Shown here: positions 1-64,000 of the stretch, piece after piece
Layout of the letters: each line of letters begins with the position of its first letter
How positions within the stretch are numbered: position 1 is the first letter of the stretch
From: Desulfoscipio geothermicus DSM 3669
GTDB taxonomy: Bacteria > Bacillota > Desulfotomaculia > Desulfotomaculales > Desulfallaceae
Length of the DNA stretch: 64,000 nt
Assembly (NCBI RefSeq): GCF_900115975.1
Contig: NZ_FOYM01000002.1
Coordinates: forward strand, 62,001-126,000
Reading direction: 5' to 3'
Notes under the pieces: model-generated
Seen by the model: the letters and a program-made list of their open reading frames with translations, nothing else
Told to the model about the DNA's origin: nothing
Database searches by the model: none
Made by a program: the position numbers and the translations under genes

Positions 1-107
1 CTTTACAGGCGGGGTACAATCCCATCTTGATCAGGGAAAGGCTGGTGGCTTACCTAAATCCGTCCACCCGCGAGAAAAGGGAAGAAGAAGCTGCGGAAGA
101 AGAATAG
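1..107 (+). CDS. 3' end of a probable flagellar motor stator protein (MotA-like), partial
   Basis: An open frame enters from the left edge (reading from base 3) and stops at TAG 105-107. It gives about 34 residues with the pattern QAGYNPxLIRERLxxYL followed by a charged Glu-rich tail. That resembles the C-terminus of MotA/MotP stator proteins, which typically end in a QAGxNPxxIxEKLxxFL segment after the last membrane helix. The position immediately upstream of cheW fits a motility operon. Only the tail is visible, so the assignment is a family guess. Confidence 0.5.
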   Translation, partial: LQAGYNPILIRERLVAYLNPSTREKREEEAAEEE

Positions 108-148
108 CCGTACAATTCACATAAAGAAATTTTAAGGAGGCGTTGCAC

Positions 149-619
149 TTGTCCGTCGAGAAAAACGACATGCAAATAGCTGTATTCTCCATATCCAACC
201 AAGATTTCGGTATTGATATAGTTTCCGTATCGGAAATCATCCGGCTGGAAAAAATCACCCCCATTCCCCAGGCCCCCGCATACGTGGAGGGAGTCATCAA
301 CATACGGGGGCAGGTCGTACCGGCTATTAACCTGCACGTACTGTTCAACACCCGGGTAGGTGAACGGAACGACAGCAACCGGGTGATTGTAGTGGAAACG
401 GGTCAAAACAAATTCGGCCTGATTGTGGACGCCGTTTCCGAAGTACGCAAGGTTGTCCCGGACATGATCAAACCCGCTCCGCCCGAAATAAGCATAGACC
501 AGTATTACCTGAAAGGGATCATTCTGGACGGGGAAAACCTGATTGTGTTAATGGACGTTAACAAACTCCTGCCCGAACGGGAAATGCAATTATTAAAAGA
601 TATGGAACAACCGGCTTAA
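149..619 (+). CDS. cheW: Chemotaxis coupling protein CheW
   Basis: A 156-residue CheW adaptor that links chemoreceptors to the CheA kinase in cytoplasmic receptor arrays. The sequence shows the usual CheW fold signatures: an N-terminal FSISNQDFGIDI strand, EIIRLEKITPIPQAPAYVEG, and VINIRGQVVPAINL near residues 50-65. The length is normal for the family. The start is taken as TTG 149, because AGGAGG at 135-140 leaves 8 nt to it; the in-frame TTG at 143 would be only 2 nt away. It is followed 28 nt later by cheA in the same operon. Confidence 0.93.
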   Translation: MSVEKNDMQIAVFSISNQDFGIDIVSVSEIIRLEKITPIPQAPAYVEGVINIRGQVVPAINLHVLFNTRVGERNDSNRVIVVETGQNKFGLIVDAVSEVRKVVPDMIKPAPPEISIDQYYLKGIILDGENLIVLMDVNKLLPEREMQLLKDMEQPA

Positions 620-646
620 AGCAGCAAACATGGGAGGTGAGAAACC

Positions 647-2812
647 GTGTTTACCGACGCGGAAATTGCTATTTTCCAGGAAGAACTGGAAGAAAAGATG
701 CAGATTATCAACGACAACATATTGCTGCTGGAGCAGCAGCAGTCCACGCCCGAGGTAATCCAGGAAATTTTTCGGGCCGCCCATACCATCAAAGGTTCAT
801 CCGCGGTTATGGGTTATGATAAGATGACGGAATTAACCCATGAGATAGAAAGTCTGTTTGACGAAATACGCCATGACCGGCTGGAAATAACCGGTGATCT
901 GGTGAATGTACTTTTTGAAGCCATGGATACATTGACGGAATTAAAAGAGGAAGTTGTATCCGGCACCACCAACAACGTCAACATCGGGCCTGTTTTACAA
1001 AAAATTAAACAAGTCAAAGACGGTGTTTCCCTGAAAGTGAAAACATGTGCGGATAAACAAGAGCAGGCTCCTGCTCCCCCGCCAATAACGCAGCCCGCCG
1101 CCGAAAAGGCACAACCGCTTTTGGATCTGGGCATGGACGACGCGGTGGATGACGTAATTAGGGAAGCCGAAATGCGCGGGTATAGCGCCTACGGTCTGCA
1201 AGTCGTCTTTGAAGACGACTGCCAGATGAAAGAAGTGCGCGCTTTTTTACTTTTTGAAACCTTGGAACAAACCGGAGAAATAATTAAAACCAACCCGCCG
1301 GCCGAGGATATCCAGAGCGGGCGCTTCAACAATAATATAGCCATGATACTAGTCAGCCAGTCCGATATTGATCAAATAAAAAACCTGGCCCTTTCGGTGG
1401 CGGAAATCAAGGCGGTACATATCAAGCAAATTGAATCCGGCACCGGTGCACCCCAGGATGCGCAGACCGGGGAAAATCCGCAACCCTCACCGGAAAACCC
1501 GACCCCGACCCAGAAAGCCCCCGCAACCGGGTCTGATAATGTCACCGGCACTGATGCCGGCAAAGCCGTAAAGCAGGAAAAGAAAACCATTAAAACCGTG
1601 CGGGTGGACGTGGAAAAGCTGGACACCCTGATGAACCTGGTGGGCGAACTGGTCATCGACCGGACCAGGTTGGACCGTTTTGTGGATGTTTTTGAAAGCA
1701 GGTACGGGTCCGATGATCTGGCGGAGGATATATTGGAGATATCCAGCCACCTGGGCCAGGTGACCACTGACCTGCAGGACGAGATAATGAAGGCCCGCAT
1801 GCTGCCGGTGGCCCAGGTATTTAACCGGTTCCCCCGGATGGTGCGGGATATCGCCCACAAGTTGGGTAAGGAAGTGGAATTTATCATTGAAGGTAAGGAA
1901 ACCGAACTGGACCGCAACGTCATCGAGGTGATCGGCGACCCGTTGATTCACCTGCTGCGCAACGCCATCGACCACGGCATTGAAGACCCGCAGGAGCGGC
2001 AGCGCCTGGGTAAGCCCGCCAAGGGCCTGCTGCAGCTGAAAGCCTCCTACGTGGAAAGCCATATCGTCATCACCGTGGAAGACGACGGGCGGGGCATAGA
2101 TGTGAACAAACTAAAAAACAAAGCCCTGCAGCGCGGGCTGATTACCCGGGAACAGTACGAGCGGATGAGCGACCGGGAAGCCCAGGACCTGATCTTTGCG
2201 CCGGGTTTTTCCACCATTGAGGAGGACCATATCAGTGATATTTCCGGGCGGGGCGTGGGCATGGACATCGTGCGCACCCAGATAGAAAACATCAATGGTA
2301 CCGTGGATTACTCCACCAGCCACGGGCAGGGCACCCGGTTTTCCATCAAGCTGCCCTTGACCCTGGCCATTATCCGCGCGCTGATGGTGGAACAAGGCGG
2401 TCGTACCTACGCTTTCCCGCTTACCTACGTGGTGGAAACTCTCAATGTGGGCCGCGCTGAAGTGAAAAACATCAGGCATTCCGAAGTGATCGTGGTGCGC
2501 GGCCAGGTTCACCCGCTGAAACGCCTGGGAGATATATTCGGCTCCCAGTCTGATAATAATGATAATAATAACGCCCAAATATACGTGGTCATTGTCGGCT
2601 CCGGTGACCGCAAGCTGGGCGTGGTGGTGGATAAACTGATCGGTGAACAGGAAATCGTTATCAAGTCCCTGGGCTCCTACCTGGGCCAGGTGGAAGGTCT
2701 GGCCGGCGCGGCCATCCTGGGGGACGGCAAGGTATCGTTGATAGTTGACGTACGGGGCCTGGTGCGCAGCGCCGGTTCCGAGGAGGCCTTAACATATGCT
2801 GCAGCCAATTAA
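647..2812 (+). CDS. cheA: Chemotaxis histidine kinase CheA
   Basis: A 721-residue CheA that autophosphorylates and passes phosphate to CheY and CheB. The N-terminal HPt domain carries phospho-accepting His46 in RAAHTIKGSS. A P2-like response-regulator-binding segment lies around 165-265, followed by a Pro-rich linker (about 270-300). The dimerisation helices begin near 315 (RVDVEKLDTLMNLVGEL). The ATPase domain has an N box (HLLRNAIDHG), a G1 box (EDDGRGID) and a G2 box (GRGVGMDIV). A C-terminal CheW-like domain ends the protein. GTG 647 follows GGGAGGTGA at good spacing. The 3' end overlaps cheB by 17 nt, suggesting translational coupling. Confidence 0.96.
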   Translation: MFTDAEIAIFQEELEEKMQIINDNILLLEQQQSTPEVIQEIFRAAHTIKGSSAVMGYDKMTELTHEIESLFDEIRHDRLEITGDLVNVLFEAMDTLTELKEEVVSGTTNNVNIGPVLQKIKQVKDGVSLKVKTCADKQEQAPAPPPITQPAAEKAQPLLDLGMDDAVDDVIREAEMRGYSAYGLQVVFEDDCQMKEVRAFLLFETLEQTGEIIKTNPPAEDIQSGRFNNNIAMILVSQSDIDQIKNLALSVAEIKAVHIKQIESGTGAPQDAQTGENPQPSPENPTPTQKAPATGSDNVTGTDAGKAVKQEKKTIKTVRVDVEKLDTLMNLVGELVIDRTRLDRFVDVFESRYGSDDLAEDILEISSHLGQVTTDLQDEIMKARMLPVAQVFNRFPRMVRDIAHKLGKEVEFIIEGKETELDRNVIEVIGDPLIHLLRNAIDHGIEDPQERQRLGKPAKGLLQLKASYVESHIVITVEDDGRGIDVNKLKNKALQRGLITREQYERMSDREAQDLIFAPGFSTIEEDHISDISGRGVGMDIVRTQIENINGTVDYSTSHGQGTRFSIKLPLTLAIIRALMVEQGGRTYAFPLTYVVETLNVGRAEVKNIRHSEVIVVRGQVHPLKRLGDIFGSQSDNNDNNNAQIYVVIVGSGDRKLGVVVDKLIGEQEIVIKSLGSYLGQVEGLAGAAILGDGKVSLIVDVRGLVRSAGSEEALTYAAAN

Positions 2813-3920
2813 GGTGCTGGTGGTGGATGACTCGGCGCTGATGCGCCGGGTCATCACCCGTCTTCTGGAAGTGCAAGCCGATATCAAGGTCATCGACACC
2901 GCTTCCGACGGCGAGGAGGCCATAAAAAAAATAACCAAGCTGCGACCCGACGTAGTAACCATGGACGTAGAAATGCCCGGGATGAACGGGGTGACCGTCG
3001 TGTCCCGGCTGATGCGGGAATGCCCGGTGCCGGTGATCATGCTCAGCGCCCATACCACCGAAGGCGCCAGGGTAACCATGGAAGCACTGGCGGCGGGCGC
3101 GGTGGACTTTGTACCCAAGCCGCAGAAAGCCGGCGAAGCGGAAAAGCTGGCGGCGGAACTGTCCCGCAAAATCAGGGTCGCCAGGCGGGCGTCACTGAAA
3201 AGATGCCCGGCGGCACCGGTGGAGCAACGGCGGCCCACCCCGGCGCCCGCGCCCGCCAGGCCCCGCCCGGCCGGAGCACCTTTACCGGGGCCAGCCGCCG
3301 GAGAAAAACCGGCACCCATACCAACGGTCCGGCCCACCCCCGGTCAAACCGAACTGCTGGTGATCGGTTCCTCCACCGGCGGCCCGGCGGCGCTGCAGGC
3401 GCTGCTGCCCGCGCTGCCCGGCGATTTGTCCTGCGGTGTGGTGGTGGTGCAGCATATCCCGGTGGGGTTCAGCGGCCCCATGGCCGAGCATTTGAACCGC
3501 AAGTGCCGGCTGGAGGTAAAACACGCCGAGCATGGCGACCGGGTGCTGCCGGGGCAGGTGCTGGTGGCCCCGGCGGGTTACGACCTGACCTTCCGCAAAT
3601 ATGCCGGCCGGCTCAGCGTGGCCCTGGACAAAGGCAGCAAGCCCGTACCGCCCGGGGGGTTTCGCCCCTCGGTGGATGTGGTGATGAACTCGGCGGCGGA
3701 AGTGGCGGGCAGCCGGGCCATGGGCGTGTTGCTCACCGGCATGGGCCGGGACGGCGCCCGGGGCATGCTGGCTATCAAGCAGCGCGGCGGCTATACCATT
3801 GCCCAGGACGAAAGCACCTGCGTGGTGTACGGCATGCCCAGGGCCGCCGCCGAACTGGGCGCGGCGGCCAAGATACTACCCCTGCAAAAAATCGCCGGGG
3901 AAATTGTGCGGGTGGTGTAA
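2796..3920 (+). CDS. cheB: Chemotaxis response regulator / protein-glutamate methylesterase CheB
   Basis: A 374-residue two-domain protein. The N-terminal receiver has Asp11/Asp12 and phospho-acceptor Asp57 (TMDVEMPGMNG). The C-terminal methylesterase domain shows the expected catalytic elements: Ser in IGSSTGGP, His in VVQHIP and Asp in LTGMGRDGA. It removes methyl groups from receptors to adapt signalling, opposing CheR encoded at 53995. An unusually long Pro/Ala-rich linker (about residues 138-185) joins the domains. It starts inside the end of cheA. The stop codon TAA doubles as the first bases of a sigma-28-type -35 element for flgM. Confidence 0.96.
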   Translation: MLQPIKVLVVDDSALMRRVITRLLEVQADIKVIDTASDGEEAIKKITKLRPDVVTMDVEMPGMNGVTVVSRLMRECPVPVIMLSAHTTEGARVTMEALAAGAVDFVPKPQKAGEAEKLAAELSRKIRVARRASLKRCPAAPVEQRRPTPAPAPARPRPAGAPLPGPAAGEKPAPIPTVRPTPGQTELLVIGSSTGGPAALQALLPALPGDLSCGVVVVQHIPVGFSGPMAEHLNRKCRLEVKHAEHGDRVLPGQVLVAPAGYDLTFRKYAGRLSVALDKGSKPVPPGGFRPSVDVVMNSAAEVAGSRAMGVLLTGMGRDGARGMLAIKQRGGYTIAQDESTCVVYGMPRAAAELGAAAKILPLQKIAGEIVRVV

Positions 3921-3945
3921 AGTTCAGGACCGTAGTTGCCGAACA
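3918..3945 (+). promoter_or_regulatory. Sigma-28 (SigD/FliA) type promoter for the flgM-flgL block
   Basis: TAAAGTTC (3918-3925), 12 nt, then GCCGAACA (3938-3945). This is close to the flagellar sigma-28 consensus TAAAGTTT-N11-GCCGATAA, with a spacer one base longer than ideal. It lies 40 nt upstream of flgM, where a late-class promoter is expected. No transcript data are available. Confidence 0.6.
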
Positions 3946-3984
3946 TATAAATAATGCTTAATTAAAGCCAAGGGGTGAAAGCTG

Positions 3985-4275
3985 ATGAAAATCACCCAAC
4001 CGGGGCCGGGCGTTATAGACGCCTACAAAAACCAGAACGATAAAAACAAACCCTTACAAAAGAGTAAACCCGCACCCGGGCAGGACCGAGCCGAAATATC
4101 ATCTCTGGGCCGGGAACTACAAACCTACCGGGCCAGGCTGCGGGAAATGCCCGAAGTCCGGCAGGACCGGGTGGAAGCTCTCAAAACCCACATTAAAAAC
4201 GGCACTTATAAACCCGACGCGGGAAAAATCGCCGAAGGCATAATCCGGGAGAAAAACCTGGATGTCAGGATTTAG
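3985..4275 (+). CDS. flgM: Anti-sigma-28 factor FlgM
   Basis: A 96-residue FlgM-family protein: a small, disordered N-terminal half (Lys/Pro/Gln-rich) followed by two predicted helices. The C-terminal part, EVRQDRVEALKTHIKNGTYKPDAGKIAEGII, is split here as RQDRVEALKTHIKNGTY and KPDAGKIAEGII and matches the family's sigma-binding region. FlgM holds the flagellar sigma factor (encoded at 51117) inactive until it is exported through the completed hook. ATG 3985 lies 7 nt after AAGGGGTG. It heads an operon with flgN and the hook-junction genes. Confidence 0.92.
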   Translation: MKITQPGPGVIDAYKNQNDKNKPLQKSKPAPGQDRAEISSLGRELQTYRARLREMPEVRQDRVEALKTHIKNGTYKPDAGKIAEGIIREKNLDVRI

Positions 4276-4292
4276 ATTAAGGAGCATAATAC

Positions 4293-4784
4293 ATGGAAAC
4301 CAACTGGGTCAAACTGGAGAAAGTGCTCCGGCAGCAGCACGATTTGACCGGGCAACTTATGGAGGCAACCAGGACACAAAACATCGCCCTGCGTCAAAAC
4401 GATATTGATGCATTAAACCGGATTATAGCCGATATTTACAAATTCAGCACCCAAATGCAGCAACTGGAACAGCAACGGGAACAAATCCAGGGCCGGCTGG
4501 AAGATGCCCTGGGGCTGGCTTCCGGTGCTACATTGCAAAGTATTGCAGCCAAAGCTCCGGGGGATTTGTTATTCCGGTTGCTGTCATTACGCCGGGAAAT
4601 GCGCCATCGCCTGGAAGAATTGCAGCAACTGGTCAAATTAAACAGCCTGCTCACCCGCAACGCCCTGCGCTTGAACGGCGCGCTGCTGAACGTGTTCCGC
4701 AAACCAGGCGGGGCAACTTACGGCAACAACGGCCGGGTGCAGGACACCGGTCACCCGGCATCCACTTTTAATAAATCCGTTTAA
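4293..4784 (+). CDS. flgN: Flagellar export chaperone FlgN-like
   Basis: A 163-residue, mostly helical, Gln-rich protein with coiled-coil character over about residues 5-145. Sequence features alone are weak, but the fold type, the size and the position between flgM and flgK are those of FlgN. FlgN is the cytoplasmic chaperone that keeps FlgK and FlgL monomeric before export. The C-terminal 25 residues are Gly/Asn-rich and probably unstructured. AAGGAG precedes ATG 4293. Confidence 0.8.
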   Translation: METNWVKLEKVLRQQHDLTGQLMEATRTQNIALRQNDIDALNRIIADIYKFSTQMQQLEQQREQIQGRLEDALGLASGATLQSIAAKAPGDLLFRLLSLRREMRHRLEELQQLVKLNSLLTRNALRLNGALLNVFRKPGGATYGNNGRVQDTGHPASTFNKSV

Positions 4785-4796
4785 GGGGTCATAAAC

Positions 4797-6272
4797 ATGC
4801 CCAATACATTTTTAGGCATCGAAACCACCCGGCGGGCGCTCCAGACCCACCAGCGGTCCCTGGAAACCACCGGGCACAACATAGCCAACGCCAACACTGA
4901 GGGTTACTCCCGCCAGCAGGCCGTATTATCGGCCAGCCAGCCGTATACCGTTCCCACCCTGCACAGCAACCTGACTGCCGGCCAACTGGGCACCGGTGTG
5001 GAAGTAAACCAGATTAGACGCATTCGCAATGATTACCTGGACGTCCAAGTGCGTGACAGCGCTTCATCACTACATTATTGGCAAGCCCAGGAAGATATTT
5101 TCGCCCGCATCGAATCCGTCTTTCCGGAGCCGGGCGCTACCGGTATAGGGGATACACTGACCAAGTTTTTCAGCACCTGGCACGACCTGAACAACAATCC
5201 CCAGGATCCCGGGGTTAAGGCGACCGTGGCGGAAGTAGGTGACGAGTTGGCTACCCTGATGCGAGAGACTTATACACAGTTGAGCAATATCAGCGAAAGC
5301 GTGGCTGAAATAAAGGATGACGGAACGGGAAACCTGGTTTTGAGCGGCGGCCAAATGCGTGATCAGGTCAATGCGGTTAACGATATTCTCAAGCAGATCA
5401 GGGACGTAACGGAAGCCATCAAGAAAGTTTATGCTCACGGCAACCAGCCCAACGATCTGCTGGACAAACGCGACCTGCTCCTGGATCAATTGGCTCAATA
5501 CGGACCGGTAAGCGCAACGCACCTTACAAACGGGGGTAAACCCACGGGGGAAATCAATTTCACCTTTTACGGCGTGGATGTCAGAGCGGCAGGTATTACT
5601 GTAGACCTTGAATATGTAAGCGGCACCGACGATGAAGTAAATCTTACCGATGAAGTAAATCTTACCATAAAAGACTCCACTAATACTACTCTTCCCAGTA
5701 TTTCTCTTGCCGATTCTTTGTCGGGAAGCCTGGCCGGCCTGGAGGAAATCCGCACCAGGATAGCAGGTTACCAGGAGCAGCTTGACAACTTGGCTGGTGC
5801 TTTAAGATATACACTTAATCAAATTCTTAATCCCGAGTTTTTTACGGGCGAGCTGAAAAAAGGCGATTTCATGGTAACCAGTAATGTTATGAATAACCCT
5901 GCCACCAATATAGACGGCACTAAAGCCATATACGTGGCCAGGTTGTACAACATAAGCATGGACGGAAGCATCGTAGATCTTGGTGATGACGTGAAAGTTA
6001 CCACTTCAGACTTGAGCGGCGCGACATATAGCGAATATTTCAACGGCCTGTTGGCCGATATAGGCGCCCGTTCCGGCAGCGCATCGGACATGTCTGAAAA
6101 TCAGCAGGCCATCAATGAGCAAATTTTGTCTTTGAGGGAATCCGCTTCCGGTGTCAACCTGGACGAAGAACTTTCCCTTTTGATCCAATTCCAGCATGGT
6201 TACCAGGCTTCAGCCAGGGTAATGACAACGCTGGACGAATTACTTGACCACCTGATCAACCGGACAGGGTAA
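4797..6272 (+). CDS. flgK: Flagellar hook-filament junction protein 1 FlgK
   Basis: A 491-residue hook-associated protein forming the first junction ring between hook and filament. The N-terminus has the axial-protein signature (HNIANANTEGYSRQQ, residues 25-42), and the C-terminus ends in LIQFQHGYQASARVMTT, the paired terminal helix shared by rod, hook and HAP proteins. A short internal tandem repeat (DEVNLTDEVNLT, about residues 280-292, DNA around 5632-5666) lies in the variable surface domain. Export is by the flagellar type III system, with FlgN (4293) as likely chaperone. Confidence 0.95.
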   Translation: MPNTFLGIETTRRALQTHQRSLETTGHNIANANTEGYSRQQAVLSASQPYTVPTLHSNLTAGQLGTGVEVNQIRRIRNDYLDVQVRDSASSLHYWQAQEDIFARIESVFPEPGATGIGDTLTKFFSTWHDLNNNPQDPGVKATVAEVGDELATLMRETYTQLSNISESVAEIKDDGTGNLVLSGGQMRDQVNAVNDILKQIRDVTEAIKKVYAHGNQPNDLLDKRDLLLDQLAQYGPVSATHLTNGGKPTGEINFTFYGVDVRAAGITVDLEYVSGTDDEVNLTDEVNLTIKDSTNTTLPSISLADSLSGSLAGLEEIRTRIAGYQEQLDNLAGALRYTLNQILNPEFFTGELKKGDFMVTSNVMNNPATNIDGTKAIYVARLYNISMDGSIVDLGDDVKVTTSDLSGATYSEYFNGLLADIGARSGSASDMSENQQAINEQILSLRESASGVNLDEELSLLIQFQHGYQASARVMTTLDELLDHLINRTG

Positions 6273-6313
6273 AATATGATTTTAAAATTAACGCCCGTTG
6301 AGGGGGAAAGATG

Positions 6314-7240
6314 ATGCGTGTAACCAACGGAATGATAGCCCGGCACACCCGGAACTATATTCAGGAAGGAATGCAAAAACTGGCCCGCACCCAGGAAATG
6401 ATGTCCACCAGCAAAAAAATCATCAGGCTCAGTGACGACCCCACCGCACTCAGCCAACTGCTGGACGTAAAATCCAGCATGGAAATGAATAAGCAATACA
6501 TGCGCAATATCCAGGACGGCCTCAGCTACCTGGAGGGGGCTGACACCGCCCTGGGTACGGCGGGCGACCTCTTGAAAAAAGCCCAAACTTACGCCATTCA
6601 GGCGACCAACGGCACGTTAAACAATAATGACATGGCCGCCATCGGGGAACAAATTGATAAAATGATTGATGAACTTGTAGACATCGCCAACACCACAATG
6701 GGCGGCAAATATATTTTTGCCGGTACGGACAACAACCGGCCGCCGTTTAAACGGGTGAATGATACAATTACCTACCAGGGTAATCTCGAGCGGGTTTACC
6801 GGGAAATTTTGGATCAGGCCAACTATGCCATAGATGTCCCTTCGGTGGGCGACAGTAGTGATCCGGGCTTGTTCGGATTCTATGACAATGCCACCAACAT
6901 CGTTTCCGGTGGAATATTTGATACACTGATAGATTTTAAAAATCGACTTAAAAACGGTGATGTTGCAAGCCTTGAACAATCCATCAACGAAATTGACGAT
7001 CAGGTTGACCACCTGCTGAGTTTCCGGGTGCAGGTGGGCGCCCGCACCAACCACTTTGAATCGGTGCAGGACCAGTTGCAGGACCAGGAACTCCGTCTCA
7101 CCCAGGTAATGAGCAACCTGGAGGACGTAGATCTGGCCAGGGTATCCATCGACCTGGCCCAGCAGCAGCTCACCTACCAGTCCTCCCTGGCGGCGGGCGC
7201 GCAAATTCTGCAGGTTACCTTGCTTGATTTTCTAAAATAA
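6314..7240 (+). CDS. flgL: Flagellar hook-filament junction protein 3 FlgL
   Basis: A 308-residue flagellin-related junction protein. The N-terminus MRVTNGMIARHTRNYIQ and the motif SDDPTALSQLLDVKS correspond to the conserved FlgL/flagellin D0-D1 helices. The C-terminal half carries VDLARVSIDLAQQQLTYQSSL, split as VDLARVSIDLAQQQL and TYQSSL, the terminal helix that packs in the filament axis. Start 6314 is preferred over the adjacent ATG 6311, because AGGGGG (6301-6306) then has 7 nt spacing. It follows flgK in the same operon. Confidence 0.94.
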   Translation: MRVTNGMIARHTRNYIQEGMQKLARTQEMMSTSKKIIRLSDDPTALSQLLDVKSSMEMNKQYMRNIQDGLSYLEGADTALGTAGDLLKKAQTYAIQATNGTLNNNDMAAIGEQIDKMIDELVDIANTTMGGKYIFAGTDNNRPPFKRVNDTITYQGNLERVYREILDQANYAIDVPSVGDSSDPGLFGFYDNATNIVSGGIFDTLIDFKNRLKNGDVASLEQSINEIDDQVDHLLSFRVQVGARTNHFESVQDQLQDQELRLTQVMSNLEDVDLARVSIDLAQQQLTYQSSLAAGAQILQVTLLDFLK

Positions 7241-7283
7241 AGTAAAATTAATTAAAGAAATATTTTCCTCGGGGGTGAACCCA

Positions 7284-7571
7284 GTGAAAATTGGCGCCGG
7301 CGGGCTGCAGTCACAGATAACCGAAAAGGCTGTTAAAGTCCGCCAGGTGGATTCAGCCCGGAACAAACCCGGCCACGAAGAAGCCATACCGGCCAACCAG
7401 GTCGAAGGACAGGACAGGGCGCGGGAACCGGTACTGAACCGACCGCCGGAAAAACCCCAAAAAGACCGTGCCGTGGATAATCACAGCGCACCCCGACAGC
7501 AAATGTCCCAACAAAATGAACAGGAAGAACCGGCGGAACAATTAGGCCGGTATGTGGACGTATATGTGTAG
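7284..7571 (+). CDS. Small Gln/Pro-rich protein in the flgL-fliW interval, unknown
   Basis: A 95-residue, highly polar protein (rich in Gln, Glu, Pro, Arg) with no membrane segment and no recognised domain. It probably starts at GTG 7284, 6 nt after GGGGGTGA; an in-frame GTG at 7275 overlaps that ribosome site. The first residues MKIGAGGLQ resemble the N-terminus of FlaG at 29456 (MKIAGIDPG), but the FlaG core domain is absent. The position suggests a flagellar accessory role; nothing in the sequence proves one. Confidence 0.55.
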   Translation: MKIGAGGLQSQITEKAVKVRQVDSARNKPGHEEAIPANQVEGQDRAREPVLNRPPEKPQKDRAVDNHSAPRQQMSQQNEQEEPAEQLGRYVDVYV

Positions 7572-7589
7572 AATAGAATATTTCTTCTC

Positions 7590-7620
7590 TTTAGGTGACC
7601 TTAAAAACGGGTCACCTAAA
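7590..7620 (+). repeat. Perfect 11-bp inverted repeat upstream of fliW
   Basis: TTTAGGTGACC (7590-7600) and GGTCACCTAAA (7610-7620) are exact reverse complements separated by 9 nt. The hairpin lies between the small gene ending at 7571 and the fliW start at 7658. No T-tract follows, so it is not a standard terminator. It could be an RNA processing or stability element, or a protein-binding operator. It also contains the false upstream GTG start of the fliW frame. Confidence 0.7.
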
Positions 7621-7657
7621 AATTTACTATCCAAGTTTGATAGAAAGGGATAAGGAC

Positions 7658-8131
7658 ATGAAAGTAAAAACCACCCGCTTCGGGGTTCTGGAAATAGACG
7701 AAAAGCAAATTATAAACTTTCCCCGGGGCATCCCCGGCTTTGAAAACCTGCGGCGCTTTTGCATATTGCCCGTGGAGGGAACGGAAAACATGCAGTGGCT
7801 GCAGGCAGTGGAAGAGCCCGCCGTAGCCCTTTTGGTCATCGACCCGTTTAAATATTTCCGGGGCTATACCTGCAACGTGCCCGACCAGTACATAGAAGAA
7901 CTGGACATCCGGGACCCCGCCGAAGCCCTGGTGCTCACTACCATAACCGTGCCCCGGGACAACCCCGCCGCCACCACCGCCAACCTGGTGGCTCCCATTA
8001 TTATCAACACCCGGCTGAATCAGGCCCGGCAGGTTATTTTGAACAACTCCCCTTATACTACCAAGCACCGGCTTTTCCCGGACCAAAAGCCGGCTCCCAA
8101 ACCAAAAGAAAAAGTTTCCGGCGGGGAGTGA
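7658..8131 (+). CDS. fliW: Flagellar assembly factor FliW
   Basis: A 157-residue FliW. The family signature is clear: MKVKTTRFGVLEI, FPRGIPGFE near residues 24-32, and AVALLVIDPFKYF. FliW binds flagellin and antagonises CsrA, coupling flagellin translation to filament assembly. The start ATG 7658 is chosen because the upstream frame opens inside an inverted repeat, while 7658 has AGGGATAAGG before it. It is followed 5 nt later by csrA, then by fliC. Confidence 0.95.
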   Translation: MKVKTTRFGVLEIDEKQIINFPRGIPGFENLRRFCILPVEGTENMQWLQAVEEPAVALLVIDPFKYFRGYTCNVPDQYIEELDIRDPAEALVLTTITVPRDNPAATTANLVAPIIINTRLNQARQVILNNSPYTTKHRLFPDQKPAPKPKEKVSGGE

Positions 8132-8136
8132 GTGTA

Positions 8137-8358
8137 ATGCTGGTTCTCACCCGCAAAAAAAACCAGGGCATCATACTGGGGGACGATATAAAAATAACCG
8201 TCCTGGAAATAAGGGAAGACGCCGTCAAAATCGGCATCGAAGCTCCCAAAGAGGTCAACATCCTGCGCAGCGAGCTCTACCAGGCCGTCAAAGAAGAGAA
8301 CACAACCGCCGTCGCCAGTGACCGGAACATAGCGGACATGTTGAAAAATTTTTTCTAA
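8137..8358 (+). CDS. csrA: Carbon storage regulator / translational repressor CsrA
   Basis: A 73-residue CsrA beginning with the hallmark MLVLTRKKNQGIILGDDI and containing VKIGIEAPKEVNILRSEL. CsrA dimers bind GGA-containing hairpins and block ribosome access. The start is the ATG at 8137, 5 nt after the fliW stop; the in-frame GTG at 8128 would overlap fliW and add residues not seen in the family. The likely target is the flagellin leader 100 nt downstream, which has a loop-exposed GGGA hairpin. Confidence 0.95.
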   Translation: MLVLTRKKNQGIILGDDIKITVLEIREDAVKIGIEAPKEVNILRSELYQAVKEENTTAVASDRNIADMLKNFF

Positions 8359-8375
8359 CAGCGGCAGAAAACCCT

Positions 8376-8402
8376 TAAGATACCCGACCCCCGTGCCGAA
8401 AA
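8376..8402 (+). promoter_or_regulatory. Sigma-28 promoter for flagellin
   Basis: TAAGATAC (8376-8383), 11 nt, GCCGAAAA (8395-8402). Spacing matches the sigma-28 consensus exactly and the -10 element matches six of eight bases. It lies in the csrA-fliC gap, leaving an untranslated leader of about 90 nt that contains the CsrA-type hairpin. Confidence 0.75.
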
Positions 8403-8458
8403 ATATAATAGGGTACTTTTTATGAGGCCCTAAAAGGGTGGCCACCCGGGATATATAC

Positions 8459-8494
8459 TTTGCAGGGATGCAAATTTAAGATTCAAGGAGGAAT
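8459..8494 (+). promoter_or_regulatory. Putative CsrA binding sites in the fliC leader
   Basis: TTTGCA (8459-8464) and TGCAAA (8469-8474) form a perfect 6-bp stem with the tetraloop GGGA, an ideal CsrA site with GGA in the loop. About 15 nt further on, the ribosome site AAGGAGGA (8485-8492) supplies a second GGA. This two-site arrangement, with one hairpin upstream and one overlapping the ribosome site, is the known architecture for CsrA repression of flagellin (hag) in Bacillus subtilis. The csrA-fliW pair just upstream supports it. Confidence 0.75.
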
Positions 8495-8500
8495 GATTAG

Positions 8501-9753
8501 ATGATTATCAACCATAATATTGCGGCGCTGAATACCTATCGTCAGTTGAGTAACAACAATATTATGAGCCAAAAATCATTAGAAAAACTATCTTCGGGTT
8601 TACGTATTAACCGTGCCGGAGACGATGCAGCGGGACTTGCCATTTCTGAGAAAATGCGCGGCCAGATTAGGGGATTGGAACAAGCGTCAAGAAATGCTCA
8701 GGATGGAATCTCTCTAATTCAGACAGCAGAAGGTGCTTTGAACGAAACACATAGTATTTTGCAGCGTATGCGTGAATTAGCAGTCCAAGCTGCGAACGAT
8801 TCAAACACTATAACAGATAGAAGAGAGATCCAAAAAGAAGTTAATGAACTAATTGATGAAATCGATCGCGTCGCAAAAAATACTGAATTTAACACCCAAA
8901 ATTTACTAGGTAAAACAAATGCAAGCGGAACTTTTACCGGTAGTGGGCAATCTTTCACTTTCCATATTGGTGCTAACGAAGCCCAAAATATTACCCTTAC
9001 AATTAACTCTATGGATTCTTCTCATATAGGAACTAGTTCCAGCGGCAGCATAACAACAAGTGTAAATACCCTGAAGGTTAGTGGCGTTGATAGCGCTACA
9101 TCTGGAGGAGTTCTAACCCAAAGTGGTGCAGATGCAGCTATAACTACAATTAATGATGCAATTGAGTTGGTATCCGCAGAACGGGCTAAGCTTGGCGCTT
9201 ACCAAAACCGTTTAGAACATACCATTAATAATCTGGGGACATCCGCAGAAAATCTTACTGCGGCAGAATCCCGTGTTAGAGACGTTGACATGGCCAAGGA
9301 AATGATGCAGTACACTAAGATGAGCATCCTGCAACAGGCCGCCCAGGCCATGCTTGAAGTTCTGGCCGCCTAAGGCCGGAACCACAGGCGTCCCGGAGGG
9401 TAACTTCCGGGAGGATCACCGGGTGAATTGCTGGGAAACCCTGAGAGCCTCCCGCCCGACAGCGAAGCCGGAAACGGCAGGCGCGATGGTCGAAAAGCCG
9501 GGAGGATTGGGCAACCAGCAGCCGAGCCCCTGTGCCGAAAGGCTGGGGAAGGTTCAACGACTAGGGCATACCACCTGCGGCCGCCAAGCGGTACGGTGAT
9601 GAAGCCCGTAGGGCGCCTGGAGGCGCCCGAAGCGCCCGGCTCCCGCCGGAAAAGGCGGGATGAAGATATAGTCTAGGCGCCGGCGAAAGCCGGCGGGCCG
9701 GCAGAGCACAGGCCAACCAACAGCCCCAGGGAGTCCTCCAGCTCCTGCGGTAA
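8501..9753 (+). CDS. fliC: Flagellin, coding sequence interrupted by a group I intron (exons 8501-9354 and 9705-9753)
   Basis: The major filament protein. The first exon encodes the conserved N-terminal helices ([36 protein letters not shown]), a small variable domain (about 140-200) and most of the C-terminal helix up to [11 protein letters not shown]. Read straight on, it would end abnormally after EVLAA at TAA 9371-9373. The missing conserved tail [15 protein letters not shown] is encoded in frame at 9706-9750, followed by TAA 9751. Joining 9354 to 9705 gives a normal 300-residue flagellin with the exact consensus tail. AAGGAGGA precedes ATG 8501. The splice sites are predicted from structure and protein consensus, not from transcripts. 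It is the likely substrate for the Maf/legionaminic acid genes downstream. Confidence 0.9.
9355..9704 (+). ncRNA. Group I self-splicing intron inside the flagellin gene
   Basis: About 350 nt with the group I core in order. P element AATTGCTGGGAAA is at 9426-9438. Q element AACCAGCAGCC is at 9513-9523; its CCAGC pairs with GCTGG of P to form P4. R element GTTCAACGACTAGG is at 9552-9565. S element AAGATATAGTC is at 9663-9673; its TAGTC pairs with GACTA of R to form P7. P1 pairs exon ATGCT plus intron TG with CAGGCGT (9385-9391), placing a U.G wobble (9354.9387) at the 5' splice site, then a 9-bp extension 9359-9367/9374-9382. P2 follows (CCCGGAG/TTCCGGG, 9392-9413). P9 is a GCCGGC stem with a GAAA tetraloop (9679-9694). 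The intron ends in G 9704. It contains no open reading frame. Confidence 0.93.
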
Positions 9754-9784
9754 TCTCGACTCAAGAATATTACAGTAAGCTCAT

Positions 9785-9830
9785 GGTAAACTGGAAGTGT
9801 ATATTTTCCTTCCGGTTTACCTTTTTATTA
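9785..9830 (+). terminator. Rho-independent terminator of fliC
   Basis: GGTAAACTGGAAG (9785-9797) pairs with CTTCCGGTTTACC (9809-9821) with a single T.G wobble, followed by TTTTTATTATTT. This strong terminator closes the flagellin transcript, 32 nt after the exon 2 stop and about 100 nt before the 3' end of the convergent endonuclease gene. The rest of 9754-9929 shows nothing else recognisable. Confidence 0.88.
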
Positions 9831-9929
9831 TTTCTATAGTCAAAACTTTAACATCTTATACGACGTGTAATTGTGAACGGTACTACAGCGCATCCTGGCC
9901 AGCGGTTCTTGTCCCCGGGGTCCTGATCA

Positions 9930-10907
9930 CTATAATTCGGAAATGCACTTGTACTTATAATATGTAGCATAATACGTCCGCATAAAACCTGCGTCCAACA
10001 ATCGTCTATGTACTTCGACTGGCTTTAGTTTCTTGCTTATACCATTCTTTAAAATTTCAATTTCCTGTTCCGTCCAGTAATTTACTGGACAAGCAATAGA
10101 AAGTGTCCGCTGATGTTTTTTCGACAGTTCACGCACATGTCTGTTCAGATCGTACTTTCTCTGGAAAATATTCAACTTAACCTGTGATAAATAGGGAGAT
10201 ATCATTTTACTTATTAATTTAATTTGAGTGATTCCAGATATGGTCAAACGGATTCCACTTTCCGCTGATGCCTTTGTAAAGGAAAGTTGCAAACCAGTAG
10301 CCCGTTCAATAATTTCCTTTAATTGTAAACCAATTTCCCTGGCAAAACCCTGGCTGTAAATAACATATTCAAAAGTGACGGTATTTCGCGTAATTGACGA
10401 GATTAAGGAACCGTCATCACCAATAAGGATGGCCATCGCCAGCCATGGTTCCTTTGAAAATATTTCCTCGCACATTTGTAGAGCAACCTGATCGGGGTAT
10501 TTTTCCCGCTTCTTTCTTTGGCTTGTAATTTTATTTTTGTTGGATTGTGCTCTATAGAAGTGCCGTTCAAGCTCTGAAAACAGCGGGTTCGACTGGGAGG
10601 TTAGGGAATAAGACCCGTCTCCAAAACTGGTAATCCGGAAAAACGGATGTGGTGGAAGGAAGCGGGATTTGAATTTCAGCCATTCGTACTGGTCAGCTCC
10701 GTGGTGATCGCGGAATACGGCGTATCCCCTGGGTACAGGGCACAGGTCTGCATCCCCTATTAGGCTTGCTATGATGACAGTCATAGCTTGGGGGTACTTT
10801 TTTATAGTATCCAGAAAAAGTTTGTGCTTAATACGGTAATTCGAGTGTAATTTCTTGTTCCAATAATCAGCCTGCATTTGATTAGAAATTAAATGATTAA
10901 TATCCAT
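9930..10907 (-). CDS. Free-standing LAGLIDADG-type homing endonuclease
   Basis: A 325-residue protein with two LAGLIDADG-like motifs of the (I)xxLIGDxxL subtype: IIASLIGDADL (residues 45-55, acidic Asp52) and AMAILIGDDGSL (157-168, acidic Asp164). The spacing of about 110 residues is that expected for a monomeric two-domain homing enzyme. A C-terminal segment, YWTEQEIEILKNGI, followed by a Tyr-rich helix (about 278-322), looks like a Myb/SANT-type DNA-binding module. The gene is AT-rich compared with the flagellar genes and convergent with fliC, whose intron ends 225 bp away. It lies outside the intron, so the inferred role is cutting the intronless flagellin allele to spread both elements. 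Confidence 0.82.
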   Translation of the reverse strand: MDINHLISNQMQADYWNKKLHSNYRIKHKLFLDTIKKYPQAMTVIIASLIGDADLCPVPRGYAVFRDHHGADQYEWLKFKSRFLPPHPFFRITSFGDGSYSLTSQSNPLFSELERHFYRAQSNKNKITSQRKKREKYPDQVALQMCEEIFSKEPWLAMAILIGDDGSLISSITRNTVTFEYVIYSQGFAREIGLQLKEIIERATGLQLSFTKASAESGIRLTISGITQIKLISKMISPYLSQVKLNIFQRKYDLNRHVRELSKKHQRTLSIACPVNYWTEQEIEILKNGISKKLKPVEVHRRLLDAGFMRTYYATYYKYKCISEL

Positions 10908-10937
10908 TATACCACTCCAAACAAATGTTCCAATTTA

Positions 10938-10965
10938 ATCATACCATAAATATATGACTTTGTAA
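10938..10965 (-). promoter_or_regulatory. Sigma-A-like promoter for the endonuclease gene
   Basis: On the minus strand, TTACAA, 16 nt, TATGAT lie about 30 nt upstream of the endonuclease start, with GGAGTGG as its ribosome site. The element is a moderate match to -35/-10 consensus. Confidence 0.45.
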
Positions 10966-11091
10966 CCTTAGATTGTATTACCACGGTGGTATTTTTTAGG
11001 TGAAGCTGAAATCCAAAGAGAGAGGATTTATATTTTATGTGTAGAATTGTCTAAATAAGTCAACTTATGGTTTTTGTCAAACAGATTGCGT

Positions 11092-11118
11092 TAAAGTACA
11101 GGTTACTTATAGCGCTAT
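11092..11118 (+). promoter_or_regulatory. Possible sigma-28 promoter for the glycosylation island
   Basis: TAAAGTAC (11092-11099), 11 nt, AGCGCTAT (11111-11118). The -35 half is good; the -10 matches five of eight consensus positions. It lies 85 nt before the first glycosylation gene. The surrounding interval 10908-11203 also holds the endonuclease promoter and a TACCAC-G-GTGGTA palindrome near 10979-10991, with nothing else recognised. Confidence 0.4.
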
Positions 11119-11203
11119 CGCTTAAAGGGTTTTTTAAATACTTAAGAATGAAGCAGGAAATGTCGAATATATGGGTAGGGGTAATATTTCGGAGGGGTTC
11201 GCT

Positions 11204-11812
11204 ATGGAGGTAAAAATCTTAGGCCAAAGTATATTTTTCAACAATCAATCTACCTCAGCGCAAAAGATAATTGAGGTTATAAACCAGCTAATCCGTGATT
11301 CTGGCTTGTTTTTAAGTTGTCTGAAGGTGAATGGAAAAGATATTTACAATGACTTTGAATTTTATATAGAAGAACATCTCAATACTATTCAAGTTATTGA
11401 AGTGGAAGTAAAAAATAGAAAAGAGTGGCTTGATGACATGTTGCTCTCTGGTGCTCGTTATCTGGAACGCAGTATCCCGGCGGTTCAACAGCTTGCCGAC
11501 CGGTTTTATCAAGGGCCCTCCGCCGGTACATGGACACAATTTGCACAATTATTGGAAGGGGTGGAGTGGCTGGTCCAACTAATCCACGGGATGGAACAAA
11601 ATAAACTCCTATATCCCGGTTGGGGCACTAACATTACGGTTGCAGCAAGTTTTAAAGAAGCGTTGGATAATCTTGCTGAAGCTATGGAAAATTCCGACAC
11701 GATTTTAATTGCGGACATCATTAATTATGAAATAATGCCTCTTTTGGAGTCCCTTATGGTTGACGTTCAAAAAACCATCGACTCTGAGGTGAAAAGAAAT
11801 GATCTTAATTGA
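11204..11812 (+). CDS. Unknown protein paired with the Maf glycosyltransferase gene
   Basis: A 202-residue protein without signal peptide or membrane segment and with no domain recognised. ATG 11204 follows GGAGGGG; a longer frame from 11171 lacks a ribosome site. The last codons overlap the DUF115 gene by 14 nt, so the two are probably translated together. The N-terminal half (MEVKILGQSIFFNN) is beta-like and the C-terminal half is helical and acidic (SFKEALDNLAEAMEN). Context suggests a partner or chaperone in flagellin glycosylation; this is inference only. Base composition is AT-rich compared with the flagellar genes. Confidence 0.7.
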   Translation: MEVKILGQSIFFNNQSTSAQKIIEVINQLIRDSGLFLSCLKVNGKDIYNDFEFYIEEHLNTIQVIEVEVKNRKEWLDDMLLSGARYLERSIPAVQQLADRFYQGPSAGTWTQFAQLLEGVEWLVQLIHGMEQNKLLYPGWGTNITVAASFKEALDNLAEAMENSDTILIADIINYEIMPLLESLMVDVQKTIDSEVKRNDLN

Positions 11813-13688
11813 CAATATTAATTTTTTGAGGGAGCAGTTTCCTGCCGTATGGGAAAACATTAAGGACATAAGTGATAACGGATTATCTACTGTGGCTCAA
11901 GTATTCCCGGCTAAGAGCGGTGTCCCTACTCTTATGTGGACAGCCCAGGGGCGGTCGGTTTATCTTCACAGTAAATATGACCCTGTTCAGGAAGCAGAAC
12001 GTTTGATCAGCAAATATGAGGATGCGAGGGATTATGACCATGTAATGTTTTACGGTGTGGGGTTAGGCTATCATATTGAGGCGTTTATGAAAAAGTATCC
12101 CCACCTTTCCTTTTCGCTTTACGAACCCAGCAAAATAATATTTTCACAATTTTTATCCCATAGGTCGTTAAATTTATTACCTGCGAAAAAATTAAAAAAT
12201 ATATACTTGGAAATGAATTCAACAGACATATCTAATAATTTAAATGATTTTATGAAAGTCATCAATAGTCAAAAGGTTCTTCTGGTTATCCTGCCCAGTT
12301 ATGAGCGGGTTTTTAAGGAGGAATACGAGCATTTCACCACGTTATTTAGACAGCTAATTTCTGATAGACGTTTTTCCCTCAATACTAATGTCGCCTTTGA
12401 AAAGCGTTGGATTATCAATAGTTTGCTCAATCTCCCTGAAACCGTCACGACTCCCAATGCGTTTTATGATCTTAACCAGGAATGTTTTCTAAATAAACCC
12501 GCCCTGCTTGTGGCAGCGGGACCCTCACTGCAAGAAGATATTGAAGAAGTCCGCTATATAAAAGAAAACGGCCTGGCTTATATTTTTTCAGTGGGTTCGG
12601 CCATTAATGTTTTATTGGCCCATGGGATATACCCGGACTTTGCGTGTACTTATGACCCGTCCCACTTTAACCAAAAGGTATTTGAGAAGGTTGTGAAGGA
12701 GGGCATTTCTACTATTCCACTGATTTTTGGCAGCAGTGTCGGGTATGAAACGCTTACTGCTTACCCCGGTCCGAAACTGCATATGCTTACCAGTCAGGAT
12801 ACGGTTGCCCCTTTCTTTTTAAGAAGGGAAGATATTTCAGATTTAGAAACAGTCCAAGACGCACCTTCCATAGCGGTAATAACCCTGCAATTGCTGCATA
12901 AACTGGGTTGCAATCCGGTTTTTCTTGCCGGCCAAAACCTAGCTTATAAAGATAATAAATCCTACTCGCAAGGAATTGAATACTATTCGGGTATAGTTGG
13001 TGAACAGGAGCTTAAAAGGGCGATAACTGTTGAGGATGTCTACGGTAACGAGGTATATACAAGCGAAACCTTTAACAAAATGAGAAAAAATATGGAAATG
13101 CTTATTTCGTTATATACCAACCAGCAAATTATTAACACCACTAAGGGTGGCGCAAAAATTGCGGGAACCACTTTTATACCGCTAGAAAAAGTTATTAAAG
13201 AGATGCTGGTAGAACGTGTAGTAAGGGATAACTGGCTGCAAAAGAAATATAATTATGACATGGAATATCTGGCCGGACAGCTTACCGTGATGGATACAGA
13301 ATATAAAAATATCTTTAAAATAATTAAATCTATTATTAATATCTTTAAAGAAATGAATAATTTGATAACTACGAATAATAAACAACAGCTGGAAAAAACA
13401 TTTCCAAAATTGGATAAAGCATTTACTAAAATAAGGGAAAACAAGTTTTATGAACTGTTTCTCATGCCGATGAACAGAGTGCAGTTTGAATTGTTGACAA
13501 GTCAAATAGCAAATATTCGTTTTGAAAAAAATCAATTTTATAAAGCACGAAAGGTTACTCAATACTTTGGAAAATATATCTACTTGTGCAAAAAAGATTT
13601 AGAGCTTATAACTCCGCTATGGAAGAACGTACACGGAACAATGCTTCAAAAAATAGAAAGTTGTAGAGTTAATAATGGTAAAAAATGA
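11799..13688 (+). CDS. Motility accessory factor-type (DUF115/Maf) flagellin glycosyltransferase
   Basis: A 629-residue protein with the DUF115 core near residues 195-400: it includes FEKRWIINSLLNLP, ALLVAAGPSL (235-244) and FACTYDPSHFNQKVFE. Maf proteins transfer nonulosonic acids (pseudaminic or legionaminic) to Ser/Thr of flagellin in the cytoplasm before export. The neighbouring complete legionaminic acid pathway and the adjacent flagellin gene identify the likely donor and acceptor. An N-terminal domain of about 190 residues precedes the core, as in other Maf proteins. A long helical, Lys-rich C-terminus follows. The gene is clearly AT-rich, consistent with transfer. Confidence 0.88.
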   Translation: MILIDNINFLREQFPAVWENIKDISDNGLSTVAQVFPAKSGVPTLMWTAQGRSVYLHSKYDPVQEAERLISKYEDARDYDHVMFYGVGLGYHIEAFMKKYPHLSFSLYEPSKIIFSQFLSHRSLNLLPAKKLKNIYLEMNSTDISNNLNDFMKVINSQKVLLVILPSYERVFKEEYEHFTTLFRQLISDRRFSLNTNVAFEKRWIINSLLNLPETVTTPNAFYDLNQECFLNKPALLVAAGPSLQEDIEEVRYIKENGLAYIFSVGSAINVLLAHGIYPDFACTYDPSHFNQKVFEKVVKEGISTIPLIFGSSVGYETLTAYPGPKLHMLTSQDTVAPFFLRREDISDLETVQDAPSIAVITLQLLHKLGCNPVFLAGQNLAYKDNKSYSQGIEYYSGIVGEQELKRAITVEDVYGNEVYTSETFNKMRKNMEMLISLYTNQQIINTTKGGAKIAGTTFIPLEKVIKEMLVERVVRDNWLQKKYNYDMEYLAGQLTVMDTEYKNIFKIIKSIINIFKEMNNLITTNNKQQLEKTFPKLDKAFTKIRENKFYELFLMPMNRVQFELLTSQIANIRFEKNQFYKARKVTQYFGKYIYLCKKDLELITPLWKNVHGTMLQKIESCRVNNGKK

Positions 13689-13736
13689 AATTTGAAACGG
13701 AAAAACGTTTGATAAGGGGTTATTTATTTAACATAA

Positions 13737-13802
13737 AAAATACTCGTTACCGGCGCCGATGGCTTTATCGGTTCACATTTAATTGAAGTGTTTGGATTGT
13801 GA
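13737..13802 (+). pseudogene. Remnant of an NAD-dependent epimerase/dehydratase N-terminus
   Basis: Twenty-one codons without a start encode KILVTGADGFIGSHLIEV before a TGA at 13800. This is the Rossmann GxxGxxG entry of extended SDR sugar epimerases/dehydratases. It parallels the N-terminus of legB at 16290 (KILVTGAAGFIGSHLVEE) but differs at many bases, so it is a diverged relative and not a recent copy. An in-frame TAA lies immediately upstream (13734-13736). Confidence 0.75.
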
Positions 13803-13811
13803 GGTGTAAGA

Positions 13812-15200
13812 ATGAGAATTCTTTTAGTCGTTTATGATAATGACTCATATATATCATGGTTTCCGCAGGGTTTGGCTTATATTGCAGCAGTATGCCGGAA
13901 TGTAGGTTATGAAGTTAAAATTTACAACCAGGATGTTTATCATTGGCCGGAATCACATCTACTTGATTTGTTAAATAAGGAGCGCTTTGACGTAATTGGT
14001 GTCAGTGTTATTGCAGGATATTATCAGTATAGAAAATTATTGAAGATTTCTGATGCCATAAACAAGGCGAAATATAGACCTTTCTACATAATTGGAGGGC
14101 ACGGCCCCGCGCCTGAGCCAGAATACTTTTTAAAAAAGACCAAGGCCGATGCTGTTGTTATTGGAGAGGGAGAAAATACAATTATTGAACTGTTGGAGGC
14201 GGTAAGAGGATTAAGGTCTTTATCTTCAGTGAATGGAATTGCATATATGGAGAATGGGAAATGTGTTAAAACTCCCGCTCGTGAACTGATTAAAAACATC
14301 GATGAGATTCCCTTTCCTGCCTGGGATCTTTTTCCGATGGACCATTATGCCCTGTTAAGAATGCCCCATATCAAGAACAGCGAGAGTTGCATGCCTGTAT
14401 TATCCGGGAGAGGATGTACCTTTAAATGCAACTTTTGCTATCGTATGGATAAAGGTTTTAGAGCCAGGACGGCTGAGAGTATCATTGAAGAGATCCAAAT
14501 TCTTCAGAAAGATTATGGTATCTCATATATCGCATTTTCGGATGAATTGCTCATGAGTTCAACCAAAAGGACAATTGAACTTTGCACGAGTTTTATTAAA
14601 GCAAAACTTAATATTAAGTGGGATTGTAACGGGAGGCTGAACTATGCCAAACCGGACGTCCTTAAGTTAATGAAAGAAGCAGGTTGTGTTTTTATTAATT
14701 ATGGTATTGAATCGTTAGATGAGAAGGCTCTACGTGTTATGGGCAAGGGGCTTACTGTTAAGCAGATCATTACAGGTATTGAAAATACCCTGGCGGCCGG
14801 TATTAGCCCCGGGTTTAATATTATATTCGGCAATATCGGGGAGACGGCCGAATCATTAAATCGCGGAGTAGATTTCCTGCTTAAATACGATGATCACGCA
14901 CAGATGAGAACAATACGGCCGGTAACCCCTTATCCCGGGTCACCTTTATATTACTATGCAATCGAAAAAGGTCTATTAAAAGATTGTGAAGATTTTTATG
15001 AAAATAAACATGTGAATTCTGATTTATTGTCTGTTAACTTTACGGATATGAGTGATGATGAATTTCATAGGCTTCTTTATGAAGCAAACAAGAAACTTAT
15101 TACAAATTATTTTTCAGCTCAGCTAAGTAAGACGCTTAATACTGCAGAAAATCTGTATCTAAATAAAGATGCTAGTTTTAGAGGCTTTAGGCAGAGTTAG
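13812..15200 (+). CDS. B12-binding-domain radical SAM protein
   Basis: A 462-residue protein with an N-terminal cobalamin-binding-like domain (MRILLVVYDN to IIGGHGPAPEP, about 1-130) and a radical SAM core. The [4Fe-4S] cysteines form CTFKCNFC (Cys202, Cys206, Cys209), followed by a glycine-rich SAM region. Such enzymes often methylate or rearrange unreactive carbons. The position between the Maf gene and the legionaminic acid genes suggests modification of the glycan or of the flagellin; the substrate cannot be told from sequence. ATG 13812 follows GAGGTG. The gene is AT-rich like its neighbours. Confidence 0.87.
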   Translation: MRILLVVYDNDSYISWFPQGLAYIAAVCRNVGYEVKIYNQDVYHWPESHLLDLLNKERFDVIGVSVIAGYYQYRKLLKISDAINKAKYRPFYIIGGHGPAPEPEYFLKKTKADAVVIGEGENTIIELLEAVRGLRSLSSVNGIAYMENGKCVKTPARELIKNIDEIPFPAWDLFPMDHYALLRMPHIKNSESCMPVLSGRGCTFKCNFCYRMDKGFRARTAESIIEEIQILQKDYGISYIAFSDELLMSSTKRTIELCTSFIKAKLNIKWDCNGRLNYAKPDVLKLMKEAGCVFINYGIESLDEKALRVMGKGLTVKQIITGIENTLAAGISPGFNIIFGNIGETAESLNRGVDFLLKYDDHAQMRTIRPVTPYPGSPLYYYAIEKGLLKDCEDFYENKHVNSDLLSVNFTDMSDDEFHRLLYEANKKLITNYFSAQLSKTLNTAENLYLNKDASFRGFRQS

Positions 15201-15281
15201 ATATGTCACGGTTTATAACGAAGCGAATTAATTAATGTTCTATGCAAGATATAAAGATATAAAGATAATATGGAGGTAGAC

Positions 15282-16280
15282 ATGCTGACCATACCTTATG
15301 AATCCTCAAATTTTGGGCCGAGCATGGGGCCATTATTCCAAGGAGTTAATAATTTATCATGTACCTGGGAAGAAATAATCTGGGCAGCGATCACAGTAGG
15401 AAGAAAAAACTGGTCTCATGTAATTCGTTTTGGGGAATATTCAAGGTTTGAAATTTTGTACCGCTTATCCATCGTCTATGCGAATCTTCAACAGGAGAAC
15501 AACAGCTTAATTCGTTCTCATGCATATATAAATCTTGATCCTTCCGAAAAATCGGCTATATCTTATTTCTTGGGCTTAACAAGTGCGAAACTATTTGCGG
15601 CAAAATTGCTCAACGTCTTTTGGCTTATGCATATTGAAAAATATCAAAATATTCATCAAATGCAATTTTGGAACGGGAGGTCAAGACCGGATCTCTTTGG
15701 CCCGAATAATAGAAGGGAATGGGTTGTTATAGAAGCTAAAGGACGGTCAAATAGATTTGATTCTCAAACTCTTGAAAAGGCTAAATACCAAGTGCGTATG
15801 TTAAGAACAATCGCCGGGCAGTTTCCTGTGCTTAGGGTCGCCCTGGAGAGTCATTTCAGAAATTCTACTTTTCAGGTATTTTGGAAGGACCCTGAAGGAT
15901 TTGACGAAAATAGCTTTGACTTAAATATTCAATTGTGTAATTTTATATATGATTATTATCTACCATTTATAGTATTGTTTAATGATAATAAAGTTGATGT
16001 AAACACTATCAATGCTTACCAACGCAAATATGACGTTGTAAATATCTACGAAGCTGACATAAAGATTGGATTGGATGCAAAGTTAAGATCCTTATTCCAG
16101 GAATCCCCTATAGATGAAAAACAAGCCGGGCAGGTAATGGAAGTTATTTTTAACTTGCCGGAACCGGTATCAGACGGGCAATTAATGATTGGCGGAGATG
16201 GAATTCTGGTGTCTCTTGGACGTAGTTGGGATGAAGAAAAAATGAAATTGGAACCGGTAAAACGTGCACATAAGGAGTAA
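15282..16280 (+). CDS. Unknown protein with a PD-(D/E)XK nuclease-like signature
   Basis: A 332-residue protein not recognised as a named family. Residues 134-153 (RSRPDLFGP, then EWVVIEAKG) give the D-x13-E-x-K pattern of PD-(D/E)XK nucleases (Asp137, Glu151, Lys153), with a possible upstream acidic residue at Glu52. The rest is helical with many aromatic residues, and no helicase or specificity domain is fused. ATG 15282, 8 nt after TGGAGGT, is preferred over ATG 15270, which overlaps that site. It lies 9 nt before legB, so it is probably in the same transcript. A nuclease in a sugar operon is odd; the motif may be fortuitous. Confidence 0.6.
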   Translation: MLTIPYESSNFGPSMGPLFQGVNNLSCTWEEIIWAAITVGRKNWSHVIRFGEYSRFEILYRLSIVYANLQQENNSLIRSHAYINLDPSEKSAISYFLGLTSAKLFAAKLLNVFWLMHIEKYQNIHQMQFWNGRSRPDLFGPNNRREWVVIEAKGRSNRFDSQTLEKAKYQVRMLRTIAGQFPVLRVALESHFRNSTFQVFWKDPEGFDENSFDLNIQLCNFIYDYYLPFIVLFNDNKVDVNTINAYQRKYDVVNIYEADIKIGLDAKLRSLFQESPIDEKQAGQVMEVIFNLPEPVSDGQLMIGGDGILVSLGRSWDEEKMKLEPVKRAHKE

Positions 16281-16289
16281 ATAGGAATA

Positions 16290-17267
16290 ATGAAATATAA
16301 AATTTTGGTTACTGGTGCAGCAGGTTTCATCGGCTCGCATCTTGTTGAAGAACTGGTTAAACAGGGAAATTATGTCAGGGCACTTGTCCGCTACAATTCC
16401 CGCAATGAGTGGGGCTGGCTGCAGACGCTGCCGTGCCTTACGGACATCGAAATTCATACCGGGGACATTCGCGATTACGACAGCGTCAGAAACGCCGTCC
16501 GCGATGTTGAGGTTGTTTTCCACCTTGCAGCCCTTATCGGTATTCCTTATTCGTACATTTCACCACTGGCCTATATCAAAACAAATATAGAAGGAACCTA
16601 CAATATCCTCCAGGCCGCCCGGGAAGAAGGGGTGCGGCGGGTGGTGCATACCTCCACTTCCGAGGTGTACGGCACAGCCCGGTATGTGCCCATCAACGAA
16701 GAACACCCCCTGCAGGCACAATCCCCTTACGCGGCTACTAAAATTGCCGCCGACCAACTGGCTTTAAGCTTTCACCGTTCCTTCGGCTTGCAGGTGGTGG
16801 TGGTGAGGCCTTTTAATACTTTCGGCCCCCGGCAGTCGGCCCGGGCTGTTATTCCCACCATTATTACCCAGGTGCTGGCCGGCGCCCGGGTTATCCGTCT
16901 GGGCAATCTCAACCCGACCCGCGACTTTAATTATGTACGTGATACCGTTTCAGGAATGATAACGGTGGGGCTTTCTGATCGTACTCTGGGTCAGGTGGTA
17001 AACGTGGGCAGCGGGCGGGAAGTCTCTATAGGCGAACTGGTACGGCACATCGAAAATGTTGTTGGAAGGGATATTTTTGTTGAGCAGGAAGAGGATCGCG
17101 TCAGGCCCGTGGACAGTGAAGTGGAGCGTCTATTGTGCGACAACCGCCGGGCATACGAGCTTTCCGGCTGGGCTCCCCGTTACACTCTGGAGGAAGGTCT
17201 TTCGGAGACTGTGGACTGGTTGAGGGAAAACCTTTACTTATATAAACCGGAGCTTTATAATGTGTAG
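16290..17267 (+). CDS. legB: Nucleotide-sugar 4,6-dehydratase, legionaminic acid pathway (LegB)
   Basis: A 325-residue extended short-chain dehydrogenase with a Rossmann motif TGAAGFIGSH (residues 8-17) and a catalytic TSTSEVYG plus YAATK (Tyr-x3-Lys). LegB converts an NDP-N-acetylglucosamine (GDP-linked in Campylobacter) to the 4-keto-6-deoxy intermediate, the first committed step to legionaminic acid. The identification rests on the downstream order aminotransferase, acetyltransferase, 2-epimerase, NeuB-like synthase, CBS-nucleotidyltransferase and CMP-transferase, which is the standard leg order. Base composition changes from AT-rich to balanced within the first 100 bases of this gene. Confidence 0.88.
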   Translation: MKYKILVTGAAGFIGSHLVEELVKQGNYVRALVRYNSRNEWGWLQTLPCLTDIEIHTGDIRDYDSVRNAVRDVEVVFHLAALIGIPYSYISPLAYIKTNIEGTYNILQAAREEGVRRVVHTSTSEVYGTARYVPINEEHPLQAQSPYAATKIAADQLALSFHRSFGLQVVVVRPFNTFGPRQSARAVIPTIITQVLAGARVIRLGNLNPTRDFNYVRDTVSGMITVGLSDRTLGQVVNVGSGREVSIGELVRHIENVVGRDIFVEQEEDRVRPVDSEVERLLCDNRRAYELSGWAPRYTLEEGLSETVDWLRENLYLYKPELYNV

Positions 17268-17280
17268 GAGGAAATCTTTG

Positions 17281-18390
17281 GTGGTCGAATTTCGCATTCC
17301 CTTGGACGCGCCTAATATCGGCGAACTGGAGAAAGAATATGTAATGCGCGCCCTGGAAAGCGGCTACGTTTCCTCGGTTGGGCCAATGGTAACCGAGTTT
17401 GAGGAGTGTTTTGCCGCATATGTGGGCGCACGGTATGCCGTGGCCACGGTAAACGGCACCGCCGCCCTGCACCTGGCCCTGAGGCTTTTGGGGATCGGTC
17501 CTGGCGACGAAGTGATTGTCCCGGCACTTACCTTTATTGCCACCGTAAATCCGGTAGTTTATGCAGGGGCCACCCCGGTGGTGGTTGACGTAGACCCATT
17601 GACTTGGAATATTGATCCCGGTAAAGTTGAAAAGGCAATAACAGAACGTACCCGGGCCATTATTCCCGTCCATTTATACGGCAACCCCGCGGACATGCGC
17701 CGGATACTCGATGTGGCGCGCGAATACGACCTCTACGTTGTGGAGGATGCCACTGAGGCGCTGGGCGCCACTTATAAAGGCCAGCACGTAGGCACGTTTG
17801 GCGATATCGGGGTATTCAGCTTCAACGGAAACAAGGTGATCACCACGGGCGGCGGAGGCATGCTGGTGACCAGCAATCCCGACCTGGCCTCCCGGGCACG
17901 CCTGCTGGTCAACCAGGGACGGGCACCCGAGGCAATTGAATACGAACACTTGGAGATCGGCTATAATTACCGGTTAACCAATTTGCAGGCCGCATTGGGT
18001 CTGGCCCAACTGGAGCGGCTGCCGGATTTTTTGAGCACCAAGCAGCGTAACGCGGCACTTTACCGTGAACTCCTTCAGGACAAACCTGGCCTGGAATGGC
18101 AGCACGAATTGGAGGAGGCGGTCAGTAATTGGTGGCTTTTCTCCGTGCTGATTGACCCGGATAATTTTGGCGTGGACAGGAATGCTGCAAGGGGAAAATT
18201 GGTAGCTGCAGGTATTCAAGTGCGGCCTTTATTTATGCCCCTTACAAAACAGCCTTCATATAAACATTACGGCTTAAACGGATGTCCGAAAGCCGAATCT
18301 TTACATAAAAACGGACTTAATTTGCCCAGCACCAGTTTTCTTACCGCAGAGGATATTCGACATGTGTGTGAAGTACTTCTTAGCAGGTGA
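17281..18390 (+). CDS. legC: PLP-dependent aminotransferase, legionaminic acid pathway (LegC)
   Basis: A 369-residue DegT/DnrJ/EryC1 aminotransferase that adds the C4 amino group to the 4-keto sugar. The PLP-binding Lys is in FSFNGNKVITTGGGG, and EDATEALGA carries the Asp contacting the pyridine nitrogen. Starts at TTG 17278 or GTG 17281 both fit AGGAGG at 17266-17271; 17281 (9 nt spacing) is used. The frame from ATG 17260 would place the ribosome site inside the gene. It overlaps or abuts legB and legH, so the leg genes form one operon. Confidence 0.9.
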   Translation: MVEFRIPLDAPNIGELEKEYVMRALESGYVSSVGPMVTEFEECFAAYVGARYAVATVNGTAALHLALRLLGIGPGDEVIVPALTFIATVNPVVYAGATPVVVDVDPLTWNIDPGKVEKAITERTRAIIPVHLYGNPADMRRILDVAREYDLYVVEDATEALGATYKGQHVGTFGDIGVFSFNGNKVITTGGGGMLVTSNPDLASRARLLVNQGRAPEAIEYEHLEIGYNYRLTNLQAALGLAQLERLPDFLSTKQRNAALYRELLQDKPGLEWQHELEEAVSNWWLFSVLIDPDNFGVDRNAARGKLVAAGIQVRPLFMPLTKQPSYKHYGLNGCPKAESLHKNGLNLPSTSFLTAEDIRHVCEVLLSR

Positions 18391-18397
18391 AATAAAT

Positions 18398-19081
18398 ATG
18401 CCACCGGGTGAAATTGTGACTGCAGGAGAAACAAAAATACCCATTGTAATCATCGGCGCAGGTGGCCACGCGGCGGTAATCGCGGACATTATCCAGAAAC
18501 AAGGGAGGTATGGCATAATTGGTTATACCGCTCCCAGAGAACGATCACCCGCTGCCAGTTGGGGCTACAATTACCTGGGTGACGACAGCATTCTTCCCAA
18601 TCTACTGCAAAAAGATATTACCCTGGTCGCCCTCGGTGTCGGTGGCACCGGAGATAACCGGCCGCGTTCTCAGCTGTATGAGCAAATCCGGGCACTCGGA
18701 TTCTCCTTCCCAGTGTTATCCCACCCGACAGCCATCGTCTCCGGCAATGTAATTCTGGGAAATGGTACTGTAATTGCTCCCGGTGCGGTGGTCAACCCCG
18801 GAGTGGAAACCGGCAAAAATGTAATTATCAACTCTGGCGCCGTGATCGAACACGACTCTTCAATTGGCGATCACGTTCATGTGGCACCGGGTACGGTAAT
18901 ATGCGGTGACGTGCGGGTGGGTCGCCTGGCTCACGTCGGCGCTGGCGCCGTTATTATCCAGCGGGTAAAGATAGGCGAAGGCGCCATTATTGGAGCAGGG
19001 GCGGTGGTGCTTCGTGATGTGGAGCCTTGGACGGTAGTAGCAGGGAATCCGGCCAGGGTCATAAGAGAACTTGAGGAATGA
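18398..19081 (+). CDS. legH: Sugar O/N-acyltransferase, left-handed beta-helix (LegH-like)
   Basis: A 227-residue NeuD/PglD-type acyltransferase. An N-terminal Rossmann-like sugar-binding part (IVIIGAGGHAAVIADIIQ) is followed by hexapeptide repeats forming a left-handed beta-helix (NVILGNGTVIAPGAVVNPG; AIIGAGAVVLRDVE). It would acetylate the C4 amine made by LegC. ATG 18398 is chosen because AGGTGA lies 7 nt upstream and it starts just after legC ends; ATG 18362 would overlap legC by 29 nt. Confidence 0.88.
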   Translation: MPPGEIVTAGETKIPIVIIGAGGHAAVIADIIQKQGRYGIIGYTAPRERSPAASWGYNYLGDDSILPNLLQKDITLVALGVGGTGDNRPRSQLYEQIRALGFSFPVLSHPTAIVSGNVILGNGTVIAPGAVVNPGVETGKNVIINSGAVIEHDSSIGDHVHVAPGTVICGDVRVGRLAHVGAGAVIIQRVKIGEGAIIGAGAVVLRDVEPWTVVAGNPARVIRELEE

Positions 19082-19088
19082 TTGAAAA

Positions 19089-20288
19089 ATGCGAAAAGTA
19101 ATGGCATTCACGGCCACGCGGGCTGAGTATGGTCTTCTTAAGCCTTTGTTAAAGGCAATTATGGCTTCACCCAATTTAGATCTATCGATTATGGTTGCTG
19201 GCTCTCACCTTTCGCCCACACAGGGCCGTACAGTACAAGAAATCAAAAACGATGGCCTACCAGTTGCCTACCTGGTTGATAATCTTCTGGCCTCCGATAC
19301 CCCCGGTGCTCTTGTCAAATCTGTCGGTTTAGGATTGGTAGAATCTGCTACGTACTTTTCCGGCCAAACCCCAGATATTGTTATTCTACTGGGTGATCGT
19401 TATGAACTCTTCATTCCGTTAATTGCAGCGCTTATTTATAGAATCCCTGTTGCTCATCTCTGTGGAGGGGAAACAACAGAAGGAGCTCTTGATGAGCAGG
19501 TGCGCCATGCCATCACCAAGATGGCCCACCTTCATTTCCCCAGCACCTTTGAATATGGACGGCGCACCAGACAAATGGGGGAAGAGGCCTGGCGTATCCA
19601 TGTTGTCGGCGCACCGGGTGTGGAGAATATCATGCGCGCGGAGTTAATGCCTCCTGAAGAGATACAAGCCCGCTTTAGTATTGATGTCAATCAGCCCATA
19701 CTTTTGATCACCTATCATCCAGAAACTTTAACCAAGGAGCAAGATCCCGCGCAACAGGTAGCTATTCTTATCTCTGCTTTAAAGGAATTCTATGATTTTC
19801 AGCAGGTTATTACCTATCCGGGCAAAGAGGTTGGATTCAGAAAGATTATTGAGGCCTGGGAAGCCTACGCGGCTGAATATCCAAATGTCAAGTTGCATAA
19901 AAGTTTGGGCACCCGCGGTTATTTGGGAGTTATGAAATATGCGGCGGCAGTGGTGGGCAATTCCTCCAGCGGTATTATCGAGGCACCTTCGCTCAAAGTG
20001 CCCACCGTTAACATTGGCGACAGGCAAAAGGGGCGGGTACGGGCAAAAAGCGTCATTGATGTGCCCTGCCGCAAAGAAGATATTGTGGCCGGTTTACAAA
20101 AGGCACTGTACGACGAGCAATTCCGCCGTGATGTGAAAAATGTTCAAAATCCTTATGACCCCTACGGGGATGGCAATGTAAGCGGCCGGGTAGTTTCCGT
20201 TTTAGAATCAATACCCCTGGACAGACGGTTACTGGAAAAGAAGCTGGACTTTCCAACAACGGAAGAGGTGGTGTCCTTTGGTGCCTGA
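19089..20288 (+). CDS. legG: UDP-GlcNAc 2-epimerase (hydrolysing) family, LegG
   Basis: A 399-residue NeuC/WecB-family enzyme that removes the nucleotide and inverts C2 to release the 6-deoxy-mannosamine derivative used by LegI. Conserved features are TATRAEYGLLKPLL at the N-terminus, ILLGDRYE, HLCGGETTEGALDE and the C-terminal GNSSSGIIEAPSLKVPTVN (the nucleotide-binding segment typical of this family). Length is normal. The end overlaps legI by 8 nt. Confidence 0.92.
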   Translation: MRKVMAFTATRAEYGLLKPLLKAIMASPNLDLSIMVAGSHLSPTQGRTVQEIKNDGLPVAYLVDNLLASDTPGALVKSVGLGLVESATYFSGQTPDIVILLGDRYELFIPLIAALIYRIPVAHLCGGETTEGALDEQVRHAITKMAHLHFPSTFEYGRRTRQMGEEAWRIHVVGAPGVENIMRAELMPPEEIQARFSIDVNQPILLITYHPETLTKEQDPAQQVAILISALKEFYDFQQVITYPGKEVGFRKIIEAWEAYAAEYPNVKLHKSLGTRGYLGVMKYAAAVVGNSSSGIIEAPSLKVPTVNIGDRQKGRVRAKSVIDVPCRKEDIVAGLQKALYDEQFRRDVKNVQNPYDPYGDGNVSGRVVSVLESIPLDRRLLEKKLDFPTTEEVVSFGA

Positions 20289-21297
20289 AAAAGGTGTTTT
20301 TATTATTGCCGAAGCAGGGATTAATCATAATGGAAGTCTCAATATTGCCAAACTCTTGGTGGATACTACTGTTAAAGCCGGCGCTGATGCGGTGAAATTT
20401 CAGACCTTCATTCCGGAGCAGGTGGTGGCAAAAGACGCGGAAAGAGCATCGTACCAGCAGGTCAACATGCCGGGATACCAAGAATCGCAGTTGGAGATGA
20501 TCCGGCGGCTGACACTTTCGTCCGTAGAATTTCGTGAATTAAAGGCCTGCTGCGACCGGGCGGGCATTATGTTTTTATCTACTCCGTTCGATTATTATAG
20601 TGTGGACCTCTTGGATACGCTGGAGGTACCCTTTTTTAAAATCGCTTCCGGTGAACTGACCAACCTTCCTTTTTTAAAGTACGTTGCAGCCAAAGGAAGA
20701 CCGCTTATCCTGTCCACCGGTATGGCTACCCTTGGCGAAATTGAGGAAGCGCTTGAAACGCTGCAGAAAGCCGGGGCGCGGGAAATCACCCTCCTGCACT
20801 GTACATCCAACTATCCGACTACGTTTGAAGAAGTGAATCTAAAGGCAATGATTACTTTGCGGCAGGCTTTTGGTTTACCGGTTGGCTACTCGGATCACAC
20901 CCGGGGTATTGAAGTGGCCATAGCGGCTGCCGCGCTGGGGGCCTGTGTGATTGAAAAGCATTTTACGCTGGACCGGGAAATGGAAGGCCCCGACCATAAG
21001 GCCTCCCTGGAACCTGATGAACTGGCGGCTATGGTTCAAGCTATCCGTAATGTCGAAAAGGCTTTAGGAGACGGTTTTAAACGTCCCGGCCCGGGTGAAA
21101 GGGAAATCATGCGTGCTGCCAGACGTAGTCTGGTTGCCGCGGTTGATATAGCCGCAGGGGAGGTAATCACACCGGACAAGTTGGCCGTCAAAAGACCGGG
21201 GACAGGCATACCGCCGAAGATGTGGGATGTAGTTGTAGGCCGGCGCGCCAGAACGGATATTTCAGCCGATACAGTGATCACCTGGGAAATGATCTGA
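20281..21297 (+). CDS. legI: N-acetylneuraminate-synthase family: legionaminic acid synthase LegI
   Basis: A 338-residue NeuB-family enzyme condensing phosphoenolpyruvate with the 6-carbon sugar to give the nine-carbon legionaminic acid. The TIM-barrel starts with FIIAEAGINHNGS, contains LSTGMATLGEIEEAL, LHCTSNYPTTFEEVN and the metal-contact region VIEKHFTLDREMEGPDH. A C-terminal SAF (antifreeze-like) domain begins near residue 280 (RRSLVAAVDIAAGEVI). GTG 20281 overlaps the legG stop; TTG 20278 is equally possible. Confidence 0.94.
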   Translation: MPEKGVFIIAEAGINHNGSLNIAKLLVDTTVKAGADAVKFQTFIPEQVVAKDAERASYQQVNMPGYQESQLEMIRRLTLSSVEFRELKACCDRAGIMFLSTPFDYYSVDLLDTLEVPFFKIASGELTNLPFLKYVAAKGRPLILSTGMATLGEIEEALETLQKAGAREITLLHCTSNYPTTFEEVNLKAMITLRQAFGLPVGYSDHTRGIEVAIAAAALGACVIEKHFTLDREMEGPDHKASLEPDELAAMVQAIRNVEKALGDGFKRPGPGEREIMRAARRSLVAAVDIAAGEVITPDKLAVKRPGTGIPPKMWDVVVGRRARTDISADTVITWEMI

Positions 21298-21320
21298 ATC
21301 TTTCTTTGGAGGCGTAGCCT

Positions 21321-22385
21321 ATGGAACTTAGCGATAAATTGGAGAAGGTTCAGGTGTCTCCTGATCTGCCTATCGTACAGGCACTGGAAAAGATGGACCG
21401 TGCCGCCCGGCAAATATTGCTAGTAACGGATGAGGACGGCCGCCTGTTGGGCACGATCACGGATGGCGATGTACGCCGTGCCCTCCTAGAGGGAGTCAAC
21501 TTGCAAGAACTCGTTTCGCGCATAATGAACCCGTATCCGAAAATCCTCCCGGCAGGTTCTTCCTTAGAAGCTGCCCGCCAGTTAATGGTTGATCATGGCA
21601 TTCGACATGTTCCGCTTGTCGATAAACTTGGGCGGGTTGTGGACCTGTTGGTCTGGCAGGAACTGTTTTTGCCCAGGGCGGAAGCTCACTCTGAAAGAGT
21701 GGTCATTATGGCCGGGGGGCAGGGTACGCGGCTGGACCCCTTTACCAGAGTTCTCCCCAAACCCATGATTCCACTACGAGACAAGCCTATTATCGAGGTC
21801 ATTATGGAAAAATTTTACCACCAGGGGCTCAGCCAGTTTATCCTGTGCCTTGGTTACAAGGCCGAGATAATTCGCCTTTACTTCAATGGCAATACGCGTC
21901 CTTACCATATTGATTTTGTTCAGGAAGAGGCTCCTCTGGGCACGGCCGGCGCCCTTTCCCTGCTGGCCGGGCATCTCGATGGTACATTTTTGTTAACTAA
22001 TTGCGATATTATTGTGGAAATGGATTACGCCCATTTACTGCAGTACCACCGGGAGCGGGAAAATACGATCACCATAGTGGGAGCGCTGAAAGAATTTGTC
22101 GTTCCTTACGGCGTTTTGCGCACCGAAGACAGCAGTTTCTGGATCGAGGAAAAACCTAACTTTCACTTCCTGGTGAATACGGGGCTTTATGTGCTGGAGC
22201 CCGCCGTGCTGACTCTGGTGCCGGAAGGAAAAAGAATTGACATGCCGGAGCTTATAAATGCCGTGCAGGACCAGGAGCTCCGTATCGGAGTTTACCCGCA
22301 TTACGGCCGCTGGTTTGACATCGGGCAATGGGATGAATACCAGCAAACGCTTAAATTCTTTGAAACCATGGGTTTTGGAGGGTAG
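21321..22385 (+). CDS. ptmE: CBS-domain nucleotidyltransferase (PtmE-type), activates the sugar precursor
   Basis: A 354-residue protein with two CBS repeats (about 8-120) followed by an NTP-transferase domain starting VVIMAGGQGTRLDPFTRVLPKP, split as VVIMAGGQGTRLDP and FTRVLPKP (about 127-148). In Campylobacter PtmE makes GDP-glucosamine, which feeds the GDP-linked legionaminic acid route. Its presence here argues for the GDP-sugar version of the pathway. SD GGAGG precedes ATG 21321. The CBS pair suggests control by adenine nucleotides, which is inference from the domain type. Confidence 0.87.
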   Translation: MELSDKLEKVQVSPDLPIVQALEKMDRAARQILLVTDEDGRLLGTITDGDVRRALLEGVNLQELVSRIMNPYPKILPAGSSLEAARQLMVDHGIRHVPLVDKLGRVVDLLVWQELFLPRAEAHSERVVIMAGGQGTRLDPFTRVLPKPMIPLRDKPIIEVIMEKFYHQGLSQFILCLGYKAEIIRLYFNGNTRPYHIDFVQEEAPLGTAGALSLLAGHLDGTFLLTNCDIIVEMDYAHLLQYHRERENTITIVGALKEFVVPYGVLRTEDSSFWIEEKPNFHFLVNTGLYVLEPAVLTLVPEGKRIDMPELINAVQDQELRIGVYPHYGRWFDIGQWDEYQQTLKFFETMGFGG

Positions 22386-22388
22386 AAA

Positions 22389-23099
22389 TTGTTTAAAGGT
22401 CTATCAGTCCTCGGCTTTATACCGGCCAGGGCCGGATCAAAAGGGCTTCCCGGGAAAAACATCAGGCCGCTGGCCGGCAAGCCGCTTATCGTTTATACAA
22501 TAGAGGCGGCCAGGAGAAGCGGCGTATTTGATTACCTGATGGTTTCGACCGATGGGGGAGATATCGCCGGTATTGCCCGGAAGGCTGGGGCAGATGTCCC
22601 GTTTATGCGTCCGGCCGGGTTAGCCACCGATAATGCCAGAGGCATTGACGTGCTCCACCACGCCATGTCCTGGCTGGAGGAGCGGGGTAAAAAGTATGAT
22701 TGTGTAATGACCCTGCAGCCCACCAGCCCCCTGCGTAGCGCTGAGGATATTATTGCAGCACTAGATCATTTGATCGAACGCGATGCCGACGCAATCGTGT
22801 CTGTTTGTGAAGTTGAACATCACCCGTGGTGGAGCAATACTTTGCCCGAGGACGATTGCATGAAAGATTTTCTCAGGCCCGGCATTCCGGCCAACCGCCA
22901 GGAATTACCCAAATATTATCGTCTTAACGGAGCCATTTACCTGGCATGGTGGGACTTTATCCGTGAGCGTGAAAACTGGTTTGGTTCGGATACATTTGCC
23001 TACGTTATGCCTCGGCAAAGATCGGTTGATATTGATGAAGAAATGGATTTGTTACTAGCGGAATTAATCCTAAAACTTCAACTTGAATCCAGAAAGTAA
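22389..23099 (+). CDS. legF: CMP-legionaminic acid synthase (LegF)
   Basis: A 236-residue CMP-sialic-acid-synthase-family enzyme that activates legionaminic acid with CTP. The signature IPARAGSKGLPGKNIRPL (residues 9-26) is the CTP-binding motif, and TLQPTSPLRSAEDI follows. The C-terminus has RSVDIDEEMDL, the metal-binding region. TTG 22389 starts 3 nt after the ptmE stop, with GGAGGG at the correct distance. It is the last gene of the leg operon; CMP-legionaminic acid would be the Maf donor. Confidence 0.92.
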   Translation: MFKGLSVLGFIPARAGSKGLPGKNIRPLAGKPLIVYTIEAARRSGVFDYLMVSTDGGDIAGIARKAGADVPFMRPAGLATDNARGIDVLHHAMSWLEERGKKYDCVMTLQPTSPLRSAEDIIAALDHLIERDADAIVSVCEVEHHPWWSNTLPEDDCMKDFLRPGIPANRQELPKYYRLNGAIYLAWWDFIRERENWFGSDTFAYVMPRQRSVDIDEEMDLLLAELILKLQLESRK

Positions 23100-23133
23100 C
23101 CGTTAGGAATCACACTCGGGCTGGTTCTTGAAG

Positions 23134-23250
23134 GGCGCAATCGGAAGTTTTGCGCGCAAAAAAGGCTCAACTGTCGCATATTAGCCGACTTTTGAGCTTT
23201 TTTCAAAAACCTACACGCCCAAACTAAGCTGCAAAATTTTTGATTGCGCC
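23134..23250. repeat. 117-bp element bounded by 20-bp imperfect inverted repeats
   Basis: The left arm 23134-23153 begins GGCGCAATC and ends TTTTGC; the right arm 23231-23250 is its reverse complement at 17 of 20 positions. Inside sits a second hairpin with a T-tract. No open reading frame is present. The arrangement resembles a small non-autonomous transposable element or a compound terminator. Flanking target duplication is not convincing. Confidence 0.5.
23158..23203 (+). terminator. Terminator after legF
   Basis: AAAAAA-G-GCTCAA pairs with TTGAGC-TTTTTT (GCTCAA 23165-23170, TTGAGC 23192-23197) and ends in a run of six T. It lies 60 nt after legF and can act on both strands. Confidence 0.65.
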
Positions 23251-23690
23251 AGAAGAGCGAAGTCGCGGTTCTTGGGCCCCAGGGCTATGGGTTTTAAATT
23301 TTTTACCAAAGACTGCCCGCATTTTAACTTTTTGGTATACCGGACACACCGTTACATCTTCACCTGTAAGAATACAAAGAACCCGTGGTTATGCCGACAT
23401 GGGGGGATGGAGCGAATATTGCGGCACTCCCAGAGGAAACGGGAAGAAAAGGATAAAACAAACCTGCTCCTAAAGTTTAGAGGCCCATATCTACTCGGCA
23501 CATTTGTTATTAAGGAAAGTTTAAGATGTCAAAGTCAAGATCTGACCCCGATGATCCCGGTGACCCGAAAAAAAAGCAATTTGGTAATAATTTTGATGGT
23601 ATTTGTCTTCTTTGTGTAGAATGTTAGCTCATAGTACCAAAGCCCCCAAGCATGATTTTTTAAGGTTTCAGGGGCTTTGGCAATCCAGTT
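23251..23690. other. Gene-poor interval after the leg operon
   Basis: About 440 bases with no credible gene. It holds a 33-codon frame at 23526-23627 with no ribosome site, start of product MSKSRSDPDDPGDPKKK, not recognised. A 10-bp inverted repeat is present: CCAAAGCCCC (23637-23646) and GGGGCTTTGG (23671-23680), just beyond the stop of the minus-strand gene at 23691. The hairpin lacks a T-run and may mark the end of that convergent transcript. The rest looks like decayed sequence. Confidence 0.45.
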
Positions 23691-23960
23691 TTAAACTGCT
23701 CTCAGGTCGACGATTTTTAGGTCTATCTGGTATCCAAGACGGCGCAAATAGCTCTGGCATTCTTCCCAGGTAATGCCGAAGGCCTTGACGTCGGCCAGGC
23801 CTATACGACCAGTGATCTCTTTCAGAGTCTCGTAATCTTTTTCTTCAAATTCAGCTTCCATCATAGCATTTTCAGCCCAATTAACAAGTTCTGTCAGGGT
23901 AATTCGATGGTAAAGGTAATCAATAAGCTTTTGTGCTATGTGTTTACGGGTGATTTTCAC
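23691..23960 (-). CDS. Small acidic protein, second gene of a toxin-antitoxin-like pair
   Basis: An 89-residue, mainly helical acidic protein (WAENAMMEAEFEEKDYETL) with no named domain recognised. Its start overlaps the stop of the upstream 85-residue gene by 4 nt (ATGA type), so the two are translationally coupled. The pairing of a basic first gene with an acidic helical second gene, plus an operator-like palindrome in their promoter, is what is seen in type II toxin-antitoxin operons. The function itself is not demonstrated by any motif. Confidence 0.65.
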   Translation of the reverse strand: MKITRKHIAQKLIDYLYHRITLTELVNWAENAMMEAEFEEKDYETLKEITGRIGLADVKAFGITWEECQSYLRRLGYQIDLKIVDLRAV

Positions 23961-24214
23961 TCTATCTCTCCTTTCAGAACTTTTTTGTGGCCTTTATCAA
24001 TGGGATATTTCTCATGTATTTCTACTAGATTATCATTTTGATCGTAAATCTCCTGATAGAACCGAATGGTTGTTTCCGCCTGGTTGACTTCTTTAACGTA
24101 ACGGGCTGACCAGCCGTGCTTTCCTTTAATTTCGTAGTAATACCGGCGACCGCCACCGGGAAGTTTGTCCCAGGAACCAAACTTCTTTTCGTTATCCTTA
24201 CGTTTTTTGGACAC
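23957..24214 (-). CDS. Small basic protein, first gene of a toxin-antitoxin-like pair
   Basis: An 85-residue protein with a Lys/Arg-rich N-terminus (MSKKRKDNEKKFGSWDKL) and a beta-rich Tyr/Trp region (GGRRYYYEIKGKHGWSARY). GTG start at 24214 lies 9 nt after AAGAGG and about 20 nt from the predicted transcription start. Not recognised by family; the compact basic beta-rich make-up is compatible with an RNA-targeting toxin, which is inference. It is coupled to the acidic gene that follows. Confidence 0.65.
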   Translation of the reverse strand: MSKKRKDNEKKFGSWDKLPGGGRRYYYEIKGKHGWSARYVKEVNQAETTIRFYQEIYDQNDNLVEIHEKYPIDKGHKKVLKGEIE

Positions 24215-24240
24215 AGCTAAAGCCTCTTAGTTTTTTATTA

Positions 24241-24269
24241 ATTATACCTAGGACAGTGTTAACTGTCAA
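24241..24269 (-). promoter_or_regulatory. Consensus sigma-A promoter with embedded operator palindrome
   Basis: On the minus strand TTGACA, 17 nt, TATAAT: a perfect consensus promoter for the two small genes at 23691-24214. GACAGT (24252-24257) and ACTGTC (24262-24267) form an exact inverted repeat across the -35 and spacer, an obvious place for an autorepressor. Strong promoter plus overlapping operator is typical of toxin-antitoxin operons. Confidence 0.8.
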
Positions 24270-24513
24270 TAATAACCATTTGCGATAATATCTTTGGCTG
24301 CATAAATAAGTCAAAAGTCCCTTTTCCTGTTTTATTTAGGATGACAACGTCAATTAAACGCCGCAGGATCTCATTTTTAAGGGTTTTGTTCTTATAAGTA
24401 GTATAGGCTGAAAGTATGCTATTAATGTTTTTTCTAAAAGCAATAAAAACCTTTCTAACCTGGTTCCCTTTAGATCTAAGAAAAGCCAGGCTTAAAAGTG
24501 TTGAAATTGTCAC
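24259..24513 (-). CDS. Doubtful 84-codon frame, possible relic
   Basis: An 84-codon frame from GTG 24513 encodes a Lys/Leu-rich peptide without a recognised domain. It runs into the promoter of the downstream pair, and its ribosome site (AAGGGAAG directly abutting GTG) is poorly spaced. It may be a fragment of a larger lost gene. The segment RSKGNQVRKVFIAFRKN is the most protein-like part. Confidence 0.2.
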   Translation of the reverse strand: MTISTLLSLAFLRSKGNQVRKVFIAFRKNINSILSAYTTYKNKTLKNEILRRLIDVVILNKTGKGTFDLFMQPKILSQMVIIDS

Positions 24514-24555
24514 CTTCCCTTGATCACAATTTTCACCAGTTATGCCTGGGAGACT

Positions 24556-24584
24556 TTGGTTGTGCCTACTCTTAGTGGTATAAT
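24556..24584 (+). promoter_or_regulatory. Sigma-A promoter for the UPF0175/PIN pair
   Basis: TTGGTT (24556-24561), 17 nt, TATAAT (24579-24584). It lies 25 nt before the antitoxin-like gene, whose ATG is preceded by GGGGGTGA. Confidence 0.6.
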
Positions 24585-24609
24585 ATCCCTAACGGGGGTG
24601 ATTTAATAT

Positions 24610-24912
24610 ATGGCCACGCAAGAATCGACCTTTAAGGTAACACTACCTGCAGAACTAAAACCTCTTCTGAGAAAACTTTCGGGTACATCAATTGACGATA
24701 AAGTTAGACTGTCTGTAGCCAATGAATTATTTGTCAACCGGGTCATATCTATAGGGAAGGCAGCGGAGATTGCAGGGAAAACGTATGTTGATTTCATGGA
24801 TATTTTAAAGGAACGGGGTATACCTTGGTACGAATATACAAAGGAAGATCTTAAGCAGGATGAGTTGGCGATTGAGCAAATAATGAAAGACATTGGGAAT
24901 AACCATGAGTAA
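24610..24912 (+). CDS. UPF0175-family small protein (antitoxin-like)
   Basis: A 100-residue protein of the UPF0175 type: ELFVNRVISIGKAAEIAGKTYVDFMDILKERGIPWYEY, seen here as RVISIGKAAEIAGKTYVDFM and ILKERGIPWYEY, is the conserved helix-turn-helix-like core. Members are commonly encoded directly before PIN-domain DUF3368 proteins, as here, and are taken to be antitoxins. The 3' end overlaps the PIN gene start by 8 nt. Confidence 0.82.
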   Translation: MATQESTFKVTLPAELKPLLRKLSGTSIDDKVRLSVANELFVNRVISIGKAAEIAGKTYVDFMDILKERGIPWYEYTKEDLKQDELAIEQIMKDIGNNHE

Positions 24913-25234
24913 AGCCATATGCAATACCAGCCCCATTGTGGCTCTATCGTTAATAGGGCAACTCCAACTGTTATGGGAATTATTTGATGAGGTTTATGTA
25001 CCCAAAGCCGTGTATCGTGAGGTTGCGCGGGGTAGGAACAAGTGCTTTGGCGTTACAAATTTACAGGAAGCGGTTGACTCAGGAAATGTTACTATCTGTT
25101 CAGTTAGAAACCGTGAAATTGTTAACCAACTTTATGGTACGCTGCATTACGGGGAAATCGAAGTTGTTGTCGGAGCCAAGGAACCGTCCCCTATGTTAAC
25201 TTTTGCGTTAAGTAATCCCTTATCTGAATTATAA
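24905..25234 (+). pseudogene. Truncated PIN-domain (DUF3368) toxin
   Basis: The frame starts MSKAICNTSPIVALSLIGQL, the PIN N-terminus with the first acidic metal-binding region, and runs through ARGRNKCFGV to LHYGEIEVVVGAKE. Homologues continue for about 40 more residues with a further catalytic Asp. Here the frame switches to unrelated residues (PSPMLTFALSNPLSEL) after about base 25190, exactly where the reverse complement of a HepT tail begins. The C-terminal part of the PIN fold is therefore missing and the product is probably inactive. Confidence 0.75.
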
Positions 25235-25623
25235 AGTTTTTTATATCACTAAGGTCATTTTCTAAGATGTTATAGAGTTCTTCATCTGTCCACTTCGTTA
25301 TATAAGTGTACCATGCGATTACGATAGCCAGCCATCTCAATAAGTCTTTTGCCTAGCCGGTCATCTACGATACCCTTTTGTTCCAAACCTCTGGCAATAG
25401 CTTTATACTCTGTCGCGAGATCGATTGATCCAGTCTTGGCCATAATATGCCGGCCGATATCAAAGATAGCTTCTAATGACCGGCGCAGGTAACTCTCGGC
25501 AGCCCCGGTTTTAGTTTTATCGTTTAAAAATTCACTCTTCGGGGTCTGGGCTAACTTTTCCAATTCTAACAGGTAATTTGTCATTAAAACCAGCCGTTGT
25601 TCAAGCAAGATATGATTAATCAT
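25191..25623 (-). pseudogene. hepT: HepT-like HEPN (DUF86) toxin, frameshifted near the C-terminus
   Basis: The open frame 25282-25623 encodes 113 residues of a HEPN/DUF86 protein, with ESYLRRSLEAIFDIGRHI and the catalytic R-x4-H-type motif YRNRMVHLYNEV. It stops early after NEVDR. In the +1 frame the expected tail DEELYNILENDLSDIKNF continues to a TAG at 25191, so a one-base change near 25290 (GTGGACAGA in place of GTGACAGA) appears to have shifted the frame. The catalytic motif is upstream of the lesion, so partial activity is possible. It overlaps mntA by 8 nt. Confidence 0.78.
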
Positions 25624-26152
25624 TATATTTAACCTCCTCCAGGACTTCCTGGAGGTATTTCTCCAGGAATGGACGGAAATCAGCGGCGCGGCGGAGAATC
25701 ATCATTTCGTAATCATCTCTTTTCTCCAGGCTATTCTGGTAAACACATATCCCCTTAATAGCTTCCAATTGAAATACCGAATGATTTTCTTCCAACAGCA
25801 CCAAGTCAAGGCGCAAAGGCTTGAAAATATCCTCCATTTCGTTATATAGCTCTGCGTAAAACTTATATCGCTGGCTTGGAGGGGGTAGCGGACCTTCCGT
25901 TACTACACCTACATCCAGGTCAGTTAACGGGTCATCAATTATGATTTTCTCTCCCGCAAGTATTTTCGCTCCCGCCTGGGCTTGTGAGCCAAAAAGATAA
26001 ACCAGTGCTACCCGGTTCTTATGACAAATATATTCTAATTTATTTAAACGGAATTTTAACATACAACCATCTCCCGCTAATTTACAATCATAATAGAGAA
26101 AGAATTCTTTCAGTTCTGCTACCACGTCGGCGGAGGGCTTTTCTTTTCCCAT
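25616..26152 (-). CDS. mntA: MntA-like minimal nucleotidyltransferase antitoxin
   Basis: A 178-residue protein with the nucleotidyltransferase signature VYLFGSQAQAG (Gly55-Ser56) and a downstream DLD (Asp78, Asp80). The spacing between these is longer than usual because of an insertion around 60-75. MntA enzymes AMPylate HepT ribonucleases to neutralise them; the hepT gene follows with an 8-nt overlap. Residues 1-40 form an N-terminal helical extension. No convincing ribosome site precedes the start. Confidence 0.78.
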   Translation of the reverse strand: MGKEKPSADVVAELKEFFLYYDCKLAGDGCMLKFRLNKLEYICHKNRVALVYLFGSQAQAGAKILAGEKIIIDDPLTDLDVGVVTEGPLPPPSQRYKFYAELYNEMEDIFKPLRLDLVLLEENHSVFQLEAIKGICVYQNSLEKRDDYEMMILRRAADFRPFLEKYLQEVLEEVKYND

Positions 26153-26927
26153 CCGGCTACTGGCGATGGTAGCACGGGTCGGCGGTTTCTAACATACCCA
26201 AAAGTTAATGCAGATCCAAATAATTCATGTAACACAGCGGTATGCTTATGTTTAAAACGGATTTTTTCATAGACGATAATCCGGGATTGCGCAGCTCACA
26301 AGGTAGTGGCGATAATTCCTGCTTTTCAATGGCTGTACCGTTCTATTATAACATGATCTGTTCGAAATTGAACTGTTATAAGCTATCGCAAAGCGATTTC
26401 GTTCTTCTCAGACTTTCTGGTGGCAATGTGTTGTGTGGCCGGGATTGAAAAAGATGTTGTCCGCCTCTTCTGTGAGCTTAATTTTTTCACCTTCGTATTG
26501 CTGTAACAGTCAAGACTCGCCGATGAATAGAAGTTGACAAAGCATTATTCTAAAGTGCGAATATACAAAGGAAGATCTTAAATTGTCAAAATAGAACAAC
26601 TCCAACTATTATGGGAGTTATTTGATGAGGTTTATGTACCCAAAGGCGTGTATCGTGAGGTTGCGCGGGGTAGGAACAAGTGCTTTGGCGTTACGAATTT
26701 ACAGGAAGCGGTTGACTCAGGAAATGTTACTATCTAATTGGTTTCCATGTTGTTCTCCTTAAAAGGTTCTGTTGCAATGCCGGCTAATATCAAAGATAGC
26801 TTCTAAATGACAGGCACAAATAGACTCAATTATAAGCTTATGATACCAGCTTTTGGATAATGCAGTCAATCCAGTCATTTTTGAATGCCATTTGGCTGAA
26901 AAGTATTAAACAAGCTATTAAGATAAG
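26153..26927. other. Degenerate interval with gene fragments
   Basis: About 775 bases without an intact gene. A 68-codon frame at 26242-26448 has no ribosome site or recognisable domain. 26558-26820 carries broken copies of the toxin-antitoxin genes described as a separate repeat. The remaining sequence is AT-rich and looks decayed. Confidence 0.55.
26558..26820. repeat. Degenerate partial duplicate of the UPF0175/PIN and HEPN genes
   Basis: 26590-26735 matches 24952-25097 (PIN gene) at about 140 of 146 positions by eye. 26558-26581 matches 24831-24854 (end of the UPF0175 gene) exactly, with the roughly 100 bases between them deleted. 26777 onward resembles 25446-25490 inside the HEPN gene. 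Order and orientation follow the intact locus, so this is a scar of a segmental duplication. Confidence 0.85.
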
Positions 26928-26954
26928 TTAAGTTTCTGGTACTTATACCGATAT
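26928..26954 (+). promoter_or_regulatory. Sigma-28 promoter for fliD
   Basis: TTAAGTTT (26928-26935), 11 nt, ACCGATAT (26947-26954): near-exact sigma-28 consensus at exact spacing, 41 nt before the fliD start. It marks fliD-fliS-fliT-flaG as a late-class operon. Confidence 0.8.
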
Positions 26955-26995
26955 TAATAACATAGTATTTTTCAAAAAGAAAGGCAGTGATAACC

Positions 26996-28537
26996 GTGAC
27001 CTCCAACCTGCGGATCGGCGGATTAGCGTCCGGCATAGATACCGATTCAATTATCAAAGACTTGATGCAGGCGCACCGGATACCCGTGCAAAAATTGGAA
27101 CAGGATAAGCAAATCCTGGAATGGCAGCAGGAGGACTATCGAGAGATTAATACGTCGCTGCGGACTTTCCGGGACACCGTTTTTAATATGAAATTGCAGT
27201 CCACCTACTTGGCCAAAAACGCTTCTTCTTCAAATGAAAGCGTGCTGACGGCTACGGCCGCCAGCACCGCAGCGCCGGGCAGTTATACCGTTACGGTGAC
27301 GAAACTGGCCAAGGGCGTTTCCGTGGCCAGTACCGGCGAATTGGCTGATGAAACAAGCGATAGTGGCACATTAAAAAAGTTGGCGGAACAGTTTACCGGA
27401 CTGCCCGCCACGCTCACTTTTTCGCTTACCGGCAGTCAGGGAAGCAAGGACTTTAGTTTTGATACCGCCAGCAAAACCATTTACGATGTGGTGGCGGAAA
27501 TAAATGACGCGGATCTGGGCATTACCGCCAGTTATGACGGTACATTAAACAGGTTTTTCTTGAACACGACCACCACGGGAACAGACGCCGTTATTAATGT
27601 AACCGCCGACCCCGATAAATTTTTATCCGGGGACGGCACCGGTAATGACAACACGCTTAAACTCAAACTGGTAACCGGCAACAATACCGGCCAGGATGCT
27701 TCTTTTGATTTCGGCGACGCCGCCGGGCTGACCAGTTCCACCAACAACGTGACGGTAAATGGCGTAAACTTGACGCTCAAGGCCGGCGGCACCGCTACCG
27801 TTACCGTTTCTAAAAATACCGACGCCGTATTTGATGCCATTGTCGACTTTATTGACAAGTATAACACCACCATGGAAACAATCAGTGACAAACTATACGA
27901 AGAACGCTACTCCGACTACAAACCGCTTACTGACGAGCAGCGGGAACAGCTTACTGATGACCAGATTGACCAGTGGATAGAAAAAGCCCGCAGCGGCTTG
28001 TTGCGCCACGATCCCACATTATCAAGTATTTTTTCCAACATGCGCATGACCATGTCGGCCACGGTGGACGTTGGCGGGGGGTATGTAAAGGACGGCCAAA
28101 CCGTTTACAGCAACAGCCTGGCCGCCATCGGCATCACCACTACCCAGGATTACATGTCCGGCACCCTGGTAATAGATGAAACAAAACTGCGCGAGGCGGT
28201 GGAACAAGACCCGCAGGGCGTGCTGGACTTGTTCACCAAAAGCGCCGATGATTACAGCCAGAAGGGCATTGCCATGCGGCTGTACGATGATGTAAACAAC
28301 GCCATGGACAGGATTATTGAAAAGGCCGGTAGCGACACCAACTACGATCTGGTGGACGATAGCTTTATCGGTGAAGAAATCAAGGATATCGACGAAAGAA
28401 TTGAAACCATGGAAGAACGACTGCAACAGATAGAGGATCGCTACTGGCGGCAGTTTACGGCCATGGAAAAGGCCATCCAACAAATGAATGCTCAAAGTAT
28501 GTGGTTGATGCAGCAGTTCGGCACGGGCGGTCAGTAA
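26996..28537 (+). CDS. fliD: Flagellar filament cap protein FliD
   Basis: A 513-residue hook-associated protein 2 that caps the growing filament and folds exported flagellin. The N-terminus RIGGLASGIDTDSIIKDLM is the family signature; Thr/Ser/Asp-rich surface domains fill residues about 60-300; the C-terminal coiled-coil (RIETMEERLQQIEDRYWRQF) ends the protein. GTG 26996 is preferred over GTG 26987, since it lies 9 nt after AAAGG and gives the usual MTSNLRIGG start. Confidence 0.95.
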   Translation: MTSNLRIGGLASGIDTDSIIKDLMQAHRIPVQKLEQDKQILEWQQEDYREINTSLRTFRDTVFNMKLQSTYLAKNASSSNESVLTATAASTAAPGSYTVTVTKLAKGVSVASTGELADETSDSGTLKKLAEQFTGLPATLTFSLTGSQGSKDFSFDTASKTIYDVVAEINDADLGITASYDGTLNRFFLNTTTTGTDAVINVTADPDKFLSGDGTGNDNTLKLKLVTGNNTGQDASFDFGDAAGLTSSTNNVTVNGVNLTLKAGGTATVTVSKNTDAVFDAIVDFIDKYNTTMETISDKLYEERYSDYKPLTDEQREQLTDDQIDQWIEKARSGLLRHDPTLSSIFSNMRMTMSATVDVGGGYVKDGQTVYSNSLAAIGITTTQDYMSGTLVIDETKLREAVEQDPQGVLDLFTKSADDYSQKGIAMRLYDDVNNAMDRIIEKAGSDTNYDLVDDSFIGEEIKDIDERIETMEERLQQIEDRYWRQFTAMEKAIQQMNAQSMWLMQQFGTGGQ

Positions 28538-28561
28538 AAAGATTGACAGGGGGTAAAGTTA

Positions 28562-28942
28562 ATGGCTTTAAGCAACCCATATCAAAAGTACCAGCAAAAT
28601 TCAGTTATGAGCGCTGCGCCGGAAGAATTGACACATATGTTGTATAACGGCGGGGTGCGGTTTATCCGCCAGGCCATGCAACATATCGAAGCCAAAGAGC
28701 TGGAAAAAGCGCATGAAAAGTTGGTTCGGGCCCAGGAAATATACGCGCACCTGCAGGACACCCTGAACAGGGATATCGAGATAGCCGGCAATCTGCACAG
28801 CCTGTACGATTTTATAATTCACCAGTTGATGCAGGCCAATATAAAAAAAGATACCGACATTCTCCAAGAAATCGTCGCGCTGACCGAAGATTTGCGCGAC
28901 ACATGGAAAGAGGCCATGGAAAAGGCCCGGGAACAGGGCTAA
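28562..28942 (+). CDS. fliS: Flagellin export chaperone FliS
   Basis: A 126-residue four-helix FliS that binds the C-terminal helices of flagellin and prevents premature polymerisation. Characteristic segments are NPYQKYQQNSVMSAAPEEL and LYDFIIHQLMQANIKKD. The spliced flagellin tail described at 9705-9753 belongs to the FliS-binding region, so unspliced flagellin would probably be a poor client. ATG 28562 follows CAGGGGG. Confidence 0.95.
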   Translation: MALSNPYQKYQQNSVMSAAPEELTHMLYNGGVRFIRQAMQHIEAKELEKAHEKLVRAQEIYAHLQDTLNRDIEIAGNLHSLYDFIIHQLMQANIKKDTDILQEIVALTEDLRDTWKEAMEKAREQG

Positions 28943-28955
28943 GGAGTTGGCAATT

Positions 28956-29432
28956 GTGTTTAACGGCAGGGAACCGTTGCTTAAAACCCGTGCGGCCCTG
29001 CAGAAGAAACTGGCGTTACTGCAGGAGTTTTGTCTAATGACCACGTTGCAGCAACAAGCCCTGGCCGGCGATGACATGCAAAAGTTCAATGAACTCATCG
29101 AAGCGCGTCAGAAAATTATAGATATCGTTGACGGGCTCGATAAGGAAATAATTATCCGTGAGCAAGCCTACCTGGCAAATGCCCGCCAGGCTGTTTTTCA
29201 CAATGCTGCAGCCGAAAAATTGGTACGGGATATGCAACGCCTGAAACAAAACATCCAGGATTGTTTGCTTCAAGTCCAAGAGATTAACCGGCAGGTCATG
29301 CAGGAGTTGGAAGAAAAACATCATGCTCTGGTTAAATCCATGGGTAAACTGCGCACCGCCAGGCAGGCCGATAACTTGTATCGTAAAAAAGCCCGGCAGA
29401 TGCGAGCGTACTTTATTGATAAAAAAAAGTAA
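28956..29432 (+). CDS. Probable flagellar chaperone of the FliT/FlgN type
   Basis: A 158-residue, almost entirely helical protein with coiled-coil character (LLQVQEINRQVMQELEEKHH) and a basic C-terminus. No sharp family motif, but length, fold type and position immediately after fliS match FliT, the chaperone of FliD. GTG 28956 is chosen, 9 nt after AAGGAG; the in-frame TTG 28947 abuts that site. Confidence 0.65.
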   Translation: MFNGREPLLKTRAALQKKLALLQEFCLMTTLQQQALAGDDMQKFNELIEARQKIIDIVDGLDKEIIIREQAYLANARQAVFHNAAAEKLVRDMQRLKQNIQDCLLQVQEINRQVMQELEEKHHALVKSMGKLRTARQADNLYRKKARQMRAYFIDKKK

Positions 29433-29455
29433 AAGCCGGTGGGAGGTGAAGTGTA

Positions 29456-29827
29456 ATGAAAATTGCAGGTATAGACCCCGGGGCGGTTGCCGACCTGAAT
29501 AAGCACAGGCCACCGGCAGTGGCGGAAAAGCAGCACGACGGAGGGGTCGCAGCCAAGCAGACCATAGCGGATACCGATGAACAACGCCAGGGGCAACAGT
29601 ATTCCAGGAAGGAACTGGAGCAGGCTGTTAACAAATTAAACAACACCATGGAATCTTATGTAACGGAACTGCGTTTTGAATTGCACGAAAAAAGCGGGGA
29701 AATTATGGTCAAGGTCATCAATGAGAAAGACAATACTGTAATTCGGGAAATCCCCCCGGAAAAGGTACTGGACATGGTGGCTTATTTTAAAAAGCTATTA
29801 GGTATTATTGTCGATAAGATGATTTAA
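29456..29827 (+). CDS. flaG: FlaG family protein
   Basis: A 123-residue protein with a disordered N-terminal half and a FlaG core: LRFELHEKSGEIMVKVINEKD, seen here as LRFELHEKSGEIMVKVI, then IREIPPEKVLDMVAYFKKL. FlaG affects filament length in several bacteria; the mechanism is unclear. GGGAGGTGA precedes ATG 29456. It is the last gene of the fliD operon and is followed by a terminator. Confidence 0.9.
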   Translation: MKIAGIDPGAVADLNKHRPPAVAEKQHDGGVAAKQTIADTDEQRQGQQYSRKELEQAVNKLNNTMESYVTELRFELHEKSGEIMVKVINEKDNTVIREIPPEKVLDMVAYFKKLLGIIVDKMI

Positions 29828-29863
29828 TTTTAAGAATGATTATCAGAATAACATTATTTCTGA

Positions 29864-29896
29864 CCTCGCCGGCTCAGGCGGGGTATTTTAGTTTTA
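29864..29896 (+). terminator. Terminator after flaG
   Basis: CCTCGCC (29864-29870) pairs with GGCGGGG (29877-29883) around a six-base loop, followed by TATTTTAGTTTT. It ends the fliD-flaG transcript. The following 29897-30103 is AT-rich with no gene or motif recognised. Confidence 0.75.
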
Positions 29897-30103
29897 TCAA
29901 TGGCCGAAAAAAACACCACACTTTCCGTAAGTCAATGGGACATTGGTCATGAAGATATAAGTCTAAAACCCTATTGCTTATTTCCTATTTATCGTTTAAC
30001 CTCTATGATAAAATAGTGTAAATTATTGCATTTTTCTTATTCACCTTGATTAAAACTTTATAAAGCCCTGAAATGATATATTTATTGATTAATCTATATA
30101 ATA

Positions 30104-30132
30104 TTGATATAATTTGTCATAAGATATATAAT
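30104..30132 (+). promoter_or_regulatory. Sigma-A promoter of the early flagellar operon
   Basis: TTGATA (30104-30109), exactly 17 nt, TATAAT (30127-30132). Predicted transcription start near 30139, just ahead of the c-di-GMP riboswitch. This fits housekeeping-sigma transcription of the early genes that include sigD. Confidence 0.75.
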
Positions 30133-30151
30133 TATGTACATTTGACAAAAG

Positions 30152-30240
30152 AATCATACACTGGGCAAACCCGGTGAAAACCGGGGGCGCAAAGCCGTGG
30201 GTCTAAGGTGCAAATCTGCGTTATGATTGCCAGGCTGCAA
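30152..30240 (+). ncRNA. Cyclic di-GMP-I (GEMM) riboswitch
   Basis: The aptamer shows GGGCAAACC (30163-30171), a GAAA-capped P2 stem, GGCGCAAAGCC (30186-30196), GGGTCTAAGG (30199-30208) and ATTGCCAGGCTGC (30226-30238). P1 is closed by AATCATA (30152-30158) with TATGATT (30222-30228). These are the conserved blocks of class I c-di-GMP riboswitches. A terminator lies 30 nt downstream, so ligand binding probably controls read-through into flgB and the rest of the operon. The direction (on or off) cannot be read with certainty; repression of motility by high c-di-GMP is the expected logic. Confidence 0.92.
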
Positions 30241-30268
30241 GTAATAACTTCTATATAAATTAAAAGCG

Positions 30269-30299
30269 GGAAGTCACTTGTGGCTTCCTATTTTTTATT
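30269..30299 (+). terminator. Riboswitch expression-platform terminator
   Basis: GGAAGTCAC (30269-30277) pairs with GTGGCTTCC (30280-30288) with one T.G wobble, followed by TATTTTTTATT. It lies between the c-di-GMP aptamer and flgB; bases 30300-30436 beyond it are AT-rich leader. Confidence 0.85.
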
Positions 30300-30436
30300 G
30301 CAAAAATATTAAAATAAGGGTTATTTTTTCATAAAATGCCTAATAATTAATTTTTTTTGCAGGAATAAAAAAAATAATGTTGAAGATATTCCTCATCAAA
30401 TTAATTTGGAAATATTATACCAACTGGGGGAATTTT

Positions 30437-30844
30437 ATGAACTTATTTAACGATACTCTATCCACTGTTTTGGTCAGGCAAATGGATGCCTGTACCCTGC
30501 GCCAGCAGGTAATTGCCAATAACATTGCCAATATTAATACCCCCGGCTTTAAAAAATTCGAGGTTAATTTTCAGCAGCAGTTGCAGCAAGCGCTGGGAAA
30601 AAGCGACTTTACCATGCGCACCACCAACGCGCGACATATTGCTCCGGGGCAGAGTGGGTTGCAAAACCTGGAACCTGAGGTGGTCCAGGTGGGGGATACC
30701 GCCATGAAAGCCGGTAAAAACAATGTAGATATAGATGAAGAAATGGTTGACCTGGCCGCCAACACCCTTTTATACAGGCTGGCAACCCGGGTGAGAAGCG
30801 ACCGGGCCAACACCATGAGCTATGTAATTAAGGGAGGCAGGTAA
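30437..30844 (+). CDS. flgB: Flagellar basal-body rod protein FlgB
   Basis: A 135-residue proximal rod protein. Near the N-terminus it has the axial family motif QVIANNIANINTPGFKK, and the C-terminal helix has VDLAANTLLYRLATRVRSD. ATG 30437 follows CTGGGGG; an upstream in-frame ATG at 30377 has no ribosome site and would add an atypical N-terminus. First gene of the long operon behind the riboswitch. Confidence 0.94.
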   Translation: MNLFNDTLSTVLVRQMDACTLRQQVIANNIANINTPGFKKFEVNFQQQLQQALGKSDFTMRTTNARHIAPGQSGLQNLEPEVVQVGDTAMKAGKNNVDIDEEMVDLAANTLLYRLATRVRSDRANTMSYVIKGGR

Positions 30845-30846
30845 TC

Positions 30847-31278
30847 ATGGCCCTGTTTGAAAGTTTTCACATCAGCGCATCGGGAATGACGGCCAATCGC
30901 TTTTGGGCCGATTTGATTGCCAATAACGTAGCCAATATCAACAGCACCGGCACGCCGGATGACCCGGCCAACCGTCCTTACCAACGCCAGGTGCCCGTTT
31001 TTGCTGAAGTGTTGAGGCAAAAAATGAACAACGATGCTACTCCGGGCCGAGGGGTGCATGTCACCCGGTTGGTCCACGATAACAGTGAACCGAGGCTGGT
31101 TCACGACCCCGGCCATCCTGACGCTGACCCGGAAACCGGGTACGTAGCTTATCCGAATATTAATATATTAAATGAAATGGTTAATTTAATAGCAGCCACA
31201 AGGGCTTACGAGGCCAATGTCACCGTTTTGGAAGCGTCAAAAAACATGGCTGTCAGCGCCCTGGAAATGGGTCGTTAA
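30847..31278 (+). CDS. flgC: Flagellar basal-body rod protein FlgC
   Basis: A 143-residue rod protein with the N-terminal motif ADLIANNVANINSTGTPD and the C-terminal YPNINILNEMVNLIAATRAY helix typical of FlgC. It assembles on FlgB and FliE in the periplasmic-side rod. Starts 2 nt after flgB, with GGGAGG inside the flgB 3' end. Confidence 0.95.
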   Translation: MALFESFHISASGMTANRFWADLIANNVANINSTGTPDDPANRPYQRQVPVFAEVLRQKMNNDATPGRGVHVTRLVHDNSEPRLVHDPGHPDADPETGYVAYPNINILNEMVNLIAATRAYEANVTVLEASKNMAVSALEMGR

Positions 31279-31307
31279 TACTTTCCTTTGCAGGAGAATG
31301 ATAATTT

Positions 31308-31604
31308 ATGAAAATATTGCCCGCGGCTTTACCGTTGCAACTCGAGCCTGTAAACCAAACACCGGGAAATACAAAAACTGCAAGTAATTCCTTTAATAAT
31401 GTTTTCGACAAAGCCCTTGAAAACTTAAACAGCAGTCAGCTAAATTCCGAAGAAACTGTCAAAAAATTTTTAACCGGCGAAGTCAAGGACTTGCATACGG
31501 TCATGATCGCCCTGGAAGAAGCCAAACTTACCATGCAGCTGGCTGTGGAGGTGCGTAACAAATTAATTGAGGCTTATCAGGAAATGTCACGAATGCAGAT
31601 ATAA
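31308..31604 (+). CDS. fliE: Flagellar hook-basal body complex protein FliE
   Basis: A 98-residue FliE, the adaptor between the MS ring and the rod and an early export substrate. Family features: NSFNNVFDKALENLNSSQ and the C-terminal VMIALEEAKLTMQLAVEVRN helix ending in YQEMSRMQI. Length and operon position between flgC and fliF are standard. Confidence 0.94.
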   Translation: MKILPAALPLQLEPVNQTPGNTKTASNSFNNVFDKALENLNSSQLNSEETVKKFLTGEVKDLHTVMIALEEAKLTMQLAVEVRNKLIEAYQEMSRMQI

Positions 31605-31631
31605 TTACATGTTGGTAGAAGGCGTGGTCGG

Positions 31632-33182
31632 ATGAGCAGCGGAATACTGGATAAATTGCGACAATGGTGGCAGTCCCTTGGATCTTCCCAAAAAGTTTTA
31701 TTTACAGCAAGTTGCGCCGGTATTCTGGTAACCATGGCCTTACTGGGCCAAATGTTATTGCGCCCCGCTTATGCACCATTGTTTACCGAGTTAGAACCGC
31801 AAAATGCAGCCAAGGTCATTGAACAACTGGAAAGCTTACAGACTCCTTATCGCTTGACCAATAACGGCAAAACCATTGAGGTGCCCAAAGACCAGGTTTA
31901 TAAATTACGTATTCAAATGGCCAGCGCCGGTGCATTGTACACAAATGGCGCCGGTTTTGAACTCTTTGACGAAAAGAAATTCGGCATAACGGAGTTTGAA
32001 CAGCATGTGGGCTACCAGCGAGCCCTGCAAGAGGAACTGCGCCGTACCATAGTCCAGCTGAGCGAAGTGGAACAAGCACGGGTGCATTTGGTGCTGCCCC
32101 GGGAAAGCGTTTTTCTGGACGAACAGGTGACGCCTTCCGCTTCCATAGCGCTGAAATTAAAACCTTTTGCCAAGCTGGAACCCAACCAGGTGGAAGGCAT
32201 TCAAAGCTTGGTCATGGGCAGCGTCCAGGGATTGTCCCCGGATAACATACATATTATTGACATGCAGGGCAATGTGCTCAACGACGCCATGAAATCCGGC
32301 GATGACGGATTGCTTTCGGCCTCAACGCTGCAAAGTCTCGGGATTAAAAGGCAATACGAAAAGGAAATGGAAAGCCGGCTGCAGCAAATGTTGAATCGCA
32401 TCCTGGGTCCGGGCCGGGCGGTGGCCATGGTTAGCGCCGATATGGACTTTGACCGGGAAGAAACGGTGCGAACGGAGTTTGGTCCCGGTTCGGTGCTCAG
32501 CGAGCAGACAGTGACCGAAGACGGTTCGGGCGGCGCGGGTAACGGGGGGATACCGGGCATGGACTCCGAAATGCCGGGGACAACCATGCCTTTAGCGGAT
32601 CAGGGTATGGGCGCCGGTTCTAATTATAACCGGGAAGAGCGCACCACCAACTATCAGGTAGATACCACCCAGCAAACGCTGGTGAAAGCGCCGGGCACCA
32701 TCCGCCGCCTTTCGGTATCCGTGGTAGTGGACGGCCAATACACACAGGACCAGCTGGATTCCATCCAGCGGGTGATCGCTTCCGCCATGGGCTACGATGC
32801 CACCCGGGGCGATCAATTAACCGTCTCCGGCATAGAATTCAACGAGGCAGCCGTTCCCAGTTTCGAGGATACGCCTGTAACCACTGCGGCAACGCCGCTT
32901 GATAAGCAGCTTCTGATCCCCGGAGCAGTGGCAGGTGCGTTATTAATTTTATTGATCGCATTTTTCTTGTTCCGGCGGCGGGCCCGTCGGCGCAGAGAAA
33001 TGATGTTACGCCAAAAGGCTGAAGAAGAAGCACTGCGCCGGGCCGCCGAAGAAGCAAAGCAGCCGAAAGAAGAAATCGTAATAGAAGAACCTCAGCCGGG
33101 ATACCGCACCCTGATCAAGGAAATTGCCCGGGAAAAACCGTCCGACGTAGTGGAAATATTAAAAGTATGGTTAAAGGAGTAA
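31632..33182 (+). CDS. fliF: Flagellar MS-ring protein FliF
   Basis: A 516-residue membrane protein forming the MS ring. One transmembrane helix lies near residues 20-43 (VLFTASCAGILVTMALLG) and a second near 430-447 (LLIPGAVAGALLILLIAFF), followed by a very basic stretch and a C-terminal FliG-binding tail (SDVVEILKVWLKE). The ring-building motifs lie between (QRALQEELRRTIVQLSEVEQ region). A Gly/Met-rich insertion occupies about residues 295-330. Confidence 0.95.
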   Translation: MSSGILDKLRQWWQSLGSSQKVLFTASCAGILVTMALLGQMLLRPAYAPLFTELEPQNAAKVIEQLESLQTPYRLTNNGKTIEVPKDQVYKLRIQMASAGALYTNGAGFELFDEKKFGITEFEQHVGYQRALQEELRRTIVQLSEVEQARVHLVLPRESVFLDEQVTPSASIALKLKPFAKLEPNQVEGIQSLVMGSVQGLSPDNIHIIDMQGNVLNDAMKSGDDGLLSASTLQSLGIKRQYEKEMESRLQQMLNRILGPGRAVAMVSADMDFDREETVRTEFGPGSVLSEQTVTEDGSGGAGNGGIPGMDSEMPGTTMPLADQGMGAGSNYNREERTTNYQVDTTQQTLVKAPGTIRRLSVSVVVDGQYTQDQLDSIQRVIASAMGYDATRGDQLTVSGIEFNEAAVPSFEDTPVTTAATPLDKQLLIPGAVAGALLILLIAFFLFRRRARRRREMMLRQKAEEEALRRAAEEAKQPKEEIVIEEPQPGYRTLIKEIAREKPSDVVEILKVWLKE

Positions 33183-33188
33183 TGTGTT

Positions 33189-34202
33189 GTGGTCACCAAC
33201 GCAACTAAATTAAACGGCTTGCAGAAAACCGCCATATTACTCATATCACTGGGTTCAGATATATCAGCTCAAATATTAAAAAAGAATTTTCACCAGGAAG
33301 ACATTGAAAAAATAACCCAGCAAATATCCATGATGGATGCCATTCCGCAGGAAGTTCAAAAGACAGTTCTGGAAGAGTTTGTACAAATGACCCAGGCCCG
33401 GGAGTACCTCATGGTGGGAGGATTGGAATACGCCAAAGAAATGCTTCATAAAGCACTAGGCGACAACAAAGCTATAGAAATCCTGGAAAAAGTGCAAAGC
33501 ACCATTAAAAATAAACCTTTCAGTTCGTTGCGTAAAACTGATCCCAAGCACTTGCTGTCATTTATTCGCGATGAACACCCCCAGGTGATAGCTTTAATTT
33601 TAACCCACCTGCACAGTGACCAGGCGGCGTTGATATTATCTGCGTTAAGCCCGGAGTTACAGAGCGATATCGCCCGGCGCATCGCTACGACTGACCGGGT
33701 TTCCCCTGAAATGACGCGCGAGGTGGAAAGCATTCTGGAGCGCAAACTGTCGGTGTTGGAACATAGCGAACAGAGTTCCGGCGGCATCAAGTCGTTGGTG
33801 GACATTATAAACCGGGTGGATCGGGGCACGGAAAAAACAATCCTTGAAGAACTGGAAATAACTGACCCCGAACTTACCGAGGAAATTCGCAAATTGCTCT
33901 TTGTCTTCGAGGATATCGTCAAGCTGCCCGACCCCTCCATCCAGCGTGTGCTCAGGGAAGTCGACCCCAAGGATCTGGCCAAGGCCATGCGCGCCACCAA
34001 CGAAGACGTGCAGGAACGGATCTTCAAAAACATGTCCAAGCGGGCCTCCGATATGCTGCGGGATGAAATCAAATACATGGGACCCGTGCGTCTCCGGGAT
34101 GTTGAGGAGTCGCAGCAAAAAATAGTACAAGTTATCCGGCGCCTGGATGAAACCGGCGAGATTATTATAGCACGGGGTGGTGAGGATGCCATTATTACAT
34201 AA
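33189..34202 (+). CDS. fliG: Flagellar motor switch protein FliG
   Basis: A 337-residue C-ring rotor protein contacting the stators. It has the N-terminal FliF-binding domain (GLQKTAILLISLGSDISAQI), the middle EHPQVIALILTHL motif, and the C-terminal torque helix with charged residues (DLAKAMRATNEDVQERIFKN). GTG 33189 is preceded by AAAGGAG. The 3' end overlaps fliH by 17 nt. Confidence 0.96.
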   Translation: MVTNATKLNGLQKTAILLISLGSDISAQILKKNFHQEDIEKITQQISMMDAIPQEVQKTVLEEFVQMTQAREYLMVGGLEYAKEMLHKALGDNKAIEILEKVQSTIKNKPFSSLRKTDPKHLLSFIRDEHPQVIALILTHLHSDQAALILSALSPELQSDIARRIATTDRVSPEMTREVESILERKLSVLEHSEQSSGGIKSLVDIINRVDRGTEKTILEELEITDPELTEEIRKLLFVFEDIVKLPDPSIQRVLREVDPKDLAKAMRATNEDVQERIFKNMSKRASDMLRDEIKYMGPVRLRDVEESQQKIVQVIRRLDETGEIIIARGGEDAIIT

Positions 34203-34953
34203 AATCATACGTAACCGACAGTCGGGCATTTCCGAATTGCAAGTCCGGTATAATTTAGACTTGCGGCATCATTTCATTGTTGGTAATAATGCGGGGGATA
34301 TGGCGCAACAAAAACAAGCCGTGGAAAGTATACCCTCGGATTTACTGGCTGAGGCACGGAACGAGGCCAAAGCCATTATAAACCGCGCACAACAAGCTGC
34401 CTCCACGATCATTGAAAAAGCCAGGCAGGCGGCTACCGCCGAAGCCGAGAAAATTAATACTGAAGCCGCCAGGGAAGGCTATGCCGAAGGTTACCGGGCA
34501 GCCATGGAAGAAGCCCGGAACGAGGCTAAAAAAATCCGGGCCGAGGCCCGGACAGTGCTGGCACGGGCCGAGGAAGCACGACGGGAAAAGCTGGCCAGCT
34601 TAAAAACGGAAATCCGCAATTTGGCCCTGGAAATTGCCGAGAAACTGGTAAACCGGGAACTGGAACTCGACCCTGATGCCGTCCTGGCCATTGTGAAAGA
34701 ATCCATTCAACTGGTCAGTAACCGCAAATATGTCGTCCTATGGGTGCACCCGGCGGAAAAGGAGATGTGTGAAAAACACCGCGAGCGATTGCTGGGCCAC
34801 CTGCCGCCCCGGGCGGAGCTGCAAATCATGACGGATGAAGCTGTGGGCAGGGGCGGTTGCGTTGTGGAAACCGATTACGGCAAGGTGGACGCCAGGCTGT
34901 CTACCAGATGGCAGGCCCTGTTGAAGTCCTTTAATAATGAAGGGGCCGGGTAA
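34186..34953 (+). CDS. fliH: Flagellar export ATPase regulator FliH
   Basis: A 255-residue FliH/V-ATPase-E-like protein. A long Ala/Glu/Arg-rich coiled coil (about 55-140; LLAEARNEAKAIINRAQQAA) is followed by the globular C-terminal domain (LALEIAEKLVNRELELDPDA). FliH dimers hold the FliI ATPase at the C ring. ATG 34186 is used, with GGTGAGG before it; GTG 34177 and 34180 are alternatives. It overlaps fliG. Confidence 0.9.
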   Translation: MPLLHKIIRNRQSGISELQVRYNLDLRHHFIVGNNAGDMAQQKQAVESIPSDLLAEARNEAKAIINRAQQAASTIIEKARQAATAEAEKINTEAAREGYAEGYRAAMEEARNEAKKIRAEARTVLARAEEARREKLASLKTEIRNLALEIAEKLVNRELELDPDAVLAIVKESIQLVSNRKYVVLWVHPAEKEMCEKHRERLLGHLPPRAELQIMTDEAVGRGGCVVETDYGKVDARLSTRWQALLKSFNNEGAG

Positions 34954-34958
34954 GCCAG

Positions 34959-36275
34959 ATGCAAACTTTGATCGCTGACATCCGGCGCTGGCGGGAGCAA
35001 GTGAATAAGGCCAAGCTGCTGCGTTCAACGGGCAAAGTAACCAAGGTTATCGGCTTGACAGTGGAAGTCAAGGGTATCTCCGCCGGAGTAGGTGAAGTAT
35101 GCGATATAGTCGTGCCGGGTGAAAGCGAACCGGTAATGGCGGAGGTGGTGGGTTTTCAGGAAGATTCCTCCATTTTAATGCCGCTGGGTGAACTGCGGGG
35201 AATCTACCCCGGATGCCAGGTGGTGCCCCGAGGGTCTTCATTAACCGTCAGCGTGGGCGAGGACCTGTTAGGCCGGGTTTTGGACGGTCTGGGCAGGCCA
35301 ATTGACGGCAAAAGTCTGGATGCACGGGAAAAACACCCGATTAACAATGCTCCACCCGATCCGCTGGAAAGAAAGCGCATCAACGAAGTTTTCATAACCG
35401 GGGTGCGGGCCATCGACGCGCTGCTGACCTGCGGCAAGGGCCAGCGTATCGGAATTTTTGCCGGCAGCGGTGTGGGGAAGAGTACTTTGCTGGGCATGAT
35501 GGCCCGGTTCTGCAGCGCCGACCTGAATGTCATCGCGCTAATCGGTGAACGGGGCCGCGAAGTGCGCGAGTTCATTGAAAACGACTTGGGGCGGGACGGC
35601 ATGGCCCGTTCAGTGGTGATTACCGCCACCTCGGATCAACCGGCCCTGGTCAGGCTGAAGGGCGCCTTTGCTGCCAGTGCCATAGCGGAATATTTCCGGG
35701 ACCGGGGTAAAAATGTGCTGCTGTTCATGGATTCCATCACCCGGTTCGCCATGGCCCAGCGCGAGGTGGGTCTGGCCATCGGAGAACCGCCCGCCACCAA
35801 GGGCTATACCCCATCGGTTTTCAGCCTTTTGCCCAAGCTGCTGGAACGTTCCGGCACTTCCCAACGGGGTACCATTACCGCTTTCTACACCGTGCTGGTG
35901 GAAGCGGATGACATGAACGAGCCAGTGGCCGACGCGGTAAGGGGCATTCTGGACGGGCACATTGTTTTATCCCGGGAATTGGCGGCCCACGGCCACTTTC
36001 CCGCCATTGACGTATTGCACAGCGTCAGCCGGTTGATGCCAAACCTGGTAACGCTCGAGCACATGCAAGCCGCCACCCGGTTGCGACACCTGCTGGCCAC
36101 TTACAAACAATCAGAAGACCTCATCAACGTAGGTGCTTATGTAAAGGGGTCCAATCCGGCTATCGACGAGGCGTTAAAGTATTACCCTGAAATAGTCAAA
36201 TTTTTAAAACAAGACCTTCATGAAAAGTCTGATTTTGAGATAACTGTGCAAGGATTAACTTTCGTGCGAGGCTGA
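34959..36275 (+). CDS. fliI: Flagellum-specific export ATPase FliI
   Basis: A 438-residue F1-beta-like ATPase powering unfolding and release of export substrates. Walker A is GIFAGSGVGKST (about residues 166-177), the Walker B region is VLLFMDSITRFAMAQREV, and the catalytic Glu is in ALIGERGREVREF. Length is normal. It lies between fliH and fliJ in the standard order. Confidence 0.97.
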   Translation: MQTLIADIRRWREQVNKAKLLRSTGKVTKVIGLTVEVKGISAGVGEVCDIVVPGESEPVMAEVVGFQEDSSILMPLGELRGIYPGCQVVPRGSSLTVSVGEDLLGRVLDGLGRPIDGKSLDAREKHPINNAPPDPLERKRINEVFITGVRAIDALLTCGKGQRIGIFAGSGVGKSTLLGMMARFCSADLNVIALIGERGREVREFIENDLGRDGMARSVVITATSDQPALVRLKGAFAASAIAEYFRDRGKNVLLFMDSITRFAMAQREVGLAIGEPPATKGYTPSVFSLLPKLLERSGTSQRGTITAFYTVLVEADDMNEPVADAVRGILDGHIVLSRELAAHGHFPAIDVLHSVSRLMPNLVTLEHMQAATRLRHLLATYKQSEDLINVGAYVKGSNPAIDEALKYYPEIVKFLKQDLHEKSDFEITVQGLTFVRG

Positions 36276-36282
36276 TGCATAA

Positions 36283-36711
36283 ATGCATAAATTTTCATTT
36301 CGTCTGGAACCTGTATTAAAACACCGAGAGGCCCGCGAGGAAAAGGCCGCACTGGAACAGGCCCGGGCGCATGAGGAATACCGGCGTCAATATGATAACC
36401 TGTGCATTGCCAGGGATAAATTAAACCGGGCAGTACAAGAAAATTGCTTTGCGAGCCCTGTAGATATTATCAACCAGCAAATTTACTGCGCATACATGAT
36501 AAGAGAAATTAAAAAGCAAGAGCAAGTCGTGGATCAATCGATTAAAAAGTTTGAACAGTGCAGGCAAAAGCTGGTTCAGGCCATGCAGGAACGATCTATT
36601 ATGGAAAAACTCAAGGAAAAGCAGTTTAAAGCCTATAACCATGCCATATCCATCCACGAGCAAAAAGAAACCGACGACCTGGCTACCAGGCAATGCCTGC
36701 ACAATCGATAA
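36283..36711 (+). CDS. fliJ: Flagellar export protein FliJ
   Basis: A 142-residue, wholly helical coiled-coil protein (FSFRLEPVLKHREAREEKA at the N-terminus is the FliJ signature). FliJ inserts in the FliI ring as the stalk and connects it to FlhA. A 26-codon frame of uncertain meaning, 36744-36824, lies between fliJ and fliK. Confidence 0.9.
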   Translation: MHKFSFRLEPVLKHREAREEKAALEQARAHEEYRRQYDNLCIARDKLNRAVQENCFASPVDIINQQIYCAYMIREIKKQEQVVDQSIKKFEQCRQKLVQAMQERSIMEKLKEKQFKAYNHAISIHEQKETDDLATRQCLHNR

Positions 36712-36743
36712 CCAGCCGGCGCTGGCAAGCGAAAAAAGGAACC

Positions 36744-36824
36744 GTGAGTAAAGGTGGTGATGCCTGGCTAAAAGACTGTTTATTATTAATACGCAAATTA
36801 GTATCTAAAAAAGGGGGTGAATAA
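36744..36824 (+). other. 26-codon upstream frame overlapping the fliK start region
   Basis: GTG 36744 opens a 26-residue frame (VSKGGDAWLKDCLLLIRKL then VSKKGGE) ending at TAA 36822-36824. It overlaps the first codons of the fliK frame. AAAAAAGGA lies 4 nt upstream. It could serve translational coupling to fliK; it may also be chance. Confidence 0.25.
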
Positions 36825-38403
36825 TACGCCTGTCGAAAATTTTTTGCATGTCAGTCCAGAAACCTGTAATACCAAACCATTAAATGGCCTGCAAAACAAT
36901 AAGGCAAAGAATTCAACAACAGACGGCTTTATGGAGTTGCTGCAATTGTTATTTGCCGGTGACGACAGCGCAGGGGCGGGGATGACAGAAAGCATGCAGG
37001 GGGAGCAGACAGTAAAGTGTGATTTAAAAGATAAAAAAACAATGTCGCCGAACCCGGATATCAACCAGTTAATGCTGCAATTACCTCCACTTTCTTCCGC
37101 TAACAACTTGTTGCAAGCTGACTTGCCAAAACATTTTGTTGATTCACAAAGCGTCCGCTCCGAAGCTAATACTTGGCCGTCAAACATCGAGAAATTAATC
37201 AATCAATTGTTTGGCCAGGTTACGTCGAAAAACCCGCGTGACTATTTTACTGAAGCGGCGGTAGTTCCACAGGATGAACTATTCACCCGCTTGCTGCAAA
37301 TGGCAGCGGGTCAACAAGCCGGGATGAATGAAAACCGGCTGTACACGGGCGAGTTACAACAGTCTTTGAAATCGCAGGCAACACTTGCTCAACTAAATTT
37401 GAGGAATCTGAATTACAATCAATTAAGCCGGCTTCTTTCCGTGTTGCAGAACGTGGAAAAAACAAGCGGCGATATACCGCAGCGGCAAAAACTGCTTCAG
37501 GACGCCGGTTTAACAAACAGAGCATTGTCTGGGCCGGTAAATAACAGTATTAAATTAACGGACGATCAAAACTCTGTACACATACGTGAAATGCCTGTTA
37601 GCAATACGCAGGCTCCGGGCCAGGCCACAGGTAAATCAGTAAACGGGGAGCAGCTGAAGTCAATATTCACCGATAAAAATGCCGTGTTGACTGTAAATAT
37701 CGGTAATCAAGAAAAAAATATGTTCAGTGAAGTAAAAAGTGATGCAGAAAACGGTCGATTAACGCATGGTGATAAATCTATTGAAGCTGTGACAGGGCGC
37801 GCGTTGAACGCTTACGGCAACCGCCCTGCAAACAATGTATCAGAAAGCGTACCCATTAGAGAAACCGCCGTAAATCACCAGCAACCACATACAAGCGGAG
37901 GGTTATTCAACACGGACGGCTTGGTAACAATCGCAAAAGCTGCGGGCGCGGAAACACCTGCAACCATGCGCCCCGAAAACAATCCTGTATTTATGCAGTT
38001 GGCCGAAGCCATAAAAGGCAAGGTAAGCAAGGATAGCCAGGGACAAACGCATGTCAGGCTGCAGCTGCACCCGCAAAATTTAGGTGAAGTAACGATAAAG
38101 TTAATTTACCGTGACGGTAATGTTACCGCCCATTTTCAGGCGGCATCCGAGCAAGTCAAGCAAATTATAGAAAATTCTCTGCCCCAGTTGCGCGAAACCC
38201 TGGCCTCATTCCAACTGAGCCTGCAAAATGCTTCGGTATCCGTAGGCCATGAAAACGGGCGCTGGGGACAGGACGGAAACCAGGGCCGGTATTTTAAAAA
38301 ACAGCACAGCGCACACATACCGAGCGCAGGGCTTATCGGCCAATCCGGAGCAACGGTCGCGACGCAACAGGAGGCCAGTAGCCGTTTGAATTATTTTGTC
38401 TAG
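36817..38403 (+). CDS. fliK: Flagellar hook-length control protein FliK
   Basis: A 528-residue FliK: a long poorly conserved, Asn/Gln-rich N-terminal ruler (1-390) and the conserved C-terminal substrate-switch domain (about 395-490) with HVRLQLHPQNLGEVTIKL and VTAHFQAASEQVKQIIEN. The annotated GTG 36817 lies inside its own ribosome site (AAGGGGGTGA, 36811-36820), so the true start is unclear. ACG at 36826 has ideal spacing but would be a very rare start codon. It is secreted and senses hook completion. Confidence 0.9.
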   Translation: MNNTPVENFLHVSPETCNTKPLNGLQNNKAKNSTTDGFMELLQLLFAGDDSAGAGMTESMQGEQTVKCDLKDKKTMSPNPDINQLMLQLPPLSSANNLLQADLPKHFVDSQSVRSEANTWPSNIEKLINQLFGQVTSKNPRDYFTEAAVVPQDELFTRLLQMAAGQQAGMNENRLYTGELQQSLKSQATLAQLNLRNLNYNQLSRLLSVLQNVEKTSGDIPQRQKLLQDAGLTNRALSGPVNNSIKLTDDQNSVHIREMPVSNTQAPGQATGKSVNGEQLKSIFTDKNAVLTVNIGNQEKNMFSEVKSDAENGRLTHGDKSIEAVTGRALNAYGNRPANNVSESVPIRETAVNHQQPHTSGGLFNTDGLVTIAKAAGAETPATMRPENNPVFMQLAEAIKGKVSKDSQGQTHVRLQLHPQNLGEVTIKLIYRDGNVTAHFQAASEQVKQIIENSLPQLRETLASFQLSLQNASVSVGHENGRWGQDGNQGRYFKKQHSAHIPSAGLIGQSGATVATQQEASSRLNYFV

Positions 38404-38413
38404 GAGGTGCGCC

Positions 38414-39040
38414 ATGACGGAAGCTATAATTCCAAGCCAAAACTATTATTTGCCGGACGATAATACAGGCAAAAAAGAATCAAAGTCCATTACCGACCCG
38501 GATATGTTTATCAAAATTTTAGTGTCCCAGATGAAGTACCAGAACCCCATGCAGCCCCAGGACAGCGAAACCTTTGTCACGCAGTTAACCCAGATGGCCA
38601 TGATGGAGCAAATGTACAATGTAAGTCAGAGCATGGATAACCTAGCTTCCAAATATGAAATGTCCCGTTACTATGAATTAATTGGCCGGCAGGTTACGCT
38701 GGTCAATGGGGATGACGTAGTCGAAGGCAAAGTTGGCGGCGTAGTATTTGATGAAGGCAAGCCTTATTTTTACCTGGCCGGATCAACCAACGGGGAAAGG
38801 TATACCCTGGACCAGATCACCGGCATTAATGGCAGTGTAACAAATGAAATGCTCCCATATTTCTCACTGGTCGACCGGCAGGTGACAGTAAAGCATGACG
38901 GGTATGAGATTACTGGAGTGGTGGAAAAGGTGTTGCTGCAAAATGGCGGTGCCGCTCTTCAGGTTGATGGTGAAGTGTATGGTGTAGAACAGATTGTAGG
39001 AGTATCATTGGCTCCAGAAGATACTGAGCCGGTGCCGTAA
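38414..39040 (+). CDS. flgD: Flagellar hook assembly (capping) protein FlgD
   Basis: A 208-residue hook cap. The N-terminal export and assembly part (MFIKILVSQMKYQNPMQPQD, then ETFVTQLTQMAMMEQ) is diagnostic, followed by a beta-rich domain. ATG 38414 follows AGGAGGTG at ideal spacing. The protein ends EDTEPVP at TAA 39038. The same frame then continues open for 36 Ser/Thr-rich codons to TGA 39149, so the tail may have been shortened by a nonsense change. Confidence 0.93.
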   Translation: MTEAIIPSQNYYLPDDNTGKKESKSITDPDMFIKILVSQMKYQNPMQPQDSETFVTQLTQMAMMEQMYNVSQSMDNLASKYEMSRYYELIGRQVTLVNGDDVVEGKVGGVVFDEGKPYFYLAGSTNGERYTLDQITGINGSVTNEMLPYFSLVDRQVTVKHDGYEITGVVEKVLLQNGGAALQVDGEVYGVEQIVGVSLAPEDTEPVP

Positions 39041-39178
39041 CAAATACTCGCCTCTACCGCTGGTACTGATTCAACAACGACTGAATCGGGCACTGCCTGT
39101 GCAGGAGAAACAAGCTCGATAAGCACCCCGGGGACTGACCATGCCATATGAAGCAGTTATAAAGATAGGTGATAATAC

Positions 39179-39577
39179 TTGGAAATTAATAAAATACCTG
39201 TTGTCCCGGAACCGCTGGTTCAAAGCAACAGCGCTGCAAAAACAACTAAAAAGCAAGCAGGTACAATTAAAACAGCTGAAAGCTTTCATGACGTCTTGTG
39301 CCGTGAACTAGTCATCGCTGGGAAATTAAGGGTTTCCGCCCATGCGCAAAAGCGCATGAAGGAAAGGAATATTACCATTGACCAACAGGACTGGGAGAAA
39401 ATAAATAGCGCCCTGCATAAGGTAGAAGCCAAAGGTGCTAAAAATTCATTGATGATTCATGAAGACCTGGCTCTTATTGTAAGCGTAACAAACCGTACAG
39501 TAATTTCCGCCATGGATAAAAAAGCTATGAAAGAGCATGTGTTTACCAATATTGACAGTGCGGTCATAGTCAAGTAA
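39179..39577 (+). CDS. Flagellar operon protein (TIGR02530-type)
   Basis: A 132-residue conserved protein always found in Firmicute flagellar operons between flgD and flgE. Its core FHDVLCRELVIAGKLRVSAH and KRMKERNITIDQQDWEKI match that family; the function is not established. TTG 39179 is preceded by TAGGTGATA. The gap to the next gene (39578-39692) shows no recognisable element. Confidence 0.82.
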   Translation: MEINKIPVVPEPLVQSNSAAKTTKKQAGTIKTAESFHDVLCRELVIAGKLRVSAHAQKRMKERNITIDQQDWEKINSALHKVEAKGAKNSLMIHEDLALIVSVTNRTVISAMDKKAMKEHVFTNIDSAVIVK

Positions 39578-39692
39578 ACGGCCGGACCTGCGGGAGGCCG
39601 GGGGTCGCCGAATGAACGACGCGATCCGGGAATGGCACTGTTGAACTCTTTACTGCTTATTATCATACGGCGGTACTCAGGAGGTTTTTAAA

Positions 39693-40478
39693 ATGATTCG
39701 TTCCCTGTATTTGGGTGTATCCGGAATGCGAAACCACCAGATTCGCATGGATGTAATCGGCAATAATATTTCCAATATCAATACGACTGGCTTCAAGACT
39801 AGTCGGGCCAATTTTCAAGATACGTTATACCAGGCCATGGGCGCAGCCGGAAACAGCTATAGCGCCTGTCAGGTGGGAACAGGGGTAAGTATAGCGGGAG
39901 TGTCAAATAATTTTGTCCAGGGGCCGCTGCAGGCGACCGGTAGGAAGCTGGACCTGGGTATTGCAGGTAACGGGTTTTTTGGGGTTATCGACGACAATGG
40001 CAATAATGACCGGTTAAAATTTACCAGGGACGGTTCCTTTTTCTTTGATAAAGATGGTATCCTGAGGAACCATGCTGGTCTTAAAGTAGTAGATGCCGAC
40101 GAAAATGAAATACAATTGGATTTGGATGATGATCAATCTATTGAGGATATCGAGATATCGGAGACGGGAGAACTGTTCATTGGGAAAGAAAGTACCGACA
40201 AACAAATCGGTCTGTTTAATTTTCTAAACGTAGCGGGTTTAACCAGGGCCGGCGACAATCTTTTTCTGGAAAACGATATCACCGGTGAAAGGACCTCCAA
40301 TCAGGACGGGGCGAAAGGTTTTGGGATCATTCGTTCCGGTTTTCTGGAAATGTCCAATATTGATATAGCGGATGAACTGGCCAATTTAATCGCTACGCAG
40401 CGCGGCTATCAGGCCAACGCCAAAGTTTTTACCACGGCGGATGAAGTTATCCAGGAAACCACCCAACTAAAGCGGTAA
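39693..40478 (+). CDS. Flagellar hook-basal body protein, FlgE/FlgG-like (short paralogue)
   Basis: A 261-residue axial protein with the N-terminus MIRSLYLGVSGMRNHQIRMD and the motif GNNISNINTTGFK, and a C-terminal LIATQRGYQANAKVFTT helix. Its N-terminal 50 residues are nearly the same as those of the following flgE, pointing to a tandem duplication. The middle domain is much smaller. It may be a second hook or rod protein. AGGAGG precedes ATG 39693. Confidence 0.88.
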   Translation: MIRSLYLGVSGMRNHQIRMDVIGNNISNINTTGFKTSRANFQDTLYQAMGAAGNSYSACQVGTGVSIAGVSNNFVQGPLQATGRKLDLGIAGNGFFGVIDDNGNNDRLKFTRDGSFFFDKDGILRNHAGLKVVDADENEIQLDLDDDQSIEDIEISETGELFIGKESTDKQIGLFNFLNVAGLTRAGDNLFLENDITGERTSNQDGAKGFGIIRSGFLEMSNIDIADELANLIATQRGYQANAKVFTTADEVIQETTQLKR

Positions 40479-40522
40479 AACAGATTTTTGTTTTTTAAAA
40501 TCAATCAAGGGGGACAAAACAC

Positions 40523-41695
40523 ATGATCCGTTCTCTTTTTTCCGGAGTGTCAGGTATGAAAAACCACCAGATCCGCATGGACGTAATCGGCAACAATATA
40601 TCCAACGTCAACACCACCGGTTTTAAAGCAGGGCGTACCAATTTTCAGGACACCCTGTACCAAACCATTAAAAGCGGCGGCATTTCAACCAACCCCGCTC
40701 AGACAGGCTTAGGTATCAACGTGGCCAGTATCAGTAACTACATGGAACCCGGCGGTCTACAAAGCACCGGCCGCACCCTGGATTTGGGCATAAACGGCAA
40801 CGGCTTTTTCAAAGTTAACAAAGGGGCTGACGATAACTATTACACAAGAGACGGTATTTTTTACTTAACGCAGGACGGCAGGATGGTCAATTCAGACGGG
40901 TATCAGCTGGTTGGAACGACCTGGGAAAAGGCAAAATCATTCGCAACCAATCTGGACCCTAACAACGCCATAGCAACTCCAGGGACGCTTGAGGTTCGAG
41001 GGGTTTTGGCTGATGGAACCGTGGGACAGACTGTACAAATAGATTTCAATGCTGGCGAATCAATAAATGATGTATTAACAAAAATAAACGCCGAGCAATC
41101 AACCTCCGGCGTTATGGCCTATAAAAGACCGAACGCTACCAACCCCGATCAATTTGACCTGTACATTACAACTGTTTATGACGGTTACGACGAAATTTAT
41201 ACTGATGTAGCAAATCCTGCTTTAACAGTTACTGATGGAAGTAGCTTAGATTTAGATGGTGGCAACCTTGAAAGAAACATTACCAATTACACCAAAAATG
41301 TGCCCATCCAAATAACCAACGTACCCATTTCATCAATTAATATTCAAAACAACGGCATGATTACCGGTCAAGATAACAAGGGAGCCCCGCTGCTCTTCGA
41401 AGGCGATTACGACGTGGCAAATATCACCTTATATATGTTCCCCAACCAGGACGGCCTGGAAAGGATCAACCAGAACCTGTTCCGGGAAAGCGTCAGCAGT
41501 GGAACAGCCGAGGCCGGCATACCGGGCGAAACAGGATACGGCACCATTGAATCCGGCTTCCTGGAAATGTCCAACGTCGATCTGACCGACGAGTTTACCA
41601 ACATGATCGTCACCCAGCGGGGTTACCAGGCCAATTCAAGGATTATCACAGTTTCTGACACCATGCTGGAAGAACTTATGAACCTGAAAAGGTAG
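40523..41695 (+). CDS. flgE: Flagellar hook protein FlgE
   Basis: A 390-residue hook subunit. N-terminal SGVSGMKNHQIRMDVIGNNI and C-terminal IVTQRGYQANSRIITVSD are the axial helices; the middle D1-D2 domains (about 85-330) include a hook-type insertion absent from the upstream paralogue. Exported before FliK switches specificity. SD AAGGGGG precedes ATG 40523. Confidence 0.93.
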   Translation: MIRSLFSGVSGMKNHQIRMDVIGNNISNVNTTGFKAGRTNFQDTLYQTIKSGGISTNPAQTGLGINVASISNYMEPGGLQSTGRTLDLGINGNGFFKVNKGADDNYYTRDGIFYLTQDGRMVNSDGYQLVGTTWEKAKSFATNLDPNNAIATPGTLEVRGVLADGTVGQTVQIDFNAGESINDVLTKINAEQSTSGVMAYKRPNATNPDQFDLYITTVYDGYDEIYTDVANPALTVTDGSSLDLDGGNLERNITNYTKNVPIQITNVPISSINIQNNGMITGQDNKGAPLLFEGDYDVANITLYMFPNQDGLERINQNLFRESVSSGTAEAGIPGETGYGTIESGFLEMSNVDLTDEFTNMIVTQRGYQANSRIITVSDTMLEELMNLKR

Positions 41696-41709
41696 TTGAC
41701 AATAGCAGA

Positions 41710-41736
41710 CCCGCGCGCTTCAATCGGGCGCGCGGG
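41710..41736 (+). repeat. GC-rich hairpin between flgE and fliL
   Basis: CCCGCGCGC (41710-41718) and GCGCGCGGG (41728-41736) are perfect complements with a 9-nt loop and no following T-tract. It may stabilise the upstream hook mRNA or cause partial termination. A smaller CGGCGA/TCGCCG hairpin lies near 41820-41835. Confidence 0.6.
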
Positions 41737-41871
41737 CACACCATAATATACTTGACCTGTACATAATCTTCCACTTAACATTTACATACATAATTAGTTA
41801 ATATTTTATGACACATCCACCGGCGACATATCGCCGACGAAAATCGACCAACATAGTTAGGGTGACTGAAA

Positions 41872-42381
41872 ATGGCCTTGCGAAAATCCAAAAAAGAAGA
41901 TAAGCAAACTTCCCAACCGGCTCAAAAGACGGGGCAGGTAAACTTTCTCATCATGTTTGTCATGATGCTGGCGGTTTTTCTGGTAGGAGCAGGCATGGTT
42001 ATCGGGTATTTCAAGTTTTTTGCACCGGATGGCAATAAAGCCGAAGCCAAAGAAAAAACCCCAAAAGAGGTCCCCTTGTCCGCTGTGGAATTGGGTGATA
42101 TGGTGGTGAACCTGGCCGGCGGCCCTACTAATGACCATTTTCTGAAAACGAGAATTACCATTGAGTACCCGGAAGACAAAAAATTGGAGGAACTGGTGCA
42201 GGAAAAGAAACATCATATCATTGAAACCGTATTGATCACGCTGCGACAGAAAACCATTGACGATGTCCGCCCCCCGCGTGCCACCGACCAGTTAAAAAAA
42301 GAACTGGTCAAGAATATAAACGACCGCCTGGGAAAAAAGGTCATTGAGAGAGTAGTTTTTACCCAGTACATTGTACAATAA
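41872..42381 (+). CDS. fliL: Flagellar basal body-associated protein FliL
   Basis: A 169-residue single-pass membrane protein: Lys-rich N-terminus, one transmembrane helix at about 24-46 (FLIMFVMMLAVFLVGAGMV) and an extracytoplasmic stomatin-like domain ending LGKKVIERVVFTQYIVQ, typical of FliL. It surrounds or supports the stators. Confidence 0.93.
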   Translation: MALRKSKKEDKQTSQPAQKTGQVNFLIMFVMMLAVFLVGAGMVIGYFKFFAPDGNKAEAKEKTPKEVPLSAVELGDMVVNLAGGPTNDHFLKTRITIEYPEDKKLEELVQEKKHHIIETVLITLRQKTIDDVRPPRATDQLKKELVKNINDRLGKKVIERVVFTQYIVQ

Positions 42382-42478
42382 AAAGGGGACGGGCAATTTT
42401 TTTCAAAAAACGAAAAAGCAGCCTGTCCCTACGCCCGGCATAACTTCCTCAAAAACTAAATCCAAAGGAGTATTTAGG

Positions 42479-42877
42479 ATGCTTTCTCAGCGTGAACTGG
42501 ACGAGTTTCTTGGTAATTTGCACAAGCGTGACACCACTGTAAAAAAAGTGCAATTCCCCGCCCTGCAGGTCGAACCCGGGTTACCGCAGTCCCGGTTGCC
42601 CATTGATTTTATCAACGATATTACCGTAGACATTTGGGCGGAACTGGGTGAAGCCACGCTCACGGTAAAAGAAATTCTCAACATGCGGGAAGAAACGGTT
42701 TTTGAACTGGAAAAAGCCGCCGGGGATACCCTGAATATCAAGGTAAACGGGCAGGATTTCGCCCGGGGCGAGGTTATTATTATCGGCAATAACCTGGGTA
42801 TCCGCATAGACCGGGTGATTGATCCCAAGCAATCACCCGGCCAGGGCAGAGCAAAGGATGTCGCTACGCATGGATAA
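42479..42877 (+). CDS. fliN: FliN/SpoA-domain C-ring protein
   Basis: A 132-residue protein with an N-terminal LSQRELDEFLGNLHK motif and a C-terminal SpoA domain (VDIWAELGEATLTVKEILNM, then GQDFARGEVIIIGNNLGIRI). Start ATG 42479 has AAAGGAG at good spacing; a longer frame from 42371 overlaps fliL. A second SpoA protein, FliY, is encoded at 56802, so this locus carries two FliN-type subunits. It overlaps fliO by 8 nt. Confidence 0.88.
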   Translation: MLSQRELDEFLGNLHKRDTTVKKVQFPALQVEPGLPQSRLPIDFINDITVDIWAELGEATLTVKEILNMREETVFELEKAAGDTLNIKVNGQDFARGEVIIIGNNLGIRIDRVIDPKQSPGQGRAKDVATHG

Positions 42878-43226
42878 AGAAATGCTCACTGCCCTGGTAC
42901 GCATAGTCATTTTACTGCCGTTGATCTGCGGACTGGCTTATTTGAGCATCCGGTTCGGCTTCGGGCGGACGAAAATTCCCCTGGCGCATGGATCACAAAA
43001 ACGTATGCGCCTGGTAGAACAGATATCCCTGGACCCCAAGTGTGGGCTTTCCCTGGTGCAGGTGGGGACAAGATACATGCTTTTCGCCCACCAGGAAGGC
43101 AACATCATTCTGGTGCGGGAAATGGAAGAACTGCCCGCGGCCATCGAATCCGCCGCTCCCCAATGGCCGGGTTTGGTTCAACTGATCAGTAAAGTCAGGC
43201 CATCCGGGATTAAGGCGGACAAATAA
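42870..43226 (+). CDS. fliO: Flagellar biosynthetic protein FliO
   Basis: A 118-residue membrane protein with one transmembrane helix ([19 protein letters not shown]) and a cytoplasmic domain [20 protein letters not shown] typical of FliO. FliO assists assembly of FliP in the export gate. ATG 42870 is assumed; ATG 42858 is possible. It lies between fliN and fliP, the usual position. Confidence 0.86.
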
Positions 43227-43255
43227 GGGCGTATATCAGCAAGGCGGGAGAAATA

Positions 43256-44035
43256 TTGACATTGCCAACAGACAAAAAACGCGTTCTGTTATTGATATTC
43301 TTGACAGCGCTTGCCGTAGCAATTACCGGCCATGCAGGCCCGGCTGCCGCCCAGCCGCTCCCGGGCATTGATTTAAATGTTCAACCCACGGACGAACCGG
43401 CCCAGGTGGTCAACACCGTTAAAATTTTACTGCTGCTGACCCTGCTTTCTCTGGTACCGGCATTTTTGCTGATGATGACCAGTTTTACCCGGATTATCGT
43501 GGTGCTGTCTTTACTGCGCAGCGCCGTGGGTACGCAGCAGACGCCGCCCAATCAGGTGCTTATCGGACTGGCCCTGTTTTTAACAATTTTTATCATGGCC
43601 CCGGTGGCCCGGCAGGTTAACGAGCAGGCCGTACAACCGTACCTGGCCAACCAAATTTCGCAGCAGCAGGCCTGGGACAGCGCATATGCGCCCCTGCGCA
43701 AGTTCATGCTCCGGCAGACCAGGGAAAAGGACCTGGCGCTGTTTGTTAAATTATCGGGCCGGGAAAAACTACGCAATGAACAGGATGTGCCCGCCGGCGT
43801 TTTAATTCCGGCCTTTGTGATCAGTGAACTGAAAACCGCCTTTCAAATCGGTTTCATGATCTATGTGCCATTTCTGGTCATTGACATGGTGGTGGCCAGC
43901 ACCCTGATGTCCATGGGCATGTTCATGCTGCCGCCCGTCATGATATCCCTGCCTTTTAAAATATTGCTTTTTGTCATGGTGGACGGGTGGTACCTGGTGG
44001 TTAAAACACTGGTGGAAAGTTTCCAGGGGGGATAG
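43256..44035 (+). CDS. fliP: Flagellar biosynthetic protein FliP
   Basis: A 259-residue export-gate membrane protein. An N-terminal signal peptide ([20 protein letters not shown]) is followed by the signatures [19 protein letters not shown] and [20 protein letters not shown]. The start is TTG 43256 after GGCGGGAG. With FliQ and FliR it forms the helical gate through which all axial proteins pass. Confidence 0.96.
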
Positions 44036-44039
44036 CGGA

Positions 44040-44309
44040 ATGTCTGAAGCAATGATCATCGAACTGGCCCGAGAGGCCGTATTAATGGTCTGCATTGTGG
44101 CCCTCCCGCCCCTGGCCGTTTCCCTGATCGTGGGCCTGGTCATAAGTATTCTGCAGGCCACAACTCAGGTGCAGGAGCAGTCCCTGACCTTCGTGCCCAA
44201 GATAATTGCCGTTTTTATCACCCTGGCTGTTATGGCTCCCTGGACTGTCCGGGTAATGGTCAATTTTACAAACCGTATTTACAACCGGATTCCCGATCTG
44301 CTCAGGTAA
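44040..44309 (+). CDS. fliQ: Flagellar biosynthetic protein FliQ
   Basis: An 89-residue protein with two transmembrane helices (AVLMVCIVALPPLAVSLIVG and IIAVFITLAVMAPWTVRVMV). Contains ISILQATTQVQEQSLTFVPK, the FliQ signature. ATG 44040 is 4 nt after the fliP stop, with GGGGGGAT upstream. Confidence 0.95.
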   Translation: MSEAMIIELAREAVLMVCIVALPPLAVSLIVGLVISILQATTQVQEQSLTFVPKIIAVFITLAVMAPWTVRVMVNFTNRIYNRIPDLLR

Positions 44310-44321
44310 GGGGTACATAAA

Positions 44322-45089
44322 TTGCTGGACATGAATCAACTGGCCCTGTTTTTTTTGGTACTGGCCAGACTTTCCGCCTTTTTCGCCGCCGGGCCTCTGT
44401 TTTCCATGCCCAACATCCCGGGCCTGGTTAAAATCGGGCTGTCCTTTGCCATAGCCGTAATTATTTTTCCCATGGTGGAAAAAGCCGGGGCAAACTACCC
44501 GCCGGACGGCTGGAGCTTTGTATTTGCCCTGGCGCGCGAAATACTGGTGGGCCTGGCGGTGGGCTACATAGCCAGTCTGGTGCTCAGCGCGCTTATTTAT
44601 GCCGGGGCGCTTATTGACATGCAAATAGGCTTTTTTATGAGTATGATTTTTGACCCACTGGCCGGGGCGATGACCGGTATTTTATCCCGATTCCTGCACC
44701 TGCTGGGAATTGCCGTGCTGCTGGCCTTTGACGGTCACCACATGATCATCGCCGCCCTGGTGCGCAGTTTTGAGATCGTTCCGGTTAATACAGCGCTGCT
44801 ACAGGGTGCCTCAGCCATGTTTTTAATCAAGGTTTTCGGCCAGGCCGTTACCATCGGGGTGCAAATCGCCGCGCCGTTGATAGCAGTGATGCTGGTGATT
44901 GATGTAACGCTGGGTCTGCTGGCCCGGACCGCGCCGCAGTTAAACGCTTTCATGCTGGGGTTTCCCATTAAAATAATTTTCGGATTGTTGACCATCAGCA
45001 TCATGGTGCCCGTTCTGGTACGCATTATCTATTCTCTTTGCGGGGTTATTGAAAAAGATATACTATTCTTGCTGAAGGGAATGACCTGA
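44322..45089 (+). CDS. fliR: Flagellar biosynthetic protein FliR
   Basis: A 255-residue polytopic membrane protein of the export gate with about six helices. GFFMSMIFDPLAGAMTGILS and FLLVLARLSAFFAAGPLFS-like segments are typical. Start TTG 44322 follows AAGGGG. Its last base pair overlaps the flhB start (A of TGA/ATG at 45089). Confidence 0.94.
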   Translation: MLDMNQLALFFLVLARLSAFFAAGPLFSMPNIPGLVKIGLSFAIAVIIFPMVEKAGANYPPDGWSFVFALAREILVGLAVGYIASLVLSALIYAGALIDMQIGFFMSMIFDPLAGAMTGILSRFLHLLGIAVLLAFDGHHMIIAALVRSFEIVPVNTALLQGASAMFLIKVFGQAVTIGVQIAAPLIAVMLVIDVTLGLLARTAPQLNAFMLGFPIKIIFGLLTISIMVPVLVRIIYSLCGVIEKDILFLLKGMT

Positions 45090-46156
45090 TGGCTGATAAC
45101 AATGCGCAGCAAAAAACCGAAGCGCCGTCACCGCGCAGGTTACGGGAGGCGCGCAAAAAGGGCCAAGTGCCCAAGAGCCGCGACCTCAGCGCGGCGGTAA
45201 TACTGCTGGCGGCCCTGGTAACAATAACTTTTTTCAAGGATTACATCGTTATTTCCATGCAGCGCCTGCTGGTAGGATATTTCAGCGGCGGCTTCGCAAT
45301 AAATTTACCGGCGGAAAAGCTGCCTTATTACATACTGGGTTTTCTGTTGCGCGCCGGCGTGATTTTATTGCCCGTTTTCATAATTATTGTCATAGCCGCC
45401 GTGGCGGCCAACGTCATGCAGGTGGGGGTGCTCTTCGCACCGCAGGTTTTACAGCCCAAACCGGAGCGTCTGAACCCCGTGGAAGGTTTTAAAAGAATAT
45501 TCAGCCTGCGCAGTTTGTTTGAACTGGCCAAAAACATTTTGAAAATAATCATCGTGGCCGCCGTGGTATACTCAGTCATTAAAGTCCGGTTACCCGAAAT
45601 GTTATTAATATATTTCAAAACCCCGCCCGAGTTGTTGGACCAGATCGCCGGAACCATGCTGATTGCCGCCTTTGCCGGCGGGGGCGCTTTTTTTGCCATA
45701 TCCGTTTTTGACTTGTTATTCCAAAGATATGAACACATAAAAAACCTGCGTATGACCAAACAGGAATTAAAGGATGAACTGAAGCAGACCGAGGGCGACC
45801 CGCTGGTCAAATCCTGGCTGCGCCGTCGGCAGCGGGAATTGCTGATGAATGCCATTCGCCAGGAAGTCCCCCGAGCCACCGTGGTTGTCACCAACCCCAC
45901 CCACGTGGCCGTAGCGGTAAAGTACGATGACCGGCAAATGGGTGCCCCGACGGTTACCGCCAAGGGGGCGGGCGAACTGGTAACCGTAATGAAAAAATTG
46001 GCCCGGCAGCACAATGTGCCCGTGGTGGAAAACCCGCCGGTGGCCCGGGCGCTGTACAACAGTGTCGAGGTGGGCCGGGAGATTCCCGTGGAACTGTACC
46101 AGGCCATCGCCGAGATCATCGCCATGGTATACCGGATGAAAGGCAAAGCCGGGTAG
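45089..46156 (+). CDS. flhB: Flagellar export switch protein FlhB
   Basis: A 355-residue membrane protein with four helices and a cytoplasmic autocleavage domain; the NPTH cleavage site is at residues 269-272 (VVVTNPTHVAVAVKY). FlhB changes substrate specificity from hook to filament proteins with FliK. The N-terminus QQKTEAPSPRRLREARKKGQ is diagnostic. The gap before flhA (46157-46278) shows only a short inverted repeat near 46164. Confidence 0.97.
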   Translation: MADNNAQQKTEAPSPRRLREARKKGQVPKSRDLSAAVILLAALVTITFFKDYIVISMQRLLVGYFSGGFAINLPAEKLPYYILGFLLRAGVILLPVFIIIVIAAVAANVMQVGVLFAPQVLQPKPERLNPVEGFKRIFSLRSLFELAKNILKIIIVAAVVYSVIKVRLPEMLLIYFKTPPELLDQIAGTMLIAAFAGGGAFFAISVFDLLFQRYEHIKNLRMTKQELKDELKQTEGDPLVKSWLRRRQRELLMNAIRQEVPRATVVVTNPTHVAVAVKYDDRQMGAPTVTAKGAGELVTVMKKLARQHNVPVVENPPVARALYNSVEVGREIPVELYQAIAEIIAMVYRMKGKAG

Positions 46157-46278
46157 AACCTATGCATAGGAAAGAAAGACAGCGGCGGGGCCGGCGGCTC
46201 CCCGCAAGTGACGTCCTGGAGCGCCGGTAACAGCACCCGGCGCAGCAAGGTAATTATTCAAACTAGGAGGAAACAGCA

Positions 46279-48360
46279 TTGGCAACCTATACCAGGGCAG
46301 GCATGGGGCAGCATCTTAAAAATAATACCGACGTTATCATCGCCGCCGCCATTCTGGGGATAGTGCTGCTCATTATCATACCCCTGCCGCCGCTGGCACT
46401 GGACATATTTCTTACCATCAGCATCACCCTGGCCCTGGTCATCATCATGATCACCATGTTCACCACTGAGCCGCTGCAGTTTTCGGTTTTCCCGGCCCTG
46501 CTGCTGGTAACCACGCTGTACCGGCTGTCGCTGAACATTTCCTCCACCCGGCTGATCCTGGGCGAGGCCCAGGCAGGTAAAATCATCAACGGTTTCGGCC
46601 AGTTCGTGGTGGGCGGTGACTACGTGGTGGGAGCCATTGTGTTTATTATTATCACTGTCATTCAATTCGTGGTCATCACCAGCGGCGCGGGCCGGGTATC
46701 GGAGGTGGCGGCACGCTTTACCCTGGATGCCATGCCCGGTAAGCAAATGAGCATAGACGCCGACTTCAACAGCGGGCTGATCACCGAGGACGAAGCCCGG
46801 GACCGCCGCCGCAAGTTGCAGCGGGAAGCCGACTTTTTCGGGGCCATGGACGGTGCCAGCAAATTCGTGCGCGGCGACGCCATAGCCGGCATTGTCATCA
46901 TTATCATTAATATTATTGGCGGCATAACCATCGGTGTGGCGCAAAAAGGCATGGACGTGCTGACATCCATGCAAACCTATACTATTTTAACCATTGGCGA
47001 CGGACTGGTTTCCCAAATACCGGCGGTGCTTATATCCACCGCCTCCGGTATACTGGTCACCCGGGCCACCTCCGATGCCAGCTTCGGTACGGATTTAGCC
47101 CAGCAGTTTTTAAACTTCCCCAAAATTCTGTTTATCGTGGCGGGTATCCTGTTCGCCATCGGGTTGATCCCGGCCATGCCGACCCTGGTCTTTTTCATCC
47201 TGGCCGGCGCCACCGGTTTTCTGGGCTATACCTTGCTTAACGACCAGAAAAAGAAGGAAATACACCGGCAGGAAGAAGCAGCAAAAAGACAGGTGCAGGA
47301 AAAACGCGAACCGGAAAATGTCCTGCAGTTTATGGAAACCGATCCGCTGCAAATTGAAATCGGCTATAACCTGATTCCCCTGACGGATGAAAAATCAGGG
47401 GGCGACCTGCTGCAAAGACTGGCTGCCGTGCGCCGGCAGTGCGCCATTGAAATGGGGATTTACGTGCGCCCCATCCGCATCAGGGACAACCTGCAACTGC
47501 CGCCAAACCGGTACATTTTCAAAATCCGGGGAGAAGAAATTGAAAACGGCGAACTGATGCCGGGCCATTTTCTGGCGCTTAACCCCACCGGCGAAGAAAT
47601 CAGCGTCACCGGCATACCCACCACCGAACCCACCTTTGGTTTACCGGCCTGGTGGGTCACCAGGGACAAGCAGGACGAGGTGGAAATGGCCGGTTTTACC
47701 GTGGTTGACTGCCCCACGGTATTGGTTACCCACTTGACCGAGTTTATTAAAAAGCACGCCCATGAACTTCTGGGCCGCCAGGACGTCAGGGAATTGCTTG
47801 ATGTGGTGAAAGATAAAAACCCGGCGGTAGTGGACGAACTGGTTCCGGACCTCATGTCGGTGGGTGAGATTCAAAAGGTGCTGCAGCATCTGCTACGGGA
47901 AAACGTGCCCGTTAAAGACATCATATCTATACTGGAGGCCCTGGGCGACGGGGTGCGCGTCAACAAGGACATGGACTTTTTAATTGAACATGTACGTCAG
48001 GCGCTGGCCCGCAGTATTTGCCGCAGCCTGCTGAACGCTGAAAACAAGCTGCAGGTAATTACCCTGCACCCCAAATTGGAACAGTTGCTTTCTGACGCCA
48101 TACAGCCCACCCAGTTGGGTTCCTATCCCGTGCTGGAACCCGGGTTGGCCCGGCGGGTACTGGACAGTATTGCCGGAACACTGGAAAAGGCGCTGGGCCA
48201 CGGCTATTCACCGGTACTGTTGTGCTCGGCGCGCCTGCGCCTGCCGCTCAGGCGGTTTATCGCCCGGCAGATGCCGGCCACGGCAGTGCTGTCCATGAAC
48301 GAAATCATACCGGAAATTGAGATCGAAGCAGTGGGGACGGTGGTTTTGGATGAAAATTAA
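46279..48360 (+). CDS. flhA: Flagellar export gate protein FlhA
   Basis: A 693-residue export component: eight transmembrane helices in the first 320 residues with the conserved cytoplasmic FHIPEP-type loop region (RFTLDAMPGKQMSIDADFN), then a large cytoplasmic chaperone-docking domain. Start TTG 46279 follows AGGAGG. The end overlaps flhF by 11 nt. Confidence 0.97.
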   Translation: MATYTRAGMGQHLKNNTDVIIAAAILGIVLLIIIPLPPLALDIFLTISITLALVIIMITMFTTEPLQFSVFPALLLVTTLYRLSLNISSTRLILGEAQAGKIINGFGQFVVGGDYVVGAIVFIIITVIQFVVITSGAGRVSEVAARFTLDAMPGKQMSIDADFNSGLITEDEARDRRRKLQREADFFGAMDGASKFVRGDAIAGIVIIIINIIGGITIGVAQKGMDVLTSMQTYTILTIGDGLVSQIPAVLISTASGILVTRATSDASFGTDLAQQFLNFPKILFIVAGILFAIGLIPAMPTLVFFILAGATGFLGYTLLNDQKKKEIHRQEEAAKRQVQEKREPENVLQFMETDPLQIEIGYNLIPLTDEKSGGDLLQRLAAVRRQCAIEMGIYVRPIRIRDNLQLPPNRYIFKIRGEEIENGELMPGHFLALNPTGEEISVTGIPTTEPTFGLPAWWVTRDKQDEVEMAGFTVVDCPTVLVTHLTEFIKKHAHELLGRQDVRELLDVVKDKNPAVVDELVPDLMSVGEIQKVLQHLLRENVPVKDIISILEALGDGVRVNKDMDFLIEHVRQALARSICRSLLNAENKLQVITLHPKLEQLLSDAIQPTQLGSYPVLEPGLARRVLDSIAGTLEKALGHGYSPVLLCSARLRLPLRRFIARQMPATAVLSMNEIIPEIEIEAVGTVVLDEN

Positions 48361-49579
48361 AAAATTTGTGGCCGCCGACATGCAGCAGATATTGCAGCAG
48401 GTTCGCCGGGAACTGGGGGAAGACGCGGTAATCATCAGCACCCAAAAAGAACCTATACGCAGTATCAAGCATCTTTTCGGCCAAAGGCAGATTGAAGTTA
48501 CCGCGGCAGTGGACGAGGTGCCGGACAACAATCGTAGCCCCCAAAGCATTAGTGAGACTCAACCGCCTCCACTGCTCACCGGCGGGCCTGATAACAAGGA
48601 GAAAAATAATTTATATGTCACTGATGATGTCATTACACCGCCGCGCATCATTCCCGGTAGATTGATACCCGCCAAACTGCCGGAACCTATTATGCAAATT
48701 GCCGGTAAAGAACATGACAACTGGTTTAAGGTTGTTCTAGAACGGGAAATGGATAAGGAGGAAAGCGTTGTGGAAAACGGACTGGTGGGCAAATGGAAAA
48801 AAATATTGCGCCAGATGGAAGTCAACGACAGCGTTATAGAAAAATTATTTAAAGAGCTTGATTTACTGGCAGATCAGGAGCAGGAAGTATCTGAAGACAT
48901 TTTTCTAGTGCACCTGAAAAAAGAAATTATTAATTTGTTAAAACTTACGTACAATAAGGTTAACACTTCGCGCATTTACACTTTCATCGGGCCCACCGGC
49001 GTGGGGAAAACCCTTACGCTGGCCAAACTGGCCACCAGGATGAAAGTAATGGAGAAAAAACAAATCGCCTTGATCAGTGTGTTTAATCACCGATTCGGCG
49101 CCGTGGATAAATTGAACTTTTACGGCGATATCATCGGCACCCCGGTAGAGGTCGTCATGACCCCCGGAGAGCTTTCACGGGCCGTTGAAGCGCACCGGGA
49201 CAAAGATTTTATTTTTATCGATACAGAGGGCAAAACATCCAAAAACCAGAGCCAGGTGCTGGAATTGCAAACTTTTGTCGGCGCCGTGAACGAGCCGCAG
49301 CATATTTTCCTTGTGCTGAGCACGGCTATCAGAAACCGTGATGTTTTGAGGATCGCCAATGACTTTATGCCCATCGGGTACAATCAATTAATTATGACTA
49401 AAATGGATGAAACAGATACATTCGGCACCATGCTAAACCTGGCTTGTAACACAGGCCTTCCGGTGGCTTACGCAACCAACGGCCAGAACGTACCGGATGA
49501 TATCGAAAAAGTTACTCCCAAACGCTTTGCTGAAATATTGCTCGGGGGCGTCGTGCTGGATGAGGATTCTGAAACGTAA
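48350..49579 (+). CDS. flhF: Flagellar SRP-like GTPase FlhF
   Basis: A 409-residue SRP-family GTPase that sets flagellar number or position. The N-terminus MKIKKFVAADMQQILQQVRR is the FlhF B domain; P-loop GPTGVGKTLTLAKLA starts the G domain (about residues 210-225), followed by DTEGKTSKN-like and TKMDETDTFG (G4). ATG 48350 is inside the flhA end; upstream in-frame starts are rejected. A low-conservation linker spans about 60-150. Confidence 0.94.
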   Translation: MKIKKFVAADMQQILQQVRRELGEDAVIISTQKEPIRSIKHLFGQRQIEVTAAVDEVPDNNRSPQSISETQPPPLLTGGPDNKEKNNLYVTDDVITPPRIIPGRLIPAKLPEPIMQIAGKEHDNWFKVVLEREMDKEESVVENGLVGKWKKILRQMEVNDSVIEKLFKELDLLADQEQEVSEDIFLVHLKKEIINLLKLTYNKVNTSRIYTFIGPTGVGKTLTLAKLATRMKVMEKKQIALISVFNHRFGAVDKLNFYGDIIGTPVEVVMTPGELSRAVEAHRDKDFIFIDTEGKTSKNQSQVLELQTFVGAVNEPQHIFLVLSTAIRNRDVLRIANDFMPIGYNQLIMTKMDETDTFGTMLNLACNTGLPVAYATNGQNVPDDIEKVTPKRFAEILLGGVVLDEDSET

Positions 49580-50435
49580 TTTTTTCAAGGATGAGACACA
49601 AAGCTTTCCTCATGAGCCTGTACCGGCATGGGGACCGCGGGTCATTACCGTAACCAGCGGCAAGGGTGGCGTGGGAAAAACCAGCCTGACGGTGAACCTG
49701 GCCATTGCCCTGGTGCAACTGGGACAGCGGGTGATTATTTTTGACGCCGATTTGGGATTGGCCAATGTGGACGTATTGCTGGATGTTGCGCCTTCACTGA
49801 CTCTTTATGACCATATCTACAGGGATGTGCCTATTGAAGATATTTTATTGCCGGGGCCCGGCGGCATAAAAATAATTTCCGGCGGGTCGGGATTTTTGGA
49901 GCTGACTAATCTTTCCAGTAGTCAACGTGCCGGTTTATTAAAAAATATTGAAAAACTGAATCGTATGGCTGATTTTGTCTTAATTGACACCGGCGCCGGC
50001 ATTTCCAAAGATGTGCTCGCTTTTTGCGCCGCGGCGGATGACGTCTTTATGGTCATCACCCCCGAGCCAACCTCGCTGGCTGATGCCTATGGACTGATCA
50101 AGGTGCTGGACCGGTTTAAAGTACACAGGGAATTGTTTTTCGTGGTCAACCAAACGCACAATGACCGCGAAACGTCCCACACCGTGGAACGCTTGCGGGC
50201 TGTGGTGGACAATTACCTAACCATCAAACTGAATTACCTGGGCGATATCTGGTACGATCAAGCAGTTTCCAGGGCTGTTAAAAACCAGCGGCCATTTATA
50301 TTGAGTGATTCCAACGCCAGGGCAGCCATAGCGGTTAAAAAAATTGCACATGCCATTTTGCACAAGGAATGGGCGACGGAAGAAGAAAGGGGTCTGCGAG
50401 GATTTGTTAATAAGTTAAGCAGGTTATTCAGGTGA
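49560..50435 (+). CDS. flhG: MinD-like flagellar number regulator FlhG
   Basis: A 291-residue ParA/MinD ATPase. A deviant Walker A (TVTSGKGGVGKTSLTVNLA) is at about residues 30-48, the Walker B-like IIFDADLGLANVD follows, and VLIDTGAGISKDVLAF carries the third motif. ATG 49560 overlaps the flhF end by 20 nt. It works with FlhF to control flagellar placement. Confidence 0.92.
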   Translation: MRILKRNFFKDETQSFPHEPVPAWGPRVITVTSGKGGVGKTSLTVNLAIALVQLGQRVIIFDADLGLANVDVLLDVAPSLTLYDHIYRDVPIEDILLPGPGGIKIISGGSGFLELTNLSSSQRAGLLKNIEKLNRMADFVLIDTGAGISKDVLAFCAAADDVFMVITPEPTSLADAYGLIKVLDRFKVHRELFFVVNQTHNDRETSHTVERLRAVVDNYLTIKLNYLGDIWYDQAVSRAVKNQRPFILSDSNARAAIAVKKIAHAILHKEWATEEERGLRGFVNKLSRLFR

Positions 50436-50452
50436 TTGGGAGGAAATTGATC

Positions 50453-51103
50453 TTGTCTCAGCAAATAACCTTTGATGTCAACCAAAAAATTCAGGTTTCC
50501 AGAATAGCTGAAGAAAATTATTTTGATTCCAGCATCCAGGACGTACGGGGCGGTTTTTTTAGCATAGCCATCCCCTACCTTAAGGAACACCCCCTGGTAC
50601 TTTACAGGGGAGAAGAGGTGCGGGTGCGGTTCACCCTGCAAAACGCCAGTTATAGATTTACCACCCGGGTTATCGGGGTAGCCACGAACAATATCAAACT
50701 TTACAAGCTGGCCTACCCCGAAAAAATTGACCGGATTCAACTGCGAAACCATGTTCGGCTATCGGTAATGTTGGATGTGGAGTACGCCGTAAAGGAATCA
50801 GAAAGTCAAAAATTAAAATTCACCAAAGGCATCACCGTGGACCTGAGCGGTGGCGGCATGAAATTGGCGGCGCGGGAAAATATAGAAGAAAACAGCCTTT
50901 TAATCTTAAAGTTTGTATTACCGTTGAAAAACAAAGCCGAACCCGTACAATTAAAAGCCAAAGTTGTTCGCTCAATAAAAGCGGATCCCCAAAGGGAGGT
51001 ATATCACCTGGGTTTAAGGTTTGAGGATATAACCTATCGCGAAGAAGATATGATCGTGCGCTTTATTTTTGAAAGAATGGCCCAGCAAAAACGCCTGCGT
51101 TAA
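50453..51103 (+). CDS. PilZ-domain c-di-GMP effector, YcgR-like flagellar brake
   Basis: A 216-residue protein with an N-terminal YcgR-type domain (residues 1-100) and a C-terminal PilZ domain. The c-di-GMP-binding motifs are visible: RIQLRNHVRL (R-x3-R type) and DLSGGGMKLA (D/N-x-S-x-x-G). YcgR proteins bind the motor and slow it when c-di-GMP is high. TTG 50453 is 9 nt after GGGAGG. It lies between flhG and sigD, so it is under the same riboswitch. Confidence 0.88.
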   Translation: MSQQITFDVNQKIQVSRIAEENYFDSSIQDVRGGFFSIAIPYLKEHPLVLYRGEEVRVRFTLQNASYRFTTRVIGVATNNIKLYKLAYPEKIDRIQLRNHVRLSVMLDVEYAVKESESQKLKFTKGITVDLSGGGMKLAARENIEENSLLILKFVLPLKNKAEPVQLKAKVVRSIKADPQREVYHLGLRFEDITYREEDMIVRFIFERMAQQKRLR

Positions 51104-51116
51104 ACGGGGTGATCAA

Positions 51117-51857
51117 ATGGGCAACCATGATGTTTGGGACCAGTTCGGCAAAACCCGGGACCCGTCCTTGAGAGAAAAGTTGGTGCTTGATCACCTCGGG
51201 CTGGTTAAGTATCTGGCCGGGCGACTGGCCGTCAATGCTCCCCCCGGTATGACCCGGGAGGACCTGGAGGGATGCGGGGTGATCGGCTTACTGGATGCTA
51301 TAGACAAGTACAACAACAAACTGGGCATGGAATTTAAAAACTATGCTTATACCCGTGTACGCGGGGCCATCCTGGATGAAATAAGAAAACAAAATTGGGT
51401 ACCGCGGAGCAAGTGGCAGAAGTTTAATCAACTAAAAAAAGCAAAGGAGCGCTTGATGCAACAGGGGGGACATCCCGGAGAAAAACTGCTGGCCGAAAAA
51501 TTGGGCGTGGATGATGTGAAATTACGCCAACTGGCCGCGGAATACAACAATGCTTTTCCCGTTTCCCTGGACGACAACCCGGGGAACGACAACGACAGCG
51601 TGCTGGTGGATATGATCAGCGATCCCGGCAGTCCCGACCCGCTGGACCAGGTGGTGGAAAGGACCGAAAAAGAAGTTCTGGCGGCGGCCATTGACGAACT
51701 GCCGGAAAGGGACAGACTGGTACTGGCCCTTTATTACCAGGAGGAACTAACCTTGAAGGAAATAGGTAAAATTCTGGAAGTTACCGAATCACGGGTTTGC
51801 CAGTTGCATGCCAAAGCGCTGCAGCGCTTGCGAAGTATTTTATCTGATCGTTTATAA
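51117..51857 (+). CDS. sigD: Flagellar sigma factor SigD/FliA (sigma-28)
   Basis: A 246-residue sigma-70-family factor. Region 2 includes DLEGCGVIGLLDAIDKYNN and YTRVRGAILDEIRKQNWVPR; the C-terminal region 4 helix-turn-helix is LTLKEIGKILEVTESRVCQL. It would read the sigma-28 promoters at 3918, 8376, 26928 and possibly 11092 and is held by FlgM (3985). ATG 51117 follows ACGGGGTGAT; earlier in-frame ATG 51069 lies within the PilZ gene. Confidence 0.96.
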   Translation: MGNHDVWDQFGKTRDPSLREKLVLDHLGLVKYLAGRLAVNAPPGMTREDLEGCGVIGLLDAIDKYNNKLGMEFKNYAYTRVRGAILDEIRKQNWVPRSKWQKFNQLKKAKERLMQQGGHPGEKLLAEKLGVDDVKLRQLAAEYNNAFPVSLDDNPGNDNDSVLVDMISDPGSPDPLDQVVERTEKEVLAAAIDELPERDRLVLALYYQEELTLKEIGKILEVTESRVCQLHAKALQRLRSILSDRL

Positions 51858-51891
51858 CATGAACTTTTTGTTTGCGGAAAGGAGCCTGCCA

Positions 51892-52668
51892 ATGATCAGG
51901 GGGATTTATACCACCGTTTCAGGAATGAATGTGCAGATAGCCAGAATGGATACGCTCTCCAATAACCTGGCCAATATTAATACGCCGGGTTTTAAAAAAG
52001 ACCGCACGCTGGCGGAACCTTTTACGAGCTTGTTACAATTAAGCATCCGGCAAACCGGCGCAGTTTCGCCGAACAACGGTCGAGTCCCGCTGGGCAGCAC
52101 AAACCTGGGGGCGTCGGTAAAACAGGTGGCCACCGACTTTTCGCCCGGACTGCTGCGGGAAACCGGCAACAACACCGATTTCGCCCTGAGCCGGCCGGGT
52201 TTCTTTGTATTGGCCGACCCTGAAAATGAAGATGACATCTACTATACCCGCAGCGGAAATTTTCACCTGGACGAAAACGGTTTCCTGGTAAACGACGGCG
52301 GTTACCGGGTCATTGGTGAAAACGGACCATTACAAATTTCGGACAGTGAAAAATTTACCGTTGACGAAAACGGCAGCATAACGGAAAATGAAAACGTAAC
52401 CGGTAAATTTTACATAGCCAGCTTTAATGATCCCGGCAGCCTGGAACGCATCGGCAGCAATTTATACAGGGCCCGGGAGCAGGAGCCCGAACAGGTGGCG
52501 GATCCCGGCCTGATGCAGCGTTTTTTGGAGGGTTCCAACGTGGAACCGGTGGAAGAAATGATGCACATGATTAATGTAGCCAGGGCTTATGAAACCGGAC
52601 AAAAAATAATTCAATCCCAGGACGGCCTGTTGGACCTGGCGATCAACAAAGTAGGCGTGGTCAGGTAA
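51892..52668 (+). CDS. flgF: Flagellar basal-body rod protein FlgF-like
   Basis: A 258-residue FlgF/FlhO-type rod protein with TVSGMNVQIARMDTLSNNLA near the N-terminus (and NINTPGFKKD following it) and EEMMHMINVARAYETGQKII at the C-terminus. ATG 51892 follows AAAGGAG; a longer frame from 51808 overlaps sigD. It pairs with flgG downstream. Confidence 0.9.
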   Translation: MIRGIYTTVSGMNVQIARMDTLSNNLANINTPGFKKDRTLAEPFTSLLQLSIRQTGAVSPNNGRVPLGSTNLGASVKQVATDFSPGLLRETGNNTDFALSRPGFFVLADPENEDDIYYTRSGNFHLDENGFLVNDGGYRVIGENGPLQISDSEKFTVDENGSITENENVTGKFYIASFNDPGSLERIGSNLYRAREQEPEQVADPGLMQRFLEGSNVEPVEEMMHMINVARAYETGQKIIQSQDGLLDLAINKVGVVR

Positions 52669-52701
52669 GCACTGTAATCGGGCGGAATAGGAGTGATTAA
52701 T

Positions 52702-53475
52702 TTGCTGAAATCCCTGTGGAACAGTATGACGGGCTTGTCCGCACAAATTCAGGCCATCGACGTTACCGCCAACAATGTTGCCAATATCAGCACACCCGGG
52801 TTTAAAAGACAATCTGTGGGTTTTTCCGAACTGGTACGCCAGCGCATGGTAGACCAGGGGTTGCCGGTAACCCGGGAAAACGCCGACCGGGTCACCCAGG
52901 GGAGCGGAACCATGGTTTCTTCAACCAGACGACAATTTGCACCCGGCACCCACGTGTATACCGGCCGCAACCTTGATCTGGCCATTGCCGGCCGGGGATT
53001 TTTCCAGTTGACCGGGGAAAACGGAGAAACTTTTTATACTCGGGATGGTGGTTTTACCATAGACAATGATGGAAGGATAACCAACACCCGGGGACTGGCG
53101 CTCCTGGACGGGGAACTGCCGCAAAATTACAGCGATTTAATGATTGATGAAGCGGGCAGGGTCAGCTGCCGGGATGAAAACGGTGATCGAGTGGAAATCG
53201 GGCAAATTGAGTTGGCCGTTTTTGATAACCCCAACGGGCTGACTGCGGCGGGAGACAATCTATTTACCGCCGCACCCAACACTGAACCGGAAAGCATGGT
53301 ACCCGGCGAGGAAGGCGTTGGGTCCATCAAGCAGGGCTACCTGGAAAATTCAAACGTAGATATCGTTATGGAAATTCAGTTATTAATTGAAGCCCAGCGG
53401 TCTTTCCAATTAAATGCCAAATCGATGACCACTGTCGATCAGTTATGGAATATAACCAACAACCTTCAAAAGTAA
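52702..53475 (+). CDS. flgG: Flagellar basal-body rod protein FlgG-like
   Basis: A 257-residue distal-rod-type protein with AIDVTANNVANISTPGFKR and a C-terminal IQLLIEAQRSFQLNAKSMTT helix. TTG 52702 has AGGAG at 9 nt; GTG 52693 sits too close. FlgF and FlgG in Gram-positive bacteria both form the rod that crosses the peptidoglycan. Confidence 0.9.
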   Translation: MLKSLWNSMTGLSAQIQAIDVTANNVANISTPGFKRQSVGFSELVRQRMVDQGLPVTRENADRVTQGSGTMVSSTRRQFAPGTHVYTGRNLDLAIAGRGFFQLTGENGETFYTRDGGFTIDNDGRITNTRGLALLDGELPQNYSDLMIDEAGRVSCRDENGDRVEIGQIELAVFDNPNGLTAAGDNLFTAAPNTEPESMVPGEEGVGSIKQGYLENSNVDIVMEIQLLIEAQRSFQLNAKSMTTVDQLWNITNNLQK

Positions 53476-53493
53476 ACAAATACAGGTGATGCA

Positions 53494-53994
53494 ATGCAAC
53501 CGGCAAATAATATTGAGGATATTCACATCGGTATCGGTGAATACAAAGTTGCCAGGAGCCCGGGACGGCTGGTAACGCTGGGACTGGGATCCTGTGTGGG
53601 AGTAAGCCTGTGGGATCCGTTGAGCAAAATAGGCGGACTGTTGCATGTAATGTTACCTAATAGCAGAGATTTTACAAAAATCAACAAAAAAGAGAAATAT
53701 GCCGATTTGGGCATACCGTTGATTGTCAAGGATATGGTCAGGCAGGGAGCCGACCGGAACAGGCTCCAGGCCAAATTGGTGGGCGGCGCACAGATGTTCA
53801 CCGGCGTGGATAAAAAACAATTGTTTAATATTGGTGAACGGAACGTGGAAGTTTCCCGTAAAGTTTTGAAAGAACTTTCTATACATATTGTCAGTGAAGA
53901 TGTTGGTGGAAACAAAGGCCGGACCATGTACCTGAATCTTGCTACCGGTGAAGTGCTGATCAAAACGCTTGGGAAAAACCTGAAGGTGATTTAA
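53494..53994 (+). CDS. cheD: Chemoreceptor glutamine deamidase CheD
   Basis: A 166-residue CheD. The catalytic Cys is in TLGLGSCVGVSLWD (Cys near residue 33) and the His in GGLLHVMLPNS. It deamidates receptor glutamines and interacts with CheC (54792). Its stop is directly followed by the cheR ATG. Confidence 0.95.
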   Translation: MQPANNIEDIHIGIGEYKVARSPGRLVTLGLGSCVGVSLWDPLSKIGGLLHVMLPNSRDFTKINKKEKYADLGIPLIVKDMVRQGADRNRLQAKLVGGAQMFTGVDKKQLFNIGERNVEVSRKVLKELSIHIVSEDVGGNKGRTMYLNLATGEVLIKTLGKNLKVI

Positions 53995-54765
53995 ATGGAC
54001 TTTAATGCATTTAAAAACGGAGTAATGGCCTTTTTCCACCTGGATTTACATAGTTACAAGGAAAAACAGCTGCGCCGCCGGCTTGATTCATATTTAACCA
54101 AATTGAAACTTGGCAGTTACCGGGAATTATATAACCGGTTAGTTGAAAACAGAGATTGTTATGAAAAATTCTTGGATTACCTGACTATAAATGTCTCGGA
54201 ATTTTTTCGGGATCCCCAAAGGTTTAAAGAATTACAGAACATATACATACCGGAACTTTTTAAAACCCGTAATAGAGTAAAAATCTGGAGCGCCGCCTGT
54301 TCCAACGGGTCGGAACCTTATTCCATCGCAATTATTACGGAGGAACTGGGGCTTGCAGCCAGAAGTAATATTGAAGCCACCGATATTGACCGCCAAATTT
54401 TAAAAAAGGCCATGGCGGGCAGCTATGGCCAGGAAAGTATTAAAAATGTAAGTCCTGAAAGACTGGATCGTTTTTTTACCAGGCAAGGGAATGTTTATAT
54501 ATTAAAAAATATTATTAAAAATAAAGTTGTATTTCGTTACCATAACTTGCTGGCCAATGATTACCGGAAAGGCTACGATTTGATTGTTTGTCGTAATGTA
54601 ACCATATACTTTACCAGGGAGGCCCAGGATGAAATATATAAGAAATTCAGTCATTCTCTGAATGCCGGTGGAATTTTGTTCATCGGCGGCAGCGAAATGA
54701 TCTTTAATTATAAAGAATTTGGTTTTCAGAAATTATCGCCTTGTTTTTATAAAAAAGTAAATTGA
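53995..54765 (+). CDS. cheR: Chemotaxis protein methyltransferase CheR
   Basis: A 256-residue SAM-dependent methyltransferase that methylates chemoreceptors. N-terminal helical domain (LHSYKEKQLRRRLDSYLTKL), then NVSEFFRDPQRF and the SAM-binding region IWSAACSNGSEPYSIAI. It opposes CheB (2796). Confidence 0.96.
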   Translation: MDFNAFKNGVMAFFHLDLHSYKEKQLRRRLDSYLTKLKLGSYRELYNRLVENRDCYEKFLDYLTINVSEFFRDPQRFKELQNIYIPELFKTRNRVKIWSAACSNGSEPYSIAIITEELGLAARSNIEATDIDRQILKKAMAGSYGQESIKNVSPERLDRFFTRQGNVYILKNIIKNKVVFRYHNLLANDYRKGYDLIVCRNVTIYFTREAQDEIYKKFSHSLNAGGILFIGGSEMIFNYKEFGFQKLSPCFYKKVN

Positions 54766-54791
54766 AGTGGTGTTGTGAAAGGATTGATGAT

Positions 54792-55412
54792 ATGGGCGAG
54801 CCCAGTAATTTATCTGAACTACATATGGATGCACTGCGGGAAATCAGCAATATCGGGCTGGGGCACGCGGCCACCTCACTGGCGGAGATGCTGGACAGTA
54901 AAATAGGCATTGGGGTGCCGCAAACCGACTTCATTTCCTTTGAAAAAGTGATTGAAATAATTGGTGGTTATGAGGAACTGGTGTCATGTGTCAGCCTGAA
55001 ACTGGAGGGCGACATAAAAGGGATTGTCTTATATATTTTTAACGAAACCAGTACTTACAGCCTGGTGGACATGCTAATGGGCTTGGAGGATGGGACTACG
55101 TCCGAACTGGATGATATTGCCACGTCCACCATCAACGAAATCGGCAATATTTTAACCGGTTCTTTCATTTCGGCCATAGGTAATTTTACGAATTTAAAAG
55201 TTTTTCCTTCTACGCCGATATTTGCCTTCGACATGCTGGCGGCCGTATTTACCTCTTTGATCATCGTCAGTGACCAACCGGAGGGAGATAATGTATTAAT
55301 TATCGAAACAGAAATATTCAGAGACGATAAAAAAGTCAATGGCTATTTTTTCCTGCTGTCGGAACCGGCTTCCATTAAAAAATTATTTGTTGCTTTGGGT
55401 ATAGATGCATAA
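54792..55412 (+). CDS. cheC: CheY-P phosphatase CheC
   Basis: A 206-residue CheC-type phosphatase with both E-x2-N active-site motifs: MDALREISNIGLGHAATSLA and ATSTINEIGNILTGSF. It dephosphorylates CheY-P and is stimulated by CheD. ATG 54792 follows AAAGGATTG at proper spacing. It overlaps the frame leading to cheY by 8 nt, but cheY itself starts at 55432. Confidence 0.94.
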   Translation: MGEPSNLSELHMDALREISNIGLGHAATSLAEMLDSKIGIGVPQTDFISFEKVIEIIGGYEELVSCVSLKLEGDIKGIVLYIFNETSTYSLVDMLMGLEDGTTSELDDIATSTINEIGNILTGSFISAIGNFTNLKVFPSTPIFAFDMLAAVFTSLIIVSDQPEGDNVLIIETEIFRDDKKVNGYFFLLSEPASIKKLFVALGIDA

Positions 55413-55431
55413 TCAGAACGGAGGGAAAAAA

Positions 55432-55797
55432 ATGTCTATAAAAATTCTTATAGTTGATGATGCAACCTTTATGCGCATGATGATCAAGAACATCGTTACC
55501 AAAAACGGCTTCGAGGTTGTCGGCGAAGCAGAAAACGGCGCCCAGGCCGTAAAAATGTATGAGGATATAAAGCCCGACCTGGTCACCATGGATATAACCA
55601 TGCCGGAAATGGACGGTATTGAAAGTGTCAAAGCCATCAAAAAAATTGACCCCGGCGCCAGGATTATCATGTGCAGCGCCATGGGGCAGCAGTCGATGGT
55701 TATGGAGGCCATTCAGGCCGGCGCCATGGACTTTATCGTCAAGCCGTTCAAACAGGACAGAATTCTACAGGCCATTGAAAGGGTTATGAACAGGTAA
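55432..55797 (+). CDS. cheY: Chemotaxis response regulator CheY
   Basis: A 121-residue single receiver domain with acidic pocket VDDATFMRMM, phospho-acceptor Asp54 (LVTMDITMPEMDG), Ser/Thr-equivalent at IIMCSAMG and Lys in DFIVKPFKQ. CheY-P binds the N-terminal peptide of FliM/FliY to control rotation. ATG 55432 follows CGGAGGG. Confidence 0.96.
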   Translation: MSIKILIVDDATFMRMMIKNIVTKNGFEVVGEAENGAQAVKMYEDIKPDLVTMDITMPEMDGIESVKAIKKIDPGARIIMCSAMGQQSMVMEAIQAGAMDFIVKPFKQDRILQAIERVMNR

Positions 55798-55813
55798 TTT
55801 TTGGGGGAGAAAA

Positions 55814-56809
55814 ATGCAGGAAATCCTTTCACAGGGGGAAATTGACTCTTTATTACAAGCATTAAACACAGGCAGCATCCCGGTACAGGAAATTGAGACG
55901 ACCGGCGAAATGGCTAAGGTTAAAAGCTACGATTTTCGCAGGCCCAACAAATTTTCTAAGGAGCACTTGAGGACCCTGGAGATGCTGCACCAGCATTATG
56001 CCAGGCATTTATCCAGTTTCTTGTCCGGGTATTTGCGCACCAATATCAATATTGAGCTGGCTTCAGTGAGCCAGATTATTTTTGATGAATTTATTCGTTC
56101 CATACCGACGCCCACAATACTGACCGTTTTTGACTTATTGCCCCTTAACGGTTCGGCTATCATGGAGGCCAACACCGGTTTCATATTTCCCATTATCGAT
56201 CTGCTGTTCGGGGGAAACGGTTCAACCGGTGACTTAAACAGGGAACTGACTGATATTGAAACCCAGGTAACCAAAAAAATTGTGGCCCGCATGCTGGAAT
56301 ACCTGGTTCCAACCTGGCAGGATATATTCGAAATCAAGCCGGAGGTACGCTCCATAGAAACCAACCCCCGCCTTCAACAGTTGTATTCGCCCAACGAAGT
56401 TGTGGCGCTGTTGACATTTACAGTTACGCTGGGTGAAAATGACCAGGGTATGATCAACCTTTGCCTGCCTTATATAATGTTGGATCCGGTTATTGCCAAG
56501 CTTTCGGTGCGCCAGCAATTTATCAGGCAGTTTTCTTCGACACAGGAAGATAATACTAAAAATATCGCTTACTGGTTGAACCGGTGTGAGGTGGATATTA
56601 CTGCCGTCCTTGGCGACGCCGGTATCACGGTGGAGGATTTTTTACAGATCCAACAGGGCGATGTTATTGTACTGGATAAAAACATCAACAGCGACCTGGA
56701 TGTTCTTGTGGGAGACAATTTAAAATTTGGCGCGCAGGTGGGAGCAGTAGGAGACAATTTGGCCATCCAAATTGTTTCACTTATTGAAAGGGAAGATAGT
56801 AATGAGTGA
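55814..56809 (+). CDS. fliM: Flagellar motor switch protein FliM
   Basis: A 331-residue C-ring protein with the N-terminal CheY-binding peptide ILSQGEIDSLLQAL, a CheC-like middle domain (LEMLHQHYARHLSSFLSGYL) and a C-terminal SpoA domain. GGGGGAG precedes ATG 55814. It overlaps fliY by 8 nt. Confidence 0.96.
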   Translation: MQEILSQGEIDSLLQALNTGSIPVQEIETTGEMAKVKSYDFRRPNKFSKEHLRTLEMLHQHYARHLSSFLSGYLRTNINIELASVSQIIFDEFIRSIPTPTILTVFDLLPLNGSAIMEANTGFIFPIIDLLFGGNGSTGDLNRELTDIETQVTKKIVARMLEYLVPTWQDIFEIKPEVRSIETNPRLQQLYSPNEVVALLTFTVTLGENDQGMINLCLPYIMLDPVIAKLSVRQQFIRQFSSTQEDNTKNIAYWLNRCEVDITAVLGDAGITVEDFLQIQQGDVIVLDKNINSDLDVLVGDNLKFGAQVGAVGDNLAIQIVSLIEREDSNE

Positions 56810-58181
56810 AAATAAACTGTTACAGCAGGATGAGATAGATACTTTGTTAAAGTCCGCCGATAAAGGTGGGCAAGAGCAACCCGAAAACACTGCCGATAAG
56901 GAATTAAATCAGGACGATATTGATGCCCTTATTCGAGCGGCGCAAAACGGCGGGCAGCAACCGGCCCAAGCGGATGATGACAAGGAACTGCAGCAGGATG
57001 ATATTGACGCTTTGATCAGGGCAGCCCAAAACGGCGGGCAGGACCAGCCGGATGACGGCGACGGCGGGCAGGAAAATCAGTCCGATGATCCTCCGAAAGA
57101 CGAAGCGCAGCCCGACCTGACCGTGGAAGAAAAGGACGCGCTGGGTGAGATAGGCAACATCGCCATGGGTGCCGCGGCCACCACCCTGTCCCAGCTTTTG
57201 AACAAACGGGTGCAGATCACCAGCCCGAAAGTGCTTGTAACCAGTCAAAAGAGTTTTTTTGACCAGTTTAATGTTCCTTACCTGGTTATTAAAGTAAAAT
57301 TCAAAGAAGGTTTTAACGGTTATAACGTATTGGTCATCAAAATGCAGGATGCTATTGTCATGGCCAACCTAATGATGGGCGGTGATGGCACCGAACTGCC
57401 GGATGAGATTTCTGAAATGGAGATCAGCGCCGCCGCGGAAGCAATGAACCAGATGATTGGCACGGCCTCAACCTCCTTAGCCGACCTGCTGGAAAGAAAC
57501 TTCAATATCATGCCGCCGGAGACCAGCATGGTGCAGGAAACGGAAAAAATGAACATGTCTTTGCCCTTCGGCGACCCTATAGTGGTTACTTACTTTAACA
57601 TGAACATTGAAAATCTTTTGGACACCAAAATCATACAGGTGCTTGATATACAAACGGCCAGTGAACAGGCTGAACTGCTCTGGAAGAGATATGGAGCTAT
57701 GGACGAAGATGAAGAAACCCAGCACGCAGCGCCAGAGCAGCCCGCGCCGCAAGAAGCGCCCGGTGATTACTCGGCACAGTTACCGGAAAACGACACTGTG
57801 GCATCTGACTGGGCGCAGACTTCGTCAGACGCCCCCGCGCAAAGCCGGGACAGCAGCGACCCCAACCATGTACCGACCCGGGCGAGGGAAAGGGTATACC
57901 ATGCCATGCAAGTTGACCCTGAAAAATTGAACATGCTGCTGGATATTCCCCTGAAAGTTTCCGTGGTGCTGGGCCGGGCCAGAAAACAGATTAAGGAAGT
58001 GCTGCAAATGACCCCGGGGGCCATTGTGGAACTGGAAACCCTGGTTGACGAGCCGGTGGACATTCTGGTGAACGGCAAACTGGTTGCCAAGGGAGAAATT
58101 GTGGTGGTCAACGAAAACTTCGGCGTTAAAATTACCAACATCATCTCTACCAGGGAAAGAATCAACAGCCTAGGGAAATAA
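56802..58181 (+). CDS. fliY: Motor switch phosphatase FliY with a tripled N-terminal CheY-binding-type motif
   Basis: A 459-residue Gram-positive FliY: N-terminal peptide region, a CheC-like phosphatase domain (KDALGEIGNIAMGAAATTLS; second E-x2-N in AAEAMNQMIG), an acidic Pro/Gln-rich linker (about 300-365) and a C-terminal SpoA/FliN domain. The N-terminus has three copies of the FliM-type docking peptide: LLQQDEIDTLLKS (6-18), ELNQDDIDALIRAAQNGGQ (34-52) and ELQQDDIDALIRAAQNGGQ (62-80). The last two are near-identical, pointing to recent tandem duplication. Usual FliY proteins have one such motif. ATG 56802 follows AAAGGGAAG. Confidence 0.93.
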   Translation: MSENKLLQQDEIDTLLKSADKGGQEQPENTADKELNQDDIDALIRAAQNGGQQPAQADDDKELQQDDIDALIRAAQNGGQDQPDDGDGGQENQSDDPPKDEAQPDLTVEEKDALGEIGNIAMGAAATTLSQLLNKRVQITSPKVLVTSQKSFFDQFNVPYLVIKVKFKEGFNGYNVLVIKMQDAIVMANLMMGGDGTELPDEISEMEISAAAEAMNQMIGTASTSLADLLERNFNIMPPETSMVQETEKMNMSLPFGDPIVVTYFNMNIENLLDTKIIQVLDIQTASEQAELLWKRYGAMDEDEETQHAAPEQPAPQEAPGDYSAQLPENDTVASDWAQTSSDAPAQSRDSSDPNHVPTRARERVYHAMQVDPEKLNMLLDIPLKVSVVLGRARKQIKEVLQMTPGAIVELETLVDEPVDILVNGKLVAKGEIVVVNENFGVKITNIISTRERINSLGK

Positions 58182-58232
58182 AAAGGGGACTGGCTCCGAT
58201 TCGTTTTGTGAATCGGTGCCTGTCCCCTTTTT
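58181..58232. terminator. Long bidirectional hairpin after fliY
   Basis: AAAAGGGGACTGGCTCC then GATTC (58181-58202) pairs with 58210-58232, mismatching at only 2 of 18 core positions, and ends in a run of T on both strands. It separates the flagellar operon from the convergent DUF1015 gene. The motif looks like a dispersed repeat type, but only one copy is in this window. Confidence 0.75.
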
Positions 58233-58256
58233 GCCTGACCCCTTTTATTTTGCTCC

Positions 58257-59567
58257 TTAAAACTTGTTTATAACCAGGCCGGTGATCAGCTTGGGGTAAA
58301 AGAAGGTGGATTTTTGCGGCATCTTTTCTCCTTTGGCCGCCACTTCGGTAACTTCGGCGATCAGGGTGGGGTTCATTAAAAAGGCCATGTTGCACCGGCC
58401 CTCATCCACCGCTAGCACCGCTTCCTTCTCATCCCTGGTGTATTTTACCGCCTCGCCGCCCGCCAGTGCTTCCCGGTTAATACCCAGAATATTTTCCAGG
58501 ATTAAATTTTGCAACACAGAGACATCCAGGCTTCGCCAGGCCTTGGACCGACCGGCAGGCATTTTGCTGTCCAACAAACTTTCATCCTTGAGCAGCAGGC
58601 TGAAAAACTCCCCTTTGCCGGTATACAGGCCGAAAACCTGCCGGTGCGCTGTATTACCCTTGCCCTTGATCCCTGCCAGATTAAACATAACCTCGGTAAC
58701 CCGGCTCACTTCGGAATACGGCAGTTTTTCCACAATAAAATCTTCCCGTAGAGCGGCAAGCAGCTCGAGGCCATCCAAAGCGCCGTTTAACACCAACCGG
58801 TGGGTGGGTAATATCACCAGGCCCGGGTCGTAAAGGTTGACCAGCGTCATCATCACGTAAGCGGCGGCGGGTTTATCCGGATTTTCCCGGGCGTATTTCA
58901 GTGCGGTTTCGTAGCGGTGATGCCCGTCGGCAATTAAAATGCGCTGTGCCTCCATCAGCCTCTGCACTTCCCGCTGTACCGCGGTATCCTTGATTACCCA
59001 TAGCCGGTGCCCGTTCCCCTGTTCATCGGTAAAATCAATGGCCGGAGGCAAATCCCGAAATGCTCTTAACAGCAAATCATCAATTTTACGCGCCGGATCG
59101 CTAAACAACCCGAAAATGGGGCTGAAATTGGCCCGGCAGGCTTGCATCAGGGCCAGGCGGTCAGCTTTGTGCTTGGGCATGGTTTCCTCGTGCGGCAGGA
59201 CAACCCCGTTTTCGTAAGGCTCCAATTTAACACAGCAAATAAAGCCGCTGCGTACCAGGGTTTGATCCCCGACGTTAAACTGCTGCTGGTAAAGATAAAG
59301 GGCTGGCTCGTCTTCCTGACGCAGCACGCCTTCGGCCTGCCAGCGACGAAAAAAGTCCGCCGCCCGCGTGTAACGGTTATCCGTATCGTTATCCGCAGGA
59401 AACTTTTTACCGTATTCCAACCGGATTATATTGTACGGGCTCCGGCGGTAGTATGCTTCCTGCGCGGCAGCGTCAATCACATCGTAAGGCGGGGTAACCA
59501 GGTCCTTGATGTCCCCGGCCTTATCTTCATCATAGCGCAATCCCTTGAGGGGAATAATGGTGGCCAT
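58257..59567 (-). CDS. DUF1015 family protein
   Basis: A 436-residue cytoplasmic protein starting with IPLKGLRYDEDKAGDIKDL then VTPPYDVID, the DUF1015 signature, with IADGHHRYETALKY mid-protein (conserved His-His). The function is not established; an association with carbohydrate or serine metabolism has been suggested. The start is ATG at 59567. It follows a MazG-like gene on the same strand with no gap. Confidence 0.9.
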   Translation of the reverse strand: MATIIPLKGLRYDEDKAGDIKDLVTPPYDVIDAAAQEAYYRRSPYNIIRLEYGKKFPADNDTDNRYTRAADFFRRWQAEGVLRQEDEPALYLYQQQFNVGDQTLVRSGFICCVKLEPYENGVVLPHEETMPKHKADRLALMQACRANFSPIFGLFSDPARKIDDLLLRAFRDLPPAIDFTDEQGNGHRLWVIKDTAVQREVQRLMEAQRILIADGHHRYETALKYARENPDKPAAAYVMMTLVNLYDPGLVILPTHRLVLNGALDGLELLAALREDFIVEKLPYSEVSRVTEVMFNLAGIKGKGNTAHRQVFGLYTGKGEFFSLLLKDESLLDSKMPAGRSKAWRSLDVSVLQNLILENILGINREALAGGEAVKYTRDEKEAVLAVDEGRCNMAFLMNPTLIAEVTEVAAKGEKMPQKSTFFYPKLITGLVINKF

Positions 59568-59912
59568 TTATTTTTCCTCCCGTATTTTTTTTCTGGTCCA
59601 TCTATGCGCATCGCGCTTTCTGTACTTATTCATCATTTTTTTAAAAGCCTCGCCCAGGTCAATACCCAGGGAATTGGCGTAACAGATAATAATGAATAAT
59701 ATGTCGGCCAGTTCAAGTTCCAAGTCGCCTTCGGGCTCCCCGGGCTTTTTTGGCTTGGCACCGTAGCGGTGGTTTATTTCCCTGGCCAATTCGCCCACTT
59801 CTTCGGTAAGGCGGGCCAGCATGGCCAGCGGCGGCCAGTAACCTTCTTCAAACTGCCCGATCCAGCGATCGACTTCCTGCTGCATATCCTTTATATCCAA
59901 GGTCTGTTGCAC
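59568..59912 (-). CDS. MazG-like nucleotide pyrophosphohydrolase
   Basis: A 114-residue all-alpha NTP-PPase-like protein: ARLTEEVGELAREINHRY and ELELADILFIIICYANSLG carry the E-x2-E and E-x2-D metal-binding motifs. It would hydrolyse NTPs or dNTPs to monophosphates. GTG 59912 lies only 1 nt after AGGAGGA, so a downstream ATG (residue 10) could be the real start. Confidence 0.85.
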   Translation of the reverse strand: MQQTLDIKDMQQEVDRWIGQFEEGYWPPLAMLARLTEEVGELAREINHRYGAKPKKPGEPEGDLELELADILFIIICYANSLGIDLGEAFKKMMNKYRKRDAHRWTRKKIREEK

Positions 59913-60048
59913 TCCTCCTTGATTTTACAACAGTACTATTTTAACACAACGGGGGTTTAAAAAACAGGATCCCCCTGCCAAAAGGAATATTTCCTTTCCA
60001 CAGCCAGTATAAATTTTACATGAAATATAGAATGAGGAGTGTATTAAT

Positions 60049-60747
60049 ATGGTGAAACCGCGCTGGCTGGTGGTCAATAAAAAAAAGATGCTGGGTATGG
60101 TTGTGATGATTTTGTTGCTGGCGGGACTGTACCGGGGCACCACCGCCTACTATACCCGGGTAAACGTACCGCCGGAGGAACTTGTGGCCGCCGCTCTGGA
60201 AAATACTTTGAACAGCACTTCTTGCCGGTTCAGTATATTGGTAAAGACAGGTGAAAGCGTTATCTCCAATGTCCAGGGTGAAAGGGTGGCGCCAAACAGC
60301 GTCCATATCAGCGGCACCATGCAGGATATGCCCGTGGAATTCATTCATGCCGGTGATGAAACATTTATCAAGGGATACTGGTCCGATAACTGGACCAGTC
60401 TAAAGGGTAACAAAATGGCCGAATCCGAATTGTTCATCACGGAATTCAACCCGCTGGGCACCTTTAATTTTAAAGACATTCCGTACATCAAAACCATTAA
60501 AACGGAAGAGTTCAAAGGCACAAAAATGAAGGTGCTGGAACTCAGGCCCATCGTGCAGAACTCCCTGATGGAATTAAACTACGAAAACTTTATATATCGC
60601 GTTTGGATAGACCCCAAGCAACAGTTGATCCGCAAGTCGCATATTCAGGCCGGCGGCAAGAACGGTAAAAAAGATAAGCTGGAAATCACCTTAGAACTTT
60701 GGGATTACAACAAGCAGATAACCATCACCCCGCCCGACGTTTCGTGA
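60049..60747 (+). CDS. Membrane-anchored extracytoplasmic protein, unknown
   Basis: A 232-residue protein with a basic N-terminus and one hydrophobic helix (about 14-31, MLGMVVMILLLAGLYRG), then a beta-rich domain with repeated strands (FRFSILVKTGESVISNVQGE region; VHISGTMQDMPVEFIHAGDE), resembling the LolA/LppX-type curved sheet only in general layout. No Cys lipobox is seen. ATG 60049 follows GAGGAG. The gene stands alone between two terminators. Confidence 0.6.
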   Translation: MVKPRWLVVNKKKMLGMVVMILLLAGLYRGTTAYYTRVNVPPEELVAAALENTLNSTSCRFSILVKTGESVISNVQGERVAPNSVHISGTMQDMPVEFIHAGDETFIKGYWSDNWTSLKGNKMAESELFITEFNPLGTFNFKDIPYIKTIKTEEFKGTKMKVLELRPIVQNSLMELNYENFIYRVWIDPKQQLIRKSHIQAGGKNGKKDKLEITLELWDYNKQITITPPDVS

Positions 60748-60776
60748 TAGGTTTTCTAGGCCGGTTACCGGCAGTT

Positions 60777-60820
60777 TATAAAGCTTGTCGTTGTACGGGC
60801 GTACCGCGGCAAGCTTTATA
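60777..60820. repeat. Inverted repeat before hpt
   Basis: TATAAAGCTTG (60777-60787) and CAAGCTTTATA (60810-60820) are exact complements with a smaller GTAC/GTAC stem inside. It directly precedes the hpt -35 box, so it may be an operator as well as the end of the previous transcript. Confidence 0.55.
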
Positions 60821-60850
60821 TTGACAACAATTCACGCACTTTGTTATAAT
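60821..60850 (+). promoter_or_regulatory. Sigma-A promoter of hpt
   Basis: TTGACA (60821-60826), 18 nt, TATAAT (60845-60850): consensus hexamers 30 nt before the hpt start codon. Confidence 0.8.
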
Positions 60851-60881
60851 AACCCAGATTTTGACGTAGGGGGAAACGCAA

Positions 60882-61421
60882 TTGCATCCGGATGTAGAAA
60901 AAGTATTACTATCTACCGCAGAATTAAAGAATAAAGTTACCGAACTGGGCCAAATATTATCCCGGGATTACGCCGGCAAAAATCTGCTGGCGGTGGGCAT
61001 ATTAAAAGGGGCCATGGTCTTTATGGCCGACCTGATCAGGAACATTTCCGTTGATGTGCAGATTGACTTTATGGCGGTTTCCAGCTACGGGGCCTCCAGT
61101 AAATCAACGGGTGTCGTACGTATAATGAAGGACCTGGAGCAAAACATCGAAGGTCGGCATGTGTTGATCGTGGAAGATATAGTGGATACCGGTTTGACCC
61201 TGAATTACCTGCTGGAAATTTTAAAAGCTCGGGAACCGGCCAGCGTGCGTGTTTGCACGCTGCTGGACAAGCCCTCCAGGCGGGAAGTGGACGTATCGGT
61301 GAACTACAATGGCTTTTCCATCCCCGATGAGTTCGTGGTGGGCTATGGTCTTGATTACAACGAAAAGTACCGCAACCTGCCGGAAATATACGTGCTTAAA
61401 AAGGAAGTTTATCAGAAATAG
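60882..61421 (+). CDS. hpt: Hypoxanthine phosphoribosyltransferase
   Basis: A 179-residue purine salvage enzyme that joins hypoxanthine or guanine to PRPP. The PRPP-binding motif is VLIVEDIVDTGLTL (Glu-Asp pair), preceded by LKGAMVFMADLIRN and DFMAVSSYG. Length is normal. TTG 60882 follows TAGGGGG at good spacing. Confidence 0.95.
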   Translation: MHPDVEKVLLSTAELKNKVTELGQILSRDYAGKNLLAVGILKGAMVFMADLIRNISVDVQIDFMAVSSYGASSKSTGVVRIMKDLEQNIEGRHVLIVEDIVDTGLTLNYLLEILKAREPASVRVCTLLDKPSRREVDVSVNYNGFSIPDEFVVGYGLDYNEKYRNLPEIYVLKKEVYQK

Positions 61422-61566
61422 GGTATCTGGGATACCGAAAGACAAATAAGCATGGTGCGGGGTGCAAACCATAATCCCGTTGGCGCGTAAATCCGCAAGC
61501 GCAGCGGAGTACAACCCGCCCCACAAAATAGATTTACGCATGAACGATGAAACGGAGGATTACGCC

Positions 61567-63108
61567 ATGTCTGTTCCGGAACAGGAACTGGTGATCGTAT
61601 TGGATTTCGGCGGCCAGTACAGCCAACTGATCGCCCGCCGGATCCGTGAGTGCAGCGTATTTTGCGAAATGCTGCCCTATAACACCCCCTTGTCTGAAAT
61701 ACAGGCCAAAAAGCCAAAGGGCATCATATTTTCCGGGGGACCGTCCAGTGTCTGCCAGGAAGGCGCCCCGGTGGTGGACCCGGCCATTTACGACCTCAAC
61801 ATACCCGTGCTGGGTATCTGTTACGGCATGCAATTGATGGCCTCCCAATTGGGCGGCAAGGTGAACAAGGCCGTCCGGCGGGAATACGGTAAAACGGAAC
61901 TGCAAATCGCGCCGAGAAAAGGGCTTTTAAGCTGCATGGGCCAGCGGGCGCAGTGCTGGATGAGCCACGGGGACCTGGTGGAAGCGCCACCGCCGGGTTT
62001 TGAGGTGCTGGCGTCCACCGAAACCCTGCCGGTGGCCGCCATGGCTGCCCCGGAGCGCAGCCTGTACGCGGTGCAATTCCATCCCGAAGTGGTGCACACC
62101 CCCAAAGGGCAGGATGTGCTGCGCTATTTTTTGTTTGACATATGCGGCTGCGTCGGCAACTGGACCATGGGTTCATTTATCGAGCAAACAGTGGCCGAAG
62201 TGCGGGAAAAGGTGGGGGGCCGCCGGGTGCTCTGCGCGCTCAGCGGGGGCGTCGACTCATCAGTGGCCGCCGTGCTGGTTCACCGGGCCATCGGCGACCA
62301 ACTGACCTGTGTGTTTGTCAACCACGGGCTGCTGCGTAAGGGCGAAGCCGAATCGGTGCAGGAAATATTCCGGGACCGCTTCAATATGAACCTGGTTTAC
62401 GTGGACGCTTCGGAACGTTTTTTAAATAAACTGCAGGGCGTTACCGACCCGGAGCGCAAACGCAAAATCATCGGCGAGGAATTCATTCGCGTGTTTGAAG
62501 AAGAAGCCGGCAAACTGGGTGAAATAGATTTCCTGGTGCAGGGCACCCTTTACCCGGACGTGGTGGAAAGCGGCACAGCCACTGCAGCGGTCATCAAGTC
62601 GCACCACAACGTGGGCGGGCTGCCCGAAGACATGCGCCTGTCCCTGATCGAGCCCTTGCGCTGGCTGTTCAAGGACGAAGTACGGAAAGTGGGGGAAGAA
62701 CTGGGCATGCCTGACCGGATAGTTTGGCGACAGCCCTTCCCGGGACCGGGATTGGCAGTGCGCATCCTGGGCGAAGTCACCCGGGACAAGATTGCCATAC
62801 TGCAGGAAGCGGATGCCATTGTTACTGAGGAAATTGCCCGGGCGGGATTGGACCGGGAAATTTGGCAATACTTTGCCGTATTGCCAAATTTATACAGCGT
62901 GGGTGTCATGGGTGACGAGCGCACCTACGCACATACCGTGGCCGTCAGGGCCATTTATTCCCACGACGGCATGACCGCCGACTGGGCCAAGATACCTTAT
63001 CCGGTATTGGAGCGCATTTCCAGCCGGATAGTCAATGAAGTAAAGGAAATCAACCGGGTGGTTTATGATATTACGTCCAAACCGCCGGCAACCATTGAGT
63101 GGGAGTAA
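61567..63108 (+). CDS. guaA: GMP synthase (glutamine-hydrolysing)
   Basis: A 513-residue two-domain enzyme turning XMP to GMP. The class I glutaminase has the nucleophile in [12 protein letters not shown] and His/Glu in [10 protein letters not shown]; the ATP pyrophosphatase domain has the loop [14 protein letters not shown]; the C-terminus IEWE is standard. ATG 61567 follows ACGGAGGA. The 145-nt leader (61422-61566) is GC-rich and can fold, but matches no riboswitch I recognise. Confidence 0.97.
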
Positions 63109-63200
63109 GTATAAGCCAATGAGCCGCCAGCGCGGATATTTATGTACGGCAGTCAACAACAGGCCCACTATTTTAACGTAAATTTAATGTTGTTTATTCC

Positions 63201-63229
63201 TTGACTGCTTGACAATTACGGGTTAATAT
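63201..63229 (+). promoter_or_regulatory. Sigma-A promoter upstream of the purE riboswitch
   Basis: TTGACT (63201-63206), 17 nt, TAATAT (63224-63229), about 30 nt before the riboswitch-like leader. A second TTGACA at 63209 has no well-placed -10. Confidence 0.55.
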
Positions 63230-63261
63230 TACAGTGGAAAGTTATTTAATCAAATATCCAC

Positions 63262-63380
63262 TGTGAGAGAAAGTGTACCTAGGGTTCCACACCGGCAAGC
63301 CGGTGGTTCGGTCCAAGCGGTACAGGCAGCGCCGGCCAGGCCGGGCGCGGCTACACCGGTCGGGATAAAAGCCCAGGCGG
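63262..63380 (+). ncRNA. ykkC-class riboswitch, probably the PRPP-sensing subtype
   Basis: The leader contains the conserved ykkC blocks: ACCTAGGGTTCC (63277-63288), GGTCC (63310-63314) and GGGATAAAAGCCCAGG (63362-63377), around GC-rich stems. Class members sense guanidine, ppGpp or PRPP; those before purine synthesis genes in Firmicutes are the PRPP type. purE follows directly, supporting that subtype. The 3' conserved AAAGCCCA is also the 5' arm of the following terminator, the expected switching design. Confidence 0.82.
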
Positions 63381-63425
63381 GTAGGTTTCACTCAAATGAA
63401 CCTGCCCTGCTTGGGCTTTGTATTT
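63368..63425 (+). terminator. Riboswitch-controlled terminator before purE
   Basis: 63368-63388 (AAAGCCCAGGCGGGTAGG then TTT) pairs with 63399-63419 (AACCTGCCCTGCTTGGGC then TTT), followed by GTATTTTAT. Its 5' arm overlaps the aptamer, so folding of the aptamer and the terminator exclude each other. 63426-63521 holds only the purE leader. Confidence 0.85.
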
Positions 63426-63521
63426 TATCCGGTGAATTACAGTATTATAAACCAAGAGTTTAAAAAAAATTGAATAAATATGCCACGCAAATCAAACATA
63501 ACTTTGGTGAGGAGGCGAATC

Positions 63522-64000
63522 ATGAACAATCCACTGGTGGGAATAGTTATGGGCAGTGATTCCGACCTGCCGGTCATGCGCGGAGCGGCGGATATACTCG
63601 ATGAATTCGGCATCCCCTGGGAAATGATCATTTCCTCCGCCCACCGGGCGCCGGAAAAAACGGCGACCTACGCCAGGGAAGCCGCCGGTCGCGGTTTGGC
63701 GGTGATTATCGCCGGCGCCGGCAGCGCGGCTCACCTGGCCGGGGTCATCGCAGGGCATACACCGCTGCCGGTAATCGGGGTCCCTATTTCATCCGGCGCC
63801 TTAAACGGCGTTGACGCCCTTTACGCCACCGTGCAAATGCCCCCGGGCATACCGGTGGCCACCGTGGCCATAAACGGAGCCAAAAATGCGGGCATCCTGG
63901 CGGCACAGATAGTCAGCGCAGGCCGGCCGGAAGTACGTGAGAAAATTATTGCCTATAAACAAAAAATGACCCGGCAGGTGGAAGAAAAATCAGCCTTGTT
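63522..64000 (+). CDS. purE: N5-carboxyaminoimidazole ribonucleotide mutase PurE, partial at the window end
   Basis: The frame from ATG 63522 (GAGGAGG upstream) runs 159 codons to the window edge without a stop. It encodes a class I Pur[21 protein letters not shown] at the N-terminus, [35 protein letters not shown] and [10 protein letters not shown] are the active-site loops. It acts in de novo purine synthesis. Only the last few residues are likely missing. Confidence 0.96.

Follow-up and report, generated by a model that had tools for sequence, protein, structure and literature searches.

The flagellin gene of Desulfoscipio geothermicus DSM 3669 is preceded by fliW and csrA, and its leader carries a small hairpin with a GGA in the loop. 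This raises the question of whether the leader is a platform on which CsrA represses flagellin translation with FliW as antagonist, as the initial annotation had predicted, or whether the hairpin has another explanation. The locus was analysed in a window of 64 kb, the whole stretch of DNA under study, and its features are the following (window coordinates).

7658..8131, + strand: fliW, CsrA antagonist (PF02623, 1.6e-39; PDB 5dmb FliW, 1.3e-28)
8137..8358, + strand: csrA (PF02599, 5.5e-26; PDB 5dmb CsrA, 8.5e-15)
8374..8402, + strand: putative sigma-D type promoter, CTTAAG-N15-GCCGAAAA (sequence and relatives)
8436..8447, + strand: upstream leader element, GGGTGGCCACCC, counterpart of the GCGGCCGA-loop hairpin of other families
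8459..8474, + strand: BS1, predicted CsrA-site hairpin, C8463[AGGGAT]G8470 (sequence, folding and comparison)
8481..8494, + strand: BS2, predicted CsrA site across the Shine-Dalgarno, ATTC[AAGGAG]GAAT (sequence and comparison)
8501..9354, + strand: flagellin (hag) exon 1 (PF00669, 3e-49; PF00700, 1.7e-21)
9355..9704, + strand: group I intron, 350 nt (RF00028; ends deduced from the restored reading frame)
9705..9753, + strand: flagellin exon 2, C-terminal codons and stop (frame restored on intron removal)
9930..10907, - strand: LAGLIDADG-like ORF of 325 aa, free-standing, convergent with the flagellin gene (distant homologues PF03161)

From 5' to 3', the order is fliW, csrA, the putative sigma-D promoter, the leader and the intron-split flagellin gene. 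Upstream of fliW, flgM was identified by Pfam, and flgN, flgK and flgL are presumably there as well, judging from their place and sequence. The csrA start lies 6 nt after the fliW stop, with GTG 8128 as an alternative start and a Shine-Dalgarno-like GGGGAG within the 3' end of fliW. One CsrA and one FliW were found in the genome, encoded by these adjacent genes, and the Pfam matches (PF02599 and PF02623, directly upstream of the flagellin leader) confirmed the earlier claim that both are encoded in this region. As to the C-terminal extension by which CsrA proteins of the FliW-binding type are judged, this CsrA has about 20 residues after the 53-residue Pfam core, and its alignment with the CsrA of 5dmb spans residues 2-63. 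A FliW relative with 63% identity belongs to Desulfocucumis palustris (Bacillota). Regarding the promoter, the strict sigma-D pattern CTAAA-N15/16-GCCGAWA has no match within the window, and many relatives carry better matches (CTAAA...GCCGATA) at the corresponding position. With its start deduced from this putative promoter, the flagellin leader would be about 95 nt long. Elsewhere in the window, Rfam gave a c-di-GMP-I riboswitch at 30154-30242 and a Guanidine-I riboswitch at 63268-63381.

The two candidate CsrA sites in the leader

The 6-bp perfect stem with a GGGA loop reported in the initial annotation is indeed present at 8459-8474 as UUUGCA-GGGA-UGCAAA (TTTGCA at 8459-8464, GGGA at 8465-8468 and TGCAAA at 8469-8474). 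When its A-U and C-G pairs are counted as in CsrA ligands, BS1 presents the hexaloop AGGGAU with C8463-G8470 as the closing pair. The second GGA is located, as had been claimed, in the ribosome site, where the Shine-Dalgarno AAGGAGGA (8485-8492, GGAGG ribosome site) precedes the flagellin ATG at 8501, and it likewise falls in a small hairpin, AUUC[AAGGAG]GAAU (8481-8494), whose hexaloop is closed by C8484/G8491. The leader therefore shows the traits of CsrA targets, namely a GGA in a hairpin loop and a second site overlapping the Shine-Dalgarno, and the measured GGA-to-GGA spacing of 21 nt (8466 to 8487) falls in the range of about 18-21 nt of a single dimer. Both sites fit the C[ANGGAN]G hexaloop form. 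According to the text available from PMC7652899, most SELEX ligands of CsrA have six-base loops, and BS1 agrees with CARGGAUG, the core of the SELEX consensus RUACARGGAUGU given there.

Folding of the isolated BS1 hairpin gave -5.3 kcal/mol (z -2.98). At -1.1 kcal/mol (z -0.80), the BS2 mini-hairpin is weak, and the whole 125-nt leader folds no better than its shuffles (z -0.45). Moreover, the 64-kb window contains nine perfect stems of 6 bp whose 4-6-nt loop includes GGA, versus 1-8 in ten shuffled windows, and CANGGANG occurs 36 times where 30 are expected. The hairpin shape alone is thus at chance frequency, and it is location and conservation that set BS1 apart. Since neither the shape nor the folding of the leader was distinctive, the flagellin leaders of 113 genomes of the order were compared.

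At the scale of its own 3.65-Mb genome, a two-site covariance model scored this leader, one of its 55 training rows, at 47.1 bits. No other prominent two-site copy was found in this genome by the model, which would miss single-site CsrA targets, and the next best match had 16.9 bits (E 0.88). The shorter pattern GGGTGGCCACC has 13 matches at 12 places elsewhere in the genome; apart from the flagellin leader, the 11 loci inspected lie mostly within open frames, and L244, the one exception, has no long frame over it. As a marker of flagellin leaders over the 113 genomes, GGCGGCCGACCGG proved unspecific and was discarded, its reversed control being at least as common.

Flagellin leaders across 113 genomes of the order

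CsrA was found in 62 of the 113 genomes and FliW also in 62, which are the same genomes when the lists are compared by eye, and flagellin was found in 88. From Flagellin_N matches, nearly all above 100 bits, 103 flagellin starts were taken after excluding FlgL-like low scorers and a few fragments at contig edges. Of these, 77 come from 57 CsrA-positive genomes and 26 from 24 CsrA-negative ones; five CsrA-positive genomes had no usable start (G017, G068, G069, G088, G111).

Between -50 and -26, a GGA hairpin with a stem of 4 bp or more was present in 54/57 CsrA-positive versus 1/24 CsrA-negative genomes (Fisher p 6e-16), and a CANGGAG ribosome site in 54/57 versus 0/24 (Fisher p 1e-17), p values that are too small because the genomes are related. 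Both sites were found on one flagellin leader in 52/57 versus 0/24 genomes. The contrast also appears within families, with 9/9 CsrA-positive versus 0/5 CsrA-negative genomes in f8, 2/2 versus 0/5 in f17 and 6/7 versus 0/2 in f9; in f15 it is absent (0/1 versus 0/3). Among the CsrA-positive genomes, five of the 57 miss one or both sites by these rules (G001, G006, G029, G075, G084), and two of them, G001 and G006, which belong to the family of D. geothermicus, fail on stem length alone (2 and 3 bp). The CsrA-negative exception, G047, has a 6-bp GGA hairpin on its leader without the Shine-Dalgarno context. Purine-rich ribosome sites do occur in the CsrA-negative leaders, yet CANGGAG was found in none of these 24 genomes. 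A cruder count per leader, which accepted a hairpin at any position within the final 90 nt, gave 58/77 CsrA-positive and 2/26 CsrA-negative leaders, versus about 20-23% in shuffles; secondary flagellins of CsrA-positive genomes often have no CsrA site.

The form of the sites is conserved as well. In 45 of the 59 CsrA-positive leaders with CANGGAG, the first site is C[ANGGAN]G, and in seven the closing C is replaced by A. The spacing of the candidate GGAs on CsrA-positive leaders is mostly 20-28 nt, and the BS1 region has a mean folding z against shuffles of -1.78 (n = 59), versus -0.42 for the same stretch in CsrA-negative leaders (n = 26). In seven leaders (L082, L085, L130, L136, L153, L121 and L124) the GGA lies in an apparent eight-base loop (A-ANGGAN-G), as though the C-G closing the hexaloop were A.G, and several of these belong to second flagellins beside an extra csrA copy.

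Covariation was examined in an alignment of 55 leaders picked by their Shine-Dalgarno context out of the 59 with CANGGAG, omitting the secondary flagellin leaders L082, L085, L130 and L136. Four of the six BS1 pairs show changes on both sides, a count lowered by the misalignment in MAFFT of several rows whose loop is shifted, and the covariation score was 0.234 versus 0.103 when shuffled (reached in 0/500), with slid partners giving at most 0.079. The BS1 stem varies freely and the ANGGAN loop is kept. The BS2 pairs are nearly invariant, so that the alignment supports conservation of sequence at this site and its pairing is putative. Searched against the 113 genomes, the two-site model gave 55 matches with E<1e-4 in 54 genomes, all of them CsrA-positive, and the coordinates place every match ahead of a flagellin start; since nearly all the matches are training rows, the search gauges specificity and not discovery. 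No CsrA-negative genome appeared below E 1e-3, and above that value there were two further flagellin leaders and eleven chance-like places. G017, the one clear held-out genome, gave a match of 45.1 bits (E 2e-9), and a flagellin start comes after it.

Furthermore, a second conserved element is located upstream of BS1, a hairpin for which most families have the loop GCGGCCGA, and the family of D. geothermicus and a few others have GTGGCCAC. Its 9-base core is present on 46/77 CsrA-positive and 9/26 CsrA-negative leaders, in a position that is not constant. The flanks of the GCGGCCGA loop have a mean true pairing of 6.98 versus 3.88 when swapped (maximum of 200 swaps, 4.81); for GTGGCCAC the values are 4.43 versus 3.16 (maximum of 200 swaps, 4.50, with at least one swap as good). 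In the window's own sequence, folding gives no support to this hairpin (z 0.67). RNAalifold predicted no pairs on the ungapped alignment of 52 of the 55 core-bearing leaders (L159, L083 and L087 omitted), in our opinion because the stem shifts register, and the support for the hairpin is thus the flank-swap test. An Rfam search of the leader and the upstream element found no family and nothing near threshold. A guess about its role would be the protection of the mRNA 5' end.

The group I intron and the neighbouring open reading frame

The intron of the same mRNA, announced as self-splicing in the initial annotation, was recovered as a full-length match to RF00028 (9354-9695, 53.9 bits with a gathering threshold of 50, model positions 1-253 of 253), and its removal restores the flagellin reading frame to give a spliced protein of 300 aa. 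In the unspliced frame, a stop at 9371-9373 leaves a flagellin of 290 aa, and the last 16 residues of D0-C are missing. RF00028 matches were found in 17 of the 113 genomes, and the introns in flagellin genes use three insertion points, one following RDVD, one inside ML-AQANQ and one close to QA-NQQPQ. Assigned by coordinates, the two-site leader and an intron occur in the same flagellin gene in eight genomes including this one (G000, G009, G013, G022, G025, G056, G080 and G081).

Two other arrangements were observed. In L123 and L036 (G013), the unspliced frame at one intron site seems to continue into an alternative flagellin C-terminus, so that a complete flagellin might be made without splicing. 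L206 (G001:C60:127800-133300) is an intronless flagellin gene; about 3 kb downstream of it lies a group I intron fragment, the 3' part, and after this the final flagellin codons are repeated.

The ORF at 9930-10907 has no Pfam or NCBIfam match of its own. Each of the four distant homologues that were tested matches PF03161 (LAGLIDADG_2), with shared positions of the D..DG motif, and the ORF is likely a divergent relative of LAGLIDADG_2 proteins. No relative was found in phage and viral collections, and the AlphaFold model was set aside (mean pLDDT 44). Two relatives were found in the order (G032 and G022), both near csrA genes, a location that fits a possible homing endonuclease aimed at flagellin genes.

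Readings of the leader and comparison with known systems

Judging from the sequence evidence and from analogy, the leader is very probably a genuine two-site CsrA repression platform within a CsrA-FliW-flagellin loop. The co-occurrence in 52/57 versus 0/24 genomes, the covariation of BS1 and the single prominent locus in the genome support this reading, and the loop foreseen in the initial annotation gains further support from the two-hexaloop flaA leader published for Campylobacter jejuni. CsrA binding, its bridging of the sites and the antagonism of FliW would operate here as in the other species from which we infer them. A CsrA dimer would bind the BS1 hexaloop and bridge to the BS2 hexaloop over the ribosome site, shutting off flagellin translation. 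FliW, whose gene directly precedes csrA, would remove CsrA when it is free, and cytoplasmic flagellin would sequester FliW, so that flagellin translation would track export. The intron would be a passenger, the spliced flagellin being intact.

A chance hairpin next to a conserved GGAGGA that is merely a strong ribosome site would agree with the nine GGA hairpins of the same size in the window and with the lack of CANGGANG enrichment, and window shuffles were insufficient to reject it. It was rejected solely on the comparative evidence, since the confinement of the sites to CsrA-positive genomes, the compensatory changes in BS1 and the absence of CANGGAG from CsrA-negative leaders, whose ribosome sites are purine-rich too, make it very improbable. 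Regulation by the leader RNA structure alone, acting on stability or ribosome access with the CsrA co-occurrence as a by-product of ancestry, would find some basis in the GCGGCCGA/GTGGCCAC hairpin; as this hairpin is present with or without CsrA, the leader does contain CsrA-independent structure. Such an explanation is hardly credible for BS1, whose stem varies around a kept ANGGAN loop, and for a contrast between CsrA-positive and CsrA-negative genomes that recurs in three families.

The other two alternatives concern what the sites would do. Flagellin mRNA is generally abundant, and the leader could be mainly a sponge titrating CsrA off other targets and not a means of flagellin repression. 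The flaA mRNA of C. jejuni is described in PMC4894983 as titrating CsrA. For D. geothermicus this role is unlikely, as no other strong two-site target appeared in the genome (single-site targets would be missed) and BS2 covers the ribosome site, so that CsrA binding should repress translation. The FliW-CsrA loop could also sense whether the flagellin mRNA has been spliced, which we consider quite doubtful. FliS binds the C-terminal end of flagellin, and the FliW-contact regions should lie upstream of the intron; hence, truncated flagellin would be poor for export and would still hold FliW. The CsrA freed in this way would clamp BS1 and BS2 and stop the translation of unspliced and spliced messages. 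This proposal rests on the position of the intron and on the contact maps of B. subtilis flagellin, whose residues 11-34, 50-72 and 240-260 are given as protected by FliW in the accessible part of PMC6070490.

Returning to repression by CsrA at the two sites, the mechanism itself is already known from other bacteria; the intron on the same message is unusual. If it operates here, the best known of the protein-antagonised CsrA switches would extend to a whole order of Bacillota, with the leader nearly wherever CsrA and FliW occur and not found where both are absent. A single mRNA would combine a predicted RNA-binding repressor at its 5' end with predicted self-splicing near its 3' end, which makes crosstalk between them directly testable. 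In the titles and abstract openings searched, with subscription journals outside the search, there was no report of CsrA in Desulfotomaculum flagellin and none on CsrA together with a flagellin intron.

The closest likeness is the C. jejuni flaA leader, which, as described in the available text of PMC4894983, has two adjacent hairpins with CANGGANG hexaloops, the second over the RBS, with 21-nt spacing, CsrA and FliW, and compensatory changes such as those seen here for BS1. That species belongs to another phylum, no intron is mentioned in that text, and CsrA binding and repression are proven there, whereas binding is predicted here. BS1 and BS2 are also described for the leaders of C. difficile and B. 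subtilis (PMC8523840), and Bacillus subtilis hag has, like this gene, two CsrA sites, one of them over the Shine-Dalgarno, and FliW as antagonist (PMC7652899, PMC6529632, as far as their accessible text goes). In contrast to B. subtilis hag, the flagellin gene of D. geothermicus holds a group I intron, and its leader has an extra conserved element further upstream, the hag leader having been compared for BS1 and BS2. The gene order fliW-csrA-flagellin is the same in B. subtilis as at this locus. Group I introns in flagellin genes were reportedly described by Hayakawa and Ishizuka in 2009 and 2012 for Geobacillus stearothermophilus and thermophilic Bacillus, and the likeness to the present intron lies in the kind of gene that is interrupted.

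Follow-up and report, generated by a model that had tools for sequence, protein, structure and literature searches.

A free-standing LAGLIDADG endonuclease gene beside an ORF-less flagellin intron: a probable collaborative homing pair on a bacterial chromosome

Collaborative homing is known from phages, with examples in cyanophage S-PM2 (the psbA intron with F-CphI), in T3/T7-like phages and in the terminase gene of phage ICP1 (PMC3984707, PMC6083498, PMC10448857). It has been proposed as a way in which ORF-less introns gain endonucleases and mobility, and in the literature searched no case was found outside phages. Group I introns in flagellin genes have been described in Geobacillus and thermophilic Bacillus (Hayakawa and Ishizuka 2009, 2012); our comparison draws on papers that cite this work, and these name no partner endonuclease. 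The window analysed here is a stretch of 64,000 nt from Desulfoscipio geothermicus DSM 3669. Like the phage systems, it has an ORF-less group I intron in a host gene, in this case fliC, and next to it a separate gene for an endonuclease.

The flagellin gene and its group I intron

The genes of the window run in the order flgK-flgL-fliW-csrA-fliC, followed by a convergent ORF (9930–10907, minus strand). Beyond this lie maf-type and sialic/legionaminic-type glycan genes, and then the remainder of the flagellar cluster. Elsewhere in the window c-di-GMP-I and guanidine-I riboswitches are recognized by Rfam at 30154–30242 and 63268–63381 respectively. Exon 1 of fliC (8501–9354, plus strand) encodes flagellin, matching Flagellin_N (3e-49) and Flagellin_C (1.7e-21). 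If unspliced, its frame reaches a stop shortly past the 5′ splice site (..QAMLEVLAA*), and the missing end of the protein reappears ∼350 nt after this premature stop, where exon 2 (9705–9756, plus strand) brings back the canonical flagellin C-terminus.

The intervening 350 nt (9355–9704, plus strand) are, on their sequence features, a genuine group I intron. The conserved catalytic core is matched by RF00028 of Rfam over 9354–9695, with a score of 53.9 bits against a gathering cut-off of 50 bits. The P1 helix is formed between AUGCU^UG and the internal guide sequence CAGGCGU (9385–9391), with a U.G pair at the 5′ splice site, and is extended by a hairpin at 9359–9382. Both elements come from RNAfold of 9336–9425. 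The intron bounds are set at 9355–9704 by this P1 pairing, which sits in the minimum free energy structure, and by the recovery of the canonical flagellin end; the terminal base of the intron is G (..GGCAG). Splicing is suggested by the restored flagellin C-terminus. An alternative 5′ splice site at a strong GUUCU^GGCC hairpin was rejected; it would add EVL to the flagellin, and the hairpin is the P1 extension. Inspection by eye did not support P10 pairing as the cause of the invariance at the first position of exon 2. There is no conserved ORF inside the window intron, in agreement with the earlier note, which had called it ORF-less.

Comparison of introns from nine loci reveals that they enter fliC near its 3′ end, at two main sites termed A (RDVD^MAKEMM) and B (AML^AQAN), and the window intron occupies site B. 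The last exon bases are UGAU at site A and UGCU at site B, while the guide is GUCG and GGCG respectively; since the altered guide base pairs with the altered exon base, the change is compensatory. The first base of exon 2 is A, followed by CAG (ATGCT^AGCNCAGGC), in 13/13 site-B carriers, compared with A at the junction in 4/33 intronless alleles (p=2e-8), although the carriers form one clade and are therefore not 13 independent events. An A at this position in the carriers would be expected if the intron is inherited together with the exon sequence on its 3′ side.

The introns that related genomes carry at site A and at a further site C (MLA^QAN) are group I introns akin to the window intron; they too sit at the 3′ end of the flagellin gene, at insertion points different from that of the window intron. 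Their genomes lack the window endonuclease family, except for G022, which also has site B. In G022 a single flagellin gene (L015:7464-8204) is interrupted by one group I intron at site A and another at site B, and a reverse transcriptase and nitrilase cassette following them parts fliC from an endonuclease remnant. The site-C introns (L019:5692-6031; L145 in G118; L020, about 7808-8163) encode in their 5′ part a full alternative flagellin C-terminus and a stop, so the unspliced mRNA too would give a full-length flagellin. In G080 the site-B intron (L081:9085-9529) lies in a duplicate of the flagellin tail; the fliC upstream of this is intact and has no intron. G105 may be a decayed version of this arrangement.

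The convergent endonuclease gene

The ORF at 9930–10907 (minus strand) is assigned from homologs and profile comparisons as a free-standing LAGLIDADG_2-type endonuclease gene of 325 aa. Its ATG start is preceded by GGAGTGG as a ribosome-binding site, and its stop lies 225 bp from the end of the intron and 173 bp from the fliC stop. The earlier note had placed a two-motif LAGLIDADG ORF outside the intron, 225 bp downstream and convergent with fliC, and the coordinates 9355–9704 and 9930–10907 agree with this. LAGLIDADG motif 1 (VIIASLIGDADL, 10743–10778, minus strand) contains D52, found in all intact homologs, and motif 2 (LAMAILIGDDGSL, 10404–10442, minus strand) contains D164/D165, where DDG is invariant in an alignment of 11 sequences. 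The catalytic acids of both motifs are present in every intact copy. The G156 copy has Y in place of D52, in a gene that is broken by a frame disruption. The C-terminal segment (NYWTEQEIEILK..YKYK, 9933–10082, minus strand) probably binds DNA; it is the part that survives as the remnant in G022 (77% identity to G081 over 62 aa).

The nearest relatives of the window protein (52–57% identity) are in G081, G032 and G105, from three other families of the order, and remote relatives (about 26–30% identity) occur in seven genomes from other families of the phylum. Compared with G081, conservation by codon position is in the order 2>1>3 (78/65/43%), a pattern consistent with constraint at the level of protein; the NG86 dN is 0.34, with dS saturated. 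The window protein alone has no match in Pfam or NCBIfam, and none in a single-sequence search of the PDB. Its 57%-identical relative in G081 matches PF03161 with 23.8 bits, below the cut-off of 25 (E 4.7e-5). An alignment of the four near sequences was compared with one of the seven remote sequences using hhalign, and these match over 293 columns (E 2e-21, probability 99.4%). In the joint alignment 8/11 members match PF03161, and the remote members are unambiguous LAGLIDADG_2 proteins (best 4.5e-26). Among solved structures, I-SceI is the best match of the joint profile (E 1.6e-5); the four-sequence near profile does not find it. An AlphaFold model from two sequences was unusable (pLDDT 47). 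From the G081 match, the profile match to a clear subfamily and the joint-profile match to I-SceI, we assign the window protein, by sequence, to LAGLIDADG_2 as a divergent member with two motifs.

Relative to G081 and G032, the window copy is about 130 residues short at its N-terminus, and given this missing segment it may be impaired. It could thus be a decaying relic that has lost its N-terminal domain and is no longer an active enzyme, like the decayed copies that are common in the family (G022, G156, G482, G334 and G470). Yet it retains a long open frame, a ribosome-binding site, both catalytic motifs and an intact C-terminal domain, and the remote branch of the family has a short N-terminus as well. 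We regard loss of activity as a minor though real possibility for this copy, and it would be compatible with collaborative homing by the family.

A tblastn search of a phage collection gave a sole match, at 24% identity, in an intein-containing RNA ligase, and among viral contigs just four were related, at 24% identity. In G170 a distant homolog (L103, about 6666-7364; E 1e-22) lies between phage-like (capsid) ORFs, where it overlaps a weak match to a group I intron. This is probably an intron-encoded relative, and a possible source of the free-standing family. A second free-standing LAGLIDADG_2 family (PF03161, 8.3e-24), distinct from that of the window, has its genes behind fliC and reading in the fliC direction; it occurs in five genomes (G080, G055, G025, G230 and, as a fragment, G001; loci L081:3073-4005 on the minus strand, L155:6185-7114, L156:5948-6865, L104:6551-7477 and L021:5704-5946). 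It was considered as a strict partner of site A and rejected, a site-A intron being present in only 2/5 cases.

Distribution, placement and phylogeny of gene and intron

A sample of 398 genomes of the phylum was searched with the endonuclease profile and with RF00028, and introns were placed by the flagellin reading frame. Nine genomes have a site-B intron (the window genome G000, G222, G464, G318, G388, G482, G156, G229 and G334) and nine have the endonuclease family (G000, G222, G464, G318, G388, G208 and G410, with decayed copies in G482 and G156). Seven of the nine site-B genomes thus have the endonuclease, intact in five and decayed in two. The overlap has p=4.3e-12, or p=3e-6 on a reduced denominator that takes only 60 of the genomes to be flagellin-bearing. 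In G334 the last 53 nt of the endonuclease gene are present at the right place (52/53 identical to its congener G464), bringing the count to 8/9. The family is absent from all six site-A genomes of this sample (G025, G056, G230, G371, G186 and G493). At the level of bacterial families the overlap is complete, site-B introns and the endonuclease being found in one and the same set of six. A sample of 113 genomes of the class contains site-B introns or their remnants in G000, G081, G022, G080, G108, G105 and G001, and the endonuclease in G000, G081, G105, G022 (remnant) and G032. All of these five endonuclease genomes but G032 have a site-B intron, whole or as a remnant (4/5, p=2.7e-5), and the endonuclease is absent from the site-A-only genomes G009, G025, G013 and G056. 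These tests take the genomes as independent, though they are related; the family-level count and the contrast with site A provide the safeguard. The association of the endonuclease is specific to one insertion site, site B.

Every member with resolved context adjoins a flagellin gene, tail-to-tail with its upstream fliC. The endonuclease follows fliC directly in G000, G464, G318, G222 and G482, and lies beyond insertions (a transposase, an RT-nitrilase cassette or a maf gene) in G081, G022, G388, G208 and G410. In G105 it adjoins the decayed intron and exon 2 at a contig broken by an apparent group II intron. In G032 the gene has an intronless flagellin on either side. G156 was left out of this count because its intron and gene are on separate contigs. 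The arrangement of a free-standing endonuclease beside an ORF-less intron recurs in G081, G464, G318, G222 and G388. The check proposed in the earlier note, co-occurrence of gene and intron in related genomes, came out in favour of the pairing: families that are not related to one another have the two together, the intron at precisely site B and the gene always convergent beside flagellin. The endonuclease adjoins maf-type glycan genes in several genomes, and in three (L108:7274-10570, L110:5036-7949 and L109:3339-6955) it is at the far end of maf-type flagellin-glycosylation genes and not directly behind fliC.

A core alignment of 24 flagellin introns places all site-B introns in a single clade (support 0.989) that divides into two branches, one with G000, G081, G080, G022 and G108, the other with G464, G334, G229, G482, G156, G222, G388 and G318. 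The endonuclease divides into the same two groups. Similarities of intron and endonuclease are correlated (Mantel r=0.53, exact p=0.011), the signal coming mainly from the two-group split, and there is no correlation of the endonuclease with the flagellin N-terminus (r=−0.05). For a pair that crosses families (G388 of f133 and G208 of f31) identity is 87% between the endonucleases and 80% between the flagellin N-termini.

Intron and gene are found in all states of preservation. Both are intact in G000, G081, G464, G318, G222 and G388; the intron accompanies a decayed gene in G022, G482, G156 and G334, and the gene a decayed intron in G105. Site-B introns or remnants stand without the endonuclease in G080, G229 and G001. 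The first two have the intron with no gene, and G229 has no convincing endonuclease stub. G108 is uncertain; its 30-nt candidate stub is marginal (p about 0.02) and was left out of the counts. The gene stands alone beside an intronless flagellin in G032, G208 and G410, and a gene remnant occurs with no intron in G470. With every stage represented in many genomes (both partners, intron only, enzyme only and remnants of each), the cycle of gain and loss is directly testable.

Collaborative homing, its alternatives and known systems

The site-specific co-occurrence, the convergent placement, the matching two-branch phylogenies and the retained catalytic acids lead us to propose that the window endonuclease acts in trans for the neighbouring ORF-less flagellin intron, as a case of collaborative homing on bacterial chromosomes. 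We consider this probable. The free-standing I-SceI-type (LAGLIDADG_2) enzyme would recognise about 20 bp of intronless fliC over the site-B junction and cut there, with a predicted core target ATGCT^AGCNCAGGC that encodes M-L-A-Q-A. The donor would be immune, since the intron divides the target. Once DNA from a donor reaches a cell whose fliC has no intron, repair of the break would use the donor as template, so that the intron and exon 2 would be copied and with them the endonuclease gene, because this lies only 225 bp past the intron. Self-splicing would take the intron out of the fliC mRNA, so that insertion should cost little. Cleavage, the position of the cut and conversion are put forward here on comparative grounds.

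Against this reading stand four genomes in which an endonuclease gene (G032, G208 and G410) or what is left of one (G470) adjoins intronless flagellins, and G105, which has an intact-looking endonuclease copy and an intronless fliC. The site-B introns or remnants found without the gene, and the shortened N-terminus of the window copy, also count against it. The earlier note had suggested the collaborative pair, naming relatives with an endonuclease unlinked to fliC introns as evidence against it. The pairing is strengthened by the site-B-specific co-occurrence and the convergent layout, and weakened in part by these four genomes, where the gene or remnant stands beside intronless flagellins but never away from flagellin. 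If the target is site B, an intact gene beside an intronless fliC would be expected to cut its own chromosome unless the sites differ. The intronless sites of G032, G208, G470 and G105 do depart from the carrier consensus at the exon-junction base, as do most gene-less intronless alleles. That of G410 matches the core, and therefore either recognition extends further, or the G410 enzyme is inactive or differently targeted.

Genes beside intronless flagellins are also what would be seen if the endonuclease homed independently of any intron, cutting elsewhere in or just after fliC, with the site-B intron a passenger that shares the target gene. In keeping with this, the gene forms a discrete block of about 1 kb that is 85% identical between G208 and G410 though the neighbouring maf gene no longer aligns, and the block is absent from the otherwise syntenic G125. 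Against it, the endonuclease accompanies site B in 7/9 genomes and site A in 0/6, even though the two sites are only a short distance apart in the 3′-terminal part of fliC. This preference, and the agreement between the two-branch phylogenies, point to a tie with site B in particular; we think such independence unlikely. A role as a trans-acting maturase aiding the splicing of the flagellin intron, for which there is precedent among LAGLIDADG proteins (the Thermotoga 23S intron, PMC3984707) and which would fit the conservation of the family with one intron clade, is highly improbable, because all intact copies keep the catalytic acids and the gene stands without any flagellin intron in G032, G208 and G410, while in G080 and G229 site-B introns do without the gene.

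The region of the window from 8501 to 15200 is of mosaic composition. The fliC and endonuclease genes, the next ORF, a maf-like gene and a radical-SAM gene have GC3 values of 31–42%, compared with 58–69% in the neighbouring flagellar genes; within this low-GC block the intron (67% GC) and exon 2 (62% GC) are GC-rich. The earlier note had gone further, suggesting that flanking conversion could spread the whole flagellin-glycan locus. This stays conjectural, and the low-GC block is the sole hint of it. A still broader scheme, in which the partnership of one LAGLIDADG_2 family with one flagellin intron clade predates the two-branch split and long-tract conversion also drives the interspecies exchange of flagellin alleles and adjacent glycan genes, seems to us doubtful. 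Flagellin is a major surface antigen and a phage receptor, and thus flagellin variation could be affected by a selfish element that imposes conversion on the 3′ end of the flagellin gene.

On the reading that we prefer, collaborative homing at site B, the window pair differs from the phage systems in its location on a bacterial chromosome, in the use of LAGLIDADG_2 rather than the phage enzyme types, and in that cleavage is here a prediction; a single partnership is moreover conserved over several bacterial families. The window protein resembles I-SceI and other LAGLIDADG_2 proteins (PF03161) in having two LAGLIDADG motifs in one chain, as reflected in the match of the joint profile to I-SceI. 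It differs in that I-SceI is intron-encoded, while the window protein is the product of a free-standing chromosomal gene, from a family with extra N- and C-terminal segments. Set beside the phage-only cases in the literature searched, these comparisons suggest that a chromosomal pair of intron and LAGLIDADG endonuclease, shared by distantly related bacteria, is new.
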